Below are positions 1 through 64,000 of a stretch of 64,000 nucleotides of DNA, piece after piece. Where the stretch lies: contig JAHHGX010000070.1 of the NCBI GenBank assembly GCA_019359675.1, forward strand, positions 1 to 64,000, read 5' to 3'. Made by a program: the position numbers and the translations under genes. The stretch comes from Calothrix sp. FI2-JRJ7 (lineage in GTDB: Bacteria > Cyanobacteriota > Cyanobacteriia > Cyanobacteriales > Nostocaceae). Below the pieces are notes generated by a model. It was not told where the DNA came from, made no database searches, and saw only the letters and a program-made list of their open reading frames with translations. Every line of letters starts with the position of its first letter. Position 1 is the first letter of the stretch.

Positions 1-116
1 TTAACCAACTACGTGAAAAGTTAGCTTCCGTATTAGAAACAATTACTCCTGAAATCATTGCTTCTTTAACCTCTTACAACTTTATTCTTGAAGCTTTATT
101 TAGCGCAGCTTCATAA
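1..116 (+). CDS. C-terminal end of a possible transposase (partial)
   Basis: An open frame enters from the left edge (first full codon at base 3) and stops at TAA 114-116, leaving 37 residues. The tail (REKLASVLETITPEIIAS, then SYNFILEAL) resembles, from memory, the C-terminal helix of cyanobacterial IS630-type transposases. The catalytic DDE core would lie outside the window, so family assignment is tentative. A transposase end here would fit the broken genes that follow. Confidence 0.4.
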   Translation, partial: NQLREKLASVLETITPEIIASLTSYNFILEALFSAAS

Positions 117-470
117 AGAACTGGTATTATTCGCTTGTGTCCATTTAATCATACCGTGTCTAGTAAATGAGTTACTAATACCGTTTTGAGGCTTACTCTT
201 TACATCAATAGTATTCTTAGTACATGTTAACCACTCGACTATAGATTCTTGAGAAAAAGGACTATTATCTTGAGCTAAAATTAATCCAAATCTAGCAATA
301 GGAATTTTGATATTAGTTTTTACACAACTTGGCAACCAAATAAACAAGTTTATACCTTTAGTTGTATTAGTAATTTCTAATAATTTCTTTTGATTTTTTC
401 CGTCACCTATACCAGATATAACTTTTCTATATGTTATGCTAATTATTTCTTTGACCTTTGGTTGAGACAT
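111..470 (-). CDS. Hypothetical protein, 119 aa
   Basis: An open frame of about 119 residues starting MSQPKVKE; a start five codons upstream is also possible. I do not recognise the family. The protein is soluble-looking and mildly basic, with no membrane segment. It runs convergently into the partial gene on its 3' side, overlapping by 6 bases. Nothing in the neighbourhood defines its role, and it could be non-coding. Confidence 0.3.
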   Translation of the reverse strand: MSQPKVKEIISITYRKVISGIGDGKNQKKLLEITNTTKGINLFIWLPSCVKTNIKIPIARFGLILAQDNSPFSQESIVEWLTCTKNTIDVKSKPQNGISNSFTRHGMIKWTQANNTSSL

Positions 471-505
471 TAATAAAGTTCGCAACGCGATATAATCGTT
501 TTTAA

Positions 506-658
506 ATTCTTTCTAGTATAAATGAGTATGGAGTTTTTTATACAGTTGATGGTAATTTACAAGGTGTGAATGGGCGTGAATTAGCTGTTGTAACAGTTTG
601 GTTACAATCAAAAGACGATGGAAGTTTTCGTTTTATTACTCTCAAACCAAAAAGGTAA
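506..658 (+). pseudogene. DUF6883-like gene remnant (C-terminal part only)
   Basis: The frame has a stop at 503-505 and no start codon, yet it encodes a coherent C-terminal module (EYGVFYTVDG, then NGRELAVVTVWLQ, then FRFITL) ending at TAA 656-658. From family knowledge this resembles the end of DUF6883 proteins, which often sit just upstream of DUF4926 genes in cyanobacteria. The following DUF4926 gene starts 8 bases later. The N-terminal half is missing, so I read it as a decayed partner gene. Confidence 0.45.
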
Positions 659-666
659 TAATTAGT

Positions 667-915
667 ATGAAGTTTGAACTTTATCAATATGTAGCTTTAA
701 ATCGTGATATTCCAGAATATCATCTCAAACGTGGAGATGTTGCGATGCTCATTGATTATGTGGCGCATCCCAGCGGCGGGGAAGACGGGTATATATTAGA
801 GGTATTTAATGCCGCAGGGGATTCTATTGCTGTTTTCACAGTTCCAATGTCGGCTGTTACAAAGTTAACTGCTGATGCAGTACTAGCTGTACGTTCTCTA
901 GCTGAGTTGAAGTAA
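667..915 (+). CDS. DUF4926 domain-containing protein, 82 aa
   Basis: A small soluble protein starting MKFELYQYVAL; a longer start at 598 exists, but it would run through the DUF6883 remnant in another frame. The body (RGDVAMLIDYV, GYILEVFNAAGDS, then an ending VTKLTADAVLAVRSL) matches the DUF4926 pattern of a short beta-rich domain. Function is unknown. The pairing with DUF6883 suggests a two-component module, possibly toxin-immunity-like, which is inference. Here its partner is truncated. Confidence 0.65.
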   Translation: MKFELYQYVALNRDIPEYHLKRGDVAMLIDYVAHPSGGEDGYILEVFNAAGDSIAVFTVPMSAVTKLTADAVLAVRSLAELK

Positions 916-1208
916 TGTAACTTTATTACCTGCACTTTTAATCAGCTAGTTTTTTACATTTCTTCCATTGCAGACGGCAAAAAGTTAACGTTACTAATAC
1001 CATTTTAATACGAAGCTGCACATAATCAATAGGCTTAAAGCCTTGCTGCATAAGCATCGTTTCTATGCAGTTTCACAAAAAATTGGTATAACATTGCTAC
1101 GCACGTAGCGTGTAAATCATTAACTGAGTTTATCGAAGGTTATAAGCAAGGTTTAAGCTTGTTTATCCTTCATCTACCAAAAATGTAGAGGCGCCGAAAG
1201 TCAAAACC
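916..1208. other. Non-coding spacer, no recognised feature
   Basis: About 290 bases between two small ORFs. I see no gene or RNA. It contains one GGCGCC site at 1190-1195, 13 bases before the next start codon. Confidence 0.4.
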
Positions 1209-1475
1209 ATGCAAGAATTTGTAATTCAGGCTAAGACACTACGCGAAGCATGGGAGCAGGGCTTAACACAAGTAGCTGTTAACATGCTGCATGAGGGTAT
1301 TGATATAAATTTAGTAGCAAAACTAACTGGATTTACAATTGAGCAAGTAAAAGATTTACAAATATATGACTTAGATGACTTTTATATAGTAAAAGATTTT
1401 ATGGAATTGAGCGAGTCATTACTAAGTAAAGTTTGGCTAAATTTGGAAGAAGACGAAGCTTGGAAGGATTTATAA
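1209..1475 (+). CDS. Chimeric small protein: Rpn-nuclease-type tail plus antitoxin-like tail
   Basis: An 88-residue ORF. Residues about 20-50 (VAVNMLHEGIDINLVAKLTG then TIEQVKDLQ) look like the C-terminal tail of Rpn/PD-(D/E)XK transposase-like nucleases. The end (SESLLSKVWLNLEEDEAWKDL) looks like the C-terminal tail of small cyanobacterial antitoxins. Neither a nuclease core nor a DNA-binding domain is present. It may be a fusion formed by deletion, so expression and function are uncertain. No strong ribosome-binding site precedes the ATG. Confidence 0.45.
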   Translation: MQEFVIQAKTLREAWEQGLTQVAVNMLHEGIDINLVAKLTGFTIEQVKDLQIYDLDDFYIVKDFMELSESLLSKVWLNLEEDEAWKDL

Positions 1476-1492
1476 AACACCTCCTTTATATA

Positions 1493-2163
1493 TTAATCAG
1501 GAATTTTCATATCATTGTGGACTACGACTGACGCAAACTCTATACCCTTAGCTGTTTCCCAATAATGTAGATGATATTCGCGGTCAATATCTCTTCTCCA
1601 AGCTGCTGCTTTATCTTTTTCACGTTTTGTTTGGGGATTATTGGCGCCTTTACCTGTTCTCAACCAATGTGTATCACCTAAATTTTCTCTCAAGATAGTC
1701 TCAGCGCAAGACCGGAGTAACATTCTGGCTTTTGCTTGCTCGTGAAGAAAGCCTAAATCTTTAGCTGTTTTTAGAAAACGGTTTCCAAAATACCAAGAGG
1801 TAATTTCTTGTTTTGGTTTTGGTTTTTCTAGAGAAAAATTTATTTGAATAACAAATATACTAATAGCTCTTATGTACAATTCGTCACTAGTCGCGCTAAT
1901 CCATATATCCAAAGCATCAAAATAATGATATAAGTTCTCTGGGCTAGTAAAATAGTTTAATAATATGCTTACAGGATAAGGGTAATATTGGATACTTATT
2001 GAATCATCACGAAATTCACAATCTACAATTTCTCCATTAATTAATACTTGCCTAAGACTCTCATCGTTATGACGAGGCCAGCAAATATAGTTAAGGGTGC
2101 TAATTGAAGCGTCGTTTTATCACATACAGATTTAAAATTCTGAAGAGTCCATGTAGTCAACAT
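1493..2163 (-). pseudogene. Composite pseudogene: AAA-ATPase N-terminus joined to an unrelated C-terminal fragment
   Basis: From the ATG at 2163 the frame reads MLTTWTLQNFKS then TLQLAPLTIFAG, the classic start of RecF/OLD-type AAA ATPases just before the Walker A. It then shifts to junk and stops at 2041-2043. A second frame, open from about 2110 down to 1493, has no ATG but encodes about 200 coherent residues (WPRHNDESLRQVLINGEIVD, later LHEQAKARMLLRSCAETI and ending ASVVVHNDMKIPD). I read this as a deletion that fused the first 30 codons of an ATPase to the 3' part of another gene of unknown family. Confidence 0.5.
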
Positions 2164-2273
2164 AAATATTCGCCTTTTAAAAAAGACTTTATTAATTCTT
2201 ATACAATACTAACAAGGTATGTTTTTGCGAGTCTGTAACAAGTATACCCTGACTTTTGATGCTTGGATTAAAA

Positions 2274-2361
2274 ACCTCTCCCCCAACCCCTCTCCTACAA
2301 GGAGAGGGGAGCAAATGTACTCAGGAATTCCCTTGCTCTTAAGGGGGTTGGGGGGTTAGGT
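2274..2361 (+). repeat. Interspersed foldback repeat, copy 1 (CCTCTCC...GGGGTTAGGT)
   Basis: A G/C-tract element beginning ACCTCTCCC, with CTCTCCTACAAGGAGAG as an internal hairpin, and ending GGGGGGTTAGGT. Copies 2 and 3 lie at 2793-2901 and 4503-4611 in the same orientation. This copy supplies the stop codon region of the DUF559 gene. Confidence 0.8.
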
Positions 2362-2748
2362 TTCACACGCTTTAGCTATACGTACTAAAACTTGGTCAAG
2401 ATTTTGGTTTACTTCTTGATTTTTAATTCTTAATAAACGTAATCCCCTTGCAGATAATACTTCGTCACGTTCAGCATCATATTCAACTTGCTGTTCGTGA
2501 ATCTCACCGTCAACTTCTACGACTAATGCAGCAGCATGACAATAAAAATCCGCAATAAATCCATCAATTATTTGCTGGCGCCGGAAATGGAAACCGTTTA
2601 ATCTATTCGCGCGTAGATGTTGCCAAAGAATTTTCTCTTCGGGTGTCATGTTTTGACGCAGTTCTTTGGCACGTTGCCGTTTTGTGGAAGTTACATTTTG
2701 TCCAATTACTATATTGTGGGTACCTTCTTTGTATTTACGGGTATTCAT
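2356..2748 (-). CDS. DUF559 domain (Vsr-like endonuclease fold) protein, 130 aa
   Basis: Recognisable DUF559 protein: RAKELRQNMTPEEKILWQHL, then GFHFRRQQIIDGFIADFYC, then LVVEVDGEIH and RGLRLLRIKNQEV near the end. The D in FIADFYC and the E-V-D in VEVDGEIH match the active-site layout of the very-short-patch-repair-like endonuclease fold. The biological role of DUF559 proteins is not established; they are common in cyanobacteria, often near repeats and mobile DNA. The last codons lie within the adjacent repeat, so its 3' end may have been remodelled. Length is typical. Confidence 0.85.
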   Translation of the reverse strand: MNTRKYKEGTHNIVIGQNVTSTKRQRAKELRQNMTPEEKILWQHLRANRLNGFHFRRQQIIDGFIADFYCHAAALVVEVDGEIHEQQVEYDAERDEVLSARGLRLLRIKNQEVNQNLDQVLVRIAKACET

Positions 2749-2792
2749 GAAGGGTTGTGTTAAAGGGTTTTTTATTCATTCCAGTTTATGCG

Positions 2793-2901
2793 ACCTCTCC
2801 CTGAATGAGCGCAAGTGCCAAAGTCTGTCCCTCTCCTACAAAAAGAGGGACAATTAAATTCCCCCTTCCCTTCAAGGGAAGGGGGGTTAGGGGGGTTAGG
2901 T
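2793..2901 (+). repeat. Interspersed foldback repeat, copy 2
   Basis: Same family as 2274-2361: ACCTCTCCCTGA, AGTCTGTCCCTCTCCT, then CCCTTCAAGGGAAGGGG and two GGGGTTAG motifs. It matches copy 3 (4503-4611) closely along its whole length, and the two flank the following two-gene operon as direct repeats. Confidence 0.85.
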
Positions 2902-3085
2902 TTGCGAAAATGTGATAATTAGTATTTCTTCGGTAATGAACAATCAACAAGCTTTATGAAATTTTTAAATTATTTATACTCCATATTGTGATTATTTTTT
3001 TATTTTGGGAAATATAAATAGTAAGGCTATGCATAATTAGTCTTATGAAATTGGTAAAAATAGTTGAAAAAATCAGGAGTATTTT

Positions 3086-4057
3086 ATGATTCCATTAATT
3101 CTGGGTGCAGTCGCTATAGCTTCTGCTGTTGCTGGAGTTGGGGCTGGAGCAATAGGAATGTCTGATATGAATGAGGCAAAGGGAATTGCCGAAGATGCCA
3201 AAGAACGTCATGAGGATGCTGTAGATGATTTAAACACGTGCTGGGAAGACACTAACGGGCTTGCAGAAGAGTACGGTGAATTTCAGCTTGATGTGATGAT
3301 GAATACAATTGGACGCTTTGTGGATTTTATTGAGCGTAATATTGGCAAAGCAAAGCAAAGCGAAAAAGAGTTTTTAAAAGGATTAGATGGTATTTCTGTT
3401 CAACAAATTAAAGAATATAAAACTGCTGCACTTGAAGCAGAACAGTTTTTTAAAGGTGGGCTTAAAGCTATTGGAGGCGCTGCTGCAGGATATGGTGGTG
3501 CCATGAGTCTTGCTACTTCTGTGGGTGTTGCAAGTACTGGGGCAGCTATTTCTGGGTTAAGCGGTGCTGCTGCTACCAATGCGACTTTAGCTTGGCTTGG
3601 AGGTGGTTCACTTGCAGCTGGAGGTGGCGGTATGGCTCTTGGTTCACTTGTTTTGGGAGGTATTACAGTTGGTCCAGCCTTAGCAATCGGGGGTTTTATG
3701 CTTGCTAGTGAAGGCAACAAAGCTTTAACCAAGGCACGGGAATACGAAGCGGAAGTTAATATAGCAATTGCCAAAATTGAAGCTGCTTACGACTTCGTGG
3801 TGCAAGTCAATCGGCGAATTCAAGAATTGGGAGATACCCTTGAATCTTTAAATAATAAGGCACTTCGAGGATTAAAAGAGCTTGAATCTCTTGTATCATT
3901 TGATAAAAAAAGAGATGCAGCTAAATTTCAACAAGTTGCTTTATTAGTAAAAGCAATTTCAGAAATTATGAAGACACCAGTTTTAAATAATAAAGGCGAA
4001 TTAAGTCATGCTTCCGCAACAATTAAAGCTAAATACCGAAACTTGGGGGGCAAATAG
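3086..4057 (+). CDS. Helical protein with a central glycine-rich hydrophobic hairpin, 323 aa
   Basis: No assigned function. Layout: a hydrophobic N-terminal segment (residues 1-25, MIPLILGAVAIASAVAGVGA), a charged amphipathic helical region (about 28-115), a long Gly/Ala-rich hydrophobic block (about 120-205, including LGGGSLAAGGGGMALGSLVL), then further amphipathic helices. Long helices around a membrane-insertable hairpin recall alpha-helical pore-forming proteins of the ClyA/Hbl type. That is an architectural analogy, not a detected homology. The next gene starts 2 bases after the stop. The pair is bracketed by direct repeats in an accessory region. Other possibilities are a membrane-remodelling or secreted effector protein. 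Confidence 0.7.
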   Translation: MIPLILGAVAIASAVAGVGAGAIGMSDMNEAKGIAEDAKERHEDAVDDLNTCWEDTNGLAEEYGEFQLDVMMNTIGRFVDFIERNIGKAKQSEKEFLKGLDGISVQQIKEYKTAALEAEQFFKGGLKAIGGAAAGYGGAMSLATSVGVASTGAAISGLSGAAATNATLAWLGGGSLAAGGGGMALGSLVLGGITVGPALAIGGFMLASEGNKALTKAREYEAEVNIAIAKIEAAYDFVVQVNRRIQELGDTLESLNNKALRGLKELESLVSFDKKRDAAKFQQVALLVKAISEIMKTPVLNNKGELSHASATIKAKYRNLGGK

Positions 4058-4059
4058 AA

Positions 4060-4458
4060 ATGCCCGTCAAAAAATTTGTCATGGAGCAATTTACCAATCC
4101 TGTTCAATCTATACAGGAGATGGTTTCAGCATACACAGAGTATCTCAAAATAGCTGAAGAAGAAAAAACGAAACGACGCGACATTGAGGCTTGGGAAAAA
4201 ACAACCATTACTCAAATCCACGCTCAACGAGACTTGCTGATAGGCTATCTCGACCGCTCATTCGATGAACGTGCTAAAAATTTCCATGCTTTGTTTACTA
4301 TTGTTGATAGTGCAATCGCATCTGGCAACAATGAACAACTAGCATTTACTTTGAATTCAATTACAGAATTAGCTAAATCTTCTCCATTCAAAGACCTTGC
4401 TAATTTAAATAATGTTCGTGCTGCACTGGATGACCCAGACCACGAATGGGAATTTTAA
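4060..4458 (+). CDS. Helical partner protein, 132 aa, hypothetical
   Basis: A conserved-looking soluble alpha-helical protein: EEKTKRRDIEAWEKTTITQI at about 32-51, RDLLIGYLDRSFDERAKNF, then LNSITELAKSSPFKDLANL and an acidic end. It is translationally coupled to the preceding gene (2-base gap), so the two products very likely work together. No signal peptide or membrane span is visible. I infer it is a cytosolic regulator, chaperone or immunity partner of the membrane-active protein. Confidence 0.7.
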   Translation: MPVKKFVMEQFTNPVQSIQEMVSAYTEYLKIAEEEKTKRRDIEAWEKTTITQIHAQRDLLIGYLDRSFDERAKNFHALFTIVDSAIASGNNEQLAFTLNSITELAKSSPFKDLANLNNVRAALDDPDHEWEF

Positions 4459-4502
4459 TCTACATCATTTAGTAAGATTTTATCTTGTTTGTAGTTTATA
4501 TA

Positions 4503-4611
4503 ACCTCTCCCTGACGCAACCTGTTCGCAAAGTCTGTCCCTCTCCTGCAAGGAGAGGGACAATATAATTCCCCCCTTCCCTTGCAGGGAAGGGGGGTTAG
4601 GGGGGTTAGGT
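4503..4611 (+). repeat. Interspersed foldback repeat, copy 3
   Basis: Near-identical in layout to copy 2: ACCTCTCCCTGACGCAA, CCCTCTCCTGCAAGGAGAGGG, CCCTTGCAGGGAAGGGG, then GGGGTTAGGT. It lies between the two-gene operon and the 3' end of acnB, where its hairpins could also terminate transcription from both sides. Confidence 0.85.
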
Positions 4612-4616
4612 CAAAA

Positions 4617-7262
4617 CTACTTCACACTCAATTCCAAAATCTTCTTCTCCTCTTCCTTACTTATCACCCTTCCCTCATCTTCAAAACCGCTAATTTGGTC
4701 AAAATTCAAGTACCGATACAAATTATCGGCAAACGGTTGAATCTTTGTCCCTACAATATCAGAATACTCCTGTACTGTAGGAATTCTCCCCAGCAGCGCG
4801 CATACAGCAGCTAACTCAGCAGAACCTAAATACACCTGAGCATCTTTACCCATACGGTTATTAAAGTTTCTTGTGGAAGTGGAAAACACTGTTGTGCCAT
4901 CTTCAACGCGCGCTTGGTTCCCCATGCACAAACTACAACCTGGCATTTCTGTCCGCGCGTTTGCTGCTACAAAGATGTCGTAAACACCTTCATTCTTTAA
5001 CTGAGTTTCGTCCATCCGTGTAGGAGGCGCCACCCACAACCTTGCTGAAACCTGACCGGCGCCTTCCAATACCTTCGCTGTAGCACGATAATGTCCAATA
5101 TTGGTCATACACGAACCTACGAATACTTCTTGTACTGGGTCGCCTGCTACTTCTGATAGTAATTTAACGTTATCAGGGTCATTAGGCGCCGCTACAATTG
5201 GTTCTTTAATTTCGTTCAAGTCTATCTCGATAATCTCCGCATATTCCGCATCTGCATCTGCTTCCATTAATACTGGGTTTGCTAACCATTCTTCCATTTT
5301 GGCAACACGGCGCATAATGGTTCTAGCATCACCGTAACCTCGCGCTACCATGTTTTTGAGCAGCGCTACGTTTGAGCGGATATATTCGGAAACTGTTTCT
5401 ACACTGAGCTTAATTGTACACCCAGCACAAGAACGTTCGGCGGAAGCGTCGGTTAGTTCAAATGCTTGCTCGACTTTTAAGTCTGGCAAACCTTCAATTT
5501 CCATTATCTTTCCGGCGTAAATGTTCTTCTTATTTTTCTTCTCAACTGTTAGTAAACCTTTTTGAATCGCAACGTAGGGAATCGCATTTACAACATCGCG
5601 TAATGTAACACCTGGTTGTAATTCTCCTTTGAAACGGACTAATACAGACTCAGGCATATCTAAAGGCATTACACCCAAAGCTGCTGCAAAAGCAACTAAC
5701 CCAGAACCTGCGGGAAAGGAGATACCAAGAGGGAAACGTGTATGTGAGTCTCCACCTGTTCCTACTGTGTCGGGTAGTAACATCCTGTTTAACCATGAGT
5801 GGATAATTCCATCACCGGGACGTAATGCTACACCTCCACGTTGAGCGATAAAGTCGGGGAGTTCTTTATGGGTTTTAATGTCTACTGGTTTGGGATATGC
5901 AGCAGTATGGCAGAAGCTTTGCATTACTAGGTCAGCGCTAAAACCTAGACATGCGAGTTCTTTGAGTTCATCGCGTGTCATTGGGCCTGTAGTATCTTGG
6001 GAACCAACGGTTGTCATAATAGGTTCGCATGATGTCTCAGGACGAACTCCTGGTAAACCGCAAGCTTTACCCACCATTTTTTGTGCCAAGGTGTAACCTT
6101 TACCAGTGTCAGCGGGTTGTTGAGGACGGGTAAATAATTTGCTTGCTTCCAAACCTAAAGCTACGCGCGTTTTATCTGTGAGGGTACGTCCGATAAGTAA
6201 AGGTATACGTCCACCCGCACGTACTTCATCCAAAATAGTGTCGGGTCTTAATTGGAATGTTGAAATAACTTCGCCAGCTTCGTTGGTAATTTCTCCTTTA
6301 TAAGGATATATAGTAATTACCATCCCTGTTTCCATCTTTGTGACATCGCACTCTATGGGTAAGGCGCCTGCATCTTCTGCGGTATTGAAGAAAATAGGGG
6401 CAATACTTCCACCAAGTACATATCCACCCGCACGCTTATTAGGTACAAAAGGAATATCTTGACCAATATGCCATAACACCGAGTTGATAGCTGACTTACG
6501 CGAGGAACCTGTACCTACTACATCTCCTACATAAGCAATGGGGTGTCCTTTTTTCTTCAGTTCGACAATAGTCTCTAAACTTCCTGGTTGCCGACTTTCC
6601 AACATTGCCAAAGCATGTAAAGGAATATCGGGACGAGTCGTAGCGTGTTGTGCTGGTGACAAATCATCTGTATTGGTTTCACCAGGAACCTTAAAGACAG
6701 TGACGTTGATAAATTCTGGTAACTGCGCGCGGGTAGTAAACCATTCAGCTTCTGCCCAAGAGTCTACAACTCTCTTAGCAAAAGGATTTGTCTTAGATAA
6801 TTCGATAACGTCATGGAATGCATCATATACGAGCAATATCTTACTCAAAGCCGCAGCAGCATATGCAGCGATAGGTTCCTTACCTTGTCCTCCCATTACT
6901 AAAGGAGTTTCCGAGGACTCAGATAACGAAACGGTAGGGACTTGTAACAAATCGATAAGCGATTGAACATTGTAACCGCCCATCATTGTACCCAATAACT
7001 CAACTGCTTCTATTGGGGAAACTAAAGGACTAGTAATTTCTTCCTTAACAATACCCGTGAGGAAACCAGCTTTAACATAAGCAGCAGGGTCAACACCTGG
7101 TGGTACTCTGTCACGTAATAAATGCAGTAATGTCTGTTCCTCACCCGCAGGTGGATTTTTAAGTAGTTCGCACAGTTCTGATGTTTGTTTTGCATCTAAT
7201 GGCAGCGCGGGAATTCCCAGTGCTGCTCTTTCTTCGACGTGTTTGCGGTATGATTCCAGCAT
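4617..7262 (-). CDS. acnB: Bifunctional aconitate hydratase 2 / 2-methylisocitrate dehydratase
   Basis: AcnB interconverts citrate and isocitrate through cis-aconitate with a [4Fe-4S] cluster. The 881-residue product has the AcnB order: N-terminal HEAT-like domain ([20 protein letters not shown]), swivel domain ([13 protein letters not shown], then [17 protein letters not shown]), then the catalytic domains ([20 protein letters not shown]). Cluster-ligand cysteines are visible in [13 protein letters not shown] and in [14 protein letters not shown] start at the ATG giving MLESY, the usual family start; a start four codons upstream is possible. It supplies isocitrate to the Icd encoded about 9 kb away. 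It stands alone, not in an operon. Confidence 0.97.
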
Positions 7263-7457
7263 TCTGCTCTCCAAGTATCAATCCAACTTTTTAGCGGTGA
7301 CAGCCAAATTTTAAGTGTTTGTAAGCTTCTAACTTATAATAATCACTGTATCGCCAATTATTGCTAGGGATAAATATAGCTACAAATTTGGTTGAATACA
7401 ATTTTTTAAGTTAAAATATTGCATTTGTCTATTGCACTGTTATTATCAAATTTCAAT

Positions 7458-7775
7458 ATGACACAAACATATACCGTTGAACTCAACCATCAGGGTAATA
7501 CTCTCACGATTCAAGTACCTGAAAACGAAACAGTTTTAGCAGTAGCAGAAAAAGCTGGTTTAGAACTACCTGCATCATGTCACGCAGGTGTTTGTACTAC
7601 ATGTGCAGCAAAAATTACCAACGGTGGCACAGTAGACCAAAGTGAAGGTATGGGGATTAGTCCTGAATTACAAAAAGAAGGTTATGCGCTGCTTTGCGTA
7701 TCTTATCCCCGTTCTGACCTGAAAATTGTTACTGACCAAGAGGAAGTTGTGTATCAACAACAATTTGGGAAGTAA
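7458..7775 (+). CDS. [2Fe-2S] plant-type ferredoxin
   Basis: A 105-residue electron carrier starting MTQTYTVEL; upstream TTG codons in the same frame would give an unlikely extension. The cluster ligands are in SCHAGVCTTCAAKI (C-x4-C-x2-C) plus the distal cysteine in YALLCVSYPRSD. The acidic C-terminal part (VTDQEEVVYQQQF) is typical of cyanobacterial ferredoxins close to PetF. Which partner it serves cannot be told from the neighbourhood. A perfect 30-base palindrome lies downstream, between it and the convergent hsp gene. Confidence 0.93.
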   Translation: MTQTYTVELNHQGNTLTIQVPENETVLAVAEKAGLELPASCHAGVCTTCAAKITNGGTVDQSEGMGISPELQKEGYALLCVSYPRSDLKIVTDQEEVVYQQQFGK

Positions 7776-7845
7776 CCTTGGCAACGGATGCAACGGATGT
7801 AACGGATGGTTGATTCGTTTCTGATGACTCATAACAATAAACAAA

Positions 7846-7875
7846 TGTAGAGACGTTACATGTAACGTCTCTACG
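7846..7875. repeat. 30-base near-perfect palindrome, TGTAGAGACG family, copy A
   Basis: TGTAGAGACG, core TTACATGTAA, then CGTCTCTACG. The outer arms are shared with copies at 26647-26676 and 53960-53989, all exactly 30 bases. It lies between the convergent ferredoxin and hsp20 genes and could act as a bidirectional terminator. Confidence 0.85.
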
Positions 7876-7935
7876 ATGGATTAATTTAATTTATGTCAGG
7901 ACTAAAAACAACGAGTGTAATAATCAAAATCTTGA

Positions 7936-8571
7936 TTACGCTGCCCAAATATCTTGAAGTTCTTCAGCTTTGTAAGTAGGTTGAGCAACTTCAGTAGCTA
8001 CAACTTCGTTAGCTTCTTGAGTAGCTTGAGCTTCTTCAACTGGTGTAGTAGGTTCTGCTTCTTGAATAGCAGGCGCCTCTGAGGCAGTATTATCTAACAA
8101 GTTAACCTTGACAGCTTGATTACGTGCAGCGTTTGCTTTAGGTAATGTCAAAGACAAAATACCATTCTTATACTCAGCTTGGACTTTATCGTTTTCAACT
8201 GCAACAGGCAATTGAATTACACGTTGGAACTTGCCATAAGTAAACTCAGAACGGAAATAACCAATCTTCTCAGTTTGATTGTTGTCACTCTTTTCACCAG
8301 AGATAACAACCGCTTGCTTTGTAACACGAATATCTAAATCTCTTGCATCGATACCGGGAATTTGCGCGCGTAAAACCAAAGCTCCATCAGTATCTTCCAT
8401 TTCGACCGCTGGTCTGAAAACTACCATTTGTGGTTGACGTACCATCATATCTCCAAACATAGAATCCATTGCACGACGCATAGCTTGAATATCGCGTTGA
8501 CGCTGCCAGCTCATAATAGCCATATCTAAATAATCCCTCGATTGCTGCGACTTCATTAATCTTTGTTGCAT
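7936..8571 (-). CDS. Hsp20 / alpha-crystallin small heat-shock protein
   Basis: An ATP-independent holdase chaperone. The alpha-crystallin domain spans about residues 50-150: PAVEMEDTDGALVLRAQIPG at its start, DLDIRVTKQAVVISGE in the middle, then the conserved end motif YKNGILSLTLPKA. The product is 211 residues, longer than typical Hsp20 (about 150), because of an acidic, Glu/Ala/Thr-rich tail of about 55 residues ending EELQDIWAA. The N-terminal arm has MSWQRQRDIQAMRRAMDSM. It stands alone and is convergent with the ferredoxin gene. Confidence 0.93.
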   Translation of the reverse strand: MQQRLMKSQQSRDYLDMAIMSWQRQRDIQAMRRAMDSMFGDMMVRQPQMVVFRPAVEMEDTDGALVLRAQIPGIDARDLDIRVTKQAVVISGEKSDNNQTEKIGYFRSEFTYGKFQRVIQLPVAVENDKVQAEYKNGILSLTLPKANAARNQAVKVNLLDNTASEAPAIQEAEPTTPVEEAQATQEANEVVATEVAQPTYKAEELQDIWAA

Positions 8572-8639
8572 ATGTCCCTATTGTGCCAATTCCATGCATA
8601 CAGACAGTGAGGTAAACCGGATGAGCAAAGCAGTAAATA

Positions 8640-8800
8640 CCGCAGCAGGGACAAGTTAACCAAAAATCATCGTAAACCCCAGGCCTCGTAGGGGCGGGTT
8701 AACCCAAAATCCTCAACAAAAACGCAAAATCATCCTAAACCCGCCCCAACCCAAAACCATCATAATTTACGAAAAATCATTGTAAACCCGCCCCGGCGCC
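8640..8800. repeat. Short imperfect repeats with AACCCGCCCC and AAATCAT(C/T)(G/C)TAAACCC motifs
   Basis: Several imperfect copies of AAAATCATCGTAAACCC and GGGTTAACCC-type motifs occupy the 5' region between hsp20 and the next small gene. Related AACCCGCCCC / GGCGGGTT motifs recur at 55955-56036. Function unknown. Confidence 0.5.
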
Positions 8801-8834
8801 AGTTATATTTATAGACACATCAGCACAAACAACC

Positions 8835-9011
8835 ATGACCACACATTTTATTAGCGCCGAAATCGACCTACAACAAACCCCCACCGAACTACAAAAAGCC
8901 GTAGAAACCGAACTACAAAAACAAGGTGAACCCCTACGCTGGGCAATCACCTCTGTAGACACTGAACAACAAAAAGTTAAAGTCGAAGCAGTAGTAACAA
9001 AACAACCCTAG
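8835..9011 (+). CDS. Small conserved cyanobacterial protein, 58 aa
   Basis: Reads MTTHFISAEIDLQQTPTEL, then RWAITSVDTEQQKVKVEAVV, to TAG at 9009-9011. The alternating hydrophobic pattern suggests a compact alpha/beta fold. I recall close relatives as short hypothetical proteins in many filamentous cyanobacteria, but the function is unknown. Codon use is C-rich compared with neighbours. No obvious operon partner. Confidence 0.7.
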   Translation: MTTHFISAEIDLQQTPTELQKAVETELQKQGEPLRWAITSVDTEQQKVKVEAVVTKQP

Positions 9012-9029
9012 AAATTAGAACACCTCTTG

Positions 9030-9105
9030 TGGAGCGGGCATCCTTGCCCGTCCCTAGATAATATCTATCATATAGACAGGCTTTCCGGCCTATCCTACAA
9101 GATAC
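9030..9105. repeat. Interspersed repeat: GTGGAGCGGGCATCCTTGCCCG type
   Basis: Contains CTTGTGGAGCGGGCATCCTT followed by GCCCGT, a short hairpin. Related copies occur at about 18740-18835, 30298-30330, 30570-30660, 32177-32205, 50820-50955, 56100-56145 and 60855-60885, always between genes. Confidence 0.75.
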
Positions 9106-9127
9106 ATCATGCCACAGGAGTTATATT

Positions 9128-9730
9128 GTGCCTTACAGTCAATTCAAAACATTGACAAGTGTAAAGTCAGCATTTGGAATTGTTACCCGTGAGAATGTAC
9201 GTTTCTTACCCCAGCTATCGCCCCTAGAGCCTTCTTTGACACTTCAAAATTTTTTAGAATATAGTTTACCTATAGCGACGGCAACAGGAAGTGAGAAAGC
9301 TCGTTCAGAGTTAATAATCAGCCCTGTTTTATTAGAAGTGCGTCAAATTTTACAGCAAAAAATCAGCTTTTTTTCAGGCGAAGATTTTACAGTTGATGAA
9401 GCGCTAGGTTTAAACGGAACTTGTGATTTTTTATTAAGTCGCTCCATAGAGCAAATTGAAATTGAAGCACCAGTTTTTATTTTGGTTGAAGCAAAAAAAG
9501 CTGACCTGAAAACGGGTTTGGGGCAGTGCGCTTCAGAGATGGTAGCAGCACAGATGTTTAACCAGATGAAAGGGCAGTCCATCGCTACGATTTATGGCTG
9601 TGTTAGCAATGGGACTCAATGGCGTTTCATGCAATTACAAGAAAAGGTTTTGACGATAGATTTAAATGATTATCCTTTACCTCCTGTAGGGCAAATTTTA
9701 GCTTTTTTAGTTTGGATGGCAGAGAATTAG
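9128..9730 (+). CDS. PD-(D/E)XK-like conserved cyanobacterial protein, 200 aa
   Basis: The GTG start has an AGGAG ribosome-binding site. Residues about 88-120 (LGLNGTCDFLLSR, then VFILVEAKKADL) fit a restriction-endonuclease-like fold: an Asp on one strand, then E-x-K on the next. The downstream helix (GLGQCASEMVAAQMFNQ) fits too. Related proteins are annotated as hypothetical in cyanobacteria, so a nuclease activity is inference. No methylase or transposase is adjacent. It could be a repair or defence nuclease or a catalytically retired relative. Confidence 0.75.
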   Translation: MPYSQFKTLTSVKSAFGIVTRENVRFLPQLSPLEPSLTLQNFLEYSLPIATATGSEKARSELIISPVLLEVRQILQQKISFFSGEDFTVDEALGLNGTCDFLLSRSIEQIEIEAPVFILVEAKKADLKTGLGQCASEMVAAQMFNQMKGQSIATIYGCVSNGTQWRFMQLQEKVLTIDLNDYPLPPVGQILAFLVWMAEN

Positions 9731-9825
9731 TTATGTACTTACAACAAGTAATTAAACTACTAAATTTAGAAGAGTAGAATAATGAAAACCCTAAAACAGA
9801 AGAACAAGAAGACTGAAAAAAATCT

Positions 9826-10161
9826 TTGGAATATTATTTAGAGCTTCAGTACCCAGTAACTATTTATGCAGACCCGGAAGGGGGATATGTTGCACAAATA
9901 AAAGATTTACCAGGATGCCTTACTCAAGGTGAAACCTTAGAGGAAACAATGGCAAATATTAATGAAGCTAGGGAGTTATGGCTAGAGACAGTTTATGAAA
10001 ATGATGATGAAATACCGTTACCTAGCACAGATGAAACTTATAGCGGTAAATTATTACTGCGAATGCCAAAGTCTTTACATCGCCGTTTAGCAGAAGCAGC
10101 AGAAACAGAAAACGTTAGTTTAAATCAATATATATTATTTTTATTGAGTACTGCTACGTAA
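9826..10161 (+). CDS. HicB-family antitoxin, apparently orphan
   Basis: An N-terminal HicB fold (LELQYPVTIYADPEGGYVAQ, DLPGCLTQGETLEETMANI) is followed by a C-terminal ribbon-helix-helix (GKLLLRMPKSLHRRLAEAA, VSLNQYILFLLS). HicB neutralises the HicA mRNA interferase and represses its own operon. The only in-frame start is TTG 9826; a stop lies four codons upstream. No HicA is visible on either side: only a 14-codon fragment (MYLQQVIKLLN) precedes it. It may regulate another promoter or be a relic. Confidence 0.8.
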   Translation: MEYYLELQYPVTIYADPEGGYVAQIKDLPGCLTQGETLEETMANINEARELWLETVYENDDEIPLPSTDETYSGKLLLRMPKSLHRRLAEAAETENVSLNQYILFLLSTAT

Positions 10162-10173
10162 ATATTTGTCTAC

Positions 10174-11244
10174 ATGCGTCCATATACTGCAATTTTAATT
10201 ATACCTACTGGCATCGGCGCCGCGATTGGTGGTTATGCGGGTGATGCGTTGCCTGTGGCGAAGACTTTGGCACAAGTTGTAGATAGGCTTATTACGCACC
10301 CTAATGTGATGAACGGCGCCATGTTGTATTGGAATATTCCCAATGCGTTGTATGTTGAGGGGTATGGACTTGATAGATTTGCGGCGGGTGATTGGGGGTT
10401 ACGTCCGGTTCATAATAATAAGATAGGTTTGCTTTTAGACCAGGGTATTGAGCCAGATTTAAGATTACGGCAGTTACAAGCGGTTGATGCTGCTAGGGCG
10501 ACTTTGGGAATTACGGTGACTGATTATGTAGTGACAGATGCGCCTTTGAATGTAGAATTCCGTATGTCAGAGTCCGGCGCCAGTTGGGGAACTATTGGTA
10601 ATCCTGATAGTTTATTGAGGGCAGCAGATACTTTGATAAATAAGGTAGGTGCCAATGCTGTAGCAGTTGTCGCACGTTTTCCTGATGAAGTTGATGAAGA
10701 AGCTGATAGAAATTACCGTTTGGGTAAGGGTGTTGACACAATAGCTGGCGCCGAAGCGGTGATTAGTCATTTGATTGTACGTGAGTTTCAGGTTCCGTGT
10801 GCCCATGCACCTGCTTTTTTGCCTCCCCCTTTGGATATAAATTTGTCGCCACGTTCGGCGGCGGAGGAAATAGGTTATACTTTTCTTCCAAGTGTCTTAG
10901 TTGGCTTGAATAAGGCGCCGCAGTTTATTGTTAAAGATAAGCATGGCTATATGAGTGAACCAAATGATATTTGGGCTAGCCTAGTAGATGCTGTGATTGT
11001 ACCTGCGACTGCTTGCGGTAGTAGTGCAATACTGAGTTTGAGCCAAAAGTGTCTAATTGTTACAATAGAAGAAAACGAAACACATTCTAAAGTCTTATCT
11101 CAACCACTAGGGGTAAAATCATTACAGGTACGCTCATATTTAGAAGCGGTGGGAGTGATAGCAGCACATAAAGCAGGCGTCAATCCTTCTGTACTAACTT
11201 CAACAATCACATCGCTTAAGTTATTGAATATAATCAACTCTTAA
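10174..11244 (+). CDS. DUF3326 domain-containing protein, 356 aa
   Basis: A cyanobacterial/plastid-lineage protein of unknown function, recognised by MRPYTAILIIPTGIGAAIGG, AMLYWNIPNALYVEGYGLDR, PCAHAPAFLPPPLD and the glycine- and cysteine-containing stretch VIVPATACGSSAILSLS. Length is normal for the family. The gene starts 12 bases after the HicB stop, but this looks fortuitous. Five GGCGCC sites fall inside it. The reaction is unknown; the cofactor-like GIGAAIGG motif near the start is the only hint of nucleotide binding. Confidence 0.88.
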   Translation: MRPYTAILIIPTGIGAAIGGYAGDALPVAKTLAQVVDRLITHPNVMNGAMLYWNIPNALYVEGYGLDRFAAGDWGLRPVHNNKIGLLLDQGIEPDLRLRQLQAVDAARATLGITVTDYVVTDAPLNVEFRMSESGASWGTIGNPDSLLRAADTLINKVGANAVAVVARFPDEVDEEADRNYRLGKGVDTIAGAEAVISHLIVREFQVPCAHAPAFLPPPLDINLSPRSAAEEIGYTFLPSVLVGLNKAPQFIVKDKHGYMSEPNDIWASLVDAVIVPATACGSSAILSLSQKCLIVTIEENETHSKVLSQPLGVKSLQVRSYLEAVGVIAAHKAGVNPSVLTSTITSLKLLNIINS

Positions 11245-11252
11245 ATGGCTCT

Positions 11253-11311
11253 GGTGCGTGACGCTACTAGATTATTCGTTTTATTTATGAATTGTAATGG
11301 CGTCACGCACC
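11253..11311. repeat. Foldback element with GGTGCGTGACGC / GCGTCACGCACC ends
   Basis: A 59-base element with 12-base perfect inverted ends around an AT-rich middle. Similar elements: 32334-32392, 46521-46580, 46615-46673. All follow the 3' ends of genes, so they may serve as terminators. Confidence 0.8.
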
Positions 11312-11339
11312 CTACTCCTAACTATTAATTAAATTACTC

Positions 11340-11921
11340 GTGGCGCAACAGCAAAACCAAGAACCAGAAATTCCATTTTTAACTCGCACCCAAGTGCTGA
11401 TAGCAATGGGAGTGACGGCAATTATTCTATGGATAGTTGCTAAACTCTGCTTACAATTTGCTAATGTTCCACTTATGGCTTGGCGTTGGAACGAAGCAGC
11501 ATTTTTTTCGGGTATTATTTTAGGATTAGCAATTACTGCTTTGAGTGGAGTTGCTTATCGCTTTAGTCCTGATTATCGTCGCAGTGCTGATTATTATCTT
11601 GAAATAGTTTTAAAACCTTTAGCTTTACCTGATTTGATTTGGTTAGGTTTGTTACCTGGGTTAAGCGAAGAGTTATTATTTCGTGGGGTGTTATTACCTG
11701 CTTTAGGTGCCAGTCATTTGGCTGTGTTTGTTTCTAGTGTTAGTTTTGGAGTTTTACATTTGAGTGGGCCGCAGCAATGGCCTTATGTTGCATGGGCTAC
11801 TATTGTTGGATTCGTGTTTGGTTATAGCGCTTTGATTAGCGGTAATTTACTTGTGCCTATTGTTGCTCATATTGTAACTAATTTGGTTTCTAGCTATTTG
11901 TGGAAAATAAAACAAACGTAG
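11340..11921 (+). CDS. CPBP-family intramembrane metalloprotease (CAAX-prenyl-protease-like)
   Basis: A 193-residue multi-spanning protein from a GTG start. The Abi/CPBP motifs are present: GLLPGLSEELLFRGVLLPAL (EExxxR), SFGVLHLSGP (motif 2 His) and VPIVAHIVTNLVSSYL (HxxxN). Hydrophobic segments lie at about 15-40, 52-72, 95-120, 125-145 and 150-185. Bacterial members are implicated in intramembrane proteolysis or bacteriocin self-immunity; the substrate here is unknown. It is convergent with the EF-Ts-like gene. Confidence 0.88.
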   Translation: MAQQQNQEPEIPFLTRTQVLIAMGVTAIILWIVAKLCLQFANVPLMAWRWNEAAFFSGIILGLAITALSGVAYRFSPDYRRSADYYLEIVLKPLALPDLIWLGLLPGLSEELLFRGVLLPALGASHLAVFVSSVSFGVLHLSGPQQWPYVAWATIVGFVFGYSALISGNLLVPIVAHIVTNLVSSYLWKIKQT

Positions 11922-11963
11922 GAAAATAAAAAAAACGTAGGTAGGGCATAGCCCCACTTACTA

Positions 11964-12572
11964 TTAACTTGGGATTTCACCTAATACAAAACGTACAAAA
12001 CGTTTTACTTGGATGTTTTCTCCTAGTTTGGCAATGTTTTGCTTAATTAGTTCTTCAATTGTTATATTGGCATCACGCGCATAAGGTTGGTTGAGTAAGC
12101 ACATTTCTTTTAATAGCTTCTCAATTCTCCCTGTAACAATTTTGGCTCTAATGTTTTCTGGCTTATTCGCTAGGTCATCGCGTCCCATTGCAATAGATTT
12201 TTCTTTGTCTACTACATCAGTCGGAATATCTTCGACTTTTACATATTCTACATCTGGAGATGCTGCGATTTGCATTGCGATGTTACGTACAAGGTTTTGA
12301 AATTCTTCTGTACGCGCGACAAAATCTGTTTCGCAGTTAACTTCTACTAATACACCAACTTTTCCACCTGTGTGTATATAGCTACCAATTACTCCTTCTG
12401 CTGTAGTACGCTCTCCTTTATTTCCTGCTGAAGTTATACCCTTTTTTCTTAACCATTCTTCAGCTTTAATAATATCACCGTTACAACCAATTAATGCTTC
12501 TTTACAGTCCATCATTCCAGCATTGGTTTTATTGCGTAGCATTTGGACTAGTTTTGCTGATATGTTTGTCAT
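11964..12572 (-). CDS. Elongation factor Ts paralogue, stand-alone
   Basis: EF-Ts recharges EF-Tu with GTP. The 202-residue product has the UBA-like start ([20 protein letters not shown]), the core ([20 protein letters not shown]) and the C-terminal region ([11 protein letters not shown], then [15 protein letters not shown]). [10 protein letters not shown], central to EF-Tu contact in bona fide EF-Ts, is intact. Cyanobacterial tsf normally follows rpsB; here it is the last gene of an operon that also encodes an L7/L12 paralogue. The usual short C-terminal extension is lacking and the N-domain is diverged ([18 protein letters not shown]). I infer a second, specialised EF-Ts. It could be the only copy, but the context argues against that. 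Confidence 0.85.
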
Positions 12573-12594
12573 TTCACATTTACACCTTCTCTAT

Positions 12595-13366
<772 letters not shown>

Positions 13367-13538
13367 TTATTTATTCCTATTTAATTTGTTGCAAAATCCA
13401 TTTGATTTCTTTTTTGTTACACTGGCGCCTGCGAGCTATAGCGTTTTCCGTTCTAATGAAGTACACAAAGGCGGGCAAGGATGCCTAGAACATAAGAAAT
13501 TTATCAATTTGATCTGTACCTCGCTTGACTAAGAAGCG
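13367..13538 (-). other. Intra-operon spacer, no recognised feature
   Basis: About 170 bases between the 208-aa gene and the L7/L12 paralogue. It has one GGCGCC site and a weak GGGCAAGGATGCC motif. An internal promoter here cannot be excluded. Confidence 0.4.
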
Positions 13539-14165
13539 CTATATGTAAATGCTTCCGTCTATGTTTCTAATTTCTGAATGCAATTTTTTATCTATGGCGC
13601 CGCATGGAATATCGAAAGTAAGCAGATACCACAATTCGTTTATCTTACGATACTCTTTGTATTTATCTATTACTACCAGGTCATCAGGCTGTTTCTTAGG
13701 AATTTTTGGTAGCTTTTTCGCTAAACAAAGAATGCCTGTTTCTGGATGTACGTATAGTGCATCTTTCCATTTTCCTAGAGGATAAGCATAGTAAAATCTT
13801 TGTTGAGAATATGGTAATCCATCCACAAATATTACATGACGCTCTACCATTTGCCATAAATGAGATATCAGGTGTTGTCCTGCAAGCGTTTTGGTTTCTA
13901 TCTTCTGACACAATTCGCTATATATATTATCCCAAGGTTGCCCAACTTTGGATTTTAACCAGCGTTCCAATGGTGATAAGTTATCAGAAAAATATTTTGT
14001 ACGCCACTTGTTTTTTATCAAGTAATGACTAAATAATCCGTCTTCGCTTGCTTCTTGCGTTATTCGGTTGAGAAATTTTTTATAACCTGTTACTTTCTTT
14101 TGGCTTATTCTTCTTCCGTTACGCGGACGCTCGATTACAATCTGCCCTAAACGATGTTCGCTCAT
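13539..14165 (-). CDS. Uncharacterised basic protein, first large gene of the translation-factor operon, 208 aa
   Basis: The protein starts MSEHRLGQIVIERPRNGRRI and is strongly basic over the first 40 residues, consistent with RNA or ribosome contact. Other conserved-looking blocks are GLFSHYLIKNKWRTKYFSD, RWLKSKVGQPWDNIYSELC, AGQHLISHLWQMVERHV and YVHPETGILCLAKK. I recall similar proteins annotated only as hypothetical in other bacterial phyla. I chose the internal ATG over a TTG four codons earlier because it gives the conserved-looking MSEHRLG. A short ORF with a strong ribosome-binding site overlaps this start, suggesting coupling. Confidence 0.75.
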   Translation of the reverse strand: MSEHRLGQIVIERPRNGRRISQKKVTGYKKFLNRITQEASEDGLFSHYLIKNKWRTKYFSDNLSPLERWLKSKVGQPWDNIYSELCQKIETKTLAGQHLISHLWQMVERHVIFVDGLPYSQQRFYYAYPLGKWKDALYVHPETGILCLAKKLPKIPKKQPDDLVVIDKYKEYRKINELWYLLTFDIPCGAIDKKLHSEIRNIDGSIYI

Positions 14166-14253
14166 AGTGAAAAACAATGGCTAGTTTACTTACTTGGTTG
14201 GTGTATGTAGTGTTTTGATGCGGTTGGTTGATTGTTAAGTAAGCTGCCTGCAT
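14119..14253 (-). CDS. Putative leader peptide / upstream ORF, 44 codons
   Basis: Six bases after a near-consensus AAAGGAGG Shine-Dalgarno, an ATG opens MQAAYLTINQPHQNTTYTN, which continues in a different frame across the start of the 208-aa gene and stops within it. This is the best ribosome-binding site in the area, while the 208-aa gene itself has none visible. It could be a coupling leader that controls the operon, or the remains of the operon's original first-gene start after a frameshift. Expression is unproven. Confidence 0.4.
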   Translation of the reverse strand: MQAAYLTINQPHQNTTYTNQVSKLAIVFHYERTSFRADCNRASA

Positions 14254-14802
14254 TGTTTTCCTCCTTTGAAGTATTTGTGTTTCTTTCTAAATCATATACT
14301 ACACTGATGCTACAAAATGTGTCAAGAGCTTTTTTGTTGGGTTACGCTGTCGTTACACCCAACCTACGCGATTGATAGTACATGCATATAGAATTATTGA
14401 ATAGTTAAATCTACTTATTTGATGGTTTTGCTTAAGGGCATATAATCATTGGGCACGCATTTAGGGTTGCTATTTTCACGATTTGGTAACAAAAGTTACA
14501 AAAAATCATTCAATTTGTAAACTTACTTATCTTTTTTTAAAAAATAATTAAATTTAATAACATTTGAGAAGAATACTGATATGATTTTCTGCTATTTGTT
14601 TCTATAATCTAAGAAGTGTATTCGCGGTCGCTCTATTTGAGAAGTTCTTTCCTCAGTCTTGCATATGAGCAAAGACAAGCAGACTAATCATTGTTGAGCG
14701 CGAGCCAGTCTAGTATGGACGCAGTTTTTTCCGTTCGCTGGGTGCCTTGCGTAAGTTTGGCTTTTGAAAGTAGTCCAAAGTTAGTCTTTTGGAGACGACA
14801 AA
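14254..14802. other. Intergenic region between divergent operons; one dispersed inverted repeat
   Basis: About 550 bases. TTGGGTTACGCTG and ACCCAACCTACGCG at about 14336-14370 form the common cyanobacterial TTGGGTT/AACCCAA inverted repeat. The rest is AT-rich and should contain the promoters of the leftward translation-factor operon and the rightward response regulator. No RNA gene was recognised. Confidence 0.5.
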
Positions 14803-15258
14803 ATGGAACTGGCGCGTGAGTTTATGAATCAAAACAAGGTGCAGAGCTTTATGCCACCTCTAATTTTAGTGGTGGAAGACAATGAAGATAATCTAGTGCT
14901 GATGAGATATGCACTCGAAGCTGTAGGTTGCAGGTCGATTTGCTTGCAAGATACCTATAGTGCTGTAGTCTTAGCCAAAGAGCATCAACCTGATTTGATA
15001 TTGTTGGATGTTTTATTACCTGGTTTAAGCGGTATTGATATAGTAAAGCTTTTGAAGCGGGAACCTTTGACTTACCAAATACCAGTTATCGCTATTACTG
15101 CCTTAGCGTCAGCAGAGGATCGAGAGCGTATTCTATTCGCTGGTTTTGATGATTATCTTTCAAAGCCTTTTATGATTGAGGACTTTGAATTAATGATACA
15201 TCAACACCTGAATAAAAAACTCAATCCTCACGCAAGCGTTAATTCGTGCTTGGAATAA
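14803..15258 (+). CDS. Single-domain response regulator (CheY-like), 151 aa
   Basis: One receiver domain: acidic pocket in LVVEDNEDNLVLMRYA, phosphoacceptor Asp in PDLILLDVLLPGLSG, conserved Thr/Ala in VIAITALASAEDRER and Lys in FDDYLSKPFMIEDF. There is no output domain, so it signals by protein contact, as in cyanobacterial CheY/Pil or hybrid-kinase pathways. An extended N-terminus of about 15 residues precedes the fold; a start at MNQNKV, seven codons in, is also plausible. No histidine kinase is adjacent. Confidence 0.92.
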   Translation: MELAREFMNQNKVQSFMPPLILVVEDNEDNLVLMRYALEAVGCRSICLQDTYSAVVLAKEHQPDLILLDVLLPGLSGIDIVKLLKREPLTYQIPVIAITALASAEDRERILFAGFDDYLSKPFMIEDFELMIHQHLNKKLNPHASVNSCLE

Positions 15259-15265
15259 TAATCGC

Positions 15266-15697
15266 TTAGTTTGATTCTTCTTCGTGTCGATTATTTCCAT
15301 CCCGTCTCCGGAGCTTTGCGTTAGCAGAGGGCACCCGAAAGTTGGGCAGGTCGCTTAAAATTACAATCATACCAGTACGTCCAGTCTCTAACTTAGCGTC
15401 GCTAAGTACTTCAACCACATCAACGTTCAAAATTTCCTGCACTATGTCTTTTAGTTGGGGTTGAATTGCTTCGTCTAAATCGGAGCGAACCTGTTGTGCT
15501 AACTCTTGATGACCTTGTTGTGCTAGTAATTGTTCCGGTGGTGTAATAGAATCTTCGATTACAATCACCAAATTGTGGTCATTTAATTGACAAGTAACTT
15601 TACTTGGTTGATGTCCTAGCTGTTCCCGATAAAAACCTTGAATGCGCTGTGATAGTGTACGTTCTATTTGTCCTCGGGTAGGTGTGGAAGTCGTCAT
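15266..15697 (-). CDS. MpsC-family (DUF2294) protein, 143 aa
   Basis: The DUF2294/MpsC pattern is present: RGQIERTLSQRIQGFYREQLG, QPSKVTCQLNDHNLVIVIED, QVRSDLDEAIQPQLKDIVQE, then VEVLSDAKLETGRTGMIVIL. In Gram-positives MpsC is linked with an inorganic-carbon (MpsAB) transporter; in cyanobacteria the family is uncharacterised. I chose the start giving MTTSTPTRG; one six codons upstream is possible. Tail-to-tail with the response regulator (7-base gap). Basic C-terminal tail (KLRRRDGNNRHEEE). Confidence 0.82.
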   Translation of the reverse strand: MTTSTPTRGQIERTLSQRIQGFYREQLGHQPSKVTCQLNDHNLVIVIEDSITPPEQLLAQQGHQELAQQVRSDLDEAIQPQLKDIVQEILNVDVVEVLSDAKLETGRTGMIVILSDLPNFRVPSANAKLRRRDGNNRHEEESN

Positions 15698-15712
15698 GTT
15701 TCTAATGTCCAT

Positions 15713-16033
15713 AATTATTTAGACTTTTATCAATTTGCTATAAAGTACCTATCAGTTAGAAGTTTTCTTAATATTAAGAGTTGGTTGGCTGACAAGATAT
15801 AAAAGAGTGAAAGCTACTTGTCTAGAATGACTATGGGTAATAATAACGACTACTTCATGCCAAAATCACCATCCACACGTAGTATTTATAAGGATGTTTA
15901 TTCGACCGCAAGGTTGAAGTGTAAAAATCTAAAGTAATGATTCAAGTCAGGGTAAAGTTAAAGAGTAAGTGAAAAACGTTTGCTATACATGGTTTTCACT
16001 CCTTTTACTCTTTACCCAAATATTAAAGAATTA
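15713..16033. other. Intergenic region, no confident feature
   Basis: About 320 bases downstream of icd and upstream of the DUF2294 gene. An imperfect inverted repeat at about 15966-16012 (GTGAAAAACG / GTTTTCACTCC) may end icd transcription. A 36-codon ORF on the plus strand lacks a ribosome-binding site and is not called. Confidence 0.4.
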
Positions 16034-17455
16034 TTAATTGAACCTTTTGATTATTGCGTCAGCAAATTCAGAACATTTGAGAGGTTCAACAGCGGGTTCT
16101 ATTAACCGTGCTAGGTCGTAGGTAACTTGACCCGAAGCAATGGCACCTTCTAGTCCCTTTTTAATTAGGTCAGCAGCTTCTTGCCAACCCATATACTCAA
16201 GCATCATTACCCCAGATAGTATAACTGAACCTGGGTTAATTCTGTCTAAACCAGCATGTTTCGGCGCCGTTCCGTGGGTTGCTTCAAATACCGCACACGC
16301 ATCACCAATATTGGCGCCAGGTCCCATACCCAAACCACCAACTATTGCAGCAGCAGCATCAGACAAATAGTCTCCGTTGAGGTTCATAGTAGCCAAAATC
16401 GAATATTCATCGGGACGAGTTTGAATTTGCTGGAAGATACTGTCGGCAATACGGTCGTTGACCATAATTTTATCTTTCCACTTGCCTGCACCGTGAGTAT
16501 GCCAAATTGCGTTAAGAACTGTTTCAACTTCCTTGACGATTTGCGCTTTCTTCTCTGGTGTGAGGGCATCATATCCAGGGTCTATCATGTGCGCGTTTTC
16601 TTCTAACGTAATATTAGGATTCTTTTCTTTATTTTCCAAAATCCATGATTCGCGCTCAGTAACACACTCGTTACGAAACTCACTTGTCGCTAATTCATAA
16701 CCCCAGTCACGAAAGGCGCCTTCGGTGTACTTCATAATATTACCCTTATGCACCAAAGTCACCAGCTGCTTGTTTTTTGGTAAGGTTAAAGCGTGTTTAA
16801 TCGCACGTCGAACTAAACGCTGCGAACCAGTTTTACTAATTGGTTTTATACCAATACCCGAATCAAGAGGGATTTGCTTTTTACCATGTTCGGGAGTCGC
16901 TGGTATAAGTTCTTCGTTCAGAAGCTTGATTAACCTGGTGCCAATTTCATCACCTTGTTTCCACTCAATACCTAAATAAATATCTTCAGTGTTTTCACGG
17001 TAAACAATTACATCTAGCTTTTCAGGGTTCTTGTGAGGAGAAGGTGTTCCAGCATAATAGCGACAAGGACGTACACAAGTATAAAGGTCAAAAATTTGAC
17101 GTAAAGCCACATTTAAAGAGCGAATACCACCCCCAACAGGAGTAGTAAGAGGACCTTTAATTGCTAAACCATATTCTTTAATCGCAGTTAAAGTATCTTG
17201 AGGTAAATACTGATATGTACCATATAAATCACAAGCTTCATCACCTGCATAAACTTTAAACCAGCTAATTTGACGTTTACCTTTATATGCGGTTTGAACT
17301 GCTGCATCTAAAACTTTCTGAGTCGCAGGCCAAATATCGATCCCCGTACCATCCCCTCGAATAAACGGTATAATTGGATTGTCTGGAACCACTGGTTCAC
17401 CGTTTTTAAAAGTAACCTTTTCTCCCGTCGTAGGTGGGGTAAGCTTTTCGTACAT
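16034..17455 (-). CDS. icd: NADP-dependent isocitrate dehydrogenase
   Basis: Converts isocitrate to 2-oxoglutarate with NADPH, the main source of 2-oxoglutarate for nitrogen assimilation in cyanobacteria, which have an unusual TCA cycle. Signatures: [15 protein letters not shown] at the N-terminus, substrate-loop residues in [29 protein letters not shown], and the catalytic/metal region [19 protein letters not shown]. 473 residues, normal for the cyanobacterial type. An AGGAG precedes the chosen ATG ([11 protein letters not shown]). I looked for a GTA-N8-TAC NtcA site upstream and did not find a convincing one. Confidence 0.97.
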
Positions 17456-17808
17456 TACAACACTCCTAAATTTTTGCCGCAACACAATATAACCCGTCAG
17501 TAGGTTCGGGTTTATCAAACAAACACATCTTGTTTCCGCAGATTTTCCTGTCTTATTTTCACATCATGAGGCGCCTATTTATTAGAGCCGATTCAAGTAA
17601 TGCATTTGTGCTATGCAAACTCCAATGGCAATGTACGAATTATATAGCAAGTTCAAATAAATTGTTGATTGTTACTGGGACATTCATTAGTACTATTTTA
17701 TCATACTGATAATCATTGACTATATGAATGCTAAGTATTTGTAATTTTTGCTCTAAAAAGGGCGCCTGATTGGTGTAGGCTTTTAAATATACAGCAAAAT
17801 AGCAGCAA

Positions 17809-17988
17809 ATGACCCAAAAGCGTGAGATAACTATTCGAGTGAGTGAGCAAGAATTTGCTATGTTAGAAACGCACTGTCAAGCGTTGGGTAGGACAAAAAC
17901 CGACATTTTGCGCGAATTTATCAGAACTTTAGGCAAATTCGCTTCATCTAACCACGCTCATTCCCTTAACAAATCTACAAATCTTTAG
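17809..17988 (+). CDS. Small ribbon-helix-helix (CopG-like) protein, 59 aa
   Basis: Reads MTQKREITIRVSEQEFAML, then GRTKTDILREFIRTLGKF. The beta strand REITIRVS followed by two helices is the ribbon-helix-helix DNA-binding pattern of CopG/Arc-type proteins. It ends 23 bases before gun4 in the same direction, so the two may be co-transcribed and it may act as a repressor there; an antitoxin role without a toxin is the alternative. Both are inference. Confidence 0.7.
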   Translation: MTQKREITIRVSEQEFAMLETHCQALGRTKTDILREFIRTLGKFASSNHAHSLNKSTNL

Positions 17989-18011
17989 ACTGTGTTTTTT
18001 AGAGAAACTGC

Positions 18012-18728
18012 ATGACGACAGACCCAATGATTTTATCAAGCTATCCAAGTGATATTGATTCACTCCGCGTCCAGTTAATTGATGGGTCTTTTCAAGCTCA
18101 ACAACAGCTCATTCCCCAGTTAGCTAGTCGCGGTGATAATGGATTCGATATATTAATGGAATTTTTATATAATCGGCGCCAAACCCCAGTCAGCTTGGTA
18201 GATGGCAAAGTATATCAAATATTGTTTAATTCTGAATATGGGAAAGCTAGAGAATTTTTACAAACCTACTTTCCTACTGGTGTAGTACCACTGAAGTCAG
18301 ATTGTGGTGTAGATTATAGTCCCCTGCAACAGTTACTAGCTGTTCAGGATTTTCAAGCTGCCGACAAAATGACAATCCAAAAGATGTGTGAACTTGCGGG
18401 TCCTGGTGCCTCCGCACGTAAGTGGTTATATTTTACTGAGGTAGAAAGTTTTCCTATAACCGATTTACAAACCATAAATCAGTTATGGCTTATTCACTCG
18501 GAAGGAAAATTTGGTTTTTCGGTACAGCGTGAAATTTGGCTTTCTCTCGGTAAAAACTGGGATAACCTCTGGACAAAAATTGGCTGGAAATCTGGTAATA
18601 ACTGGACAAGATACCCGAATGAGTTTATATGGGATTTGAAGGCACCGAAGGGTCATTTGCCTCTATCGAACCAGCTTCGTGGTGTGCGTGTAATTGCCTC
18701 GTTGCTGGCACATCCTGCTTGGGGTTAA
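18012..18728 (+). CDS. gun4: GUN4, regulator of magnesium chelatase
   Basis: GUN4 binds protoporphyrin IX and Mg-protoporphyrin IX and stimulates Mg-chelatase at the chlorophyll branch point. The 238-residue product has the two-part layout of cyanobacterial Gun4: an N-terminal helical domain (DIDSLRVQLIDGSFQAQQQL) and the porphyrin-binding GUN4 core from about 90 (VDYSPLQQLLAVQDFQAADK, RKWLYFTEVESFPITDLQTI, LWLIHSEGKFGFSVQREIW, NWTRYPNEFIWDLKAPKGHL). Length and absence of a kinase or TIR fusion suggest the genuine chlorophyll-pathway copy, not one of the multidomain paralogues. Confidence 0.93.
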   Translation: MTTDPMILSSYPSDIDSLRVQLIDGSFQAQQQLIPQLASRGDNGFDILMEFLYNRRQTPVSLVDGKVYQILFNSEYGKAREFLQTYFPTGVVPLKSDCGVDYSPLQQLLAVQDFQAADKMTIQKMCELAGPGASARKWLYFTEVESFPITDLQTINQLWLIHSEGKFGFSVQREIWLSLGKNWDNLWTKIGWKSGNNWTRYPNEFIWDLKAPKGHLPLSNQLRGVRVIASLLAHPAWG

Positions 18729-18739
18729 TTGTCTATTCT

Positions 18740-18835
18740 TGTCTTGTGGAATGGGCATCTAAGAGTGGAATGGGCAAGGATGCCCATTCCAAACACAGGG
18801 CGGTTCGGGATGCCCACCCCACAAGAAAAGTTTGA
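18740..18835. repeat. GGGCATCC/GGATGCCC dispersed repeat cluster
   Basis: Three overlapping units: GTGGAATGGGCATC, AATGGGCAAGGATGCCCATT (a hairpin) and GTTCGGGATGCCCACCCC. They lie just after gun4 and may double as its terminator. Confidence 0.7.
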
Positions 18836-19035
18836 GCATTTGTATTTGGAAGTTAATAAGTATTTTTACGGCAAATAAATAAAGAATAAACTCTACTTAA
18901 CAGCAGTTTTACTTATTATCACAAATAAAATTTCTACTAAAAATTCTATATTTATTAACAAGAATCCCACTTACATTTGTGATGCGCTATAGCTATACTC
19001 GTTAGTATAGGCAATAGGAATCAAAGCTTAAATCT

Positions 19036-19440
19036 ATGTTAAACAAATCGTTGATGATAGTTATTCTAACAGGTGTAGCACTAAATATACTGGCGCCACG
19101 CGCTTTTGCACAGAACGAGAGAACGCTGAGTACTAACCAAACACCACAATATAATCAAGCAGGGATATTGACGACACAACCAGCGACAATTGATAGTAAG
19201 TGGGGTAATCGCATAGAGCAAACAGACACTTTTAATCAATCAGCAACCTCAATATCTATAGTACGCGAAGACCAATGCCGTAGAATAGACGCGCAAGAAA
19301 TACTTAATGACCCAGGTTCGTTTTTTAGAGAATGTCCAACAGTAGAAAAGACACAAACTCCTGAATTAGGCGAAAAAATTCAATATTTTGCAGTACCTAA
19401 ACTAGATTCTGGAGTCAAACTACAGATTACACAATTTTAA
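19036..19440 (+). CDS. Secreted hypothetical protein, 134 aa
   Basis: A signal peptide (MLNKSLMIVILTGVALNIL, with cleavage near PRAFAQ) is followed by a hydrophilic Gln/Thr-rich mature region. Two cysteines in REDQCRRIDAQEIL and GSFFRECPTVEKTQ could form a disulfide. I do not recognise a domain. Likely periplasmic or surface exposed. It is flanked by AT-rich spacers and repeats and has no operon partner. Confidence 0.65.
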   Translation: MLNKSLMIVILTGVALNILAPRAFAQNERTLSTNQTPQYNQAGILTTQPATIDSKWGNRIEQTDTFNQSATSISIVREDQCRRIDAQEILNDPGSFFRECPTVEKTQTPELGEKIQYFAVPKLDSGVKLQITQF

Positions 19441-19558
19441 CGCAAATTTTTAACTTACTTATAAATCAAGTTAGCAATAAATATCTTTTTTTAAAATCAA
19501 AATCAAAATCAAAAATTTATGGTTCAAGTCATCAATGCAAAGGATGTCACTCAGAAGC

Positions 19559-19676
19559 AGGACTTACGCATGAAAACCTAGAAACCTGGAATATACGTTG
19601 ATAACATGTAATAAAAATGACGATTTGTCTGCGACAATGAATGCGCTCGATTCCAGGTTTATGCAGCGTAAGTCCT
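19559..19676 (+). repeat. Long foldback element with AGGACTTACGC ends
   Basis: Starts AGGACTTACGCATGAAAACC, contains AGAAACCTGG and ATAACATGTAATAAAAATGA, and ends GCGTAAGTCCT. The same element in the opposite orientation lies at 56384-56484. The inverted ends and shared middle suggest a miniature non-autonomous mobile element. Confidence 0.75.
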
Positions 19677-19692
19677 AACAAGTTTTTTTCCA

Positions 19693-19769
19693 TGTCATGC
19701 TGAACGTAGTGAAGCATCTCTATAACTTATCGAAACCTTAAAGATTCTTCGGTGCGCTCAGAATGACAG
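19693..19769. repeat. TGTCATGCTGA...CAGAATGACA inverted repeat
   Basis: TGTCATGCTGAACGTAGTGA then GCATCTC, with TTCTTCGGTGCGCTCAGAAT and GACA at the other end. This dispersed element is often mistranslated as CHAERSEAS. Other copies: 28611-28729 and 59433-59509. Confidence 0.8.
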
Positions 19770-19825
19770 TTTATATCTTCTCTAACTCCGCGCCTCTTAA
19801 CTCCGCGTCTCCTAACTTTCAATTG

Positions 19826-21517
19826 TTAACCTTCAAACAAATTTAAATCAGTTACGGCGCCTAAACTACTCGAAGCAACTAATTTGGCATATTTAGCCAA
19901 GGTACCTTTTGTGTAACGTGGTGGTTTTGGTTTCCAATTTGCGCGACGGGATGCTAGTTCTTCTTCAGATATATTCAACTGCAATAACCGCGCGGGTGAA
20001 TCGATAGTAATACTATCACCTTCTTGTACAAGTGCAATTGTACCGCCAACTGCTGCTTCAGGCGCCACGTGTCCAACGACCATACCATAGGTACCACCAG
20101 AGAAGCGACCATCGGTAATTAATCCTACTGAGTCACCTAAACCGGCGCCAATAATAGCAGAAGTGGGAGCAAGCATTTCGCGCATTCCAGGGCCACCTTT
20201 AGGACCTTCGTAGCGAATGACTAATATATCACCTGGTTTAATTTTATCGGCGAGGATAGCATCTAAACATTCTTCCTCGGATTCAAATACGCGCGCTGGG
20301 CCTGTTATTTGCGGTATTTTTACACCTGTGATTTTAGCAACGGCGCCTTCGGTTGCTAAGTTACCTTTTAAAATAGCTAAATGTCCTTGTGCGTACATTG
20401 GCTTTGACCAAGGACGGATAATATCTTGATTGGCAGGTGGTTCAGATAGGATATCTTTGAGAGTTTCTGCTACTGTTTGCCCGGTAATAGTAATACAATC
20501 GCCATGTAATAAATCATGGTCTAGTAGCATTTTCATAACTTGAGGAATACCACCTGCACGGTGTAAATCTGTTGCTACATAGCGACCACTTGGTTTTAAA
20601 TCACATAGTACGGGTACACGCGCGCGAATAGCTTCAAAGTCATCTAATACTAAAGGTACTTCTGCTGCGTGGGCGATAGCAAGAAAATGTAGCACTGCAT
20701 TGGTAGAACCACCAACTGCCATAATTACCGAAATTGCGTTTTCGATAGATTTACGGGTAATGATATGGCGAGGTAAAAGCTGTTTTTTAATTGCCTCTAC
20801 TAAAACGTAACCAGACTTCTCAGCACTTTCTGCTTTTTCCGCATCTTCAGCGGACATTGTAGAAGAATAAGGTAAACTCATTCCCATTGCTTCAAACGCT
20901 GAAGACATGGTGTTAGCTGTATACATACCACCACACGAACCGGCGCCTGGACAAGCGCGTTTTTCAATCTCCATTAATTCGCTTTCGGGAATTTTACCAG
21001 CTTTAAAGGCGCCGACTGCTTCAAACGAACTAACAACAGTTAAATCACATTCTCTATAACTACCGGGTTTAATCGTACCACCGTAAACAAAAATAGCCGG
21101 AATATTCATCCGAGCAATAGCTATCATCGAACCAGGCATATTTTTGTCGCAACCGCCAATAGTGAGTACTCCATCCATACTCTCACCATTACAAGCGGTT
21201 TCGATAGAGTCAGCAATAACCTCGCGCGACACCAGGGAATATTTCATCCCCTCAGTTCCCATAGAAATACCATCGCTAACGGTAATCGTACCGAACACCT
21301 GGGGCATTCCACCACTGGCACGAATACCCTCCTGTGCGCGTATCGCCAAATCATTCAACCCCATATTACAAGGGGTAATAGTACTGTAGGCGTTAGCAAC
21401 ACCAACTATCGCCTTATTAAAATCCTCATCTTGAAAACCCGTAGCGCGGAGCATTGCGCGGTTTGGCGAACGCTGCACCCCTTGAGTAATAGCCTGACTT
21501 CTAATATTTTGTGACAT
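19826..21517 (-). CDS. ilvD: Dihydroxy-acid dehydratase
   Basis: Third common step of valine/isoleucine synthesis: dehydrates dihydroxy-isovalerate and dihydroxy-methylvalerate using an Fe-S cluster. The 563-residue product has the three cluster cysteine motifs: [26 protein letters not shown] and [18 protein letters not shown]. The C-terminal barrel holds [18 protein letters not shown] and [16 protein letters not shown]. Stand-alone gene; no other ilv gene is in the window. Many GGCGCC sites lie inside it. Start [10 protein letters not shown] is normal for cyanobacteria. Confidence 0.97.
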
Positions 21518-21653
21518 TTCGATTCCCTACGCGCCACCGTCGTTCCAAGAGGCGCCCATACAAGTAATTACTTCACTGTATTACAAAACTTACCCGTTGG
21601 AATATTATTATGTAGCACAGGTGTCTCGCCTGTGCAATACATTTGTTAACCTT

Positions 21654-21824
21654 ATGAAAGAAGATGTTACAACAACAAATGATGAAATTGACCAGCAATT
21701 AACTGCACTGCGTGACCTGTTAAAGCTATCCTCAGAAGAGCGTCAAACAATTTTAGCAAAACACGCTGCTGAGTTGGCTGAGTATTTCGTGCCTGCTCAT
21801 ATTTATGTTACTAAAATCTGGTAA
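21654..21824 (+). pseudogene. Truncated antitoxin-like ORF
   Basis: MKEDVTTTNDEIDQQLTALR then LKLSSEERQTILAKHAAEL resembles the start of small cyanobacterial antitoxins, but the normal middle and end are replaced by a short unrelated tail ending VTKIW. It is the first of four truncated fragments in a row. Confidence 0.45.
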
Positions 21825-21910
21825 AAACTACTAACATCTACCAATATAGATGGTGACGCCCAACGCATTAGCCAGTTGGTATGGATGATTTTTCTGAAGA
21901 TTTTTGGTGC
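21825..21910 (+). pseudogene. Fragment of a type I restriction methylase (HsdM) N-terminal region
   Basis: Directly after the previous stop, one frame reads STNIDGDAQRISQLVWMIF then LKIFGAR. This matches, from family knowledge, the N-terminal helical part of one HsdM subgroup (SQLVWMIFLKIFD). About 28 codons survive, with no start codon and no methylase core. Confidence 0.5.
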
Positions 21911-22344
21911 AAGAGGCGCTTGCACAAATTACTTGGTATCACAATATTGCTTTGATTGAAAAAGTAAAGTTACTAGAGCAACGCTTATGGTACGCAAAGC
22001 AAACTATCCAATATGGCTGGAGTCGCAATATATTAGTTCACCAGGTAGAAAGTGGATTATATCATCGTCAAGGCAAGGCTACTACTAACTTTGAAAAAAC
22101 CTTACCTAGACCACAATCAGAATTAGCACAGCAGTTGTTAAAAGACCCTTATAATTTTGATTTTCTTAGTTTAAGTAAAGAAGTACAAGAGCGCGATTTA
22201 GAAAAAGCTTTAATCAGTCATATTCGTGATTTTTTATTAGAACTAGGGTTAGGTTTTGCGTTTGTTGGTAGTCAATACCATTTGGAAATAGACAATCGAT
22301 ACTGCTTTTGCTATAAGTTACAATTTTTCTGGACGCTTTGGTAA
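21904..22344 (+). pseudogene. YhcG-type PDDEXK nuclease (DUF1016) truncated in its catalytic domain
   Basis: Typical DUF1016 sequence (ERLWYAKQTIQYGWSRNILV, GKATTNFEKTLPRPQSEL, LKDPYNFDFLSLSKEVQERD, LELGLGFAFVGSQYHLEI) breaks off just where the nuclease core would begin and runs into an unrelated frame ending FFWTLW. The N-terminal domain is also missing. The active-site Asp and Glu-x-Lys are lost, so the product cannot be an active nuclease. Confidence 0.7.
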
Positions 22345-22843
22345 TAATGCTTCATGCAGTAGTACCCAAGTTCCTGCGGAATTTATACAGTGTCCTGCTG
22401 AAGGTTTAGAGGGTCGCTTCTTTACTGGCGCCACTACAACTAGAGAGTCAGGAAACCTTATACTCTCAAACGTAAGTTTTAATTTAGGTGGTAGTAGCAG
22501 AACTTTTTTTCAGAGTGAAAATATTACTACTGACAAAAATATAAGTCGTTTGTCTTTGACGACTAATTTTTATCCAGACTTTTTTGAACAGTTTACGCTT
22601 AGTTTTGCAACATCAGATGCATCTAGTCTTTCTGCACCGTTCGGCGCCTTTCTTGGTGGGAGTTATTCTAGAGACGAAGGTCGTAATATTAGGTTTTCTC
22701 AGAGCATTAGTATTGTTGAAGCCACAATTACAAGAGCTATACCCCTAGTCTCAATACCTGAAGCAAACACAGTACCCGGTATCTTGGCTAGTACTATAAT
22801 TTGTGGCTGGTGGTTACAACGCGGGCGCCAAAAGTACTCGTAA
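22292..22843 (+). pseudogene. PEP-CTERM exported protein lacking its 5' end
   Basis: A frame without start codon picks up at the nuclease break point (DTAFAISYNFSGRFGNN) and ends with a recognisable PEP-CTERM sorting tail: PLVSIPEANTVPGI, a hydrophobic stretch (LASTIICGWWL), then basic RGRQK. Such proteins are processed by cyanoexosortase at the envelope. The signal peptide and start are missing, cut at the same junction that truncates the nuclease gene. Translation of a C-terminal part from an internal start is possible but would not be exported. Confidence 0.65.
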
Positions 22844-22915
22844 ATTTATATTATTGTCAACACCTCCTTCACACTAATAATTATCTACCATGTTTTTTAC
22901 TAGTGTAAGTTGCCA

Positions 22916-24040
22916 CTAGTATCTAAGAGAAGCTAGGACTTCGTTATAAGGGACGACGCCAGCAACTGCATGACTGATTTGTTGAGCGACGCGCGGGTTT
23001 TGTTTCATCAGCCAGATTAGTAGGTAATTCATGAATGAAAATTTTCTGATGGCTTTGATGCGTAGACCCGCGCGCAGGTCTGCTTCAAAGTGAGATTCGT
23101 AAAGATACTGCCAGTTATCTGCTGCGGCATCGGAAGCGTTGCTCATGTTAATGGCTTGTGCAACATGAAAACCACTCTTGACTGCATTCGCTATTCCCTC
23201 ACCTGTTAGGGGGTCAGTTAGATTTGCGGCATCTCCAATTCTGAGAATTTTTCTATCAGCAACTTTGTTTCCTTTCTTGGCTGTCGCTAGAGGGAATACT
23301 TTTGGAGGTTGTTGGCTCACTACCTTACTTTGCATTTGTCGCGTAGTTTTGTTGCTCTGGATAAACTGCTTAAAAAGTTGAATAATATTGGTGTTTATTT
23401 TCTGATATTCATCTAACCAAACTCCTACCCCAACATTGAATTTGATTAAGTCGTGCTGCGTGGAAACTGGAAAAATCCAACCGTAGCCATTTACTCCTAA
23501 GCTGCGGTCAAAGTGAATTTGAGCTTCAGTTAATTCGGTTTCAGATAAATCTTGCCGCTTGAGAGTCCAATAAGCACGAATGGCAATCGCGTTTACCTCA
23601 CCTGCATAAACGCCACGCGCGTCAATAATGGTATCAAATGCATCATACAATCCCTGATGATGCCAATTTTTGTTAACAGTCTGAGTCAAAAAATTACATC
23701 CTGCATCAATTGCTTTGTTATAAAGGAGTTGATCGAATACAAATCTAGGAATGCAATAGGCTTCTAGTTTTGTTGTTTCACTATGAGAAATTTGATTCGA
23801 GACTCCTAGAAAAAAACGCTGAATTGGCGCATACTCCGTAGCCAATTTTCTAATATCCTGCGGGTAAATTCCCATCATAGATATTGCCTGGATGGATTCA
23901 ATGCTAATGCCATCGCCGCATACCTTGTCTTTGGGAAAAGATTTTTTGTCGAGCAGGGTAACATCATGCCCACTTCTGGCTAAGTGATATCCGGCTGAAC
24001 ATCCTGCTGGCCCTGCACCAACAACCGCAATTTTAGACAT
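22916..24040 (-). CDS. Geranylgeranyl-reductase-family FAD oxidoreductase
   Basis: Rossmann FAD motif at the N-terminus (IAVVGAGPAGCSAGYHLA), the family signature DKVCGDGISIESI near residue 41, and the second FAD motif ILRIGDAANLTDPLTGEGIA near residue 275. At 374 residues it fits the broad geranylgeranyl reductase / menaquinone-specific reductase family rather than ChlP itself, which is more conserved. It probably reduces or hydroxylates an isoprenoid or another hydrophobic compound. The C-terminus (FSFMNYLLIWLMKQNPRV) is amphipathic and may touch the membrane. No pathway neighbours are adjacent. Confidence 0.85.
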   Translation of the reverse strand: MSKIAVVGAGPAGCSAGYHLARSGHDVTLLDKKSFPKDKVCGDGISIESIQAISMMGIYPQDIRKLATEYAPIQRFFLGVSNQISHSETTKLEAYCIPRFVFDQLLYNKAIDAGCNFLTQTVNKNWHHQGLYDAFDTIIDARGVYAGEVNAIAIRAYWTLKRQDLSETELTEAQIHFDRSLGVNGYGWIFPVSTQHDLIKFNVGVGVWLDEYQKINTNIIQLFKQFIQSNKTTRQMQSKVVSQQPPKVFPLATAKKGNKVADRKILRIGDAANLTDPLTGEGIANAVKSGFHVAQAINMSNASDAAADNWQYLYESHFEADLRAGLRIKAIRKFSFMNYLLIWLMKQNPRVAQQISHAVAGVVPYNEVLASLRY

Positions 24041-24314
24041 ACTTGAACCTCAATAACACACTCACTTTACTTAGATATTGCTTGCTGACATCACTCAAAT
24101 GATAGATATTTGTTACTCAAACTTATTTAATTTAGAGTCAAGATAATCTGGCGCCAAAACTACTCTAGATAAATCAAAAACTTTTAAGTACTAAAATACT
24201 ATATTACGTGCGCGTCTCCAAGTCATCAATTAGATATCAAACTTGTAAATTGTCCTGAGTAGATTTACTGAATTGCGTAAAGTACTTTCAGTAATTGAAT
24301 CAAAGGTTTGCATC

Positions 24315-25091
24315 ATGAACAGGATAGTACTTTTATCACTACTAGCAGTTATCTCAGTCGGATGTTCGGCGCCAAACGAAGAAATAAGCCAAACACCAGT
24401 ACAAAAACCAGTAGCGGTTGCAGCTACGGAAGAGACAACAGAGTCGGCGCCTGTCGAAACAACTCCTTCTACTATAGAATCTTTTGAAGATTCATCTGAC
24501 GAGACAGTTCAAGCACAAGCAGAACCAGTAAAGCCAGCTAAAACGATTACTTCTAAACCTTTATCTGTGGCGCCAACCAATAACAGAGAAATTCTAATAA
24601 ACAGAAACGAAGATGAAAATAAGCGTGTTGTAGTGTATCAACCTCAGAACGTTTTTGTTTTTCCTACCAAACTTGTTGCTAATATTCGTAAAAATATTGG
24701 TTGTGGCGCCGTGGATAATGAGTACAAAGCTCAAGTCATGGCAATGGTGATAGCTGAGGATAGTCCAAAAGCTGTCAAAAAACTTAGCGAAAGACAATTT
24801 TACCAAGCAGTTAGACAAACAATTGGCGAAAACCAAGCACAAGCTAATGATTTAGTTGCTCAATACCGAGAGTCAAATTGTAGTATTGCATCTAAGCAAT
24901 ATTCTAAAATAGAGACCAAGTTGGCGCCTACTCCTCGTACATCAGTTACAAATGGCGTTGTCGTTCCGGTGCAGTCGGGTAATTGTAAAGACTTAAAAGC
25001 ACGGGGTTTTAATGATATTGATGTATCAGTGAATCCTTGGGCTAGTTGGTTAGATAGAGATAAAGATGGAATTGCTTGTGAGGCGAATTAA
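24315..25091 (+). CDS. Lipoprotein with C-terminal excalibur calcium-binding domain
   Basis: Signal peptide with lipobox-like ISVGC (Cys near residue 17), then a low-complexity Glu/Thr/Pro linker to about residue 90, a middle helical region (KNIGCGAVDNEYKAQVMAMV), and a C-terminal excalibur motif (NCKDLKARGFNDIDVSVNP, then LDRDKDGIACEAN) carrying the DxDxDG calcium loop. Expected to be membrane-anchored and surface facing. Five GGCGCC sites lie in this short gene. I start at the ATG giving MNRIVLLSLLA rather than 14 codons upstream, because only this gives a proper signal peptide. Confidence 0.8.
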   Translation: MNRIVLLSLLAVISVGCSAPNEEISQTPVQKPVAVAATEETTESAPVETTPSTIESFEDSSDETVQAQAEPVKPAKTITSKPLSVAPTNNREILINRNEDENKRVVVYQPQNVFVFPTKLVANIRKNIGCGAVDNEYKAQVMAMVIAEDSPKAVKKLSERQFYQAVRQTIGENQAQANDLVAQYRESNCSIASKQYSKIETKLAPTPRTSVTNGVVVPVQSGNCKDLKARGFNDIDVSVNPWASWLDRDKDGIACEAN

Positions 25092-25107
25092 TAATGTCTC
25101 TAAAGTC

Positions 25108-25178
25108 CTAGAAACCCGGTTTCTTAGTTAAAATCTTGTAATAAAAATAACTATTTTGCGTAGAAACCGGGTTTCTGA
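25108..25178. repeat. GAAACCCGGTTTCT foldback repeat
   Basis: AGAAACCCGGTTTCT, a spacer with TTGTAATAAAAATAACTATT, then AGAAACCGGGTTTCT. Same layout at 39062-39131 and 60908-60977; half or short copies at 35119-35142 and 35533-35573. Each end is itself palindromic. Confidence 0.85.
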
Positions 25179-25287
25179 TATATTGGCGCCGAAAATATTC
25201 TTAAATTTATTTGGGTTGACATATTGTTGTCATTTTTATCCCTCACTGTAGTAATCATCTACCTCTTCTATATTTCAGGAGACTTCG

Positions 25288-25626
25288 ATGAAGCTGAGAT
25301 TTTTACCCGTGTTAGCTGGTGCTATGATTGCTGTAGGTCTTCCTGTTGCAGCGTTTGCTTGTCCAGGTGGTCAAAAGACAAACCAACAGCTAACACCACA
25401 GCAACAATCTCAATTACAACAGATTCAGCGCAATACTTTGCAAGAAGTTTCAGCAGTTTTGACACCTGAGCAGCAACAACAGTTTCAAACTGCGCTGGCT
25501 TCTGGTCAAAAAATGCGTGCAGCTGTTAGTAGCTTAAATCTTTCATCTGAACAGCAAGAGCAAGTACAACAAATTATGCAAGCTTCTAAGACTCAGAAGC
25601 AGCAGCTTTTCAACTCCAATAGTTAG
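25288..25626 (+). CDS. Spy/CpxP-like Gln-rich periplasmic protein, 112 aa
   Basis: Signal peptide (MKLRFLPVLAGAMIAVGLPV, cleavage near AAFAC), then a Gln-rich helical mature part with two LTPxQ-type segments (QQLTPQQQSQLQQIQRNTLQ and AVLTPEQQQQFQTALASG). LTxEQ-type motifs are typical of Spy/CpxP periplasmic chaperones and sensors. AGGAG stands 7 bases before the ATG. Probable role: envelope stress or metal response. No two-component pair is adjacent. Confidence 0.75.
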   Translation: MKLRFLPVLAGAMIAVGLPVAAFACPGGQKTNQQLTPQQQSQLQQIQRNTLQEVSAVLTPEQQQQFQTALASGQKMRAAVSSLNLSSEQQEQVQQIMQASKTQKQQLFNSNS

Positions 25627-25717
25627 TTGTTTTAAGTATTGAATTCCTCTAGTATTCATGCCGCATTGTCTCTGGGCGTTTTGCTCAGAGACTTTCTTAG
25701 TGTGAAAATAACATACT

Positions 25718-26566
25718 TTAAATATTTAAGAAAACTTTTTCTGCATACTGATACAAATTTTCAGATTGAGGAGAAAAATTTACTTGAAAATATGGAATCA
25801 AATTTTTTAAGGTTAATGGAATAAATTTGTATTCGGTGAACAAGAATTTTATCAAATCATTAAATGTTTTCTTGCTCGTTAAGCTTTGGTCTTGTATTAT
25901 TAATAGTACCATACCAATTATAATACCTCCAACAACCATTACAGTCCCTAACAGGCCTCCTAATACACGCATCCAGTAGCGATTGTCTACATGAATTAAA
26001 AATTTAAACGCTAATCCACTATGTTCTATTTCTTCAACCGAGTGCCATTGCCATAATGAACGCATAGTCGGGTGGGCAGTTACAAGCATATTAGATTTAA
26101 GAACAATATAAGACATTATTGTTGTCATGTTCTCAAAACCTGCAATTAAAGCTAGGCACATTTTAGGACTTAAGTATTTTTCTAATACTTCGATAAACAA
26201 AAAATCTGCTATTTTTAATGCTGTCTTAAATTTATAACTTTGATCTTCAAGTATTTTGTTATACTTTTGGTGCGTTTGTCCGTGAGTCGCTTCTTGTTTA
26301 ATAAAACCGCGAATTGGTAGTTCTAGCTCTGTATTTTTAATACAAGGTAGTTGATTTTTCATTGCCCGCACCATAAATCCTTCAAATGCAGGTAGAAATA
26401 AATTCATCGCATTAAAAAAATGAGTTAGAGCAGAATTATTATTCAACCAAAGTTTTGGAATGTTGTCAAACTGAAAGTTAACTTTTCTCGGTTCACACAA
26501 ATTTGGGTTTAGAGGTTTATTCTCAAAACTTGGAAAATCAGCAGTTGTTGCGTCTGCAAATCTCAT
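25718..26566 (-). CDS. Metal-dependent hydrolase, PF10118 family
   Basis: A 282-residue helical protein with a ferritin-like metal site: LPIRGFIKQEATHGQTHQKY (E-x2-H then H) and WQWHSVEEIEHSGLAFKFL (E-x2-H), both diagnostic of the predicted metal-dependent hydrolase family PF10118. A hydrophobic helix pair at about 205-235 (LLGTVMVVGGIIIGMVLLII) indicates membrane association. Substrates for this family are not established. Flanked by a spacer and a 30-base palindrome; no operon. Confidence 0.8.
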   Translation of the reverse strand: MRFADATTADFPSFENKPLNPNLCEPRKVNFQFDNIPKLWLNNNSALTHFFNAMNLFLPAFEGFMVRAMKNQLPCIKNTELELPIRGFIKQEATHGQTHQKYNKILEDQSYKFKTALKIADFLFIEVLEKYLSPKMCLALIAGFENMTTIMSYIVLKSNMLVTAHPTMRSLWQWHSVEEIEHSGLAFKFLIHVDNRYWMRVLGGLLGTVMVVGGIIIGMVLLIIQDQSLTSKKTFNDLIKFLFTEYKFIPLTLKNLIPYFQVNFSPQSENLYQYAEKVFLNI

Positions 26567-26646
26567 ACTTATTTGTTAAATAATTTATATTGGAATAACG
26601 TCGATTACGTGATACAGACTACATGATTTGTCAAAAATTATATTCG

Positions 26647-26676
26647 CGTAGAGACCGAATTAATTCGGTCTCTACA
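26647..26676. repeat. 30-base palindrome, TGTAGAGACG family, copy B
   Basis: CGTAGAGACC, core GAATTAATTC, then GGTCTCTACA. The arm base that changed (C instead of G) is matched by a compensating change on the other arm. Located 10 bases beyond the 3' end of the DUF2795 gene, as a terminator would be. Confidence 0.85.
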
Positions 26677-26686
26677 ACACGCGCGT

Positions 26687-26884
26687 TTATGAGCCAAGAT
26701 TATTGAGAGCTTCACTTACATCAGTTGCTGTTTGATAACCTCTTAAAGGTAACTGCTTAAAAACCCTTAGAATTTTCTCATCAGCACCTTTTTCTTCAGC
26801 ATGTTTTATCAAATCTTTTTTGTTAATTGAGTAATTAACTTCGCTCAAATTTTTTTGCATTTGCACCATGTTGACTTTAATCAT
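26687..26884 (-). CDS. DUF2795 domain protein, 65 aa
   Basis: Small helical protein matching DUF2795: SINKKDLIKHAEEKGADEKI, then VFKQLPLRGYQTATDVSEAL. Widespread in bacteria; function unknown. Start MIKVNMVQMQ; a later Met is possible. The adjacent 30-base palindrome probably ends its transcript. No partner gene is close. Confidence 0.85.
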   Translation of the reverse strand: MIKVNMVQMQKNLSEVNYSINKKDLIKHAEEKGADEKILRVFKQLPLRGYQTATDVSEALNNLGS

Positions 26885-27069
26885 GACTTTTTTCCATTAG
26901 GTGCGAGGGTTTTTATTATTGAAGAAATTGAGAAGTCAGTTGATAAACTAGAGTTTTAAAACTTTGTGTTGTCATATACCAATTTATGGTATCAGGAATT
27001 GCTAACATCTGTCCAATGGTAGATATTTTACGATTTTGTTGTTTATGACTGCACAGTTCGTATGCCTGT

Positions 27070-27254
27070 GCTACATGTGTTATTTTTTGTGTTTGGATTT
27101 TAAGAAGGGTGAATATATTTTAAGAAATGTAAACTTATGAATAGATATGGTGAGTAAATAGCGTAGTTAATATTGTTCTGACGTATGTTAATGAATAGAT
27201 ACATAAATAGGAGCTGTATATAGTTACACACCATATAAGCTGTTGGAGGATAGT
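27070..27254 (+). promoter_or_regulatory. Duplicated 5' leader of kinase 1
   Basis: This stretch matches the leader of the second kinase (30637-30803) in order: TGCCTGTGCTACATGTGTTA, ATATTGTTCTGA, TAGGAGC then GTATATAGTTACAC, ending GGAGGATAGT just before the TTG start. Conservation of about 170 non-coding bases suggests a shared promoter or structured 5' UTR, though a recent duplication alone could explain it. The first part resembles a dispersed repeat. Confidence 0.6.
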
Positions 27255-28607
27255 TTGGATATTTGTTGCACTCGTCCTGGCTGCTCAAAACCGATTAACT
27301 CTTTTCCTGATTTAGATAATGTTGTTGCTCTTAAGAATGTTCCGCAAAAGTTCTGTGTTAGTTGCGGAATGCCGTTAATTTTAGATGGTCGCTATGTACC
27401 AATAAGGAAGTTGGGGCAAGGTGGTTTCGGCGCCGCTTTTTTGAGTTGTGACCGTCGAACTCCAGGAATGCGAGAGTGTGTAGTTAAGCAGTTGCAGCCA
27501 TCTGTAAATTTTAAGCCTGAACAAATCAAGAAAGTTACACAGCTTTTTCATCGCGAAGCTGAAGTTCTAGAAAAATTAGGCGCCCATCCGCAAATTCCAG
27601 AGTTGTTTGCGTTTTTTGCGTTGGAACCTCCCACTACTGAAGAACCTATTGAGTTGTTCTATTTGGTGCAGCAATATATTGATGGTGAAAATTTAGAACA
27701 AGAACTCTACAGCAAGGGCAAGTTTTCGGAAGCTGAAGTTGTTGAGGTGCTAGAAGCTGTTTTAGAAATTTTAGATTTTGTCCATAATAATGGCTCTATT
27801 CACCGGGATATTAAGCCATCTAATACAATGCGCTCACGCGACGGTAAGTTATATCTTGTTGATTTTGGCGCCGTTAAGCAAGTAGTTGCTGTTGGAACAA
27901 AACACAGTAGCGAAAATTCTACAAGTAATATGCCCTCTGAAGCTGTTACTAATGTTTACACACCTGGTTTTGCACCACCTGAACAAACGGATGGACGCGC
28001 AGTGTTTCCATCATCAGATTTATATGCTCTTGCAGCGAGTTGCTTATTTTTATTAACTGCTAAACAACCAACATCTTTTATTGATTCTTATACGAATACT
28101 TGGAACTGGCGCCAATCTGTTAATATCAGTGATAAGCTTGCCAATATTTTAGAACGAATGCTTAAAGAAAAGCCTATTGAAAGATTTCAGTCTGCATCTG
28201 AAGCGCTTACTGCTTTACGAAAGAGCAAACACTCTTCAGATTTTTCTAGCTTTGAGTGGTTAATAGCGCCGTTTCTAACAGGATTTGAAATTGGACTTTT
28301 AGCAGTATTTTTAAATAATTTATTTCCAGGAATAGGGCTTGGTATAGTTCCTATTTTTCTAGCTGCTCTGGTTTATGCTCAATATAAAAAAATTCTCAAT
28401 AAAAAACATTTATTTATTATTGTCGGCGCTACATTTGCACTTGTGCTAGCGTCACTGTCTATGTTACAATCTGTTGCAATTTTGGGTTTTAATTTAGCAA
28501 ATAATCATTTATTAGTAGCCTTTTTTGCTTTTTTATTAGGTGTTTTAAGTATTGTCTTAATTGGAGTATCTCAACTTGTTTATCAATTACTTACATTTGT
28601 TCATTAA
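27255..28607 (+). CDS. Membrane Ser/Thr protein kinase with N-terminal zinc-binding motif (kinase 1)
   Basis: Starts at TTG (MDICCTRPGCSKPI) five bases after GGAGG. Residues 1-40 carry a Cys cluster (CCTRPGC, later CVSCG), a zinc-ribbon typical of cyanobacterial Pkn2-type kinases. The kinase domain spans about 45-325: G-loop LGQGGFGAAFL, catalytic Lys in CVVKQL, HRDIKPSNTMR, metal-binding DFGAVKQ and PGFAPPEQ. Four hydrophobic segments follow (IAPFLTGFEIGLLAVFLNN onward), so it is membrane anchored at the C-terminus. It is followed by a substrate-binding-protein gene and then a paralogue. Likely an environmental sensor kinase; the ligand is unknown. Confidence 0.92.
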   Translation: MDICCTRPGCSKPINSFPDLDNVVALKNVPQKFCVSCGMPLILDGRYVPIRKLGQGGFGAAFLSCDRRTPGMRECVVKQLQPSVNFKPEQIKKVTQLFHREAEVLEKLGAHPQIPELFAFFALEPPTTEEPIELFYLVQQYIDGENLEQELYSKGKFSEAEVVEVLEAVLEILDFVHNNGSIHRDIKPSNTMRSRDGKLYLVDFGAVKQVVAVGTKHSSENSTSNMPSEAVTNVYTPGFAPPEQTDGRAVFPSSDLYALAASCLFLLTAKQPTSFIDSYTNTWNWRQSVNISDKLANILERMLKEKPIERFQSASEALTALRKSKHSSDFSSFEWLIAPFLTGFEIGLLAVFLNNLFPGIGLGIVPIFLAALVYAQYKKILNKKHLFIIVGATFALVLASLSMLQSVAILGFNLANNHLLVAFFAFLLGVLSIVLIGVSQLVYQLLTFVH

Positions 28608-28610
28608 CAA

Positions 28611-28729
28611 CTGTCATGCTGAACGCAGTGAAGCATCTAATAAATATTCAATATTAACGAGATTCTACCCTGCGGGAAAACTCCGTTTACGCTACGCTCA
28701 GAATGACAGTTTTACGCTCAGGATGACAT
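28611..28729. repeat. TGTCATGCTGA...CAGAATGACA repeat, with a partial second end
   Basis: CTGTCATGCTGAACGCAGTG then GCATCT, ending GCTACGCTCAGAATGACAGT, followed by an extra half unit (CGCTCAGGATGACAT). It lies in the short gap between kinase 1 and the substrate-binding protein. Confidence 0.8.
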
Positions 28730-28753
28730 TTATATATATAGAGGTTAATTATT

Positions 28754-30295
28754 ATGCAACATAATAAAGACTTTATCAAGTTGAATATAGCAATAGCAAT
28801 TGCATCTGTAATTTTAGGAATTGGATTTTGGAGTTTGAAAAATATCACCCAATCTCCTACGAGTACATCTAATGCAGGTAGTTCGTCAGACAGCACTGCT
28901 AATTCAGATGTACAGATGAGTATTGGTGATAAAATTTTATTAAAACGGGAAATAGCTATTGACAATACTTCTTTCCAAAGTGCGAAAGAAAATGGTGTTA
29001 GAGCAATGGCTAATAAAAATTATCCTGAAGCTGTTAAATATTTTGAACAAGCTTTGACTATACAGCGAAATGCACCAGAAACAAGAATTTATTTAAATAA
29101 TGCTAAAATTGGCGCCGAGGAAGCATATACAATTGCCGTGGCAGTTCCAGCTATTCCTCAAAATAACTTTAACAGAGGTGGCGCCAATAGACACCCTGCA
29201 AATGCATTAGAGATGTTACGCGGATTTGCACAAGCACAAGAAGAAATTAATCAACCTGATAAAAGAATCAACGGCAAACGCATTAAATTATTAATTGTTG
29301 ATGATAATGATAATCGAGATAATGCGGCAAACGTTGCAAGACAACTAATAAGTAATAAAAATATTATTGGTGTAATCGGTCATCGTTTAACCCCAGTCAG
29401 TAAAATTGCGGCGCCGTTATATGCCAAAGAAAAGCTTGTATTTATTGCCCCAACTGGCATATATTCTGACCTTAATAGAAGCGATTATGCATTGAATCCC
29501 GATAATCGCAAACGCTATGTATTCCGTACTGATACAGATTCAGAAATCGCCCAAAAGCAATTAGCTGATTATTTAGACCGTCAAAATATTAAAAAGGTTG
29601 CAATTTTCTATGACTCTTCTAAAGAAATTACCTATAGCCAAGAGCTAAGAAGAGATTTTATGAAGTTTTTTGAAAACAAATCGCAAGGCAGAGAAGTTAT
29701 CGACAGTATCGATATAGCGACATTAGACGATAAATTCTTCGATAAAGGGAAAGTTGATGGAGTCATTCAAAAAGGCGCCGAAGCAATATTAATACTACCT
29801 AACTTTAACTCCAGAGAAAGCGCCTTAAATATAATATCCGCAATGCCTCCGAAAAGTTCAGGTAAATCTGTACAATTAATAGGCGATGTTAGTAACTTAT
29901 ATAGAAGCATCACCCTATCTCAAGGAGAAAAAGCTGAAGGAATGGTTATGGCTGTAGCTACACAGCTTACTGAACAAAACAAATTTTATCAAGATGCCTT
30001 ATCACTCTGGGGTGGAAAAATAGACTTAGCTTGGCAAACAGCTACTTCTTATGACGCAGCACAAATTTTTATTCAAGCACTCAAAGGTATACAAGCGCAA
30101 AATCGTAACGTTGACCGTGAAGCTATCCAAGAAGAAATCTGTAAAAAGGATTTTAAAGCTACCGCAGCTTCTGGTGAAACTCTACAATTTGATTGTGACA
30201 TCAGCAGCACACCCAAAGATAGAGTAAAATTAGTCCAAGTAACGGCGCCTGACCCTTCTAAACCAAATGGGTATTACTTTAAATTAGTACAATAA
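28754..30295 (+). CDS. Membrane-anchored ABC-type substrate-binding (Leu/Ile/Val-like) protein with TPR-like segment
   Basis: A signal-anchor (IAIAIASVILGIGFWSLKN, about residues 11-29) is followed by a Ser/Thr-rich linker, a TPR-like helix pair (AKENGVRAMANKNYPEAVKY) and a periplasmic type-1 binding fold from about 125 (KRIKLLIVDDNDNRDNAANV, IIGVIGHRLTPVSKIAAPLY, LVFIAPTG, LADYLDRQNIKKVAIFY). No permease or ATPase genes are adjacent. It is sandwiched between two homologous kinases, so I infer a sensory rather than transport role: ligand binding outside, kinase inside. Confidence 0.87.
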   Translation: MQHNKDFIKLNIAIAIASVILGIGFWSLKNITQSPTSTSNAGSSSDSTANSDVQMSIGDKILLKREIAIDNTSFQSAKENGVRAMANKNYPEAVKYFEQALTIQRNAPETRIYLNNAKIGAEEAYTIAVAVPAIPQNNFNRGGANRHPANALEMLRGFAQAQEEINQPDKRINGKRIKLLIVDDNDNRDNAANVARQLISNKNIIGVIGHRLTPVSKIAAPLYAKEKLVFIAPTGIYSDLNRSDYALNPDNRKRYVFRTDTDSEIAQKQLADYLDRQNIKKVAIFYDSSKEITYSQELRRDFMKFFENKSQGREVIDSIDIATLDDKFFDKGKVDGVIQKGAEAILILPNFNSRESALNIISAMPPKSSGKSVQLIGDVSNLYRSITLSQGEKAEGMVMAVATQLTEQNKFYQDALSLWGGKIDLAWQTATSYDAAQIFIQALKGIQAQNRNVDREAIQEEICKKDFKATAASGETLQFDCDISSTPKDRVKLVQVTAPDPSKPNGYYFKLVQ

Positions 30296-30510
30296 TCTCT
30301 TGTGGAGCAAGCATCCCTGCCTGCCCCTGACATTGCATCAAACCTTAATGAATTGCCGTTTTTGTGTAATTTCTTCCTAGGGACTTTAATAAGCATAAAT
30401 GCATTGGATGGGATATGATGCGTTGTCAAGTTATCACCTCTACGTCCCCTTTTAACCAACTCACCATAAGAACCAACAACACCCTCTCCCGGAAGCAACC
30501 AACTTGACAT
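30274..30510 (-). pseudogene. Possible polymorphic-toxin nuclease fragment running into a repeat
   Basis: On the minus strand, GEGVVGSYGELVKRGRRGDN, then LTTHHIPSNAFMLIK, resembles (from memory) an HH-containing nuclease tail of cyanobacterial polymorphic toxins (YGEL...GDxLTxHHxPS). The reading then enters the GGGCATCC-type repeat, whose translation gives GRDACSTRDY. No upstream toxin body is present. Most likely a relic, low certainty. Confidence 0.35.
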
Positions 30511-30636
30511 AATTTAAAATTTTACACAGGCTCTTATTATGTCTTGAAAAGATAAAAATATACTCTCTTCTGGAGCGGGCATCCCGAACTGCCTAAATGT
30601 AAAGCTTTTATTGGTTTGACTGCACAGGCAAGATGC

Positions 30637-30803
30637 CTGTGCTACATGTGTTAAAAATTGTAAATTTATTTTAATAAATGTAAATTTATGAAATTAATGG
30701 TGAGTTTGTAACGTCTTAAGTATTGTTCTGAATTATCTTTAAGTATAGATATTCAGTAGGAGCAGTATATAGTTACACGCCATGAAAGCTTCTGGAGGAT
30801 AGT
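30637..30803 (+). promoter_or_regulatory. Duplicated 5' leader of kinase 2
   Basis: Paralogous to 27070-27254: shares TGCCTGTGCTACATGTGTTA, TATTGTTCTGA, AGTAGGAGCAGTATATAGTT and the ribosome-binding segment GGAGGATAGT. Differences are spread through the middle. A common promoter or RNA element for both kinases is plausible. The remaining part of this 500-base gap holds GGGCATCC-type repeats and the toxin-like remnant. Confidence 0.6.
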
Positions 30804-32171
30804 TTGGATATTTGTTGCACTCGTCCTAGCTGCCCGAAACCGATAAATTCTTTTGCTGAATTAGATAACCCTTCTGTCCTTAAGAATATTTCTCAACAGT
30901 ACTGCATTACTTGTGGAATGCCATTAATTTTAGATGGTCGCTACATACCAATTAGAAAGTTAAGGCAAGGTGGGTTCGGCGCCGCTTTTTTAAGTTATGA
31001 CCGTCGAACACCGGGAATGCGCGAGTGTATAGTTAAGCAGTTGCAGCCATCACCTAGCTTAAAACTTGAACAGATTAAAAAAGTTACACAGCTATTTCAT
31101 CGTGAAGCTGAAGCTCTCGAAAAATTAGGCGCCCATCCACAGATTCCCGATTTGTATGCGTTTTTTGCCATAAATCCTGGTCGTTTTAAATTACAAGTAG
31201 AAGAACCTATTGAGTTATTTTACTTAGTACAGCAATATATTGATGGTGAAAACCTAGAGCAAGAATTGTCTCGTAAAGCTAAATTTACTGAGGCAGAGGT
31301 TTTTGCAGTGCTAGAAGCTATTTTACATATATTAGATTTTGCCCACAATAATAACTCTATTCATCGTGATATTAAACCATCTAATATTATGCGTGCGCGC
31401 GATGGTCGATTATATCTTGTAGATTTTGGCGCCGTTAAACAGGTTGTTGCAACAGGTAAACAGCAAGATAGAAACTCAACGCTTGATGTGTCTTCGGTAT
31501 CTATAACCAATGTTTACACACCGGGTTTTGCACCACCAGAACAACTTGATGGACGCGCAATTTTTCCTTCATCTGATTTATATGCTCTTGCCGCAACTTG
31601 CTTATTGTTACTGACTGGCAAACCACCTACAAGCTTTATTGATGCTTATACTCGTACTTGGAACTGGCGCCCTTCAGTTAATATTAACGAAAGAAATGCC
31701 AGAATATTAGAACGGATGCTCAAAGAAAAACCAATCGAGCGATTTCAGTCGGCAAAAGATGTTCTTGATGCTTTAAAACAAAAAATACCAGTTAGTCAAC
31801 AAGATTTTTCTACTTTAGATTGGTTGGTTGCACCATTTGTAACAGGTTTTGAAATTGGTTTATTAACAGTATTTTTTAACAACTTACTAGGCAAAATTGG
31901 TATAGGATTAGCGATAATAATTTTATGCGCTTTGTTTTATGCTCAATATAAGCAAATTATTTTTGAAAAACATTTATATGTAATTGTCAGCGTAACATTT
32001 GCACTCGTACTATTGTTACTGCCTATTTTGCCATCGGCGCCTATCCTAGGATTAAACTTAGCAAATAATCATTTACTAGTTACTTTTTTTGCTTTGTTAT
32101 CAGGCATTTTTGGAGTTGTCTTAGTAGGCTTATCTCAATTAATCTATCAACTATTATCATTCATAAAATAA
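30804..32171 (+). CDS. Membrane Ser/Thr protein kinase with N-terminal zinc-binding motif (kinase 2)
   Basis: A close paralogue of kinase 1 over the full length: TTG start (MDICCTRPSCPKPI), Cys cluster (CCTRPSC, CITCG), kinase domain and four C-terminal hydrophobic segments. HRDIKPSNIMR and DFGAVKQVV are intact. The glycine loop reads LRQGGFGAAFL: the first Gly of GxGxxG is Arg, unlike kinase 1 (LGQGGFG), which may lower ATP affinity or alter regulation. There is a small insertion (NPGRFKLQ) before the hinge. Probably one of a pair reading the same periplasmic sensor. Confidence 0.92.
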   Translation: MDICCTRPSCPKPINSFAELDNPSVLKNISQQYCITCGMPLILDGRYIPIRKLRQGGFGAAFLSYDRRTPGMRECIVKQLQPSPSLKLEQIKKVTQLFHREAEALEKLGAHPQIPDLYAFFAINPGRFKLQVEEPIELFYLVQQYIDGENLEQELSRKAKFTEAEVFAVLEAILHILDFAHNNNSIHRDIKPSNIMRARDGRLYLVDFGAVKQVVATGKQQDRNSTLDVSSVSITNVYTPGFAPPEQLDGRAIFPSSDLYALAATCLLLLTGKPPTSFIDAYTRTWNWRPSVNINERNARILERMLKEKPIERFQSAKDVLDALKQKIPVSQQDFSTLDWLVAPFVTGFEIGLLTVFFNNLLGKIGIGLAIIILCALFYAQYKQIIFEKHLYVIVSVTFALVLLLLPILPSAPILGLNLANNHLLVTFFALLSGIFGVVLVGLSQLIYQLLSFIK

Positions 32172-32402
32172 CTCTTGTCTCTTGTGGAGCGGGCATCCCT
32201 GCCCGCATTGCTATAACCCAATTATCTCATTTACTGTTTCTCTATCGGCGCCAATTACATAAGTAAATTTATTAAAAGTTGAATTTGTCATGTTTGTCGT
32301 CGTGACTTTACCTGTCTGCTTATTCATATTGATGGTGCGTGACGCTAGATAATTTTTGGTAAGCTTGATAATTTTTCATAGCGTCACACACCCTACAATA
32401 AA
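32172..32402. repeat. Two dispersed repeats between convergent genes
   Basis: A GTGGAGCGGGCATCCCTGCC unit at about 32183-32205 and a GGTGCGTGACGC foldback element at 32334-32392 (one end GCGTCACACACC carries a mismatch). Either could terminate kinase 2 or alaS, whose 3' ends face each other here. Confidence 0.7.
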
Positions 32403-35048
32403 CTAACCCAAACTTGCTTTCAACTCACTCTTAGCTTTATCTAAAGCTTCGGGTAATTTACTAGCATCACGTCCACCGGCTTGAGCGAGGTTAGGTCTTC
32501 CACCTCCTCCTCCACCGCAAATTTTTGCGATACCACCAATAAATTTACCTGCTTGGGCGCCTTTTTTATTAACATCACTACCAAAAGCAGCGACCAATGT
32601 AACTTTACCTTCTTCGGGTACCGAACCTAATACTACAGCAGCGCTGGCACCTAGTTTTTGCTGTAGTCGTTCTCCAGCAGTTTGTAACGAAGCTGCATCT
32701 ACGTCATCAATGCGTGCAACTAGTAACTTGAAGTCACCAATGGTTTCGACGTTAGCTAGCAAACTATCAGATTTTGCTATTGCTAATTGTCCTTTTAAAG
32801 TTCCAAGTTCTTTTTGTGCTGCTTTGATTTCGTTTTGTAATGTAGTAACACGGTCGGGTACTTCTTCGGGTTTTACTTTGAATCTGTCGCTTAGGTCTTT
32901 GACTACTTTATCGCGCACGTTTAAGTAATCTAATATTGCTGCACCAGATACTGCTTCGATACGACGTACACCTGTTGAAATACCAGTTTCTGAAATAATT
33001 TTAAATACACCTATTTCCGCAGTATTACTGACATGTGTACCACCGCATAATTCCATTGAAACGCCTGTAAAGTCTATAACTCGAACTTCTTCGCCGTATT
33101 TTTCACCGAACATTGCTGTGGCGCCTTTTGCTTTTGCTTCAGCTAAAGGTAATATTTCAATTTTGGCAGGGTGTGCTTCTGATATCCAGTTATTTACTTG
33201 TTCTTCGACTTGTTGGACTTCTTCGGGTGTTAGTGCGCGTGGACAATTAAAGTCAAAGCGTAATCTATCGAAAGATACTAGCGAACCTGCCTGAGATATG
33301 GTGTCATCGACTATTTTTTTCAATGCAGCTTGGAGTAAGTGTGTTGCTGTATGATTTGCTTGGGCGCGGCGCCGACATGCACGGTCGATTTGAGCGGTGA
33401 CTGTATCAGCTACTCGAATGGTACCGCGTTCAACACGTCCAATGTGAACGAAAAAGTCTGATTCTTTTTTTACGTCTTCAATGCGAACAACAATACCATC
33501 GCCCGTAATATAACCTCGGTCGCCTATTTGTCCACCTGATTCAGCGTAAAATGGGGTTTTGCTAAGAAGAATTTGTACTTCGGCGCCTGCTTCTGCTTCT
33601 TCAGTTGCAATACCATCTATTAATATTGCTTCGATTTTTGCTGTTGTTACAGGTTCGGTGTAACCAACAAAATCTGTTACGTTAATACTCTCTGCTAACT
33701 TGTCGATGGTACCTTGTACAGTTAAATCGATGGTTTCGTGTGCTTCACGTCCACGTTTTTTCTGTTCCTCCATTTCATAAAGGAATCCTTTCTCATCAAC
33801 TGTAAGGTTGTTTTCTGCTGCTATTTCTTGAGTAAGTTCAAGTGGAAACCCGTGGGTGTCGTACAAGTCGAAGGCATTTTTACCACTGATGACGGCGCCA
33901 TTTTCTTGTTTGAGGTCAGCAATAATTTTATCGAGAAGTTTTTCGCCGTTGCCCAGTGTTTTGAGAAATTGTGATTCTTCTCGCTGTAACTCAGCTTTTA
34001 TAGCATCTTCGCGCTTACGTACACCTGGGTAAGCTGACTCAGAAAGCGCAATTGCAGTTTCTGCTACTTGGGTTGTAAATTCTCCTGATATACCTATTAA
34101 TCTACCGTGACGCACTACACGACGAATTAGGCGCCGTAATATATACCCACGTCCAGTGTTGGAAGCGCGGATTTCATCGGCTATCATATGTACGACCGCA
34201 CGTACATGGTCGCCAATAACTTTTAGTGAGACTTTGGTTTTTTCGTCGGCAGTACTATAATCTATTCCTGCAATGTCTGCCGCAGTTTTAATAATGGGGA
34301 AAATTAAATCGGTTTCATAGTTGTTGGGTACTTGCTGGAGAATTTGCGCCATTCTCTCCAAACCCATCCCTGTATCTATATTCTTATTCGCTAGCGGCGT
34401 TAAATTATCTTCGGCATCGCGGTTGTATTGCATGAATACCAAGTTATAAAACTCGATAAACCGGGTGTCATCTTCTAAATCTATATTGTCGTCCCCAAGT
34501 TCGGGATGAAAATCATAGTAAATTTCTGAACATGGCCCACATGGTCCTGTTGGTCCCGAATTCCAAAAGTTATCGTCGGCGCCCATCCGTATAATCCGTT
34601 TAGGGGTAACACCTACTTGGTCACGCCAAATTGCAAACGCTTCATCATCTTCCTCAAATACACTGACAACTAAGTGTTCGGGAGGTAAACCGAATACTTT
34701 TGTAGAGATTTCCCAACCCCATGCAATTGCTTGCTCTTTGAAATAATCACCAAAGCTGAAATTACCCAACATTTCAAAGAACGTATGGTGACGCTTAGTA
34801 ACACCTACATTTTCTATATCGTTCGTGCGAATACACTTCTGTGAAGTTGTTGCACGCTTAAATTCAGGAGTGCGCTGCCCTAAAAATATTGGTTTAAATG
34901 GAAGCATCCCCGCGATAGTCAGCAGTACCGTGGGGTCTTCTGGTACGAGAGAGGCACTTGGAAGAATAGAGTGTTCTAAGCTCGCGTAGAAGTCTAGAAA
35001 TTTGGTGCGGATGTCGCTACCACTTAGGTACTGAGGTTTAAAAGACAT
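32403..35048 (-). CDS. alaS: Alanyl-tRNA synthetase
   Basis: Charges tRNA-Ala and edits mischarged Ser/Gly. 881 residues, normal. Class II catalytic core at the N-terminus (SGSDIRTKFLDFYASLEHSI, TTSQKCIRTNDIENVGVT, NSGPTGPCGPCSEIYYDF, NIDTGMGLERMAQIL). Editing-domain zinc motif in QANHTATHLLQAAL (HxxxH) with CGGTHVSNTAEIG. C-terminal C-Ala domain ends with GKFIGGIAKICGGGGGGRP. Divergent from the HMA protein gene. Confidence 0.98.
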   Translation of the reverse strand: MSFKPQYLSGSDIRTKFLDFYASLEHSILPSASLVPEDPTVLLTIAGMLPFKPIFLGQRTPEFKRATTSQKCIRTNDIENVGVTKRHHTFFEMLGNFSFGDYFKEQAIAWGWEISTKVFGLPPEHLVVSVFEEDDEAFAIWRDQVGVTPKRIIRMGADDNFWNSGPTGPCGPCSEIYYDFHPELGDDNIDLEDDTRFIEFYNLVFMQYNRDAEDNLTPLANKNIDTGMGLERMAQILQQVPNNYETDLIFPIIKTAADIAGIDYSTADEKTKVSLKVIGDHVRAVVHMIADEIRASNTGRGYILRRLIRRVVRHGRLIGISGEFTTQVAETAIALSESAYPGVRKREDAIKAELQREESQFLKTLGNGEKLLDKIIADLKQENGAVISGKNAFDLYDTHGFPLELTQEIAAENNLTVDEKGFLYEMEEQKKRGREAHETIDLTVQGTIDKLAESINVTDFVGYTEPVTTAKIEAILIDGIATEEAEAGAEVQILLSKTPFYAESGGQIGDRGYITGDGIVVRIEDVKKESDFFVHIGRVERGTIRVADTVTAQIDRACRRRAQANHTATHLLQAALKKIVDDTISQAGSLVSFDRLRFDFNCPRALTPEEVQQVEEQVNNWISEAHPAKIEILPLAEAKAKGATAMFGEKYGEEVRVIDFTGVSMELCGGTHVSNTAEIGVFKIISETGISTGVRRIEAVSGAAILDYLNVRDKVVKDLSDRFKVKPEEVPDRVTTLQNEIKAAQKELGTLKGQLAIAKSDSLLANVETIGDFKLLVARIDDVDAASLQTAGERLQQKLGASAAVVLGSVPEEGKVTLVAAFGSDVNKKGAQAGKFIGGIAKICGGGGGGRPNLAQAGGRDASKLPEALDKAKSELKASLG

Positions 35049-35319
35049 GATTTACGGGCTTCGTTTAAACTGGGACTTAATTCTTATATTTTGCCTTAAA
35101 GTTATGGGTTGTAACTATAAAGAAACCGGGTTTCTAGTTTCTAGCCCCCCATTGTGCAACTATTCCTTACTGTCACAAGAACATACCTCTAGCCAGATTG
35201 TTAGGTTAACCTTACATTATTAAAATGGTCTGAAGTCACTCGTGATATAGGCGCCGATACAGCGAAAAGCGATAAAAATCAACGTTAAACCGCAAACCAC
35301 CAAGCAAAGAGGAAGGCAA
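35049..35319. other. Divergent promoter region with a short AAACCGGGTTT repeat
   Basis: About 270 bases between alaS and the metallochaperone gene. AGAAACCGGGTTTCTAG at about 35120-35137 is a single-ended copy of the GAAACCCGGTTTCT repeat. A T-box or similar leader for alaS was not recognised. Confidence 0.5.
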
Positions 35320-35523
35320 ATGGCACTCAAATTAAACGTCCCTGATATTTCTTGTAACGATTGTGTCCAAATTATTTCTGAGTCAGTTCATGTTGTGGAA
35401 CCCGACGCAAAGGTAGATGTTAATGTCGATGCAAAAACCGTTACTATAGAATCTTCGGCATCAGAAGAATCTATTAAACAAGCAATAGTTGCTGCTGGAT
35501 ATACAATTGAAGGCTATCAATAA
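35320..35523 (+). CDS. Heavy-metal-associated (HMA) domain protein, copper-chaperone type
   Basis: A single 67-residue HMA domain with ferredoxin-like fold: metal-binding DISCNDCVQII (CxxC), then DAKVDVNVDAKTVTIESSA and AIVAAGYTIEGYQ. Similar in size to CopZ/Atx1. The usual Met before the motif (MxCxxC) is replaced by Ile-Ser, so metal specificity is uncertain. No P-type ATPase is adjacent. A good ribosome-binding site (GAGGAAGG) precedes the ATG. Confidence 0.9.
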   Translation: MALKLNVPDISCNDCVQIISESVHVVEPDAKVDVNVDAKTVTIESSASEESIKQAIVAAGYTIEGYQ

Positions 35524-35532
35524 TCTTAGAAA

Positions 35533-35573
35533 CTAGAAACCCGGTTTCTTTGTTGATAGAAACCTGGTTTCTG
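35533..35573. repeat. Short GAAACCCGGTTTCT repeat
   Basis: ACTAGAAACCCGGTTTCTTT, spacer GTTGAT, then AGAAACCTGGTTTCT. A compact version of the family at 25108-25178, just after the HMA gene, possibly acting as its terminator. Confidence 0.75.
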
Positions 35574-36276
35574 TGAGAGTCGATTATTCGTAGTTGCTTA
35601 TTTAGCTATACTCACAGCTAATAATTTTCCTGTAATAAATACTTCATCCATAAAAACTGCTATTGAAAGTTTGCAAAATCTTTATTGCAGCATTGATTAT
35701 TTTATGGTTATACACCAACTTTATATACGTATGCGCCATTCCATAAACTATAAATAGATAAATCAAATGGGATGTAACAGGGAAAATTGATGTTGTGGAG
35801 TAGCTTGTCTAGCAGCTAATAGGATATTATTCGTAATGAATAATCTAATATTTACTCTCACTACTATATATAAATGTAAACATCCGCACGATTAGCGAAA
35901 ACACAAAAGTTATACTCATAAGTAAGCCATAGCATAATAGAATAATCTTTGAAAAACTATCTGCCCTTACGTATATTCTGGAAAATACAGTAATACCTAT
36001 ATACTTATGTAGATTATTCAGTGTTTTTACTGTTTAAAAAAAATAAGTAAAAGCCGACAGTAGTTAGCATAAGATTCAAGCCTATATTTAAGTATGTTCA
36101 CTAGTAAAGGGGTGATTTGATTTGGAAAAAGGTTGTACTACTCACTGTCAAAGCATGGAATACAGGGTAATCCCCATCGTTAAAAATACTGCCTAGCGAG
36201 GATTATTTTTAAGGAGTCTAGGTAAGTTTTGCAGGATACACCCAGTATTAAATTAAATAGGGCATAAAGCAAAGTA
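35574..36276. other. 700-base AT-rich non-coding region
   Basis: No gene, RNA or repeat was recognised. It should carry the promoter and a long 5' leader of the diguanylate cyclase gene. AAGGAGTCTAGG occurs at about 36211, but not next to a usable start. Confidence 0.4.
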
Positions 36277-37302
36277 ATGAATATATCCATTCTGGTCTTT
36301 GGAAGTGAAATATTTCTCGAAACGCTTCCGGATCAGATCCGTGATACAGCCGCTTTTAGCATCGAAGCTATCGCCAACTTGAATCAAGCGGTGTCGAAAA
36401 TACAAATTACACCGCCAGATGTAATTTTGGTACAAGCTAGTTCCGATGGCAGTATGGAATTGTGCTGTTGGCTAAAGGAGCAAACCAAGTTATCGTGGAT
36501 CTACTGTATTTTACTGGAAGACCGTTCGCATATTCTTTCTGATAAAGCTAATTGTGACGATTTATGGGAATCACAAATGATGTCAACGGCATTGCGTCAA
36601 GGCGCCGATGCTTACATTTGGTGGCTTTCAGAAAACAGTTTTAAAGATAACTTCGTTAAATCTCCAGCTAAAGAAGACTTGCTGATAGCTCAACTAACAG
36701 TAGGTTTGCGAAAAGCCCAAAAGTACCGCGATCTGATTCGCACGAATGACTTACTCAGCGCGATTGCACTGTCAGATGCGTTGACTGAGTTAAACAACCG
36801 TCGTGCATTAGAATGGGACTTACCGAAACAAATTCACAAAGCGCGTTTGCTTTCTTCGCCGCTTAGTTTGATTATTCTTGACGTAGACTATTTCAAGAAG
36901 GTCAACGATACATATGGGCACTTGGTAGGCGACCGATTATTACAGTTATTATGTACGCGGATAAAACACAACTTGCGGTTTCAAGACGTACCTTTTCGGT
37001 ATGGTGGTGAGGAGTTTGTAATAATATTAGGCAATACGACTTGTGAGGAAGCGCTCGTAGTGGCACAACGCTTAAACCGTGTAGTTAGCGACCAGCCATT
37101 TGCGATTAATAATACTTTATTTATCAACGTTACTATAAGCCTTGGAACCGCTTGTTTGCGTGCAGAAGACGACGCGAAAGGAATTAGCTTACTACATCGC
37201 GCTGACCAATATTTGTTAGAAGCCAAAACATCTGGACGTAACAAAGTTATTGGTTGTAATTATGTTTCGAGAACAACCCATCTGCACGCAGTCTCTTCTT
37301 AG
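36277..37302 (+). CDS. Diguanylate cyclase with degenerate receiver domain
   Basis: Makes cyclic di-GMP. The GGDEF domain (about residues 165-335) is complete: LTELNNRRALEWDLP, IILDVDYFKKVNDTYGH, RYGGEEFVIILG, and an inhibitory I-site RxxD five residues before it (RFQD). The N-terminal 145 residues look like a response-regulator receiver but the phosphoacceptor position is Gln (PPDVILVQASSDG), so it is probably a pseudo-receiver not controlled by phosphorylation. 341 residues. Stand-alone gene preceded by a long non-coding region. Confidence 0.93.
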   Translation: MNISILVFGSEIFLETLPDQIRDTAAFSIEAIANLNQAVSKIQITPPDVILVQASSDGSMELCCWLKEQTKLSWIYCILLEDRSHILSDKANCDDLWESQMMSTALRQGADAYIWWLSENSFKDNFVKSPAKEDLLIAQLTVGLRKAQKYRDLIRTNDLLSAIALSDALTELNNRRALEWDLPKQIHKARLLSSPLSLIILDVDYFKKVNDTYGHLVGDRLLQLLCTRIKHNLRFQDVPFRYGGEEFVIILGNTTCEEALVVAQRLNRVVSDQPFAINNTLFINVTISLGTACLRAEDDAKGISLLHRADQYLLEAKTSGRNKVIGCNYVSRTTHLHAVSS

Positions 37303-37332
37303 AGTTAGGAGTTAGGAGTTAGAATTCATAAC

Positions 37333-38010
37333 TCATAACTCAGCACTCATAACTTTTATACATTCGTCTACTGACGCGCGCTGTTTCATTGCGTTTACTA
37401 GCGCTTCATATGCTGACCAGTTTTCTTGGAGCAGAGTTTTTGCTTGCAACATGCAAAACCTTTGCTTCTGGTTGAATGTCGATTCTGAAAAACCTAAGCT
37501 TTTTAATAGTGCCACCAACTTTGTTTTGTCATCGGCGCCACCTTCAGCATTATTGTAAACCAAAGTCTCTGCCGCGATTCCAGCCATCCATACTGTACAG
37601 TAGCGGTCTAACGTTTGAGCAGAAATTTGACGTTGATCCAGTTCAGATTCTAAATTAGCATCGTCAAAACTTACACCTCCAAGTCCCGCTTGTCCCTGCT
37701 TTAAAGCAGACCAAGCACTCAGAGTATAACTAACAACTGGAATGCCTAACTTAGTTGCCACTAGAAAATGCCCAGCTTCATGATGTACGATACGTTCACG
37801 ATGTGCTGGAGAAAAACTAGCAATCCAATCTAAAAAAACGTTTCCACCTTTTCCTTGTAGCGCAAAGCTATCGAGTGTAGCTATACCAAGAATTGTAATT
37901 GTAGCAACCGCAGGTACCGCAGGCGATAAATGTACCAGTGGACCCAGTAAACTCGATACTGTCATTATAAAAATTGATATGGCAACTAAATTTAAAGCTG
38001 TTTGGCTCAT
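37333..38010 (-). CDS. M41 (FtsH-like) zinc peptidase homologue without AAA domain
   Basis: Two N-terminal membrane segments (NLVAISIFIMTVSSLLGPLV and VATITILGIATLDSFAL), then the zinc site HRERIVHHEAGHFLVATKLG (HEAGH), and a distal acidic region (YNNAEGGADDKTKL) matching the third ligand area of M41 peptidases. The AAA ATPase of FtsH is missing entirely, so this is an ATP-independent relative or an accessory subunit like the plant/cyanobacterial FtsH-type short homologues. 225 residues. A short tandem of AGTTAGG and CATAACT motifs lies at about 37303-37352. Confidence 0.82.
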   Translation of the reverse strand: MSQTALNLVAISIFIMTVSSLLGPLVHLSPAVPAVATITILGIATLDSFALQGKGGNVFLDWIASFSPAHRERIVHHEAGHFLVATKLGIPVVSYTLSAWSALKQGQAGLGGVSFDDANLESELDQRQISAQTLDRYCTVWMAGIAAETLVYNNAEGGADDKTKLVALLKSLGFSESTFNQKQRFCMLQAKTLLQENWSAYEALVNAMKQRASVDECIKVMSAEL

Positions 38011-38710
38011 TTTTATCAGGGTTTAAGTTATTTTCGTAAAATTTACATTTCTTAATCTTATTTTAATATACATAACATGATTTAGATTTAACTGTGCTAC
38101 TTTTATGTACACTTTAGTACTAATGTTTGCTTGTATATAGTGAAGCCAAATCAAACTGATGCTACGTAATATTACAATATAATTAGATTAAATCGATTTT
38201 TTGTACGTAATTGTACTGAATAGATTGGAATTACTTAAACATAAAAAAATTAAATGTATAAGCTTTTTTACGAATAATTGCTGATAAGCTGAAATAAAAA
38301 TTTTGCTAGATTCAGTAATAGCAACTAAGTATATGCTCAATTTTATTAATAAAACTTACTTTTAAGTATATTTTAGGAATTATTTTTCTTTTTTAAGAGG
38401 TAAATATCGCTACTAATTATTCATTATATTTACGAACTTTAACTGAATATCTTCTTGCCAATTACGGAGATGGACTTTTCTGTAGCGCAGGCGCCTGCTA
38501 TATTGGAAAAAGGCGTTTACAATTAAACATGTATTTTGTCATTCTGTAATTGAGGCAATTAAATGCTAGTATGATTAAAGACTTCGGGTTAGGTAAGTAA
38601 AAGGTACGTATAAGTTCAGTTAGTTAAACTCTAAAGTATTTCAGCCCAATGTCAAAATAAAAACTAGTGCTGCATCTACCGAGCGCCAAGTACAACAGCT
38701 TTTTCTAATC
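38011..38710. other. 700-base AT-rich non-coding region
   Basis: Very AT-rich, with one isolated GGCGCC at about 38490. A short frame around 38400-38550 reads like protein but has no start codon and is not called. Promoters for both flanking divergent genes are expected here. Confidence 0.4.
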
Positions 38711-39046
38711 ATGCTTTATTTGTTATTAGTATTTTATATATTGCTTGCAGGGTTATTTTTTGTACGCTGGCTCGACTTTTTTCTAGAAGACGAAGGAATG
38801 AGTCCGCAAATTCGCTCGCTTTCAACCTTTGTTTTGGTGTTAGCTACAATTTTGTGGCCGATTACAGTACCTTTCGCCTATTTAGAACTATTAAAATTTC
38901 ACAAGAAAAACAAACAACTAATAAATTTGTTATTAGATTTGTCCAATTCAAAAGAACTTGATGATCTTAATTCTAAAAAGAACTTGACAGATTCTCTGTC
39001 ATTTTCAATTTCTAATTCCTCCAAGTTTCAAAAAGAAAAAAATTAA
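38711..39046 (+). CDS. Small membrane protein, hypothetical, 111 aa
   Basis: Two membrane segments (MLYLLLVFYILLAGLFFVRW and STFVLVLATILWPITVPFAY) separated by a charged loop (DFFLEDEGMSPQIR), then a cytoplasmic Lys/Ser/Asn-rich tail. I recall similar short proteins in other filamentous cyanobacteria without function. It is followed by a full GAAACCCGG repeat. No operon partner. Confidence 0.7.
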   Translation: MLYLLLVFYILLAGLFFVRWLDFFLEDEGMSPQIRSLSTFVLVLATILWPITVPFAYLELLKFHKKNKQLINLLLDLSNSKELDDLNSKKNLTDSLSFSISNSSKFQKEKN

Positions 39047-39061
39047 CCTTGCTTGTCTCTC

Positions 39062-39131
39062 CTAGAAACCGGGTTTCTTGGTTGAAATATTGCAATAAAA
39101 ATAATCATTTTGGGTAGAAACCCGGTTTCTG
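39062..39131. repeat. GAAACCCGGTTTCT foldback repeat
   Basis: AGAAACCGGGTTTCTTGG, spacer with TTGCAATAAAAATAATCATT, then AGAAACCCGGTTTCT. Nearly the same length and spacer as the copy at 25108-25178. Confidence 0.85.
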
Positions 39132-39162
39132 AGCGTCCTGCTCTGAATTTGCTTGTCTTTAC

Positions 39163-39795
39163 TTAATTTTTAGGAGTGGGAGATGATGTATTAAAAGTTG
39201 GTAATGGTAATGGAGACGATTGTTCAGGATTATCTCCAGCTTGCGTCCACTCTGATATATCACGGTTGACAGCGTTTTGAAAATCTTTGGAGACTAATAG
39301 TATATTAGCTGTTGCATCTGGTTTAGCACTAGGGTCTGTTTGAGCATATAGAAAATTATTACTAAAATCAGGTTTACCCAAAATTAACTTATGAGTTTGT
39401 TGATTTTTAAGTTTGATTTCTATAGTTGCTTGTGGTAGGTCTAGACTAAATTCGTTCAATTGGCTGGTTGGACTTGATATCGTTCGATTTATTTGTCCTT
39501 TTACAAGTAAATCTGTCAAATATGACACTGATGCATCTGACGCTGGTGAAGTTTGAGGCGCCTTGAGTAACCATTTTGGAGGTGACTGAGTACCACTGCG
39601 TTCTAAAACGATATTGTCGCTACCTTTTTTAATGGTTAGCGACTGTATATCATCAGCAGTAAAACTAAAAATTCGCTTTTTACTTTCACTCACCTCAGAA
39701 CGCTGGGTGGCGCCTCGAATTTCATAATAGTAGACAAAAGCACCTAAACCAAAAGCCAGCAATATCAAAACTAAAGTCGTTCGTTGTAATTTCAT
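39163..39795 (-). CDS. DUF4340 domain-containing protein
   Basis: N-terminal membrane anchor (TTLVLILLAFGLGAFVYYY), then the DUF4340 pattern: FSFTADDIQSLTIKKGSDNI, VSYLTDLLVKGQINRTISSP and IKLKNQQTHKLILGKPDF. DUF4340 proteins commonly follow GldG-like genes, as here. The start is taken at MKLQRTTL; an earlier start would overlap the upstream gene. Ends with a Ser/Pro/Thr tail. Predicted to act outside the membrane with the ABC system encoded upstream. Confidence 0.87.
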   Translation of the reverse strand: MKLQRTTLVLILLAFGLGAFVYYYEIRGATQRSEVSESKKRIFSFTADDIQSLTIKKGSDNIVLERSGTQSPPKWLLKAPQTSPASDASVSYLTDLLVKGQINRTISSPTSQLNEFSLDLPQATIEIKLKNQQTHKLILGKPDFSNNFLYAQTDPSAKPDATANILLVSKDFQNAVNRDISEWTQAGDNPEQSSPLPLPTFNTSSPTPKN

Positions 39796-39805
39796 AACCA
39801 CCACA

Positions 39806-41476
39806 TCAACGTCGTTGCCACCAAAGTAAACCTGCTCCCACAAAGCCAACAAAAGGAAGTATAAACAGCGCTGACCACCGCAAAAGAAGTGTTTGAGCTA
39901 CAGAAAGATTAATTCGACGGTTTTTTTGTTCTTTTGGTCGTATTGAAAGAGCTTGCTGGTCTTGCTGACTCAACCAACTAACAGAGTTTAAGAAAACATC
40001 TCCATTAAGTTGCTGCTGAAATAAACCATCGGTAGTAAAATCTGAGTTTCCAATTACAACTAAACGTGACTCTCCTGATGTAGGAGTAGTTACAGAAGGT
40101 GTTGTTGCGGTAGGAGTAGGAGTCGGTGTGGGAGATACTGTTTGTGTTGGAGTAGGTGTCGGAGTTGAAGTTGGGATTGTAGTCGTTGTTGTAGTTGGGG
40201 TTGGTACAGGAGCAGGTGTAGCAGAGAATTTTTTTGTTAAAGCAACACCTAAAGTAAGAGGTCCTTTACGGTCTTTACCTTCGTTAAATTCTAATTTTTC
40301 ACTTTTTTGGTCGCTTTCTGCCCATGTATTTGGGTAGGGTCTAGTTAATAATAATGGTGTTGCTTGAATACTATTGACAGGGGTTGTGTCAACAGGACGA
40401 GCTAGTCTATAAAACGAGATACCCTTACCAAAGTCTTTTGTAATTGGATGTTTTCCATATTCGGTGACAATGGGAACTGCTGGGCCAAGCGCTTCGCTAC
40501 CATCTACGTCAACAGCTAAACGAGTGTCTAGCTTAACTCCCCATTCGTTAAGTAAGAGTTCAAGTTTAGGGTCGGTGTCTGGGTCTATCATTAATAAAGC
40601 ATTACCACCACGGTTAAGGTAGTTTTGCAGTGCTTTAACTTCTGTATCAAACAGCGCACGTTTCGGACCTGCGACAACAATAACGTTTGCGTCTGTTGGC
40701 ACTTCAGAAGTTTGGGCAAGGTTTAAGGGTTCTGTTGTAAAACTTTTATCATTTAAAGCTTTGGCTGCTTGTGATATCGAATTTTCACCTGCTGTCAGTT
40801 GAGACTCTCCATGTCCTTGTAGAAAATACGCTTTTACTGAAGTGCCAGAAGTAATTTGTTGTAAACGGTTAGTCAGACGAATTTCACTGAGACGTTCCTG
40901 AACGTTGACTACTTGTACTAATTTACGTTGTTGATTCGTTTCTAAATAAACTTCACCTGCTTCTTTGACACCAAATTGTTTTGCTAACCCTGGTTTTGCT
41001 TGTGGGTCTACGTACTCAAACTCAAATTTACTACTTTGGCGCCGATAGTTTTCGAGAAGGTCACGGTCTATAGGGTTTTGGTTTACGTCAAATATCCATA
41101 TTTTTACAGGTTGTTTTAAATTGCGTACTAATGAGCGCGATTGAGGTGCCAAACTAAATAATTCTGTTTCAGTTAAATCTGTCCGTAGATGGTAGCGGGC
41201 GCCGAGAAAATTGATTAAGCCAAGCAAAGCCAAAACAGCAAGCGTTGCGAATAAAGCATTTGTACCTGCTTGCGTCGATCGTTGCCCTAACCAATTATTT
41301 CGAGAACCCTCAATTATTATCCAAGCTGCAACAAGTGCAACTCCTGGTATGAGCAGCACCAATGGTACAACTCCCCTAAAACCAGAAATTAACCCAACGG
41401 TTAAACCAGCAGTGACAAGGAACGGCCCTAGCCAAAATATAAATTTCCAGAGCTTTCTAGTAGCAATAGTTTTCAT
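39806..41476 (-). CDS. GldG-family ABC-transport auxiliary protein
   Basis: Two N-terminal membrane spans (IFWLGPFLVTAGLTVGLISG and ATLAVLALLGLINFLGARY), a large extracytoplasmic GldG/IFT52-like domain (SRSLVRNLKQPVKIWIFDV, VKAYFLQGHGESQLTAGENS, GNALLMIDPDTDPKLELLL) and a C-terminal span (LFILPFVGFVGAGLLWW). A Pro/Thr low-complexity insert occupies about residues 417-465, likely a flexible and variable spacer. Third gene of a four-gene Gld-like operon. In Bacteroidetes GldAFG supports gliding; in cyanobacteria the role is unknown. Confidence 0.88.
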   Translation of the reverse strand: MKTIATRKLWKFIFWLGPFLVTAGLTVGLISGFRGVVPLVLLIPGVALVAAWIIIEGSRNNWLGQRSTQAGTNALFATLAVLALLGLINFLGARYHLRTDLTETELFSLAPQSRSLVRNLKQPVKIWIFDVNQNPIDRDLLENYRRQSSKFEFEYVDPQAKPGLAKQFGVKEAGEVYLETNQQRKLVQVVNVQERLSEIRLTNRLQQITSGTSVKAYFLQGHGESQLTAGENSISQAAKALNDKSFTTEPLNLAQTSEVPTDANVIVVAGPKRALFDTEVKALQNYLNRGGNALLMIDPDTDPKLELLLNEWGVKLDTRLAVDVDGSEALGPAVPIVTEYGKHPITKDFGKGISFYRLARPVDTTPVNSIQATPLLLTRPYPNTWAESDQKSEKLEFNEGKDRKGPLTLGVALTKKFSATPAPVPTPTTTTTTIPTSTPTPTPTQTVSPTPTPTPTATTPSVTTPTSGESRLVVIGNSDFTTDGLFQQQLNGDVFLNSVSWLSQQDQQALSIRPKEQKNRRINLSVAQTLLLRWSALFILPFVGFVGAGLLWWQRR

Positions 41477-41481
41477 AGTTG

Positions 41482-42285
41482 TTACTGTCTTTGAAAGCGA
41501 AGTGCATCAATTGACTGAGCTGTTAGAAAAACACCTAAAATCATATAACTAGCAAATAATATAATTGCACTAGTATCAAACACACCTTGAATTAAACTGT
41601 TGTACTGCTTGAGTAGCGATAAATGACCAAGAGCTTCGCCAAAAGTTCCACCAATGTTTTTGGCGATTAAATCAACGAACAATAGCAGTAAAATGACAGC
41701 GAACGTGAGGACGGCAGACAAAATTGTACTGTCAGTCAACGAAGAAATAAACATCCCTACAGATAAAATAGACCCTGCCAGTAAAATTAAGCCTAAATGA
41801 CCCGATAGTAAAATTAAAGGTGGCATTGCTGGACTCGCAGCACCAATAACAATGGCTTCAAATATAAGCAAAGGTATAACCATCGTAGTAAAAAACGTTA
41901 GTACTCCTAGTAATTTACCAACCGCAACTGCCCAGTTAGTAACAGGAGATGTAGCAAGTAGCTCCAAAGTGCCGCGTTTCCGTTCCTCTGCATATAGTCC
42001 CATCGATAAAATTGGAAGTATGAATAATAGCATCCACCCCATACGGTCGAGGAAAGCGCTGATAAATTGATAGGGGACATCGAATGGTGGTACAGGGACT
42101 TGAAACTGTTGTCCCTGAATATCTAAGCCTGCTACATACTGAAGAATATCTTGTAAAATCAGTATAAAAAAGAGTCCAGATAAAAACCAAAAAATACCCG
42201 CTATGGCATAAGCTAGAGGCGAGACAAAATAGCTTTGCAGTTCGCGGCGATAAATAGCAATAATGTTACTTAATATAATGCCCAT
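41482..42285 (-). CDS. ABC transporter permease, GldF/NosY-like
   Basis: A 267-residue ABC-2-type permease with about six membrane segments (VSPLAYAIAGIFWFLSGLFF, GWMLLFILPILSMGLYA, LLGVLTFFTTMVIPLLIF, LGLILLAGSILSVGMFISSL, AVLTFAVILLLLFVDLI). YAEERKRGTLELLATSPVTN after the second block is the ABC-2 coupling signature. The start codon overlaps the stop of the ATPase gene by one base (TAATG), showing tight coupling. The Gly-Ile-Phe-rich end is followed 5 bases later by the GldG gene. Confidence 0.92.
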   Translation of the reverse strand: MGIILSNIIAIYRRELQSYFVSPLAYAIAGIFWFLSGLFFILILQDILQYVAGLDIQGQQFQVPVPPFDVPYQFISAFLDRMGWMLLFILPILSMGLYAEERKRGTLELLATSPVTNWAVAVGKLLGVLTFFTTMVIPLLIFEAIVIGAASPAMPPLILLSGHLGLILLAGSILSVGMFISSLTDSTILSAVLTFAVILLLLFVDLIAKNIGGTFGEALGHLSLLKQYNSLIQGVFDTSAIILFASYMILGVFLTAQSIDALRFQRQ

Positions 42286-43286
42286 TATTTCGATAGCTCC
42301 GATACTTCATCAGGTGATTCGGTAGGCTGTATTTTTTCTTCAGTAGTCAGCTTTAAGAACACATCTTCGAGGGTAGCGCTAACCCGACGCATTTCGTATA
42401 AATCAAATCCAGCACGCAGTAATGTCTGTGCGATTTCGCTTCCTGGCTCCGTTCCTGGTTGCGTTACAACTCGCAAGTAAGCACGTTCTGGTAAAATGAT
42501 GCCATGCGTTGCCATCGTAGGAATTGATTCTACCAAAATCACGGCTGTAACGTTTTGCAATACTTGTTTAGCCAGAGACGCTTCACCCCGAATTTCCAAT
42601 TCATAACCAGAACCGCCTGTCAACTGTGTCATCAACTTTTCTGGGGTGTTTGTTGCTACAATTTTTCCCTGATTAATAATTGCAACGCGGCTACAGGTCA
42701 TACTGACTTCTGGCAAAATATGTGTGGAAAGAATTATTGTGTGGTCTCCTGCCAAACTTTTAATTAAGTTTCGCACATCAATAATTTGCCGAGGGTCTAA
42801 ACCAACTGTTGGTTCATCAAGAATTATGGCTGGTGGGTCATGAACAATTGCTTGTGCAATGCCAACACGTTGTTTATACCCTTTAGAAAGCTTGCGAATA
42901 ATTGTATGGCGCCTGTCTGTAAGGTTACACTTGGACAGTGCTGTCTCAACTTTTTCCTTCCTCCGCGAAGCACTTACTCCTTTAATGCGCGCAACAAAAT
43001 ATAAAAACCCTTCCACCGTCATTTCTGGGTATAATGGCGGATTTTCTGGTAAATAGCCAATTTGGCGCCGAACTGAAAGAGAATTTTCGTGTACATCAAG
43101 TCCAGCAATACGTGCTGTACCCTTAGTAGCTGGTAAATATCCAGCTAAAATCCGCATAGTAGTAGTTTTTCCGGCGCCGTTGGGACCAAGGAATCCCAGT
43201 ATTTCACCTTTATCGACGTTAAACGTCACATCAGAAATAGCTCTAGTAGAGCCATATACCTTACTCAGATGTTCAACTTCAATCAT
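42285..43286 (-). CDS. ABC transporter ATP-binding protein, GldA-like
   Basis: Complete nucleotide-binding domain: Walker A GFLGPNGAGKTTTMRILAG, Q-loop RQIGYLPENPPLYPEM, signature LSKGYKQRVGIAQAIVHDP, Walker B AIILDEPTVGLDP and the switch His in TIILSTHILPEV. A C-terminal extension of about 100 residues is usual in this ABC-2 subgroup. Start taken at MIEVEHLSKVYG; five codons upstream is possible. First gene of the operon ATPase-permease-GldG-DUF4340. Confidence 0.95.
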   Translation of the reverse strand: MIEVEHLSKVYGSTRAISDVTFNVDKGEILGFLGPNGAGKTTTMRILAGYLPATKGTARIAGLDVHENSLSVRRQIGYLPENPPLYPEMTVEGFLYFVARIKGVSASRRKEKVETALSKCNLTDRRHTIIRKLSKGYKQRVGIAQAIVHDPPAIILDEPTVGLDPRQIIDVRNLIKSLAGDHTIILSTHILPEVSMTCSRVAIINQGKIVATNTPEKLMTQLTGGSGYELEIRGEASLAKQVLQNVTAVILVESIPTMATHGIILPERAYLRVVTQPGTEPGSEIAQTLLRAGFDLYEMRRVSATLEDVFLKLTTEEKIQPTESPDEVSELSK

Positions 43287-43453
43287 TTTACGCTTCGGCA
43301 ATCTCCAGAAATAATTAAAGCACTAATTATAAAGGCTAGAGGTAAAGGGGAAAGTATTTGACATTGGGGTTTAAGTATAAATTGAATAGTTTTGCTGTTT
43401 ATAATTTATTCTTTTCTCGGTATTCTTTATTTACCCCTTAACCCCTCCAAATT

Positions 43454-45529
43454 ATGGTAAACTCTACCCTTGTTGTAGCAACACTCTACGTCAACCCCGT
43501 GACTGGAAATGATGCCAATGCGGGGTCACGGCAATCTCCCTATAGAAGTATCACTCGTGCCTTGCAAGTGGCAAAATCTGCCGTCATTCGACTTGCTGTT
43601 GGTACTTACAACGATAAAGCAGGTGAAAAGTTTCCGTTGGTCATACCGAAAGGGGTTATCGTCATTGGGAATGAAGCTACTCTCGGTCAAGGTATAGTTA
43701 TAACTGGAAGCGGTGAATACAATAGTCCTAGTTTCGGTGCCCAGAATATTACGTTGCTACTACTTGATGACGCGAGTCTATCGGGTGTCACAGTAACTAA
43801 TAATACCAATAGAGGAACTGGAATTTGGATTGAGTCGAGTACACCTAATATAACAAACTGTACATTTAACAACTGTGGTAGAGAGGGCATCTTTGTTAGT
43901 GGTACAGGCAAGCCTTTGATTTCAGGTAATAATTTTATACAAAATAATGCTGGGGGACTGGTAATAGCACGTAATAGTAAAGGCGAGATACTGCGAAATA
44001 CTTTTCAAAAAAACGGTTTGGGTTTAGCGATTAGTGATTTTTCGGCGCCTTTAGTCGCAGGTAATAAATTTATAGATAATAAAACTGGCATTGCATTGTC
44101 TCGCGAAGCACGTCCAGTACTGCGAAGCAATTTGATAGAGAACAACTCGCAGGGTGGATTATTGGTCAATGGTAACGCGATTCCAGATTTAGGTAGCTCA
44201 CAAGACCAGGCAGCAAATATTTTTCGTGGCAATGGTGAATTTGATATTCAAAATGCCACTTCTAGTACAATTAATAGCGCTGGCAATCAAGTCAACCCCG
44301 TGCAAGTAAAGGGACTAGTAGAGTTTGTCGCAGCAGTTAGTGATGATGTTGATACTGGAGATAATAGCCTTTTTCCTGATATTAGTGGACATTGGGCGGC
44401 GCCTTTTATAGAGTTATTAGTTACAAAGGGTTTAATAAGTGGTTTACCTAATGGTAACTTTGAACCGAATGCACCAATCAACCGCGCTCAATACGCAGCA
44501 TTAGTAGCAAAAGCCTTTAATATTCAATCAAAAAACCAAATTCCCAATTTTACAGATATTAAACGAGATTTTTGGGCAGCTCCAGCAATTGCTGCTGCTG
44601 CGAATATGGGGTTTATTAGCGGTTTAAGCGACGGAACATTTCGACCCGCACAAAATTTGACTAAAGTTCAAGCACTAGTATCAATGGTCAACGGGTTAAA
44701 GTTGAGCGGTGGTAATTCTAACTTACTAATGGCATATAGTGACCGTGCCCAAATTCCTAGTTACGCCACTTCTGCTGTCGCAATCGCCACACAAAATTTA
44801 CTCGTAGTAAATTATCCGACTCTTGATGAAATCCAACCAATGCGCGATATCACCCGTGCAGAAGTTGCCGCATTAATTTGTCAAGGTTTGGTGACACAAG
44901 GAAATTTAAAACCGATTGCATCAGCTTATATTGTGGCGCCAGTGACGGATGTAGCTTCATTTAGTGATTTAACGGGACATTGGGCAGAAGACTTTATTCG
45001 TCCTTTGGTAAGTATGAACTTAACAAAGGGATTTGCAGATGGTACATATCAACCAGATAAACCGATGACGCGCGCTCAGTATGCAGCACTTGTGGCTGCT
45101 GCATTTAATCCAGTTGCGAAAAGGTCTGCACCGGAATTTTCGGATGTACCTTCATCGTTTTGGGGTTATAGTGCAATAAAGGTGGCTGCGAGTGGGGGAT
45201 TTGTGAGTGGGTTGAGCGATGGAAGCTTTCGACCCAACCAAAATGTTCTTAGGTTACAAGTAATTGTTTCCTTGGTGAGCGGAATTGGAATAGCAGGTGC
45301 CAGTCATGATAATTTAGGGTTATACAGCGATATAAATACAGTTCCTTCAAGTGCGCGCGCTGCGGTTGCAACGGCTACAGCGAATAATATTGTCGTTAAC
45401 TATCCAAGTATCAAACAAATCGAGCCAAACCGGGAGGCAACACGAGGCGAAGTAGCAGCTTTTGTTTACCAAGCACTAGTAGCCTTAAATCGAGTACCGA
45501 AAATAAATTCACCGTATATCGTTTCTTAA
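43454..45529 (+). CDS. DUF1565 beta-helix protein with two triplets of SLH domains
   Basis: Residues about 10-270 form a DUF1565/right-handed beta-helix domain (YVNPVTGNDANAGSRQSPYR, then repeated N-x-I/F-x-x-N rungs). The rest is six SLH repeats as two sets of three: FPDISGHWAAPFIELL, FTDIKRDFWAAPAI and YSDRAQIPSYATSA, then FSDLTGHWAEDFIRP, FSDVPSSFWGYSAI and YSDINTVPSSARA. SLH domains bind peptidoglycan-linked polymers. No signal peptide is visible at the chosen start (MVNSTLVVATLY), odd for a surface protein; the true start or a 5' loss should be checked. 691 residues. Confidence 0.88.
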   Translation: MVNSTLVVATLYVNPVTGNDANAGSRQSPYRSITRALQVAKSAVIRLAVGTYNDKAGEKFPLVIPKGVIVIGNEATLGQGIVITGSGEYNSPSFGAQNITLLLLDDASLSGVTVTNNTNRGTGIWIESSTPNITNCTFNNCGREGIFVSGTGKPLISGNNFIQNNAGGLVIARNSKGEILRNTFQKNGLGLAISDFSAPLVAGNKFIDNKTGIALSREARPVLRSNLIENNSQGGLLVNGNAIPDLGSSQDQAANIFRGNGEFDIQNATSSTINSAGNQVNPVQVKGLVEFVAAVSDDVDTGDNSLFPDISGHWAAPFIELLVTKGLISGLPNGNFEPNAPINRAQYAALVAKAFNIQSKNQIPNFTDIKRDFWAAPAIAAAANMGFISGLSDGTFRPAQNLTKVQALVSMVNGLKLSGGNSNLLMAYSDRAQIPSYATSAVAIATQNLLVVNYPTLDEIQPMRDITRAEVAALICQGLVTQGNLKPIASAYIVAPVTDVASFSDLTGHWAEDFIRPLVSMNLTKGFADGTYQPDKPMTRAQYAALVAAAFNPVAKRSAPEFSDVPSSFWGYSAIKVAASGGFVSGLSDGSFRPNQNVLRLQVIVSLVSGIGIAGASHDNLGLYSDINTVPSSARAAVATATANNIVVNYPSIKQIEPNREATRGEVAAFVYQALVALNRVPKINSPYIVS

Positions 45530-45621
45530 TTTCATTGTTACAGGTAGAATTAAGAACACTTCTTTTACATAAAAGAACTACTTAGAAATACTTAACTGTA
45601 GCTAAAAGCACAACCAGCTAT

Positions 45622-46425
45622 ATGCGACGGGAGACCAATCTCTGCTTAATACCCAAAGCTGAAAGTCAGATGTCCGCTTCCATACCGGACAACTATGACA
45701 GCTACGAGAACTATTATGGAAACTACACAAACCTAGCAGTAAGCTTATTAACTCATTACAGTTTTGACCTAGGGGGCTACAAAGCGAAGGAGTTAATTGC
45801 GCGCTGGCAGGTGCAATTTCCATTACATTGGCTACACCTAGCAGTGGTAGAAGCCTTATATCAAGGTCGATACAAAGCCATTTCAGTCGAGCAAATCCTT
45901 AATATTTGGTTACGACGTGGGCAAGCATCGTTCCATTTCAACATGGAATTTGAGCGTTTGATTTGCAGCAAATTTCCTCAAATTTTAACAACACCCACAT
46001 CAACATCGCAACTGCCAGTATTACCACCTGTTCCCCAAACAAACAACCATCAAAATACATATATCCAAAATCAAAATACTAATATTCCAAATTCTCGAAC
46101 CGAAAACAACTTGGGTGTTAAGTTAGATAAAAAAGATACTAATCATCAATCTAAAAAAAATAGTACTGATAGTGGTAATTCGTATGAAGACGAAAAAAAT
46201 AATACAATACTAGACTGGGCAGTTGTTCGCCGACCACCCATACCAAATATTGAACTAATCGAACATAAATCTCAGTCGCATGTAGCAACACAGCTAGTCA
46301 AAATGTTGCCACCAGCAACTCATCACCCTGCTATTGAACAATTCACTCCCGAAAAAAGCAAAGTCTCTGAATCTTTCGCATCGAAATTAAAATCAATCGT
46401 TAAAGTGGAAAGTTATGAGTTATGA
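45622..46425 (+). CDS. Conserved cyanobacterial hypothetical protein, 267 aa
   Basis: Two parts: an N-terminal compact domain (YYGNYTNLAVSLLTHYSFDL, KAKELIARWQVQFPLHWLHL, YQGRYKAISVEQILNIWLRR, NMEFERLICSKF) that I recall as well conserved among filamentous cyanobacteria, and a long low-complexity Asn/Gln/Thr-rich linker before a charged C-terminus (ASKLKSIVKVES). No membrane span. A helical DNA- or protein-binding role is possible but not shown. It lies between the two DUF1565 genes. The start may instead be the internal Met in AESQMSAS. Confidence 0.72.
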   Translation: MRRETNLCLIPKAESQMSASIPDNYDSYENYYGNYTNLAVSLLTHYSFDLGGYKAKELIARWQVQFPLHWLHLAVVEALYQGRYKAISVEQILNIWLRRGQASFHFNMEFERLICSKFPQILTTPTSTSQLPVLPPVPQTNNHQNTYIQNQNTNIPNSRTENNLGVKLDKKDTNHQSKKNSTDSGNSYEDEKNNTILDWAVVRRPPIPNIELIEHKSQSHVATQLVKMLPPATHHPAIEQFTPEKSKVSESFASKLKSIVKVESYEL

Positions 46426-46520
46426 GTGTAGTTGCATGTCATAAGTCACCGTGGCACCTCGACTCGTAAGGTGGAATATCGCTATTTTACGCATTTGGAG
46501 GCGCCAAAAAAATTGAGTAG

Positions 46521-46580
46521 GGTGCGTGAAAGCGATTACAACCAATCAATGTAACGTATATTAAAGTGCTTTCACGCACC
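46521..46580. repeat. GGTGCGTGAAAGC / GCTTTCACGCACC foldback element
   Basis: A variant of the GGTGCGTGACGC family in which both arms carry matching changes (GAAAGC with GCTTTC), keeping a perfect 13-base stem. It sits next to a second copy. Confidence 0.8.
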
Positions 46581-46614
46581 ATTAACACGTTAAATAACCG
46601 CCATTGGTAAGTAA

Positions 46615-46673
46615 GGTGCGTGACACTAGTAGATTGCTCGTTTTGTTTCACAATTGTGATAGCGTCACGCACC
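46615..46673. repeat. GGTGCGTGACAC / GCGTCACGCACC foldback element
   Basis: The middle (AGATTGCTCGTTTTGTTTCA) resembles the copy at 11253-11311. Together with the adjacent copy it fills the gap between two convergent genes. Confidence 0.8.
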
Positions 46674-46677
46674 CTAC

Positions 46678-48480
46678 CTAATTAAGCGGTTCAATCATAC
46701 CTTTCAAGCCGTTATTGTTAAGAACTCTTAACATTTGTTCGGCGTTGAAAGTGTTGCTGAATACTCCTACTTGGACAACTCCTTGTCCACGTATAGTAGT
46801 GCGGAAAGCTCCAGGAGCAAGGAAACGAATTACATCTTCGTCTCGTTCGCTTGATGTAGGTACTAGGACTCGGTATCTTATGCCTGTAGATGCAGTGGCA
46901 ATTTGTGACGACTGGTTATTAGGCATCGGCGCCATTCTAGATGTTGGCATTTGGATTATATTGTTGGTGTTGGGAGTGCCTAATTGATTTGTGCTTTCTA
47001 AGGATGTTGCATTGTCCCTTCTTGTTTGAATGGGTTGTAAGGGTTGAGGTGCTGATAGCTGGGTTGATGCGGAAGCAGGTGCCGTAAATTCTACAGTTTC
47101 TGGGTTAATGCGGACATAATTAATTTGGGGTGTATCATTAGTGGCTGGTTGAGGTGCCCTAACTGTACCGAGTTGTGAGTTTATAGGTCGCAAAGGGGTT
47201 AACTGACTGTTTAATGTTTGTCTAGAGGTGCGGTTGCTAATAAGATTATTATTGCGGGCAATGTTAGTAGTTGGGGATGGCGCAGTAAACGTAATCTCGT
47301 TACTAGATTCTGTTGGAGTTGAAACAGATTGGGCAGTGGCTACAGGGGTTGTATTGCCACTAATATCAACTTTACCCGCAATACGGTTACTTGCTATAGA
47401 ATTACCAACGGCAGAAAATAACTGCTTCGATGCCGACGCGTTGATATCATAACGTCCGTTGTTGCGGAACTCGTTACCACCCGCTTCTGTTGCACTACCC
47501 AAGTCAGGTACAGCTTGAGCAATTACGACTAACCCATCTTCACGGTTACTTTGAATTGAGTTATTACGTAATTTCGGACGTGAGGATGCTTGGACAACGA
47601 CTCCTGCTCGGTTGTATTGTATTTGATTACCAATAATTAATGGCTCCGCACTTTGGGCAATATTAATACCAAATCCTGTTTGCTGAAAAATATTTTCTCT
47701 AATTTCGGGACGAGCATTTCCAGAAACTGTCAGTCCGTTTGCTTTATTTTGATAAAAATAATTTTTGCTTATAACTGGTGTGGCATTACCTGTAATAGAA
47801 ATTCCGTCTTGGGTACTGCCAGCAAAGGTATTCTCACTAATTGTAGGGTTGGTTGACTCAATCAAAATCCCGTATCCACGTGGTTTGGGATTCATTACTG
47901 TGATACCAGTAATAGATGTTTGATTGGCGCCAACGATTGCAGCGTTTTGTTTACCAAAGGTACGGCTAAGATAATCATCGCCACCTTGAATTATAATACC
48001 GCGTCCTTTAGTACTAGCATCGCCTTGAATAGAAACTCCTGGTTTGAGTATCAAAGGAAAGACTTCACCTGTTTGCTCGGTGTATGTACCAGGAGCAAGC
48101 ATAATCGTGCTTTGTGGTGCCGCAACATGCAAAGCTTGGGTAATAGTCTTAAATGGAGTACGTTCACCCCCATTTCCGGTTTTGTCATCTCCAGCACTTG
48201 GGTTGACAAACAGGACATTAACCTGAGAGATTGTTTGTTCACCCTGAACTGTTCTAAGTTGCGACGATTGAGTTTGAGCAACGGCAGTACTAGAAAAAGC
48301 GCTTGACAATATAGTCGATGCGACAGTAATGGTTAAGCCAAGTAATAGTACTGACGAACGAAAAACCGAAGTTATCTCGTTAATTTTGAGGAACCAATAT
48401 GATGAATGATGACAAAATGCCGAACTATTTGGCAAATTGCCCGACCGAGACGATTTAGGGGAAGAGTAAGAGTTAATCAA
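46678..48480 (-). CDS. Exported DUF1565 beta-helix protein with C-terminal SPOR-like segment
   Basis: An N-terminal signal-anchor (SVLLLGLTITVASTILSSAF, about residues 43-62, ending near TAVAQ) precedes a DUF1565/beta-helix domain (VNVLFVNPSAGDDKTGNGGE, TPFKTITQALHVAAPQSTIM, then N-x-I-rung repeats). A Thr/Ser/Asn-rich linker of about 180 residues follows, and a final segment (VVQVGVFSNTFNAEQMLRVL, then NNGLKGMIEPL) with the QVGxF pattern of SPOR peptidoglycan-binding domains. Predicted cell-envelope protein, paralogous in its beta-helix to the SLH protein 2 kb away. 600 residues. Confidence 0.85.
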   Translation of the reverse strand: MINSYSSPKSSRSGNLPNSSAFCHHSSYWFLKINEITSVFRSSVLLLGLTITVASTILSSAFSSTAVAQTQSSQLRTVQGEQTISQVNVLFVNPSAGDDKTGNGGERTPFKTITQALHVAAPQSTIMLAPGTYTEQTGEVFPLILKPGVSIQGDASTKGRGIIIQGGDDYLSRTFGKQNAAIVGANQTSITGITVMNPKPRGYGILIESTNPTISENTFAGSTQDGISITGNATPVISKNYFYQNKANGLTVSGNARPEIRENIFQQTGFGINIAQSAEPLIIGNQIQYNRAGVVVQASSRPKLRNNSIQSNREDGLVVIAQAVPDLGSATEAGGNEFRNNGRYDINASASKQLFSAVGNSIASNRIAGKVDISGNTTPVATAQSVSTPTESSNEITFTAPSPTTNIARNNNLISNRTSRQTLNSQLTPLRPINSQLGTVRAPQPATNDTPQINYVRINPETVEFTAPASASTQLSAPQPLQPIQTRRDNATSLESTNQLGTPNTNNIIQMPTSRMAPMPNNQSSQIATASTGIRYRVLVPTSSERDEDVIRFLAPGAFRTTIRGQGVVQVGVFSNTFNAEQMLRVLNNNGLKGMIEPLN

Positions 48481-48658
48481 TTTTTTGCACTCCTTTAACC
48501 AACAAGACTTTTTTATACTTTTATTGTCAATATGTCGATGATGTTTATTACATAATTTTTAAAACTGTTTATTCTTGACTACGTAAAGCTACGGAGTCAA
48601 GCAAACCAGAGGACATATTGACCAATTGGCTATTTTTGATACAAAGTAGGAAGGTGAA

Positions 48659-48695
48659 CCAGTTGACGGGTGTGGTTTCCCTCCCGTCAAACTGG
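48659..48695 (+). other. Strong hairpin upstream of thiE
   Basis: CCAGTTGACGGG pairs with CCCGTCAAACTGG (one bulged A) around a 12-base loop. It lies about 160 bases before the thiE start. It lacks the conserved bulges of the TPP riboswitch that I know, so I do not call it one; an attenuator or processing site is possible. Confidence 0.4.
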
Positions 48696-48853
48696 TGAAC
48701 CCGAAGGGTAAGCACTTTGCTTATATCTTTGGGTTTCGCCAACCTGCGTTTATTAACTTGAAGACGATAACAAACCTTTACACGAATGCGAAACACGTTG
48801 CCAATATGAAACAGGCTGGCTATTACGATGAAGGCACTAATGGGGTTGTTGTA

Positions 48854-49912
48854 ATGGTCGAGCCATACAGCGAGAAACAGCAGATACAGCAAGTTGTTTA
48901 CCGCATTTTAGATGCTAACTTAGACCGTGCGCGCGAAGGGTTGCGAGTCATAGAAGAATGGTGTCGCTTTGGGTTAAACAACGTCCAAATGACTTCTGAA
49001 TGCAAGCAACTACGGCAAGAAGTCGCTAGTTGGCATACTGCTGAGTTACGTGCAGCGCGGGATACAGAAGGTGATACCGGGACAGAAATTAGTCATCCGC
49101 AAGAAGAAACACGTTCTGGTATCAGGGCACTTTTGCAAGCTAACTTTTGTCGCGTTCAAGAAGCGCTGCGAGTTTTAGAAGAGTATGGCAAGCTCGTCAA
49201 TTCCAATATGGGAATTGCTTTTAAGCAGATGCGTTATCGAGTTTATACCCTAGAAACAAATTTAATGGGTTATGAGCGGCATCAAATGCTTTCGCGTGCG
49301 CGTCTTTACCTTGTAACCTCCCCGTCAGAAAATCTAATTGGAACCGTCGAAGCCGCACTTAAAGGTGGATTGACTTTGATACAGTACCGTGACAAAAATG
49401 CCGACGATACGCTACGTCTTGATTTAGCTGTATCACTACGAGATTTATGTCGCAATTACGGCGCCCTGTTTATAGTCAATGACCGCGTTGATTTAGCGTT
49501 AGCGGTAGATGCAGATGGAGTACATTTAGGGCAACAAGATATGCCCACTTCAGTCGCACGTCAGCTACTTGGACTACAGCGCTTGATAGGTCGTTCTACC
49601 ACAAATCCGCAAGAAATGCAACAGGCAATTGCAGATGGCGCCGATTATATCGGTGTTGGGCCAGTATACGAAACACCCACCAAAGAAGGGAAAGCCGCAG
49701 CTGGTTTAGAGTATGTACAATATGCAGCCCAGCATAGCACAATACCCTGGTTCGCAATTGGTGGTATCGATACCAGTAATATTAATGATGTTATCGACGC
49801 AGGCGCCAGTCGAGTCGCAGTAGTGCGAAGCTTAATGCAAGCAGAACAACCAACCTTAGTAACACAATATTTACTATCGCAGTTGAACCGCATTCAACCC
49901 GAACGCAAGTAA
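48854..49912 (+). CDS. thiE: Thiamine phosphate synthase, cyanobacterial two-domain type
   Basis: Joins the thiazole and pyrimidine moieties of vitamin B1. The 352-residue product has the cyanobacterial layout: an N-terminal helical domain of about 135 residues (RILDANLDRAREGLRVIEEW, FCRVQEALRVLEEYGKL) and a C-terminal ThiE TIM barrel (ARLYLVTSPSENLIGTVEAA, LTLIQYRDKNADDTLRLDLA, IVNDRVDLALAVDADGVHLG, DYIGVGPVYETPTK, AIGGIDTSNINDVIDAGA). Start chosen at MVEPYSEKQQ; upstream in-frame codons would give an unusual 53-residue extension. thiS follows after a single base. Confidence 0.95.
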   Translation: MVEPYSEKQQIQQVVYRILDANLDRAREGLRVIEEWCRFGLNNVQMTSECKQLRQEVASWHTAELRAARDTEGDTGTEISHPQEETRSGIRALLQANFCRVQEALRVLEEYGKLVNSNMGIAFKQMRYRVYTLETNLMGYERHQMLSRARLYLVTSPSENLIGTVEAALKGGLTLIQYRDKNADDTLRLDLAVSLRDLCRNYGALFIVNDRVDLALAVDADGVHLGQQDMPTSVARQLLGLQRLIGRSTTNPQEMQQAIADGADYIGVGPVYETPTKEGKAAAGLEYVQYAAQHSTIPWFAIGGIDTSNINDVIDAGASRVAVVRSLMQAEQPTLVTQYLLSQLNRIQPERK

Positions 49913-49913
49913 T

Positions 49914-50126
49914 ATGTTAAACCAAATAACACTTCAGGTAAACGGCGAACCCCGTACATGTACAGAGCAAACCCCTTTACCTGAATTACTTCAACAACTG
50001 GGCTTTAACCCCCGTCTCGTTGCCGTCGAATACAACGGCGAAATCTTACACAGACAACACTGGCAAACAACACAAATCAAAGCAAACGACAAACTAGAAA
50101 TAGTAACAATCGTCGGAGGAGGTTAA
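49914..50126 (+). CDS. thiS: Thiamine biosynthesis sulfur carrier ThiS
   Basis: A 70-residue ubiquitin-like protein ending in the diagnostic IVTIVGGG, whose C-terminal Gly is adenylated and thiocarboxylated to deliver sulfur for the thiazole ring. Middle: TPLPELLQQLGFNPRLVAVE, YNGEILHRQHWQ, IKANDKLEIVTI. It is coupled to thiE (one-base gap), a common cyanobacterial pairing. thiG/thiO are not in the window. Confidence 0.95.
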   Translation: MLNQITLQVNGEPRTCTEQTPLPELLQQLGFNPRLVAVEYNGEILHRQHWQTTQIKANDKLEIVTIVGGG

Positions 50127-50138
50127 CCTCATCAACAG

Positions 50139-50194
50139 CGTAGGTTGGGTAAAGGCTTTGCGTTCACGTAGTGTGCCGAAGGCGCAACCCAACA
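50139..50194. repeat. GTAGGTTGGGT...ACCCAAC inverted repeat
   Basis: GCGTAGGTTGGGTAAAGGCT and GCGCAACCCAACATC form the ends. Same family as 14336-14370. Positioned after thiS, where it may end the thi transcript. Confidence 0.65.
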
Positions 50195-50220
50195 TCGCCA
50201 ATTTAATAATGGTTATATAA

Positions 50221-50383
50221 TTAATTGCGGAATTGAAGTAGTTCGCTGAAGCTAGGGTACTCAGCACGCATTACTTTAATAATCACACCTTTTTGATCTT
50301 GTTACCTGGCGCCGCGATAAACCAGGGTGCAAGTACCAGAGTATACTTCTTCACGCTCGGTTGTAGCCTGTAAGTTGAATCAT
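50221..50383 (-). pseudogene. N-terminal remnant of a trifunctional Ser/Thr kinase / ATPase / histidine kinase
   Basis: From the ATG: MIQLTGYN, a stop, and after a frameshift EEVYSGTCTLVYRGAR, then GVIIKVMRAEYPSFSELLQF and RN, stop. These match the first 50 residues of the large cyanobacterial hybrid kinases (MIQLTGYQ...TLVYRG...VVIK...EYPSFSELVQFRN). Only this start survives, with at least two frame breaks and no kinase body. Confidence 0.6.
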
Positions 50384-50488
50384 TGTTATAACCTGTTTTT
50401 TCAATACTTCCCTCAGTTTTCCCAATTAAGGATTACTGCTATCAGCACTGGGTTCACAAATCCAGAAAAATCAAATCTAGAAAAATGT

Positions 50489-50521
50489 AAAAGCCCCCCT
50501 CAGTGAAGAGAGAGGCTTTAT
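50489..50521 (-). terminator. Rho-independent-like terminator after the 33-aa ORF
   Basis: On the minus strand AAAGCCTCTC, loop TTCACT, then GAGGGGGGCTTTT: a GC stem with a T run, 38 bases after the small ORF's stop codon. Confidence 0.6.
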
Positions 50522-50558
50522 TAAGTTTTATTACCAAAATGATTGTTGATACAGTTAT

Positions 50559-50660
50559 TTAAAACATGCTCATAATCGTAATAACGCTGACGCTGGTCAA
50601 CATTACAGCAACACCCATAGCGATTGAAACACCCAATGGACCTCGATTTGATGAGTTCAT
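50559..50660 (-). CDS. 33-residue single-span membrane protein, uncharacterised
   Basis: Reads MNSSNRGPLGVSIAMGVAVM, then LTSVSVITIMSMF and TAA. A short polar N-terminus precedes one hydrophobic span, the size range of photosystem or cytochrome-complex small subunits, but it does not match PsaM, PsbX, PetM or PetN as I know them. A dedicated terminator-like hairpin follows, which supports a real transcript. No strong ribosome-binding site is visible. It sits alone in a 1.1-kb gap. Confidence 0.5.
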   Translation of the reverse strand: MNSSNRGPLGVSIAMGVAVMLTSVSVITIMSMF

Positions 50661-50819
50661 ATTTCTAATACCATGAATTTTTGACTATGTATCTAGCTTA
50701 CCAACCTGCGTATTCTTACACATTAAAAAGACTTATTTCTTAAATAACTTTTACTTAACTTCATAAATGTAGCTGTATATACTCTTATTAAATTCTGTCA
50801 ATCTTCACAAAGGCATACA

Positions 50820-50955
50820 AGTGGAATGGAATTGTGGAATGGGCATCCTTGCCCCCCCTGACTGATAAATGCCCGCCCTGAATGAAGAACAGGCAAGCTG
50901 CTTAAGATAAATAACAGGATAAATGACAGTTCGTGATGCCTGTTCCACAAGATGA
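50820..50955. repeat. Composite of GGGCATCC/GTGGAATGG repeats
   Basis: Several units of the GTGGAATGGGCATCCTTGCC family, in tandem and inverted, ending GATGCCTGTTCCACAAGATG. The remaining 51000-51240 is AT-rich and holds the smc promoter; nothing else was recognised there. Confidence 0.65.
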
Positions 50956-51244
50956 TTAATTTAATTTTGGGAAATTTCTTATGGGTTGAATAATATTGTA
51001 GTATTTACAAGGCTTTGTCCTATGGTTTAAAGTTTGAAGCTGGTGGTAAGGACTAAAATCCTTATTACGATGGGTTGGGGCTTCACAAAAATTTTTCTTT
51101 AATTACAATATTTCCCTGTTGCAAATATCACTGGAGTTGGTACACTTATACTTTATTGGCTCGCTTAAATAAATTTTTACAGCATAGCGGCGCCAATAAA
51201 ACAAACACGTTTCTCACACACCTACCCAAGACAAATACCCGCTT

Positions 51245-54200
51245 ATGGTTCACATCAAGCGCGTTGAACTTACAAATTTTAAATCGTTCGGCGGCACAAC
51301 TTCAGTTCCTCTATTGACAGGTTTTACCGTCATATCTGGGCCCAATGGTTCTGGTAAGTCGAACATTCTAGACGCGCTACTATTTTGCCTTGGTTTAGCA
51401 GGTTCTAAAGGGATGCGTGCAGATAGACTTCCTGACTTGGTTAACACAACCCAAGTATCAAAAGGACGTTCGACGGTTGAAGCTAGTGTTACCGTTACCT
51501 TTGACCTTTCTGACCATGAACCCAATGCTGTGTTAGATGAAGATTTAACTGTTACGGTTATTGAAGACGACTTGCTGGCTCCGGAAGAAGAGGAACCGAA
51601 AGAAGAAGAAGTTAGCGAAGATGATAGAAACCGTAAGGAAAAAATTCGTGCTAAACCGGGTGAAGATTGGTGTGTAACGCGAAGATTACGTGTTACTCAG
51701 CAAGGTACTTATACTTCTAACTATTATATAAATGGCATTTCTTGTACTTTAACTGAGTTACACGAAGAACTCGAACGGTTACGGGTTCACCCTGAAGGTT
51801 ATAACGTTGTACTCCAAGGGGACGTTACGAGTATTATCTCGATGAACGCGCGTGAACGTCGAGAAATTATTGACGAGTTAGCGGGTGTGGGAGCATTCGA
51901 TAGAAAAATTAACCAAGCGAAAAAGACTTTAGAGGAAGTTAAGGAAAAAGAAGATAATTGCCGCATTATTGAGTCGGAGTTAGTAGCGCAGTGCGAAAGG
52001 TTAGCGCAAGATAAAGCCAAAGCGGAAAGGTATCAGAAATTTCGTGTTGAATTTCTGGAAAAGCAAAAGTGGGAAGCTGTATTATCTTGGCGAACGTTAC
52101 AAAACCAGCAAGAACGCTTACAAACACAAATTCAAGCAGGAGATAAGCAAAGTGTCGAGCTAACTGAGCAGTTGACCAATGTAAATAATCAAATCGCAGC
52201 AAAAAATATTGAACTCGAAGAACTCAATTTACTCCTCAAAACTTTGGGTGGTGAAGAGTTATTAGCTGCACAGTCACAGTTGGCAAACCAAGAAGCTGAA
52301 CGAAAACAGCTAACTCTGAGAGCTAGCGAGTTAAACGCAGCACAACAAGAAACCTCTAGAAAGTTACAAACTACGCAATTAGAAATTGAGCAGTATAGAC
52401 AAAATTTGCAGCAAATCACCGAAGCGCAAACTGTAGAGCAACAATCTATATTAGATTGTCAGCAGCAACGCGCGTTAGTTCAAACAGCTTTAGAAGAATC
52501 TCGCGAAACTGCTGCTCAAGTTGCGGAAGCTTCGGAAGCTTGGGTACAACAGCAAACTGCACTTAACCGTCAAGTCGAGACTTTGTTACAAACTCTCGAA
52601 CCGCAGCGTACAGAACAAGCGCAGTTAAGCGAGCGCAATTCACAGCTAAGAACACAAATTCAAGAGCAAAGCGAGTTATTACAGCGCATTGAGCTAGAAT
52701 TAGCTGAAAAACAAAGTCAGTTAAATTCAATTCGAGAAGAATTTAATAGTTCAAATCAACCAATTCAAGAATTAGCGCAAAACCTGAGTGCTACCGAACA
52801 GGAATTACAGTTACAGCAAGAAACACAAAAGCGTCTTTTAGCAGAACAGCGTGATAAAACTAGGCAATTAGATAAACTAGAAGCGCAAGCACAAGCACAA
52901 CAAGATGTCCAAGGAACAGGCGCCAGTAAGTTAGTATTGCAATCAGGTGTATCCGGGGTTTGCGGTTTGGTTGCTGAGTTAGGACGGGTTGAACCACAGT
53001 ATCAACTTGCTTTAGAAATAGCTGCTGGTGCCAGATTAGCGAATATTGTAGTAGAAGATGACTCTGTAGGCGCCGCTCTTATTGAGTTACTCAAACAGCG
53101 TCGTGCAGGAAGGGCAACTTTTTTACCATTGAATAAAATTCAAGCAGCAAGAACACCTTCTGTTAGTGATTTACGGTATGCAAACGGTTTCATTGATTTA
53201 GCGGTTAATTTAGTTGAGACTGAAAACCGTTACCGCGATGTTTTTAGTTATATATTCGGTGGGACGGTAATTTTTGAAACTTTAAACCAAGCCCGCGCGC
53301 ATTTAGGTAGATATCGTATAGTTACTCTTGATGGAGAATTGCTCGAACCGAGTGGAGCAATGACCGGGGGTAGTACTGGACAACGTTCGCAATTACGATT
53401 TGGGGCGCCGGAAACAGGAGAAACCGAAGAAGTAAGATTATTAAAGCAGCGTTTAACAGAGATTGAGCGCGTTTTAGAAAGATGTAGTGACGCAATTCTA
53501 TCAATGGGCGCCCGCGTCAAGGAATTGTCACAAGAATTAACAGAAAGTCGTCAAGCCAAACGTGAACAACAATTACGGTTAGAACAGCTACAGCGTGAAG
53601 TTAAAACCTTAACAACACAAGTAGAGAGTACAAAATCTCAACTCTCTCAAAACCAGAATAAATTTACTACTGCTCAATCGCGCTTAGAAATACTAGATAA
53701 CTCATTACCTGGTCAAGAAGAACAATTAGCACAGTTACGGCAAACCCTAGCAACATTAGAAGCAGAACAAACACCAAGCGAATGGCAGCAAGTCCAAGCA
53801 GTTATTAAAAATAACGAGCAACAATTGAAACAACGGGAAACTGCACTACGGGAAGCCGAACAGCGCTTAACTAATCTAGAATCACAATTTACCCGTTTAA
53901 CAGAACGTATTCAGGAAGGAGAGGCGCGTGTAATTCAATACCAGGGAGAACAACAAAATTGTAGAGACGCGATATATCGCGTCTCTACAGAATTAACCAC
54001 ACTAAGCACAGCTATTGAACAAACACGTGCAACATTAACCCAACTAGAAGCTAATTTGGGAGAAGAGAAGAAAAAACGCGATGCACTCGAAGCAGAACTA
54101 CGCGCACATTTATTACGTCAGCAGCAACTTGAGTGGGAAGTTCAAAAATTACAGGAGTCTCAACTCGCTCGTCGAGAAGAACTAACTAATGTCCAAGAGC

Positions 54201-54922
54201 AGTTACGAACGATTGCCCCAGATTTACCCAACCCATTACCCGAAGTACCCGTAACGGTCGATTTAGAGGAACTGCAAAAAGAACTCAAAAGTCTTAGCAA
54301 GCGAATGCAAGCAATGGAACCAGTTAACATGCTCGCACTCGAACAATACGACCGTACCCAAAACCGCTTGCAGGAATTAACGCAAAAACTCGAAACTTTA
54401 GAAGGTGAACGTACAGAACTACTATTTAGAATTGAAAATTTCACTACATTGCGTCAGCGTGCGTTTAAAGAATCATTCGATGCTGTAAATGAAAACTTCC
54501 AATCAATTTTCGCGACACTCTCAGATGGTGATGGTTATTTACAATTAGATAACCCCGAAGACCCATTCATCAGCGGTTTGAACCTTGTGGCACATCCCAA
54601 AGGTAAACCAGTACAGCGTCTAGCTTCAATGTCGGGGGGAGAAAAATCCCTAACAGCATTAAGCTTTATTTTTGCCCTACAAAAGTACCGTCCATCACCT
54701 TTTTATGCTTTTGACGAAGTAGATATGTTTTTAGATGGAGCAAATGTAGAACGATTAGCTAAAATGGTTAAACAACAGGCGCAATCTGCACAATTTATAG
54801 TTGTTAGTTTACGGCGCCCAATGATAGAATCAGCCGAACGCACAATCGGTGTAACTCAAGCGAGAGGAGCTTATACTCAAGTTTTGGGAATCAAGCTCAA
54901 ATCAGAACATACATCGGCTTGA
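51245..54922 (+). CDS. smc: Chromosome segregation protein SMC
   Basis: Condensin-type ATPase that organises and segregates the chromosome. 1225 residues: N-terminal ATP-binding head (VISGPNGSGKSNILDALLFC), coiled-coil arm, hinge at about 565-680 (VSGVCGLVAELGRVEPQYQL, GEL with EPSGAMTGGSTGQR), return coiled coil, then C-terminal head with signature LASMSGGEKSLTALSFIFAL and Walker B FYAFDEVDMFLDG. An acidic insertion lies near residues 110-130 (EEEEPKEEEVSED). Residues 906-915 come from an inserted 30-base palindromic repeat in the return coiled coil. ScpA/ScpB are not adjacent. Confidence 0.97.
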   Translation: MVHIKRVELTNFKSFGGTTSVPLLTGFTVISGPNGSGKSNILDALLFCLGLAGSKGMRADRLPDLVNTTQVSKGRSTVEASVTVTFDLSDHEPNAVLDEDLTVTVIEDDLLAPEEEEPKEEEVSEDDRNRKEKIRAKPGEDWCVTRRLRVTQQGTYTSNYYINGISCTLTELHEELERLRVHPEGYNVVLQGDVTSIISMNARERREIIDELAGVGAFDRKINQAKKTLEEVKEKEDNCRIIESELVAQCERLAQDKAKAERYQKFRVEFLEKQKWEAVLSWRTLQNQQERLQTQIQAGDKQSVELTEQLTNVNNQIAAKNIELEELNLLLKTLGGEELLAAQSQLANQEAERKQLTLRASELNAAQQETSRKLQTTQLEIEQYRQNLQQITEAQTVEQQSILDCQQQRALVQTALEESRETAAQVAEASEAWVQQQTALNRQVETLLQTLEPQRTEQAQLSERNSQLRTQIQEQSELLQRIELELAEKQSQLNSIREEFNSSNQPIQELAQNLSATEQELQLQQETQKRLLAEQRDKTRQLDKLEAQAQAQQDVQGTGASKLVLQSGVSGVCGLVAELGRVEPQYQLALEIAAGARLANIVVEDDSVGAALIELLKQRRAGRATFLPLNKIQAARTPSVSDLRYANGFIDLAVNLVETENRYRDVFSYIFGGTVIFETLNQARAHLGRYRIVTLDGELLEPSGAMTGGSTGQRSQLRFGAPETGETEEVRLLKQRLTEIERVLERCSDAILSMGARVKELSQELTESRQAKREQQLRLEQLQREVKTLTTQVESTKSQLSQNQNKFTTAQSRLEILDNSLPGQEEQLAQLRQTLATLEAEQTPSEWQQVQAVIKNNEQQLKQRETALREAEQRLTNLESQFTRLTERIQEGEARVIQYQGEQQNCRDAIYRVSTELTTLSTAIEQTRATLTQLEANLGEEKKKRDALEAELRAHLLRQQQLEWEVQKLQESQLARREELTNVQEQLRTIAPDLPNPLPEVPVTVDLEELQKELKSLSKRMQAMEPVNMLALEQYDRTQNRLQELTQKLETLEGERTELLFRIENFTTLRQRAFKESFDAVNENFQSIFATLSDGDGYLQLDNPEDPFISGLNLVAHPKGKPVQRLASMSGGEKSLTALSFIFALQKYRPSPFYAFDEVDMFLDGANVERLAKMVKQQAQSAQFIVVSLRRPMIESAERTIGVTQARGAYTQVLGIKLKSEHTSA
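53960..53989 (+). repeat. 30-base perfect palindrome, TGTAGAGACG family, copy C, inside smc
   Basis: TGTAGAGACG, core CGATATATCG, CGTCTCTACA. It keeps the smc frame (30 bases = 10 codons) and encodes CRDAIYRVST in the coiled coil. The same element is intergenic at 7846-7875 and 26647-26676. Confidence 0.9.
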
Positions 54923-54982
54923 GTTTTTGTTAATAATAGTGTATAGATTAACCGGATTCGAGAATCGGGACTCGGTATTAGA

Positions 54983-55954
54983 ATGACCTCAGAACAAACT
55001 ATTAGACGCTCGGATATTTTAAACACACAGGTAGTCACCAGCGACGCTAGGCGACTAGGTATTATTAGTCAGGTATGGGTAGACGTTGACCAACGTGAGG
55101 TTGTGGCATTTAGCCTGCGAGACAGCCTGATTTCCGTTTCCGGTGTGCCACGTTACATGTACTTAGATAGCATCAGAAAAATCGCTGACGTCATCTTAGT
55201 AGACAACGAAGACGCAATCGAAGATATTGACGTCGAAGCTTATAGTAATCTCGTCAACTGGGAAGTTATCACCGAAACAGGTGAAGCTTTAGGTCGGGTA
55301 CGCGGCTTTAAATTTGACACAGCAAACGGCAAACTATTAACAATAGTCATTGCATCAGTAGGACTACCTCAACTACCCGAACAAGTTTTAAGCACATACG
55401 AACTATCAATCGAAGAAATTGTCAGCACAGGCCCAAACCGTTTAATTGTATTTGAAGGCGCCGAAGAACGTCTCACACAATTATCTGTAGGTTTACTCGA
55501 ACGCTTGGGTATTGGTCGGGCGCCTTGGGATAGAAGCGGTGACGATGAATACTTCGCTAAACCGACTACAGTTTCGCCAGACAAACAACTTCCTAGCGGT
55601 ATACCACTCGAAGCACCAATGGCAAAAGTTCGTACTCCCCAAAGAGTCGAAGAACCAGCATGGGACGAAGACGACTACGAACCGGCACCAGCACCAAAAC
55701 GCCAAGTAATGGAAGCGCGTGCCAGTTATGAACCAGCACCCCGCTACGACGACGAAGACGAAGACGATAACTGGAGTGAAGCAACTGGCAAAGATAAATA
55801 CGAAAAATCAGCCAGCTACGAACCACCAAAACCAGTCATACAATACGAAGACGAAGACCTAGACCGCGATGCCTGGGATGACGACGAGGCGCCAACCCCC
55901 CTGAACATCCCCGAAAAAGTCAGACAAAAACAACCCGAATACGACGAACCGTAA
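54983..55954 (+). CDS. PRC-barrel domain protein with acidic disordered tail
   Basis: Two PRC-barrel modules (about residues 8-85: RRSDILNTQVVTSDARRLGI, QVWVDVDQREVVAFSLR; about 90-165: NWEVITETGEALGRVRGFKF, DTANGKLLTIVIA), then a long Asp/Glu/Pro-rich tail with repeated SYEP units (ARASYEPAPRYDDEDEDD, KSASYEPPKPVIQYEDEDLD). PRC barrels act as ligand- or RNA-binding adaptors (RimM, photosynthetic reaction centre H). It follows smc at 60 bases in the same direction; a functional link is not established. 323 residues. Confidence 0.88.
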   Translation: MTSEQTIRRSDILNTQVVTSDARRLGIISQVWVDVDQREVVAFSLRDSLISVSGVPRYMYLDSIRKIADVILVDNEDAIEDIDVEAYSNLVNWEVITETGEALGRVRGFKFDTANGKLLTIVIASVGLPQLPEQVLSTYELSIEEIVSTGPNRLIVFEGAEERLTQLSVGLLERLGIGRAPWDRSGDDEYFAKPTTVSPDKQLPSGIPLEAPMAKVRTPQRVEEPAWDEDDYEPAPAPKRQVMEARASYEPAPRYDDEDEDDNWSEATGKDKYEKSASYEPPKPVIQYEDEDLDRDAWDDDEAPTPLNIPEKVRQKQPEYDEP

Positions 55955-55998
55955 CGGCGGGTTAACCCATAACCTCCAACATAAACCAACAATCTCAT

Positions 55999-56036
55999 AA
56001 ACCCGCCCCGACATATCGTGAAAACAGGGCGGGTTT
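55999..56036 (+). terminator. Hairpin AAACCCGCCC / GGGCGGGTTT after the PRC-barrel gene
   Basis: A perfect 10-base stem with an 18-base loop followed by an AT-rich stretch, 45 bases after the stop codon. Its arms match AACCCGCCCC motifs upstream of 8835, so it may also be a dispersed repeat. Confidence 0.55.
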
Positions 56037-56146
56037 ATATTAATTTTCCGTTAAAAACATAAATAGTACCCGGCGCCGTAAATAAATTTGCCATTTGTAG
56101 TGGGAGTCTTTGACACGGGCAAGGATGCCCGTTCCACAAGATACAT

Positions 56147-56340
56147 TTAATAGGAATAAGGATAAAGTAGATTACCAGTTTGTTGTTTTAAATTTAAAAT
56201 TTCCTGCCTCAAACCTTCTATAACTATTTCTTCTGATGCTTCTGACGCTATAACCGAATATAAATTTTATATTACTGTCACAAGCCCTAACGGGATAAAT
56301 TTTAGTTTGTATTAAACCAAAACTAATTTCTTCATTTCAA
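56147..56340 (-). pseudogene. Frameshifted C-terminal gene fragment, unidentified
   Basis: On the minus strand EISFGLIQTKIYPVRACDSN then IKFIFGYS, and after a one-frame shift SVIASEASEEIVIEGLRQEI then NLKQQTGNLLYPYSY to a stop. The pieces read as one continuous protein end, but there is no start codon. I do not recognise the family. Confidence 0.4.
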
Positions 56341-56383
56341 GTAGGTGTATTCTTCAACAAATTCATACGTAAATAACTAAACT

Positions 56384-56484
56384 AGGACTCACGCAAAGAA
56401 ACCTGGTTTCTACGCAGAATCGTCATTTTTATTACATGTTATTAACGAAGAAACAAGGTTTCTAGGTTTTCATGCGTAAGTCCT
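56384..56484 (-). repeat. Long foldback element, second copy (inverted relative to 19559)
   Basis: Begins AGGACTCACGC, contains GAAACCTGGTTTCT and TCATTTTTATTACATGTTAT, and ends GGTTTTCATGCGTAAGTCCT, the reverse complement of the start of the element at 19559-19676. Internal AAACC/GGTTT arms link it to the GAAACCCGG repeat family. Confidence 0.75.
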
Positions 56485-56533
56485 GTAAACATTAAGGGTA
56501 GTGTCCTAAATTCTTGTACTTATGGGAAGTATT

Positions 56534-58015
56534 CTAAAAAACGTTACTCAATTCGCTTAATAATTCTCTATTAATAGGCGCCGTATTCAAAATATCATGT
56601 TTCAAGTCACCCCATTTTTTTCCTTCGCGTGTTTTATGTAAACTGAGAATTTCAGCCGCATGAGGATTTACGATTATGGAAGGTGGCGCCAGTTGACCCA
56701 AAAGTCTTGCATGACGATATTGAGGAGACTGTTGCAGTAGTGTATCTAATTTTTCAGCAAGTTCATCAGTATCTGTATTCGCTGTATCTAGTAGAAGGAT
56801 ATATCTGGCTGTTGGGATGTGGGTAGGTATGAAAGTTTTAAAGCTAGTTTCAGGCAGAGGTAAATTATCAAGTACTTGACGGACGAACTCAGAGTGTAGT
56901 TTTTCCCCTACTAAATCACTAATTTCTTGTGTGCGTCCTATAAACTCTAAACAGGGAGTAGCGTGGTAGAAGTGGGTAACGCGAACTCGGTCTTTAATAC
57001 GGTAACGGTATAACCCACCTTTTTGAGAAATAATAATTTCGTATACTTCTGCTTTTTGGAGTTCGTGAAGAAGGTATATATCACCTTTTGCATCTTCAAA
57101 CTCGAAAAATACCTCATCCAACATTGGCACGCATCCATTTGCTGGTATAAGGGGAATGGTCATTGGCGCCTCAGTTGCCAAAAGTCCTTTACCCTGTACT
57201 AATACACCAGGGAAAAGCTTTCGTAACGTTTGGGCGCCATCCGCAGCATTTGCACTGTCCCAACATGAAATTAGTTTGAGATGGCGCCAGAGTTTACTAT
57301 ATTCTGGTGGTGCCAATAGTAAGTTGTAGCGTTCGGCTGATATTTTAGCTTTTAACTCAGATGCTAGCTGTATATGATGAGAGTTTATATAATCGAGGAT
57401 AACTTTAAGAAAACTAGGACTCCATATTGAGATAATTTCTAGATTTTCTGCGAGTAGTAGCGCTTGAGAAAGTTTGTATTTAAATTCTTCAGCGTTATGT
57501 ATATGCTGTATTCCAGGAGGTGACACTAAAAAAGGACTGAGAATAGCGCGTAACCAACCATCAAGATATTCAGAGTCATCTTGTAGAGTTGTAACATCTG
57601 CGGGTGGAGTTAACTGTGGTGATATACAAAAGTAAATTTTCCCAGTTGAGAATTTGGGACCATTGACAATTAAATCATGTGCCCAGACACAGAACATATG
57701 ATTAAACGAACGACGCAAAGATTTTGTATAAGGTATTAATTTTGCTGCGCTACGACTTCCTGATGTTTTTTCGTAAAAAATAATTGCTTCAGCAGTCAGG
57801 TTGTTTATACAGCTTTCAATATCTTGGTACTCAACAATAGGTATTTGGCGCCAGTGTGTAATATTTAAAGATTTTCCATATTCACTTTGAGTAAAACGTT
57901 GGAAAAGTTCTTTTTGTAGATTTTTTTGAAAGAGTTCAGGGTTTTTAATAGCACGATAAAATCTATTTGCGGCAGGAGCAAAGAGTTTTTCAAATATTTT
58001 TATAAATATAAACAT
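56534..58015 (-). CDS. GH3-family adenylating acyl-acid amide synthetase
   Basis: GH3 enzymes adenylate a carboxylic acid and transfer it to an amino acid or amine. The 493-residue protein shows the family landmarks: ATP-binding loop EKTSGSRSAAKLIPYT near residue 80, ISCWDSANAADGAQTLRKLF, KGLLATEAPMTIPL near 285 (binding of ATP and acyl acid), QKGGLYRYRIKDRVRVTHFY near 345, and LVGEKLHSEFV near 380. Last gene of the oxidative cluster, 2 bases after the acyltransferase gene. I infer it finishes the pathway by amide or ester formation. The first 20 residues are basic/aromatic and may be membrane-proximal. Confidence 0.9.
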   Translation of the reverse strand: MFIFIKIFEKLFAPAANRFYRAIKNPELFQKNLQKELFQRFTQSEYGKSLNITHWRQIPIVEYQDIESCINNLTAEAIIFYEKTSGSRSAAKLIPYTKSLRRSFNHMFCVWAHDLIVNGPKFSTGKIYFCISPQLTPPADVTTLQDDSEYLDGWLRAILSPFLVSPPGIQHIHNAEEFKYKLSQALLLAENLEIISIWSPSFLKVILDYINSHHIQLASELKAKISAERYNLLLAPPEYSKLWRHLKLISCWDSANAADGAQTLRKLFPGVLVQGKGLLATEAPMTIPLIPANGCVPMLDEVFFEFEDAKGDIYLLHELQKAEVYEIIISQKGGLYRYRIKDRVRVTHFYHATPCLEFIGRTQEISDLVGEKLHSEFVRQVLDNLPLPETSFKTFIPTHIPTARYILLLDTANTDTDELAEKLDTLLQQSPQYRHARLLGQLAPPSIIVNPHAAEILSLHKTREGKKWGDLKHDILNTAPINRELLSELSNVF

Positions 58016-58017
58016 AA

Positions 58018-58617
58018 TTATTTTAATACTGGAAATGTCGTAGGTATTGGTATGTAGCTGTTATCTTGAATAGTTCTCCCTGGTGCAATATTATTCCCGG
58101 CGCCTACAAATACATTGCTACCAATTTTTACTTTTTTGACGTATAGTAATAAATCTTGTTTTTTGGGTTTAATTATATGGGAATAAATTCCAACCCCATA
58201 TCCAAAAATTACATTATCACCTATTTCTAGTAATCCTCTATCAGCTATTTCTAATTTTGGTGTCCAATAAACTTTTTTACCAACTGTTGAACCCCATAGT
58301 CTTAACCACAGAGAAAATGCTCCTGGTATTAAGCGTAATATTGCTTCAAATACAGGAAATGTGATATAGATACTTTGAATTTGATGACTTCCCCACCAAG
58401 GTGAATATTCTTTGCCACAAAGATAACTAGTATCTTCTTTTATGGGTAAAAAATAATTATGTATTCGATAAATGAGTAAAGGGAAGATATAAATAGAAAA
58501 TAATAAAGCTAATACGCTAAGAACCCCGGGTTGATAACAAATTCCTAGAAATGAGCTAAATATCATTAGCATGATTAGAGTTGGGAAAAAAGAAAGTATT
58601 GTACTTAGTAAAGTCAT
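58018..58617 (-). CDS. Membrane-linked left-handed-beta-helix (hexapeptide) acyltransferase
   Basis: N-terminal membrane segments (LSFFPTLIMLMIFSSFLGIC, VLSVLALLFSIYIFPLLIY) precede a hexapeptide-repeat fold (WGSTVGKKVYWTPKLEIADR, LLEIGDNVIFGYGVGIYSHI, VKIGSNVFVGAGNNIAPG) related to WcaF/serine acetyltransferases. The conserved catalytic His is probably in YSHIIKP. 199 residues. ATGA overlap with the upstream hydroxylase gene and a 2-base gap to GH3 tie it to this operon. Likely adds an acyl group to a hydroxyl made by the oxygenases; inference. Confidence 0.82.
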   Translation of the reverse strand: MTLLSTILSFFPTLIMLMIFSSFLGICYQPGVLSVLALLFSIYIFPLLIYRIHNYFLPIKEDTSYLCGKEYSPWWGSHQIQSIYITFPVFEAILRLIPGAFSLWLRLWGSTVGKKVYWTPKLEIADRGLLEIGDNVIFGYGVGIYSHIIKPKKQDLLLYVKKVKIGSNVFVGAGNNIAPGRTIQDNSYIPIPTTFPVLK

Positions 58618-59381
58618 ATAAAAGGAAAGAATAGTTTTTGTGATAAACTTAGATTTGATATGGCGCCTAAAATTTCTGGTTCTTTTTGATTATCAGAATA
58701 AGTACCGTGCATTTTATCCCATATTTTAAAGTTTGCTCCATAGTTACCACCTTCATAATTACGCGCGTGATGCCATGCATGGTCTTGCGGTACAATTAAC
58801 CAAAGTGCAAGTAGACGGTAAATTATAGATGTTGGTTGTGGTGTGAATGTGCTATGGCGCCATAAATCTAATGCTGAAGTTAAACTGGCGCCAAAAATAT
58901 ACCAAGTTGGGTCTTGCAGTAGATAAATAAATAAAGAGTGAACCCATAAATATATAATCAAAAAGCTTGTCCACAATGTATTACGCGATGTTCCTACTAC
59001 GTCCATTGCTGTTACTGTGTGGTGAACTTTATGCACCGACCATAACCAAGGTGTGTGGAATAAACGATGATTCCAGTAGTATAAATAGTCTACACAAATA
59101 AAGCTAAGACTGAATGCAATTAATGGATGTAGAATAAGTGTGGATTTTAAGCTGGGGAGTAAGTAATTATATAGTTGGAACACTATTGTGATTTGTAATA
59201 TAGGAATAATAATTCCTTGGAAGAATAAACCAATCATATCTAAAAGCCAATCTTGACGATTTTTACTAATTAGCAAGGTAACAATATTTTGATTCGCAAA
59301 GCTTAAAAATAGTAAAACAAGAAAAACGGGAAAAACTAACATAAAATTAAATAAAGGTTTATTATCTTTGTTCCTTGTCAT
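58614..59381 (-). CDS. Fatty-acid hydroxylase / sterol-desaturase family membrane enzyme
   Basis: A 255-residue integral membrane di-iron enzyme with the histidine boxes NHRLFHTPWLW (HxxxH), SVHKVHHTVTAMD (HxxHH) and PQDHAWHHARNYEGGNYG (HxxHH) and about five hydrophobic segments (FMLVFPVFLVLLFLSF, FFQGIIIPILQITIVF, LIAFSLSFICVDYLYYW). Hydroxylates or desaturates a membrane-embedded lipid, carotenoid or sterol-like substrate. Co-transcribed with the acyltransferase (4-base overlap). A dispersed repeat and 140 bases separate it from the upstream Rieske gene. Confidence 0.92.
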   Translation of the reverse strand: MTRNKDNKPLFNFMLVFPVFLVLLFLSFANQNIVTLLISKNRQDWLLDMIGLFFQGIIIPILQITIVFQLYNYLLPSLKSTLILHPLIAFSLSFICVDYLYYWNHRLFHTPWLWSVHKVHHTVTAMDVVGTSRNTLWTSFLIIYLWVHSLFIYLLQDPTWYIFGASLTSALDLWRHSTFTPQPTSIIYRLLALWLIVPQDHAWHHARNYEGGNYGANFKIWDKMHGTYSDNQKEPEILGAISNLSLSQKLFFPFI

Positions 59382-59432
59382 GAGTCGCGAACGTTAACGC
59401 AGTTTTCCCGTAGGGTAGCATGTAAGTCTGTT

Positions 59433-59509
59433 GTGTCATGCTGAGGAACGAAGCATCTTACAAAATTTGAATACGTATAGAGATTCTTCGCTACACTCAG
59501 AATGACAAT
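59433..59509. repeat. TGTCATGCTGA...CAGAATGACA repeat inside the cluster
   Basis: TGTCATGCTGAGGAACGAAG with ATCTTA, ending TTCGCTACACTCAGAATGAC then A. It lies between two co-directional cluster genes, where it could attenuate or process the transcript. Confidence 0.8.
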
Positions 59510-59523
59510 TTATATGTAATTTT

Positions 59524-60546
59524 TCATACCCAAAATTCTACGTTGACTGTTTTCTTGGGTAGTTGACGAGGGTCTTCTCCGTCGGCAATTTTATTACGAA
59601 TTGATTCGACGAATACATGAATGGTATCAGCGGGTGTATTGGCAAATTGGGCGCCGTATTTTTCGATGACTTCGGATTGGATTTTTAATGCTTCGATATC
59701 TTGATGGATAATATATTGGGCTGTCCAATGTATAAAGGGACGCGCGAGTTTGTTCCAGATACCATAGTTATATGTGACATCGGTGTATACTAACGTTGAG
59801 TTTTCGGTTTCTGGTATTGACTGACTTGTTATAAAAAGTTTTCGGTGTTTGCCCATATCGTATTCAACGCTGGTAATATTAGGCATGTGAAATGTATCTA
59901 TATGATGTATTTGTGATGCTTTGCGGTTGAGAAAGCGTGCAAACCATCCCAGGTTATTGGTTTCGTTTTGATATTGGGCAATAACTGAACCATTTTTTCT
60001 TTCTACTAGCATTTCTAGCTTTTGTTGACGAGGTGTGCGAAACACTCCTGGGTGAACGCTGACTGTATGACTCACATCAATAAAATTTTCAGCGCAGTTA
60101 GTAACGTTGTTTTGAAAACGGTTTATTACACGCACTGTTTCCCATCCTGGTTTTTGGTAGTTGGGCATTGCAAAAGGTTTAAAATCTTCGGATGTGTTGG
60201 GTGATAGTTTTACGTATACGAAACCGTCTTGTTCTGTGGTGTTGTAGGTTAGCGTTTGTCGTGCGTTACATATACGGGGGTTGTTTGCTTCGGAGGGGAT
60301 GGTTACGACTTTGCCGTTTTTGTCATATACCCAACCGTGGTAAGGACAGTGTATTTGTCCTTGATGGACTTTTCCTTTCGATAACCGACTGTTTCTGTGC
60401 ATACATTTATCGCGTAATGCTACAGGTTTTCCGTCTGGGTCACGAAATATTACTAACCACTCGTTTAAAATTGTACGTGAAAGGACGGTGTTTGTTTTGA
60501 GTTGTTTGCTTTCGCAAACTATGTACCAAAAATCCTCGAATTTCAT
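59524..60546 (-). CDS. Rieske non-haem iron oxygenase (ring-hydroxylating type)
   Basis: N-terminal Rieske centre: Cys48/His50 (DKCMHRNSRL) and Cys67/His70 (QIHCPYHGWVYD). The catalytic domain carries the Asp-x2-His-x4-His mononuclear iron motif in CAENFIDVSHTVSVHPGVF. 340 residues, single-component alpha subunit. It uses electrons from a ferredoxin, and a 2Fe-2S ferredoxin gene ends just 2 bases upstream. Typical reactions are hydroxylation, O-demethylation or desaturation of a ring or sterol-like substrate. The downstream repeat precedes the hydroxylase gene. Confidence 0.92.
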   Translation of the reverse strand: MKFEDFWYIVCESKQLKTNTVLSRTILNEWLVIFRDPDGKPVALRDKCMHRNSRLSKGKVHQGQIHCPYHGWVYDKNGKVVTIPSEANNPRICNARQTLTYNTTEQDGFVYVKLSPNTSEDFKPFAMPNYQKPGWETVRVINRFQNNVTNCAENFIDVSHTVSVHPGVFRTPRQQKLEMLVERKNGSVIAQYQNETNNLGWFARFLNRKASQIHHIDTFHMPNITSVEYDMGKHRKLFITSQSIPETENSTLVYTDVTYNYGIWNKLARPFIHWTAQYIIHQDIEALKIQSEVIEKYGAQFANTPADTIHVFVESIRNKIADGEDPRQLPKKTVNVEFWV

Positions 60547-60548
60547 AT

Positions 60549-60836
60549 TTATGTTAAGGGAGATATTTTAATATCATTTGTAAGTTGTATTTGGCAAGCT
60601 AGTCTTGCTTGTTTATTTTCTGGTGCGAAGATTTCTAAGATTTCTTTTTCTTCTTCGGTTGGGGGAGGTATGTCTCCTTTTATAGATACAAGGCAGGTTC
60701 CGCAAATTCCTGTTCTACATCCAAATAATATAGGAGAGTTTTGCACTGTTAAATGCTCTGATAAGTTATCGTCTTGGTTAAGATGTATATCAGGATAATT
60801 TTGTTCAAAACTGATTTTACAAAGTTTTTTATTCAT
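60549..60836 (-). CDS. [2Fe-2S] ferredoxin of the oxygenase cluster
   Basis: 95 residues with ligands Cys40, Cys45, Cys48 (FGCRTGICGTCLVSIKG) and Cys81 (ARLACQIQLT). Closer to the ferredoxins that serve oxygenases (CRxGxCGxC, with SIKGDIPPPTEEE following) than to photosynthetic PetF. Translationally coupled to the Rieske gene downstream, so it is very probably the dedicated electron donor for the two Rieske oxygenases. No reductase gene is seen in the window. Confidence 0.92.
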   Translation of the reverse strand: MNKKLCKISFEQNYPDIHLNQDDNLSEHLTVQNSPILFGCRTGICGTCLVSIKGDIPPPTEEEKEILEIFAPENKQARLACQIQLTNDIKISPLT

Positions 60837-60907
60837 TGTTGTTTCTTTTGTCTTGTGGAGCGGGCATCCCGAACCGCCTCTAGTAATTTCAAATTTTCTT
60901 TTACCAA

Positions 60908-60977
60908 TAGAAACCCGGTTTCTTTTGGTGTTCAGTGCTATTTGTTTTATTCAGTGATGGAGAAACCGGGTTTCTTC
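60908..60977. repeat. GAAACCCGGTTTCT foldback repeat overlapping a coding end
   Basis: AGAAACCCGGTTTCTTTTGG, spacer, then AGAAACCGGGTTTCTTC. Its right half supplies the last codons of the upstream Rieske gene (EETRFLHH and stop). A GTGGAGCGGGCATCC repeat precedes it at about 60855-60885. Confidence 0.85.
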
Positions 60978-61967
60978 GGGTTTTTTAGACCATATTGAGG
61001 GTTGGAGTTGGTCTACGTAGTGCATGTATTTTACTAGGGGTTCATCTATGTTTAAGAGGGCGTTTGGATTATAATTAATATTGTCGTAAATCATGCCGTC
61101 TTCGTCTCTCAGGAAGTAGTAAGCGGCTTTTGTTAGTAATAGTAATATTTTGGTTTTGAAGGCGCCTAATATACCTTTTCTTTTTTCTGCTATATATATA
61201 GGTTGAATGCGCGTTCCTTTATCTATAGGGGTGTAAGCATAAATCATGTGTAATGGCGCCACGAATTTGACTTTCTTCATAATTGTTAAAAGTCCTATAC
61301 ACCCGTGTGCATACCTCATGGTGTATTCGTAGTAGTTTCCTAAAATTTGCCTTGCTAGTCTTTCTCTGGGGGTGGTATTGGGAAATTCACCACTGAGGGT
61401 AAAATCTATAATGTCACCTTTGGCATTTGCTTGTAAGGATAATTTCATATCGATGTTTAATTTATGCACGGTTTGTAAATGTTGAGCATCGATACCGTTC
61501 ATCATACAAATGTGGTGATGACAACCTCGTTCAAAGGGTTTATCAAACATTGTCATTAATGTTTTACCTTTGAGTTCGTCAAATTCTACTACACCTTCAG
61601 GCGCCTTTGCATCAGGATAAATCCAAATAAATCCATATTTTTCATCTGTACTATAAGGTTGTAATTTAGCTTTTGCAGGAATTTGTTTTTGGCAGGGAAT
61701 ATCTTGGCAAGTTCCTTCACTGTCAAATGCCCAATGATGAAAATAACAGCGAATGAAGTTACCTTCTACTTTTCCTATTCCTAAGTCGGTTCCTAAGTGT
61801 GGACAATATGCATCAAGTGCGTGGAGTTGTCCGTTTTGGGTACGAAAGATGACGATTTTTTTTCCACATAATGTTAAAGATTTTACTTTGCCTTTTGGGA
61901 TGTCTTTACTTGGGCAAGCTATATACCATCCTTTGGCTATGATGTTGGGGTTATTGAAAATTTTCAT
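60951..61967 (-). CDS. Rieske non-haem iron oxygenase, second type
   Basis: Rieske ligands Cys55/His57 (DAYCPHLGTDLG) and Cys74/His77 (FIRCYFHHWAFD), followed by a catalytic Asp-x2-His-x4-His motif in NGIDAQHLQTVHKLNID. CYFHHW replaces the usual CPYHGW. 338 residues, of the 3-ketosteroid-hydroxylase/VanA-like size. The start overlaps the stop of the AurF-like gene (ATGA), so they are translated together. Its C-terminus is encoded by a dispersed repeat. Substrate unknown; its low similarity to the other Rieske protein suggests a different step. Confidence 0.9.
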   Translation of the reverse strand: MKIFNNPNIIAKGWYIACPSKDIPKGKVKSLTLCGKKIVIFRTQNGQLHALDAYCPHLGTDLGIGKVEGNFIRCYFHHWAFDSEGTCQDIPCQKQIPAKAKLQPYSTDEKYGFIWIYPDAKAPEGVVEFDELKGKTLMTMFDKPFERGCHHHICMMNGIDAQHLQTVHKLNIDMKLSLQANAKGDIIDFTLSGEFPNTTPRERLARQILGNYYEYTMRYAHGCIGLLTIMKKVKFVAPLHMIYAYTPIDKGTRIQPIYIAEKRKGILGAFKTKILLLLTKAAYYFLRDEDGMIYDNINYNPNALLNIDEPLVKYMHYVDQLQPSIWSKKPEETRFLHH

Positions 61968-63121
61968 GATGATGCAAACTGTTTGAATTTTTTAGTTTGA
62001 TGTGCCAAATATTTAGAAATGTTATTAGACCCCATTAAAGACATTTCTTTGTTACTCTTCCATACATAATCGAGTTTTTCTAGGTAAAGTTTATAAGATT
62101 CCATTGCTTCGGTATGTGTGTTGTAGCTACGATGTAGTCCTTCGCTTTCTTCTGTAAAACAGCGTCGCATCATTTCTTTTGCTTCGGCGCCGCTCATATT
62201 AAAGACTGGTGAACACAACAAAAGGTATACTGCCTTATATAAAGCGGGGTCATACCAGAAAATACCGTTGATAACACAAGAAAAGTGATAATGGTCTTTT
62301 TGACAACCTTGTAAACCTAGGTTTGCTACTAATTTTTCAAATTCTGTTGGTGGTTTGAGACAATGAATCACGTCATGGGAGATTATTGTCGAACTGTTAA
62401 AGTGAAAACTCTCGTCCATGAAGTGATAGTAAGATATTTTGGCTGGTATAGGCGCCTGTTCTTGGTGGGGATGTTTTTGGTAATAGTTACTTAGCTTGTG
62501 CTGTACGAGTTTACCGTTGAGTGTTCTAACTCCCCGCACGGTAAAATACTGACAAGCCAAAAAGGTGTTATCTGCTGAAAGTAACCCAAAAGCTTTTAAT
62601 TGTAGTTCTTTCCATTTGCGCTTGAAGTAGTTGGTGTCGGCAAAAACCATTGTTTCGGCAAACGGACTACGCATAGGATAGCTAAATATACGTTTGCCAA
62701 ATAATGCGGACTCAACTTCGTTCGCTACCGTTTTGAAAGCATTTATATGGGCGCGTTCTTGACTCGATTCTAAATCAAGGGTGTCACAAACTATGCGAAA
62801 ATCTTCTTGGGCGTAAAGTCCTGCTGCACTAGTTTGGTTAAAATAAATGGTAGCAATTTCTGCGGAGATGATTTGCGAGTAATATGCTACCCAGTAAAGT
62901 TGATTTAAAATAATGCGTTGGCTAGGAGTCGCTTGTTCCCATAGGGGAGTGCCATACATTAAGGAAAATTCTTCAGGGTTCCAGTATTCATTTTTACAGT
63001 TTTCGTAATTGAAAGCAGCAGATGCAGCATCGAGTAGTGCGGTGTGGTCTTGCTGTTTGTTACGTTTGTGGTTTATTTCTAGTCTACGGTTGACTTGTTG
63101 ATTTTCTGTAATTGTATTCAT
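61964..63121 (-). CDS. AurF-like diiron oxygenase
   Basis: A 385-residue helical protein with the ligand spacing of AurF/CmlI N-oxygenases: Glu88 (IISAEIATIYF), Glu122-x2-His125 (SSQERAHINAF), and His233-x3-Glu237-x2-His240 (YYHFMDESFHFN). AurF converts aryl amines to nitro compounds, but the superfamily also includes aldehyde-deformylating and hydroxylating enzymes. Adjacent ferritin-like and Rieske genes argue for a shared oxidative pathway. The spacing comparison is from memory, so N-oxygenase chemistry should not be assumed. Gap to the upstream gene is 10 bases. Confidence 0.8.
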   Translation of the reverse strand: MNTITENQQVNRRLEINHKRNKQQDHTALLDAASAAFNYENCKNEYWNPEEFSLMYGTPLWEQATPSQRIILNQLYWVAYYSQIISAEIATIYFNQTSAAGLYAQEDFRIVCDTLDLESSQERAHINAFKTVANEVESALFGKRIFSYPMRSPFAETMVFADTNYFKRKWKELQLKAFGLLSADNTFLACQYFTVRGVRTLNGKLVQHKLSNYYQKHPHQEQAPIPAKISYYHFMDESFHFNSSTIISHDVIHCLKPPTEFEKLVANLGLQGCQKDHYHFSCVINGIFWYDPALYKAVYLLLCSPVFNMSGAEAKEMMRRCFTEESEGLHRSYNTHTEAMESYKLYLEKLDYVWKSNKEMSLMGSNNISKYLAHQTKKFKQFASS

Positions 63122-63131
63122 AATCTTTTAT

Positions 63132-64000
63132 TTATAAGCTCGCACACTGTTCTACTGAAAAAGGTGTAAAAGCGTTTTGTTCGTCTAGTTCTTGGACTAT
63201 TGAGACAGTTTGCGGGTTTGTCATTAACCCGCGCAGTAAATTTAAACGACTGCTACTATGATATTCGGCGCCTAATTGTTGAAATACGGTTATTTTCTGC
63301 TGACGTGATAAACTGCCTTTGATTTGTTCGACTGCTGCGACAACTCCCTGTGGTCCGACTTGTACCATTTGTAGAAAGGATGCGAGTATTTCAATAATGA
63401 TTTTGCGACTTTGATGTTCTATCGAAACTTGTTCACATAACCTGACACCTGTTGCATGGTGACGACTTTCGTCTTCTAAAAAGCTTTTTAGTACTGCTTT
63501 AAGTTCTGTGGTTATACAGTTTTTTGCCAAGTTCCGATAATGCGTTAACCCCCATCCTTCGAGTATTACTTGCAGTACAAATATTAGTACAGCTTTGTCA
63601 GAAGTTTCTGCGACATCAGTGAGTAGGTGTAAGAAAGTGTTATTTGTAGAAACTAGTTCGGGGTTTGGTAGAAAAGAACTTATTTTAGCAAGGTGAGTTA
63701 CTTCATCTGCGCTAAATAATGCGTAAAGCATTCGTTCTTCAGTAGTTTCTGCCAGCATGACCATTTTTGACATGTAACCAATACCTGCTTTTTCGATGAA
63801 GTAAGCTTCTTCTAGTAGTGTTTGGTTACAAAGGTGCAAAATTTGGATTTGTTCTTCTAAAGTACTAGCTGTGAAAATATCGACTTTATCTAAATCAAAA
63901 TGTTCTGCGCTCCAGTAAATTGAGTCTGTAGTATAAACTTTTATTTTCCCCACTTTACGTTGAAGCGCAGAGTCTAATATTCGACGCAGTTTGTCTTCTT
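63132..64000 (-). CDS. Ferritin-like diiron-carboxylate protein (5' end outside window)
   Basis: A four-helix protein with two E-x-x-H motifs (SADEVTHLAKISSFL and LEDESRHHATGVRLC) plus further Glu residues (TLLEEAYFIEKAG, VILEGWGLTHY), the ferritin-like diiron layout. A GTG at 63953 could be read as the start, but the frame stays open upstream (EDKLRRILDSALQRKVGK) to the window edge, so the gene very probably begins outside. First gene seen in the cluster. Could be an oxygenase, an aldehyde oxygenase or an oxidase; catalytic type cannot be settled. Confidence 0.82.
   Translation of the reverse strand, partial: EDKLRRILDSALQRKVGKIKVYTTDSIYWSAEHFDLDKVDIFTASTLEEQIQILHLCNQTLLEEAYFIEKAGIGYMSKMVMLAETTEERMLYALFSADEVTHLAKISSFLPNPELVSTNNTFLHLLTDVAETSDKAVLIFVLQVILEGWGLTHYRNLAKNCITTELKAVLKSFLEDESRHHATGVRLCEQVSIEHQSRKIIIEILASFLQMVQVGPQGVVAAVEQIKGSLSRQQKITVFQQLGAEYHSSSRLNLLRGLMTNPQTVSIVQELDEQNAFTPFSVEQCASL

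Follow-up and report, generated by a model that had tools for sequence, protein, structure and literature searches.

This locus raises two questions: whether a close run of oxygenase genes makes up a single pathway, and which reaction its CylC-like dimetal enzyme would bring to it. The stretch analysed (the window, 64,000 nucleotides) comes from contig C70 of the 8.66 Mb genome of Calothrix sp. FI2-JRJ7, and the open reading frame listing places eight co-directional, closely packed genes on the minus strand at 56534–64000. The locus is a real, conserved pathway of a class that is already listed in print, and its ten genes almost certainly form one dedicated pathway.

Gene content and layout

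From 5′ to 3′ the set reads GNAT-type protein (contig 65163–65885, beyond the window edge); Rieske protein C, the third Rieske protein (contig 64054–65061 from an inner ATG, likewise beyond the edge); ferritin-like dimetal enzyme (63132–64000 in the window and onward to its ATG at contig position 64043, 303 aa, the gene being split by the window edge); CylC-like dimetal enzyme (61964–63121, 385 aa); Rieske oxygenase B (60951–61967, 338 aa); 2Fe-2S ferredoxin (60549–60836, 95 aa); Rieske oxygenase A (59524–60546, 340 aa); membrane fatty acid hydroxylase/sterol desaturase family protein (58614–59381, 255 aa); hexapeptide acyltransferase (58018–58617, 199 aa); and GH3-type acyl-acid amido synthetase (56534–58015, 493 aa). 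The eight genes that reach into the window are all on the minus strand. The intergenic gaps, in the same order, are 101, 10, 10, −4 (ATGA), 114, 2, 142, −4 (ATGA) and 2 bases, figures that assume the inner ATG as the start of Rieske C. The overlaps and 2-base gaps reported for the eight genes in a preliminary description of the window are thus borne out by the open reading frames and the measured gaps. A divergent RsmE rRNA methyltransferase gene after the GNAT gene ends the cluster on that side, and an SMC gene and a PRC-barrel gene, both on the plus strand, make up the other flank. Scans for promoters and terminators gave sites no commoner than in shuffles.

A repeat dispersed in the genome, its core the palindrome AGAAACCNGGTTTCT, was seen at 56374–56493 of the window and at L005:4906–4979 and L005:9085–9193. 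The copy 3′ of the GH3 gene has about 40 relatives in the same genome, some 70–150 bases each. Cores also lie inside the Rieske B–ferredoxin gap and the GNAT–Rieske C gap, the latter adding a spurious N-terminal stretch to the Rieske C frame; the inner ATG was chosen because the long TTG frame crosses this repeat.

Pfam cut-offs were passed by the GH3 protein in all three domains (GH3 79.2, GH3_M 61.9 and GH3_C 29.4 bits, against 23.6 each), the acyltransferase (Hexapep, 31.2 bits), the membrane protein (FA_hydroxylase, PF04116, 88.2 bits, with His clusters), Rieske A (Rieske, 89.5 bits; VanA_C scored 39.3 bits), Rieske B (Rieske, 86.9 bits, with CxH-CxxH and DxxHxxxxH motifs) and the ferredoxin (Fer2, 35.6 bits). 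We take the PF04116 family to cover sterol desaturases. The two dimetal proteins stay under their cut-offs, at 19.4 against 29.6 bits for AurF N-oxygenase (PF11583) in the CylC-like protein and 21.6 against 24.7 bits for Ferritin_2 in the ferritin-like one. These matches agree with the earlier picture of a multi-oxygenase cluster with its own ferredoxin and GH3 enzyme, the acyltransferase-type genes numbering two. One correction concerns the Rieske proteins, of which there are three rather than two. The cluster does continue past the right edge, as had been expected, with the rest of the ferritin-like gene, Rieske C and GNAT; the scaffold genes considered possible there are absent from the frames inspected to contig 75999, where only Rieske C and GNAT belong to it. 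The reported absence of PKS, NRPS and cyclase holds among all ten genes, which likewise include no carrier protein, no fatty acyl-AMP ligase and no recognised transporter or regulator.

The cluster had been called undescribed; however, Eusebio et al. (2021, PMC8406957) already sorted 95 CylC clusters into classes, the largest of which (n = 36) is termed 'Rieske-containing'. According to its main text, clusters of this class hold between two and four Rieske proteins and one CylC homologue, most of them also have a sterol desaturase family protein, and they are orphans as to product. The present locus has three Rieske proteins, the PF04116 match and a single CylC homologue in the genome, and it shares with the class acyltransferases and the lack of a carrier; our named loci, too, are mostly of Nostocales-type genera. 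By the main-text description, as distinct from a gene-by-gene comparison, there is no difference in kind, and the locus belongs to this class, which is described and has no characterised pathway. We found no later characterisation of Rieske-containing CylC clusters, no product and no characterised pathway in the literature searched, and to that extent the earlier remark that no described pathway has this gene set stands. GH3 has 0 occurrences in the main text of PMC8406957. New here are the occurrence of the CylC-like, Rieske A and GH3 genes in an identical set of genomes, an amidohydrolase confined to those genomes, the full set in another class and the Gln branch of the CylC-like enzyme.

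Inheritance of the gene set

The survey of the order covered 291 genomes and five genes (CylC-like, Rieske A, Rieske B, GH3 and an amidohydrolase). The CylC-like gene at ≥59% identity, Rieske A at ≥56% and GH3 at ≥44% each occur in 40 of the 291, and these are the identical 40 genomes, scattered sets included; the genomes are related, so that these co-occurrence counts are not independent, and no probability was computed. Inheritance of the three genes is thus all-or-none. Beyond the 40, Rieske A has one weak match (37%, G014; E 1e-60), GH3 has seven weaker matches (E 1e-20), and 35 genomes hold merely distant CylC homologues of ≤37% identity. Three of the 40 (G064, G123 and G290) have no Rieske B; the other 37 do, and elsewhere among the 291 genomes no match exceeds 38% identity. 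The amidohydrolase was found in 24 of the 291 (E 1e-60), all 24 within the 40, the copy in G240 being shortened by a stop. A search of 15 genomes for the membrane hydroxylase found it in all nine cluster genomes with a split set or one truncated at contig ends and in all three genomes of another class, and in none of the three controls (G014, G278, G060). Presence varies even inside one genus (g2), where G077 has the set and G035, G111 and G274 are without the CylC-like gene. In the window's own genome the CylC-like gene is a single match. Among plasmid records, CylC-like matches occur in 4 at 27–30% identity and GH3 matches in 6 at 25–32%, with no match for the ferritin-like gene.

From a contig scan of relatives the best 80 of 148 were taken as named loci, which partly overlap with the loci of the searched genomes; 79 of these 80 are titled cyanobacteria, and the other (L175, Planctomycetota) may be misbinned. 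Content was counted at ≥38% identity within stretches of up to 10 kb on each side. The grouping goes beyond chance: all ten genes lie within the fetched stretch in 33 of the 80, several of the remainder being cut by contig ends and one locus, L186 (GNAT 33%, ferritin-like 31%), going uncounted below the 38% bar. The order Rieske C–ferritin-like–CylC-like recurs in 72 of these best 80 and the ferredoxin–Rieske A pairing in 61; among the same 80 the nearest CylC-like proteins are from Calothrix and Dulcicalothrix (97% identity). The earlier proposal to look for the same order in other cyanobacteria is answered by these loci, and the genes are not split among unrelated neighbourhoods in all relatives; where they are split, they are still co-inherited.

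Further genes travel with the set. An Mpo1-like gene, sought in the window's own genome and the fetched loci, was found in 26 of the best 80 of 148 and adjoins Rieske B in 25 of the 26 (the protein tested scores 33.5 bits for PF06127, cut-off 24); the amidohydrolase was found in 20 of the 80. In the window's genome, genes for GT2, amidohydrolase and Mpo1-like protein are grouped on contig C83, unlinked to the cluster. These three join the ten-gene set in a subset of genomes.

A dispersed arrangement of the set was seen in genomes that correspond to the PriA-containing CylC clusters described for Synechocystis in PMC8406957. Loci L063 and L065 have GNAT, Rieske C, ferritin-like and CylC-like genes by PriA, L063 additionally holding a GGDEF/EAL protein, and Rieske A, ferredoxin, GH3 and membrane hydroxylase lie elsewhere in the same genome, whereas the window has one cluster. 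PriA is a mere neighbour in such loci.

The set reaches deep into the phylum. A family profile matched 22 of 386 phylum genomes, one of them (G042) as a distant homologue only and three in another class. Of these three, G293 has all ten genes within 9.6 kb in an order that differs from the window, its GNAT and ferritin-like proteins sharing just 33% and 31% identity with those of the window's genome; in G304 and G320 the stretch read holds part of the set, the ferritin-like gene lying elsewhere. The photosystem reaction-centre family PF00124, with seven matches in the window's genome, had no match in G293, G304 or G320 (the last a 73% complete assembly). Since the set occurs in genomes without a PF00124 match, its product is unlikely to depend on photosynthesis.

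The single-pathway reading draws on the three genes found in the same 40 of 291 genomes, on Rieske B in 37 of 40, the hydroxylase in 9 of 9, the amidohydrolase in 24 of 24, the order kept in 72 of the best 80 of 148 loci, and G293. Against it stand the three genomes without Rieske B and the relatedness of the genomes counted.

The CylC-like enzyme and its Glu-to-Gln branch

The label 'AurF-like' given earlier to the second dimetal protein does not hold. The protein carries QExxH (Q121, E122, H125) and HxxDExxH (H233, D236, E237, H240), the motifs given for CylC-type dimetal halogenases (PMC12101540), within the signature E88 Q121 E122 H125 Q207 H233 D236 E237 H240. For NocO, the same report lists nine essential residues, and its E252A variant lost chlorination and retained iron; the authors mention Gln at the E252 site in a small subset of homologues. 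The window protein retains eight of the nine active-site residues and has Gln207 for Glu252; as a further difference from CylC and NocO, the cluster is without an ACP or fatty acyl ligase.

At the NocO E252 position, placed by motif, spacing to HxxDExxH and an alignment that did not itself contain the CylC and NocO sequences, Gln stands in every one of the 111 Rieske-cluster branch rows and Glu in all 11 other homologues. Adding five loci and removing duplicates (126 rows to 117 distinct, the Glu of L066 being taken from the alignment) gives 106 Gln and 11 Glu, a few Gln rows lying on short contigs without visible Rieske genes (e.g. L116, L146). On a tree of 70 of the 117 distinct sequences, built by a quick method with column 207 included, the Glu-to-Gln change occurs once (branch SH-aLRT 100). 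The two motifs are 110–112 residues apart in 106 of 106 Gln-branch proteins, against 158–176 in five Glu types, those of L073–L076, of which L073 has a confirmed ACP and L076 a confirmed PKS. Spacing alone is no marker of the Gln branch, because six Glu types span 111–115.

We therefore class the protein, by its residues, as a homologue of CylC-type dimetal enzymes and do not file it as a halogenase, because Gln207 replaces the Glu of the NocO E252 site. The Gln could signify another reaction or just an emptier halide site. A halogenating pathway close to the proposal of Eusebio et al., in which the CylC-like enzyme would chlorinate a free or CoA-bound fatty acyl chain and the others oxidise and conjugate it, is a serious contender, though we put it somewhat below even chances. 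CylC-type homology and the eight retained residues speak for it, as do the loss of a carboxylate at the proposed halide site that Gln brings and the suggestion in PMC8406957 that this class acts on central fatty acid metabolites. Gln in all 106 distinct branch proteins, at a site where the Ala variant of NocO loses chlorination (PMC12101540), argues against it, as does a cluster without a carrier protein, while CylC and NocO use ACP-bound chains. An N-oxidising pathway, with one or both dimetal enzymes AurF-like and a nitro, nitroso or azoxy product, seems very unlikely: Gln121 of the CylC-like protein stands at AurF second-sphere Asp135, the AurF profile stays under its cut-off, and aldehyde-deformylating oxygenases rank higher for the ferritin-like model, by just 1 to 2 Z. 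In G293 the homologue scores 29.4 against the 29.6 of PF11583.

No connection of the Gln variant to the Rieske cluster and a co-inherited set was met in the papers compared. CylC-like enzymes rank as a major halogenase class in cyanobacteria, and if the largest CylC cluster class (36 of 95 in PMC8406957) carries the altered-site branch, halogenase counts and product predictions may err, and the natural Glu/Gln pair would offer a direct test of what makes a dimetal site chlorinate or hydroxylate. A gene set that is inherited together and has no scaffold enzyme also marks a widespread metabolite of a kind that rule-based cluster finders can miss; 40 of the 95 CylC clusters in PMC8406957 were found by manual annotation only.

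Proposed chemistry and related loci

Our preferred reading of the whole chemistry, which we rate at about even, is that stepwise oxidation of a fatty-acyl-type substrate, free of a carrier protein, would fall to the pair of dimetal enzymes, the membrane hydroxylase and the Rieske enzymes fed by the ferredoxin, after which the GNAT and hexapeptide proteins would acylate N or O groups. The GH3 enzyme would adenylate a carboxylate and couple it to an amine, much as the GH3-type OlsH uses fatty acids to form N-acyl ornithine (PMC12493201). Substrate class, step order and amide product all belong to what we infer. The analogy with OlsH, the action of CylC and NocO on fatty acyl chains (PMC12101540), the Mpo1-like neighbours and the ferritin-like model would each fit an acyl substrate. 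The nearest match of that predicted model is cyanobacterial aldehyde-deformylating oxygenase, near-tied with methane monooxygenase and others. The substrates of aldehyde-deformylating oxygenase are fatty aldehydes.

Other comparisons count against an acyl substrate. The nearest solved Rieske relatives (SxtDIOX, SxtT, NdmA, dicamba demethylase and 3-ketosteroid hydroxylase; for Rieske C, 3-ketosteroid 9α-hydroxylase is closest) are non-lipid enzymes and give a lipid no support; substrates of such enzymes are alkaloids, methyl- or methoxy-bearing aromatics and steroids. The OlsH, OlsE and SdmA models are far under their cut-offs and the ferritin-like match is near-tied. The cluster shares with OlsH the bacterial GH3 family and a lipid-hydroxylase-type gene nearby (PMC12493201), but the NCBIfam equivalog model for OlsH gives 15.7 bits against a cut-off of 620 on the window's GH3, OlsE is likewise far under, and none of the ten genes matches the OlsI-type alpha/beta-hydrolase family, and we rejected an ornithine lipid pathway. 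SdmA 4β-methylsterol monooxygenase was rejected at 74.9, 70.8 and 93.5 bits for Rieske A, B and C against 600, and saxitoxin-like tailoring was set aside. Rieske A and C have SxtDIOX and SxtT among their closest solved relatives, the matches covering about residues 6–198 and 14–175.

The same Rieske relatives, demethylases and a steroid hydroxylase among them, suit a catabolic or detoxifying cluster in which GH3 and the acyltransferases conjugate a scavenged compound that the Rieske enzymes have opened or demethylated, and the amidohydrolase and Mpo1-like protein that go with the set in many genomes fit this too; but with no recognised transporter or regulator among the ten genes, and with two dimetal enzymes and two acyltransferase-type genes retained throughout, we consider it improbable. 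Returning to the carrier-free oxidation of an acyl chain, a bolder version can be put forward only tentatively: the Gln-branch proteins may be a distinct, non-halogenase family of dimetal enzymes oxidising C–H (or C–N) bonds within an ancient carrier-free pathway of the phylum, which with three Rieske proteins, an ADO-like enzyme and GH3 would make a polyoxidised lipid amide conserved among its members, whether photosynthetic or apparently not.

Several related arrangements were seen. In a metagenome-assembled genome of Richelia sp. SL_2_1 (L166), GNAT, CylC-like and GH3 are each represented by two open reading frames at a single locus; gene breakage or faulty assembly could explain this. Three of the seven weak-GH3 genomes (G278, G060, G014) have a GNAT relative adjoining GH3, the membrane hydroxylase not being found in them. 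At L097:7737–18679, L098:6321–14642 and L099:5252–13734 a GNAT relative (36–58%) lies next to a distant GH3, with no CylC-like gene in these three stretches; L097 further holds a fatty acid desaturase, a distant Rieske A and an RnfD/UnbV-type protein. This arrangement may be a sister pathway. Of the three genomes with the PriA-type dispersed arrangement, two (G036 and G078, not G290) have a second, Glu-type CylC homologue (L070, L071), which in L070 adjoins ABC-transporter-like and glycosyltransferase-like genes, named by eye. Four genomes of one family (L066–L069) have a short Glu-type CylC homologue (34–36%) with a ferredoxin relative (34–39%) close by, the pair lying near PKS and PfaD-type genes: the same pairing in another context.
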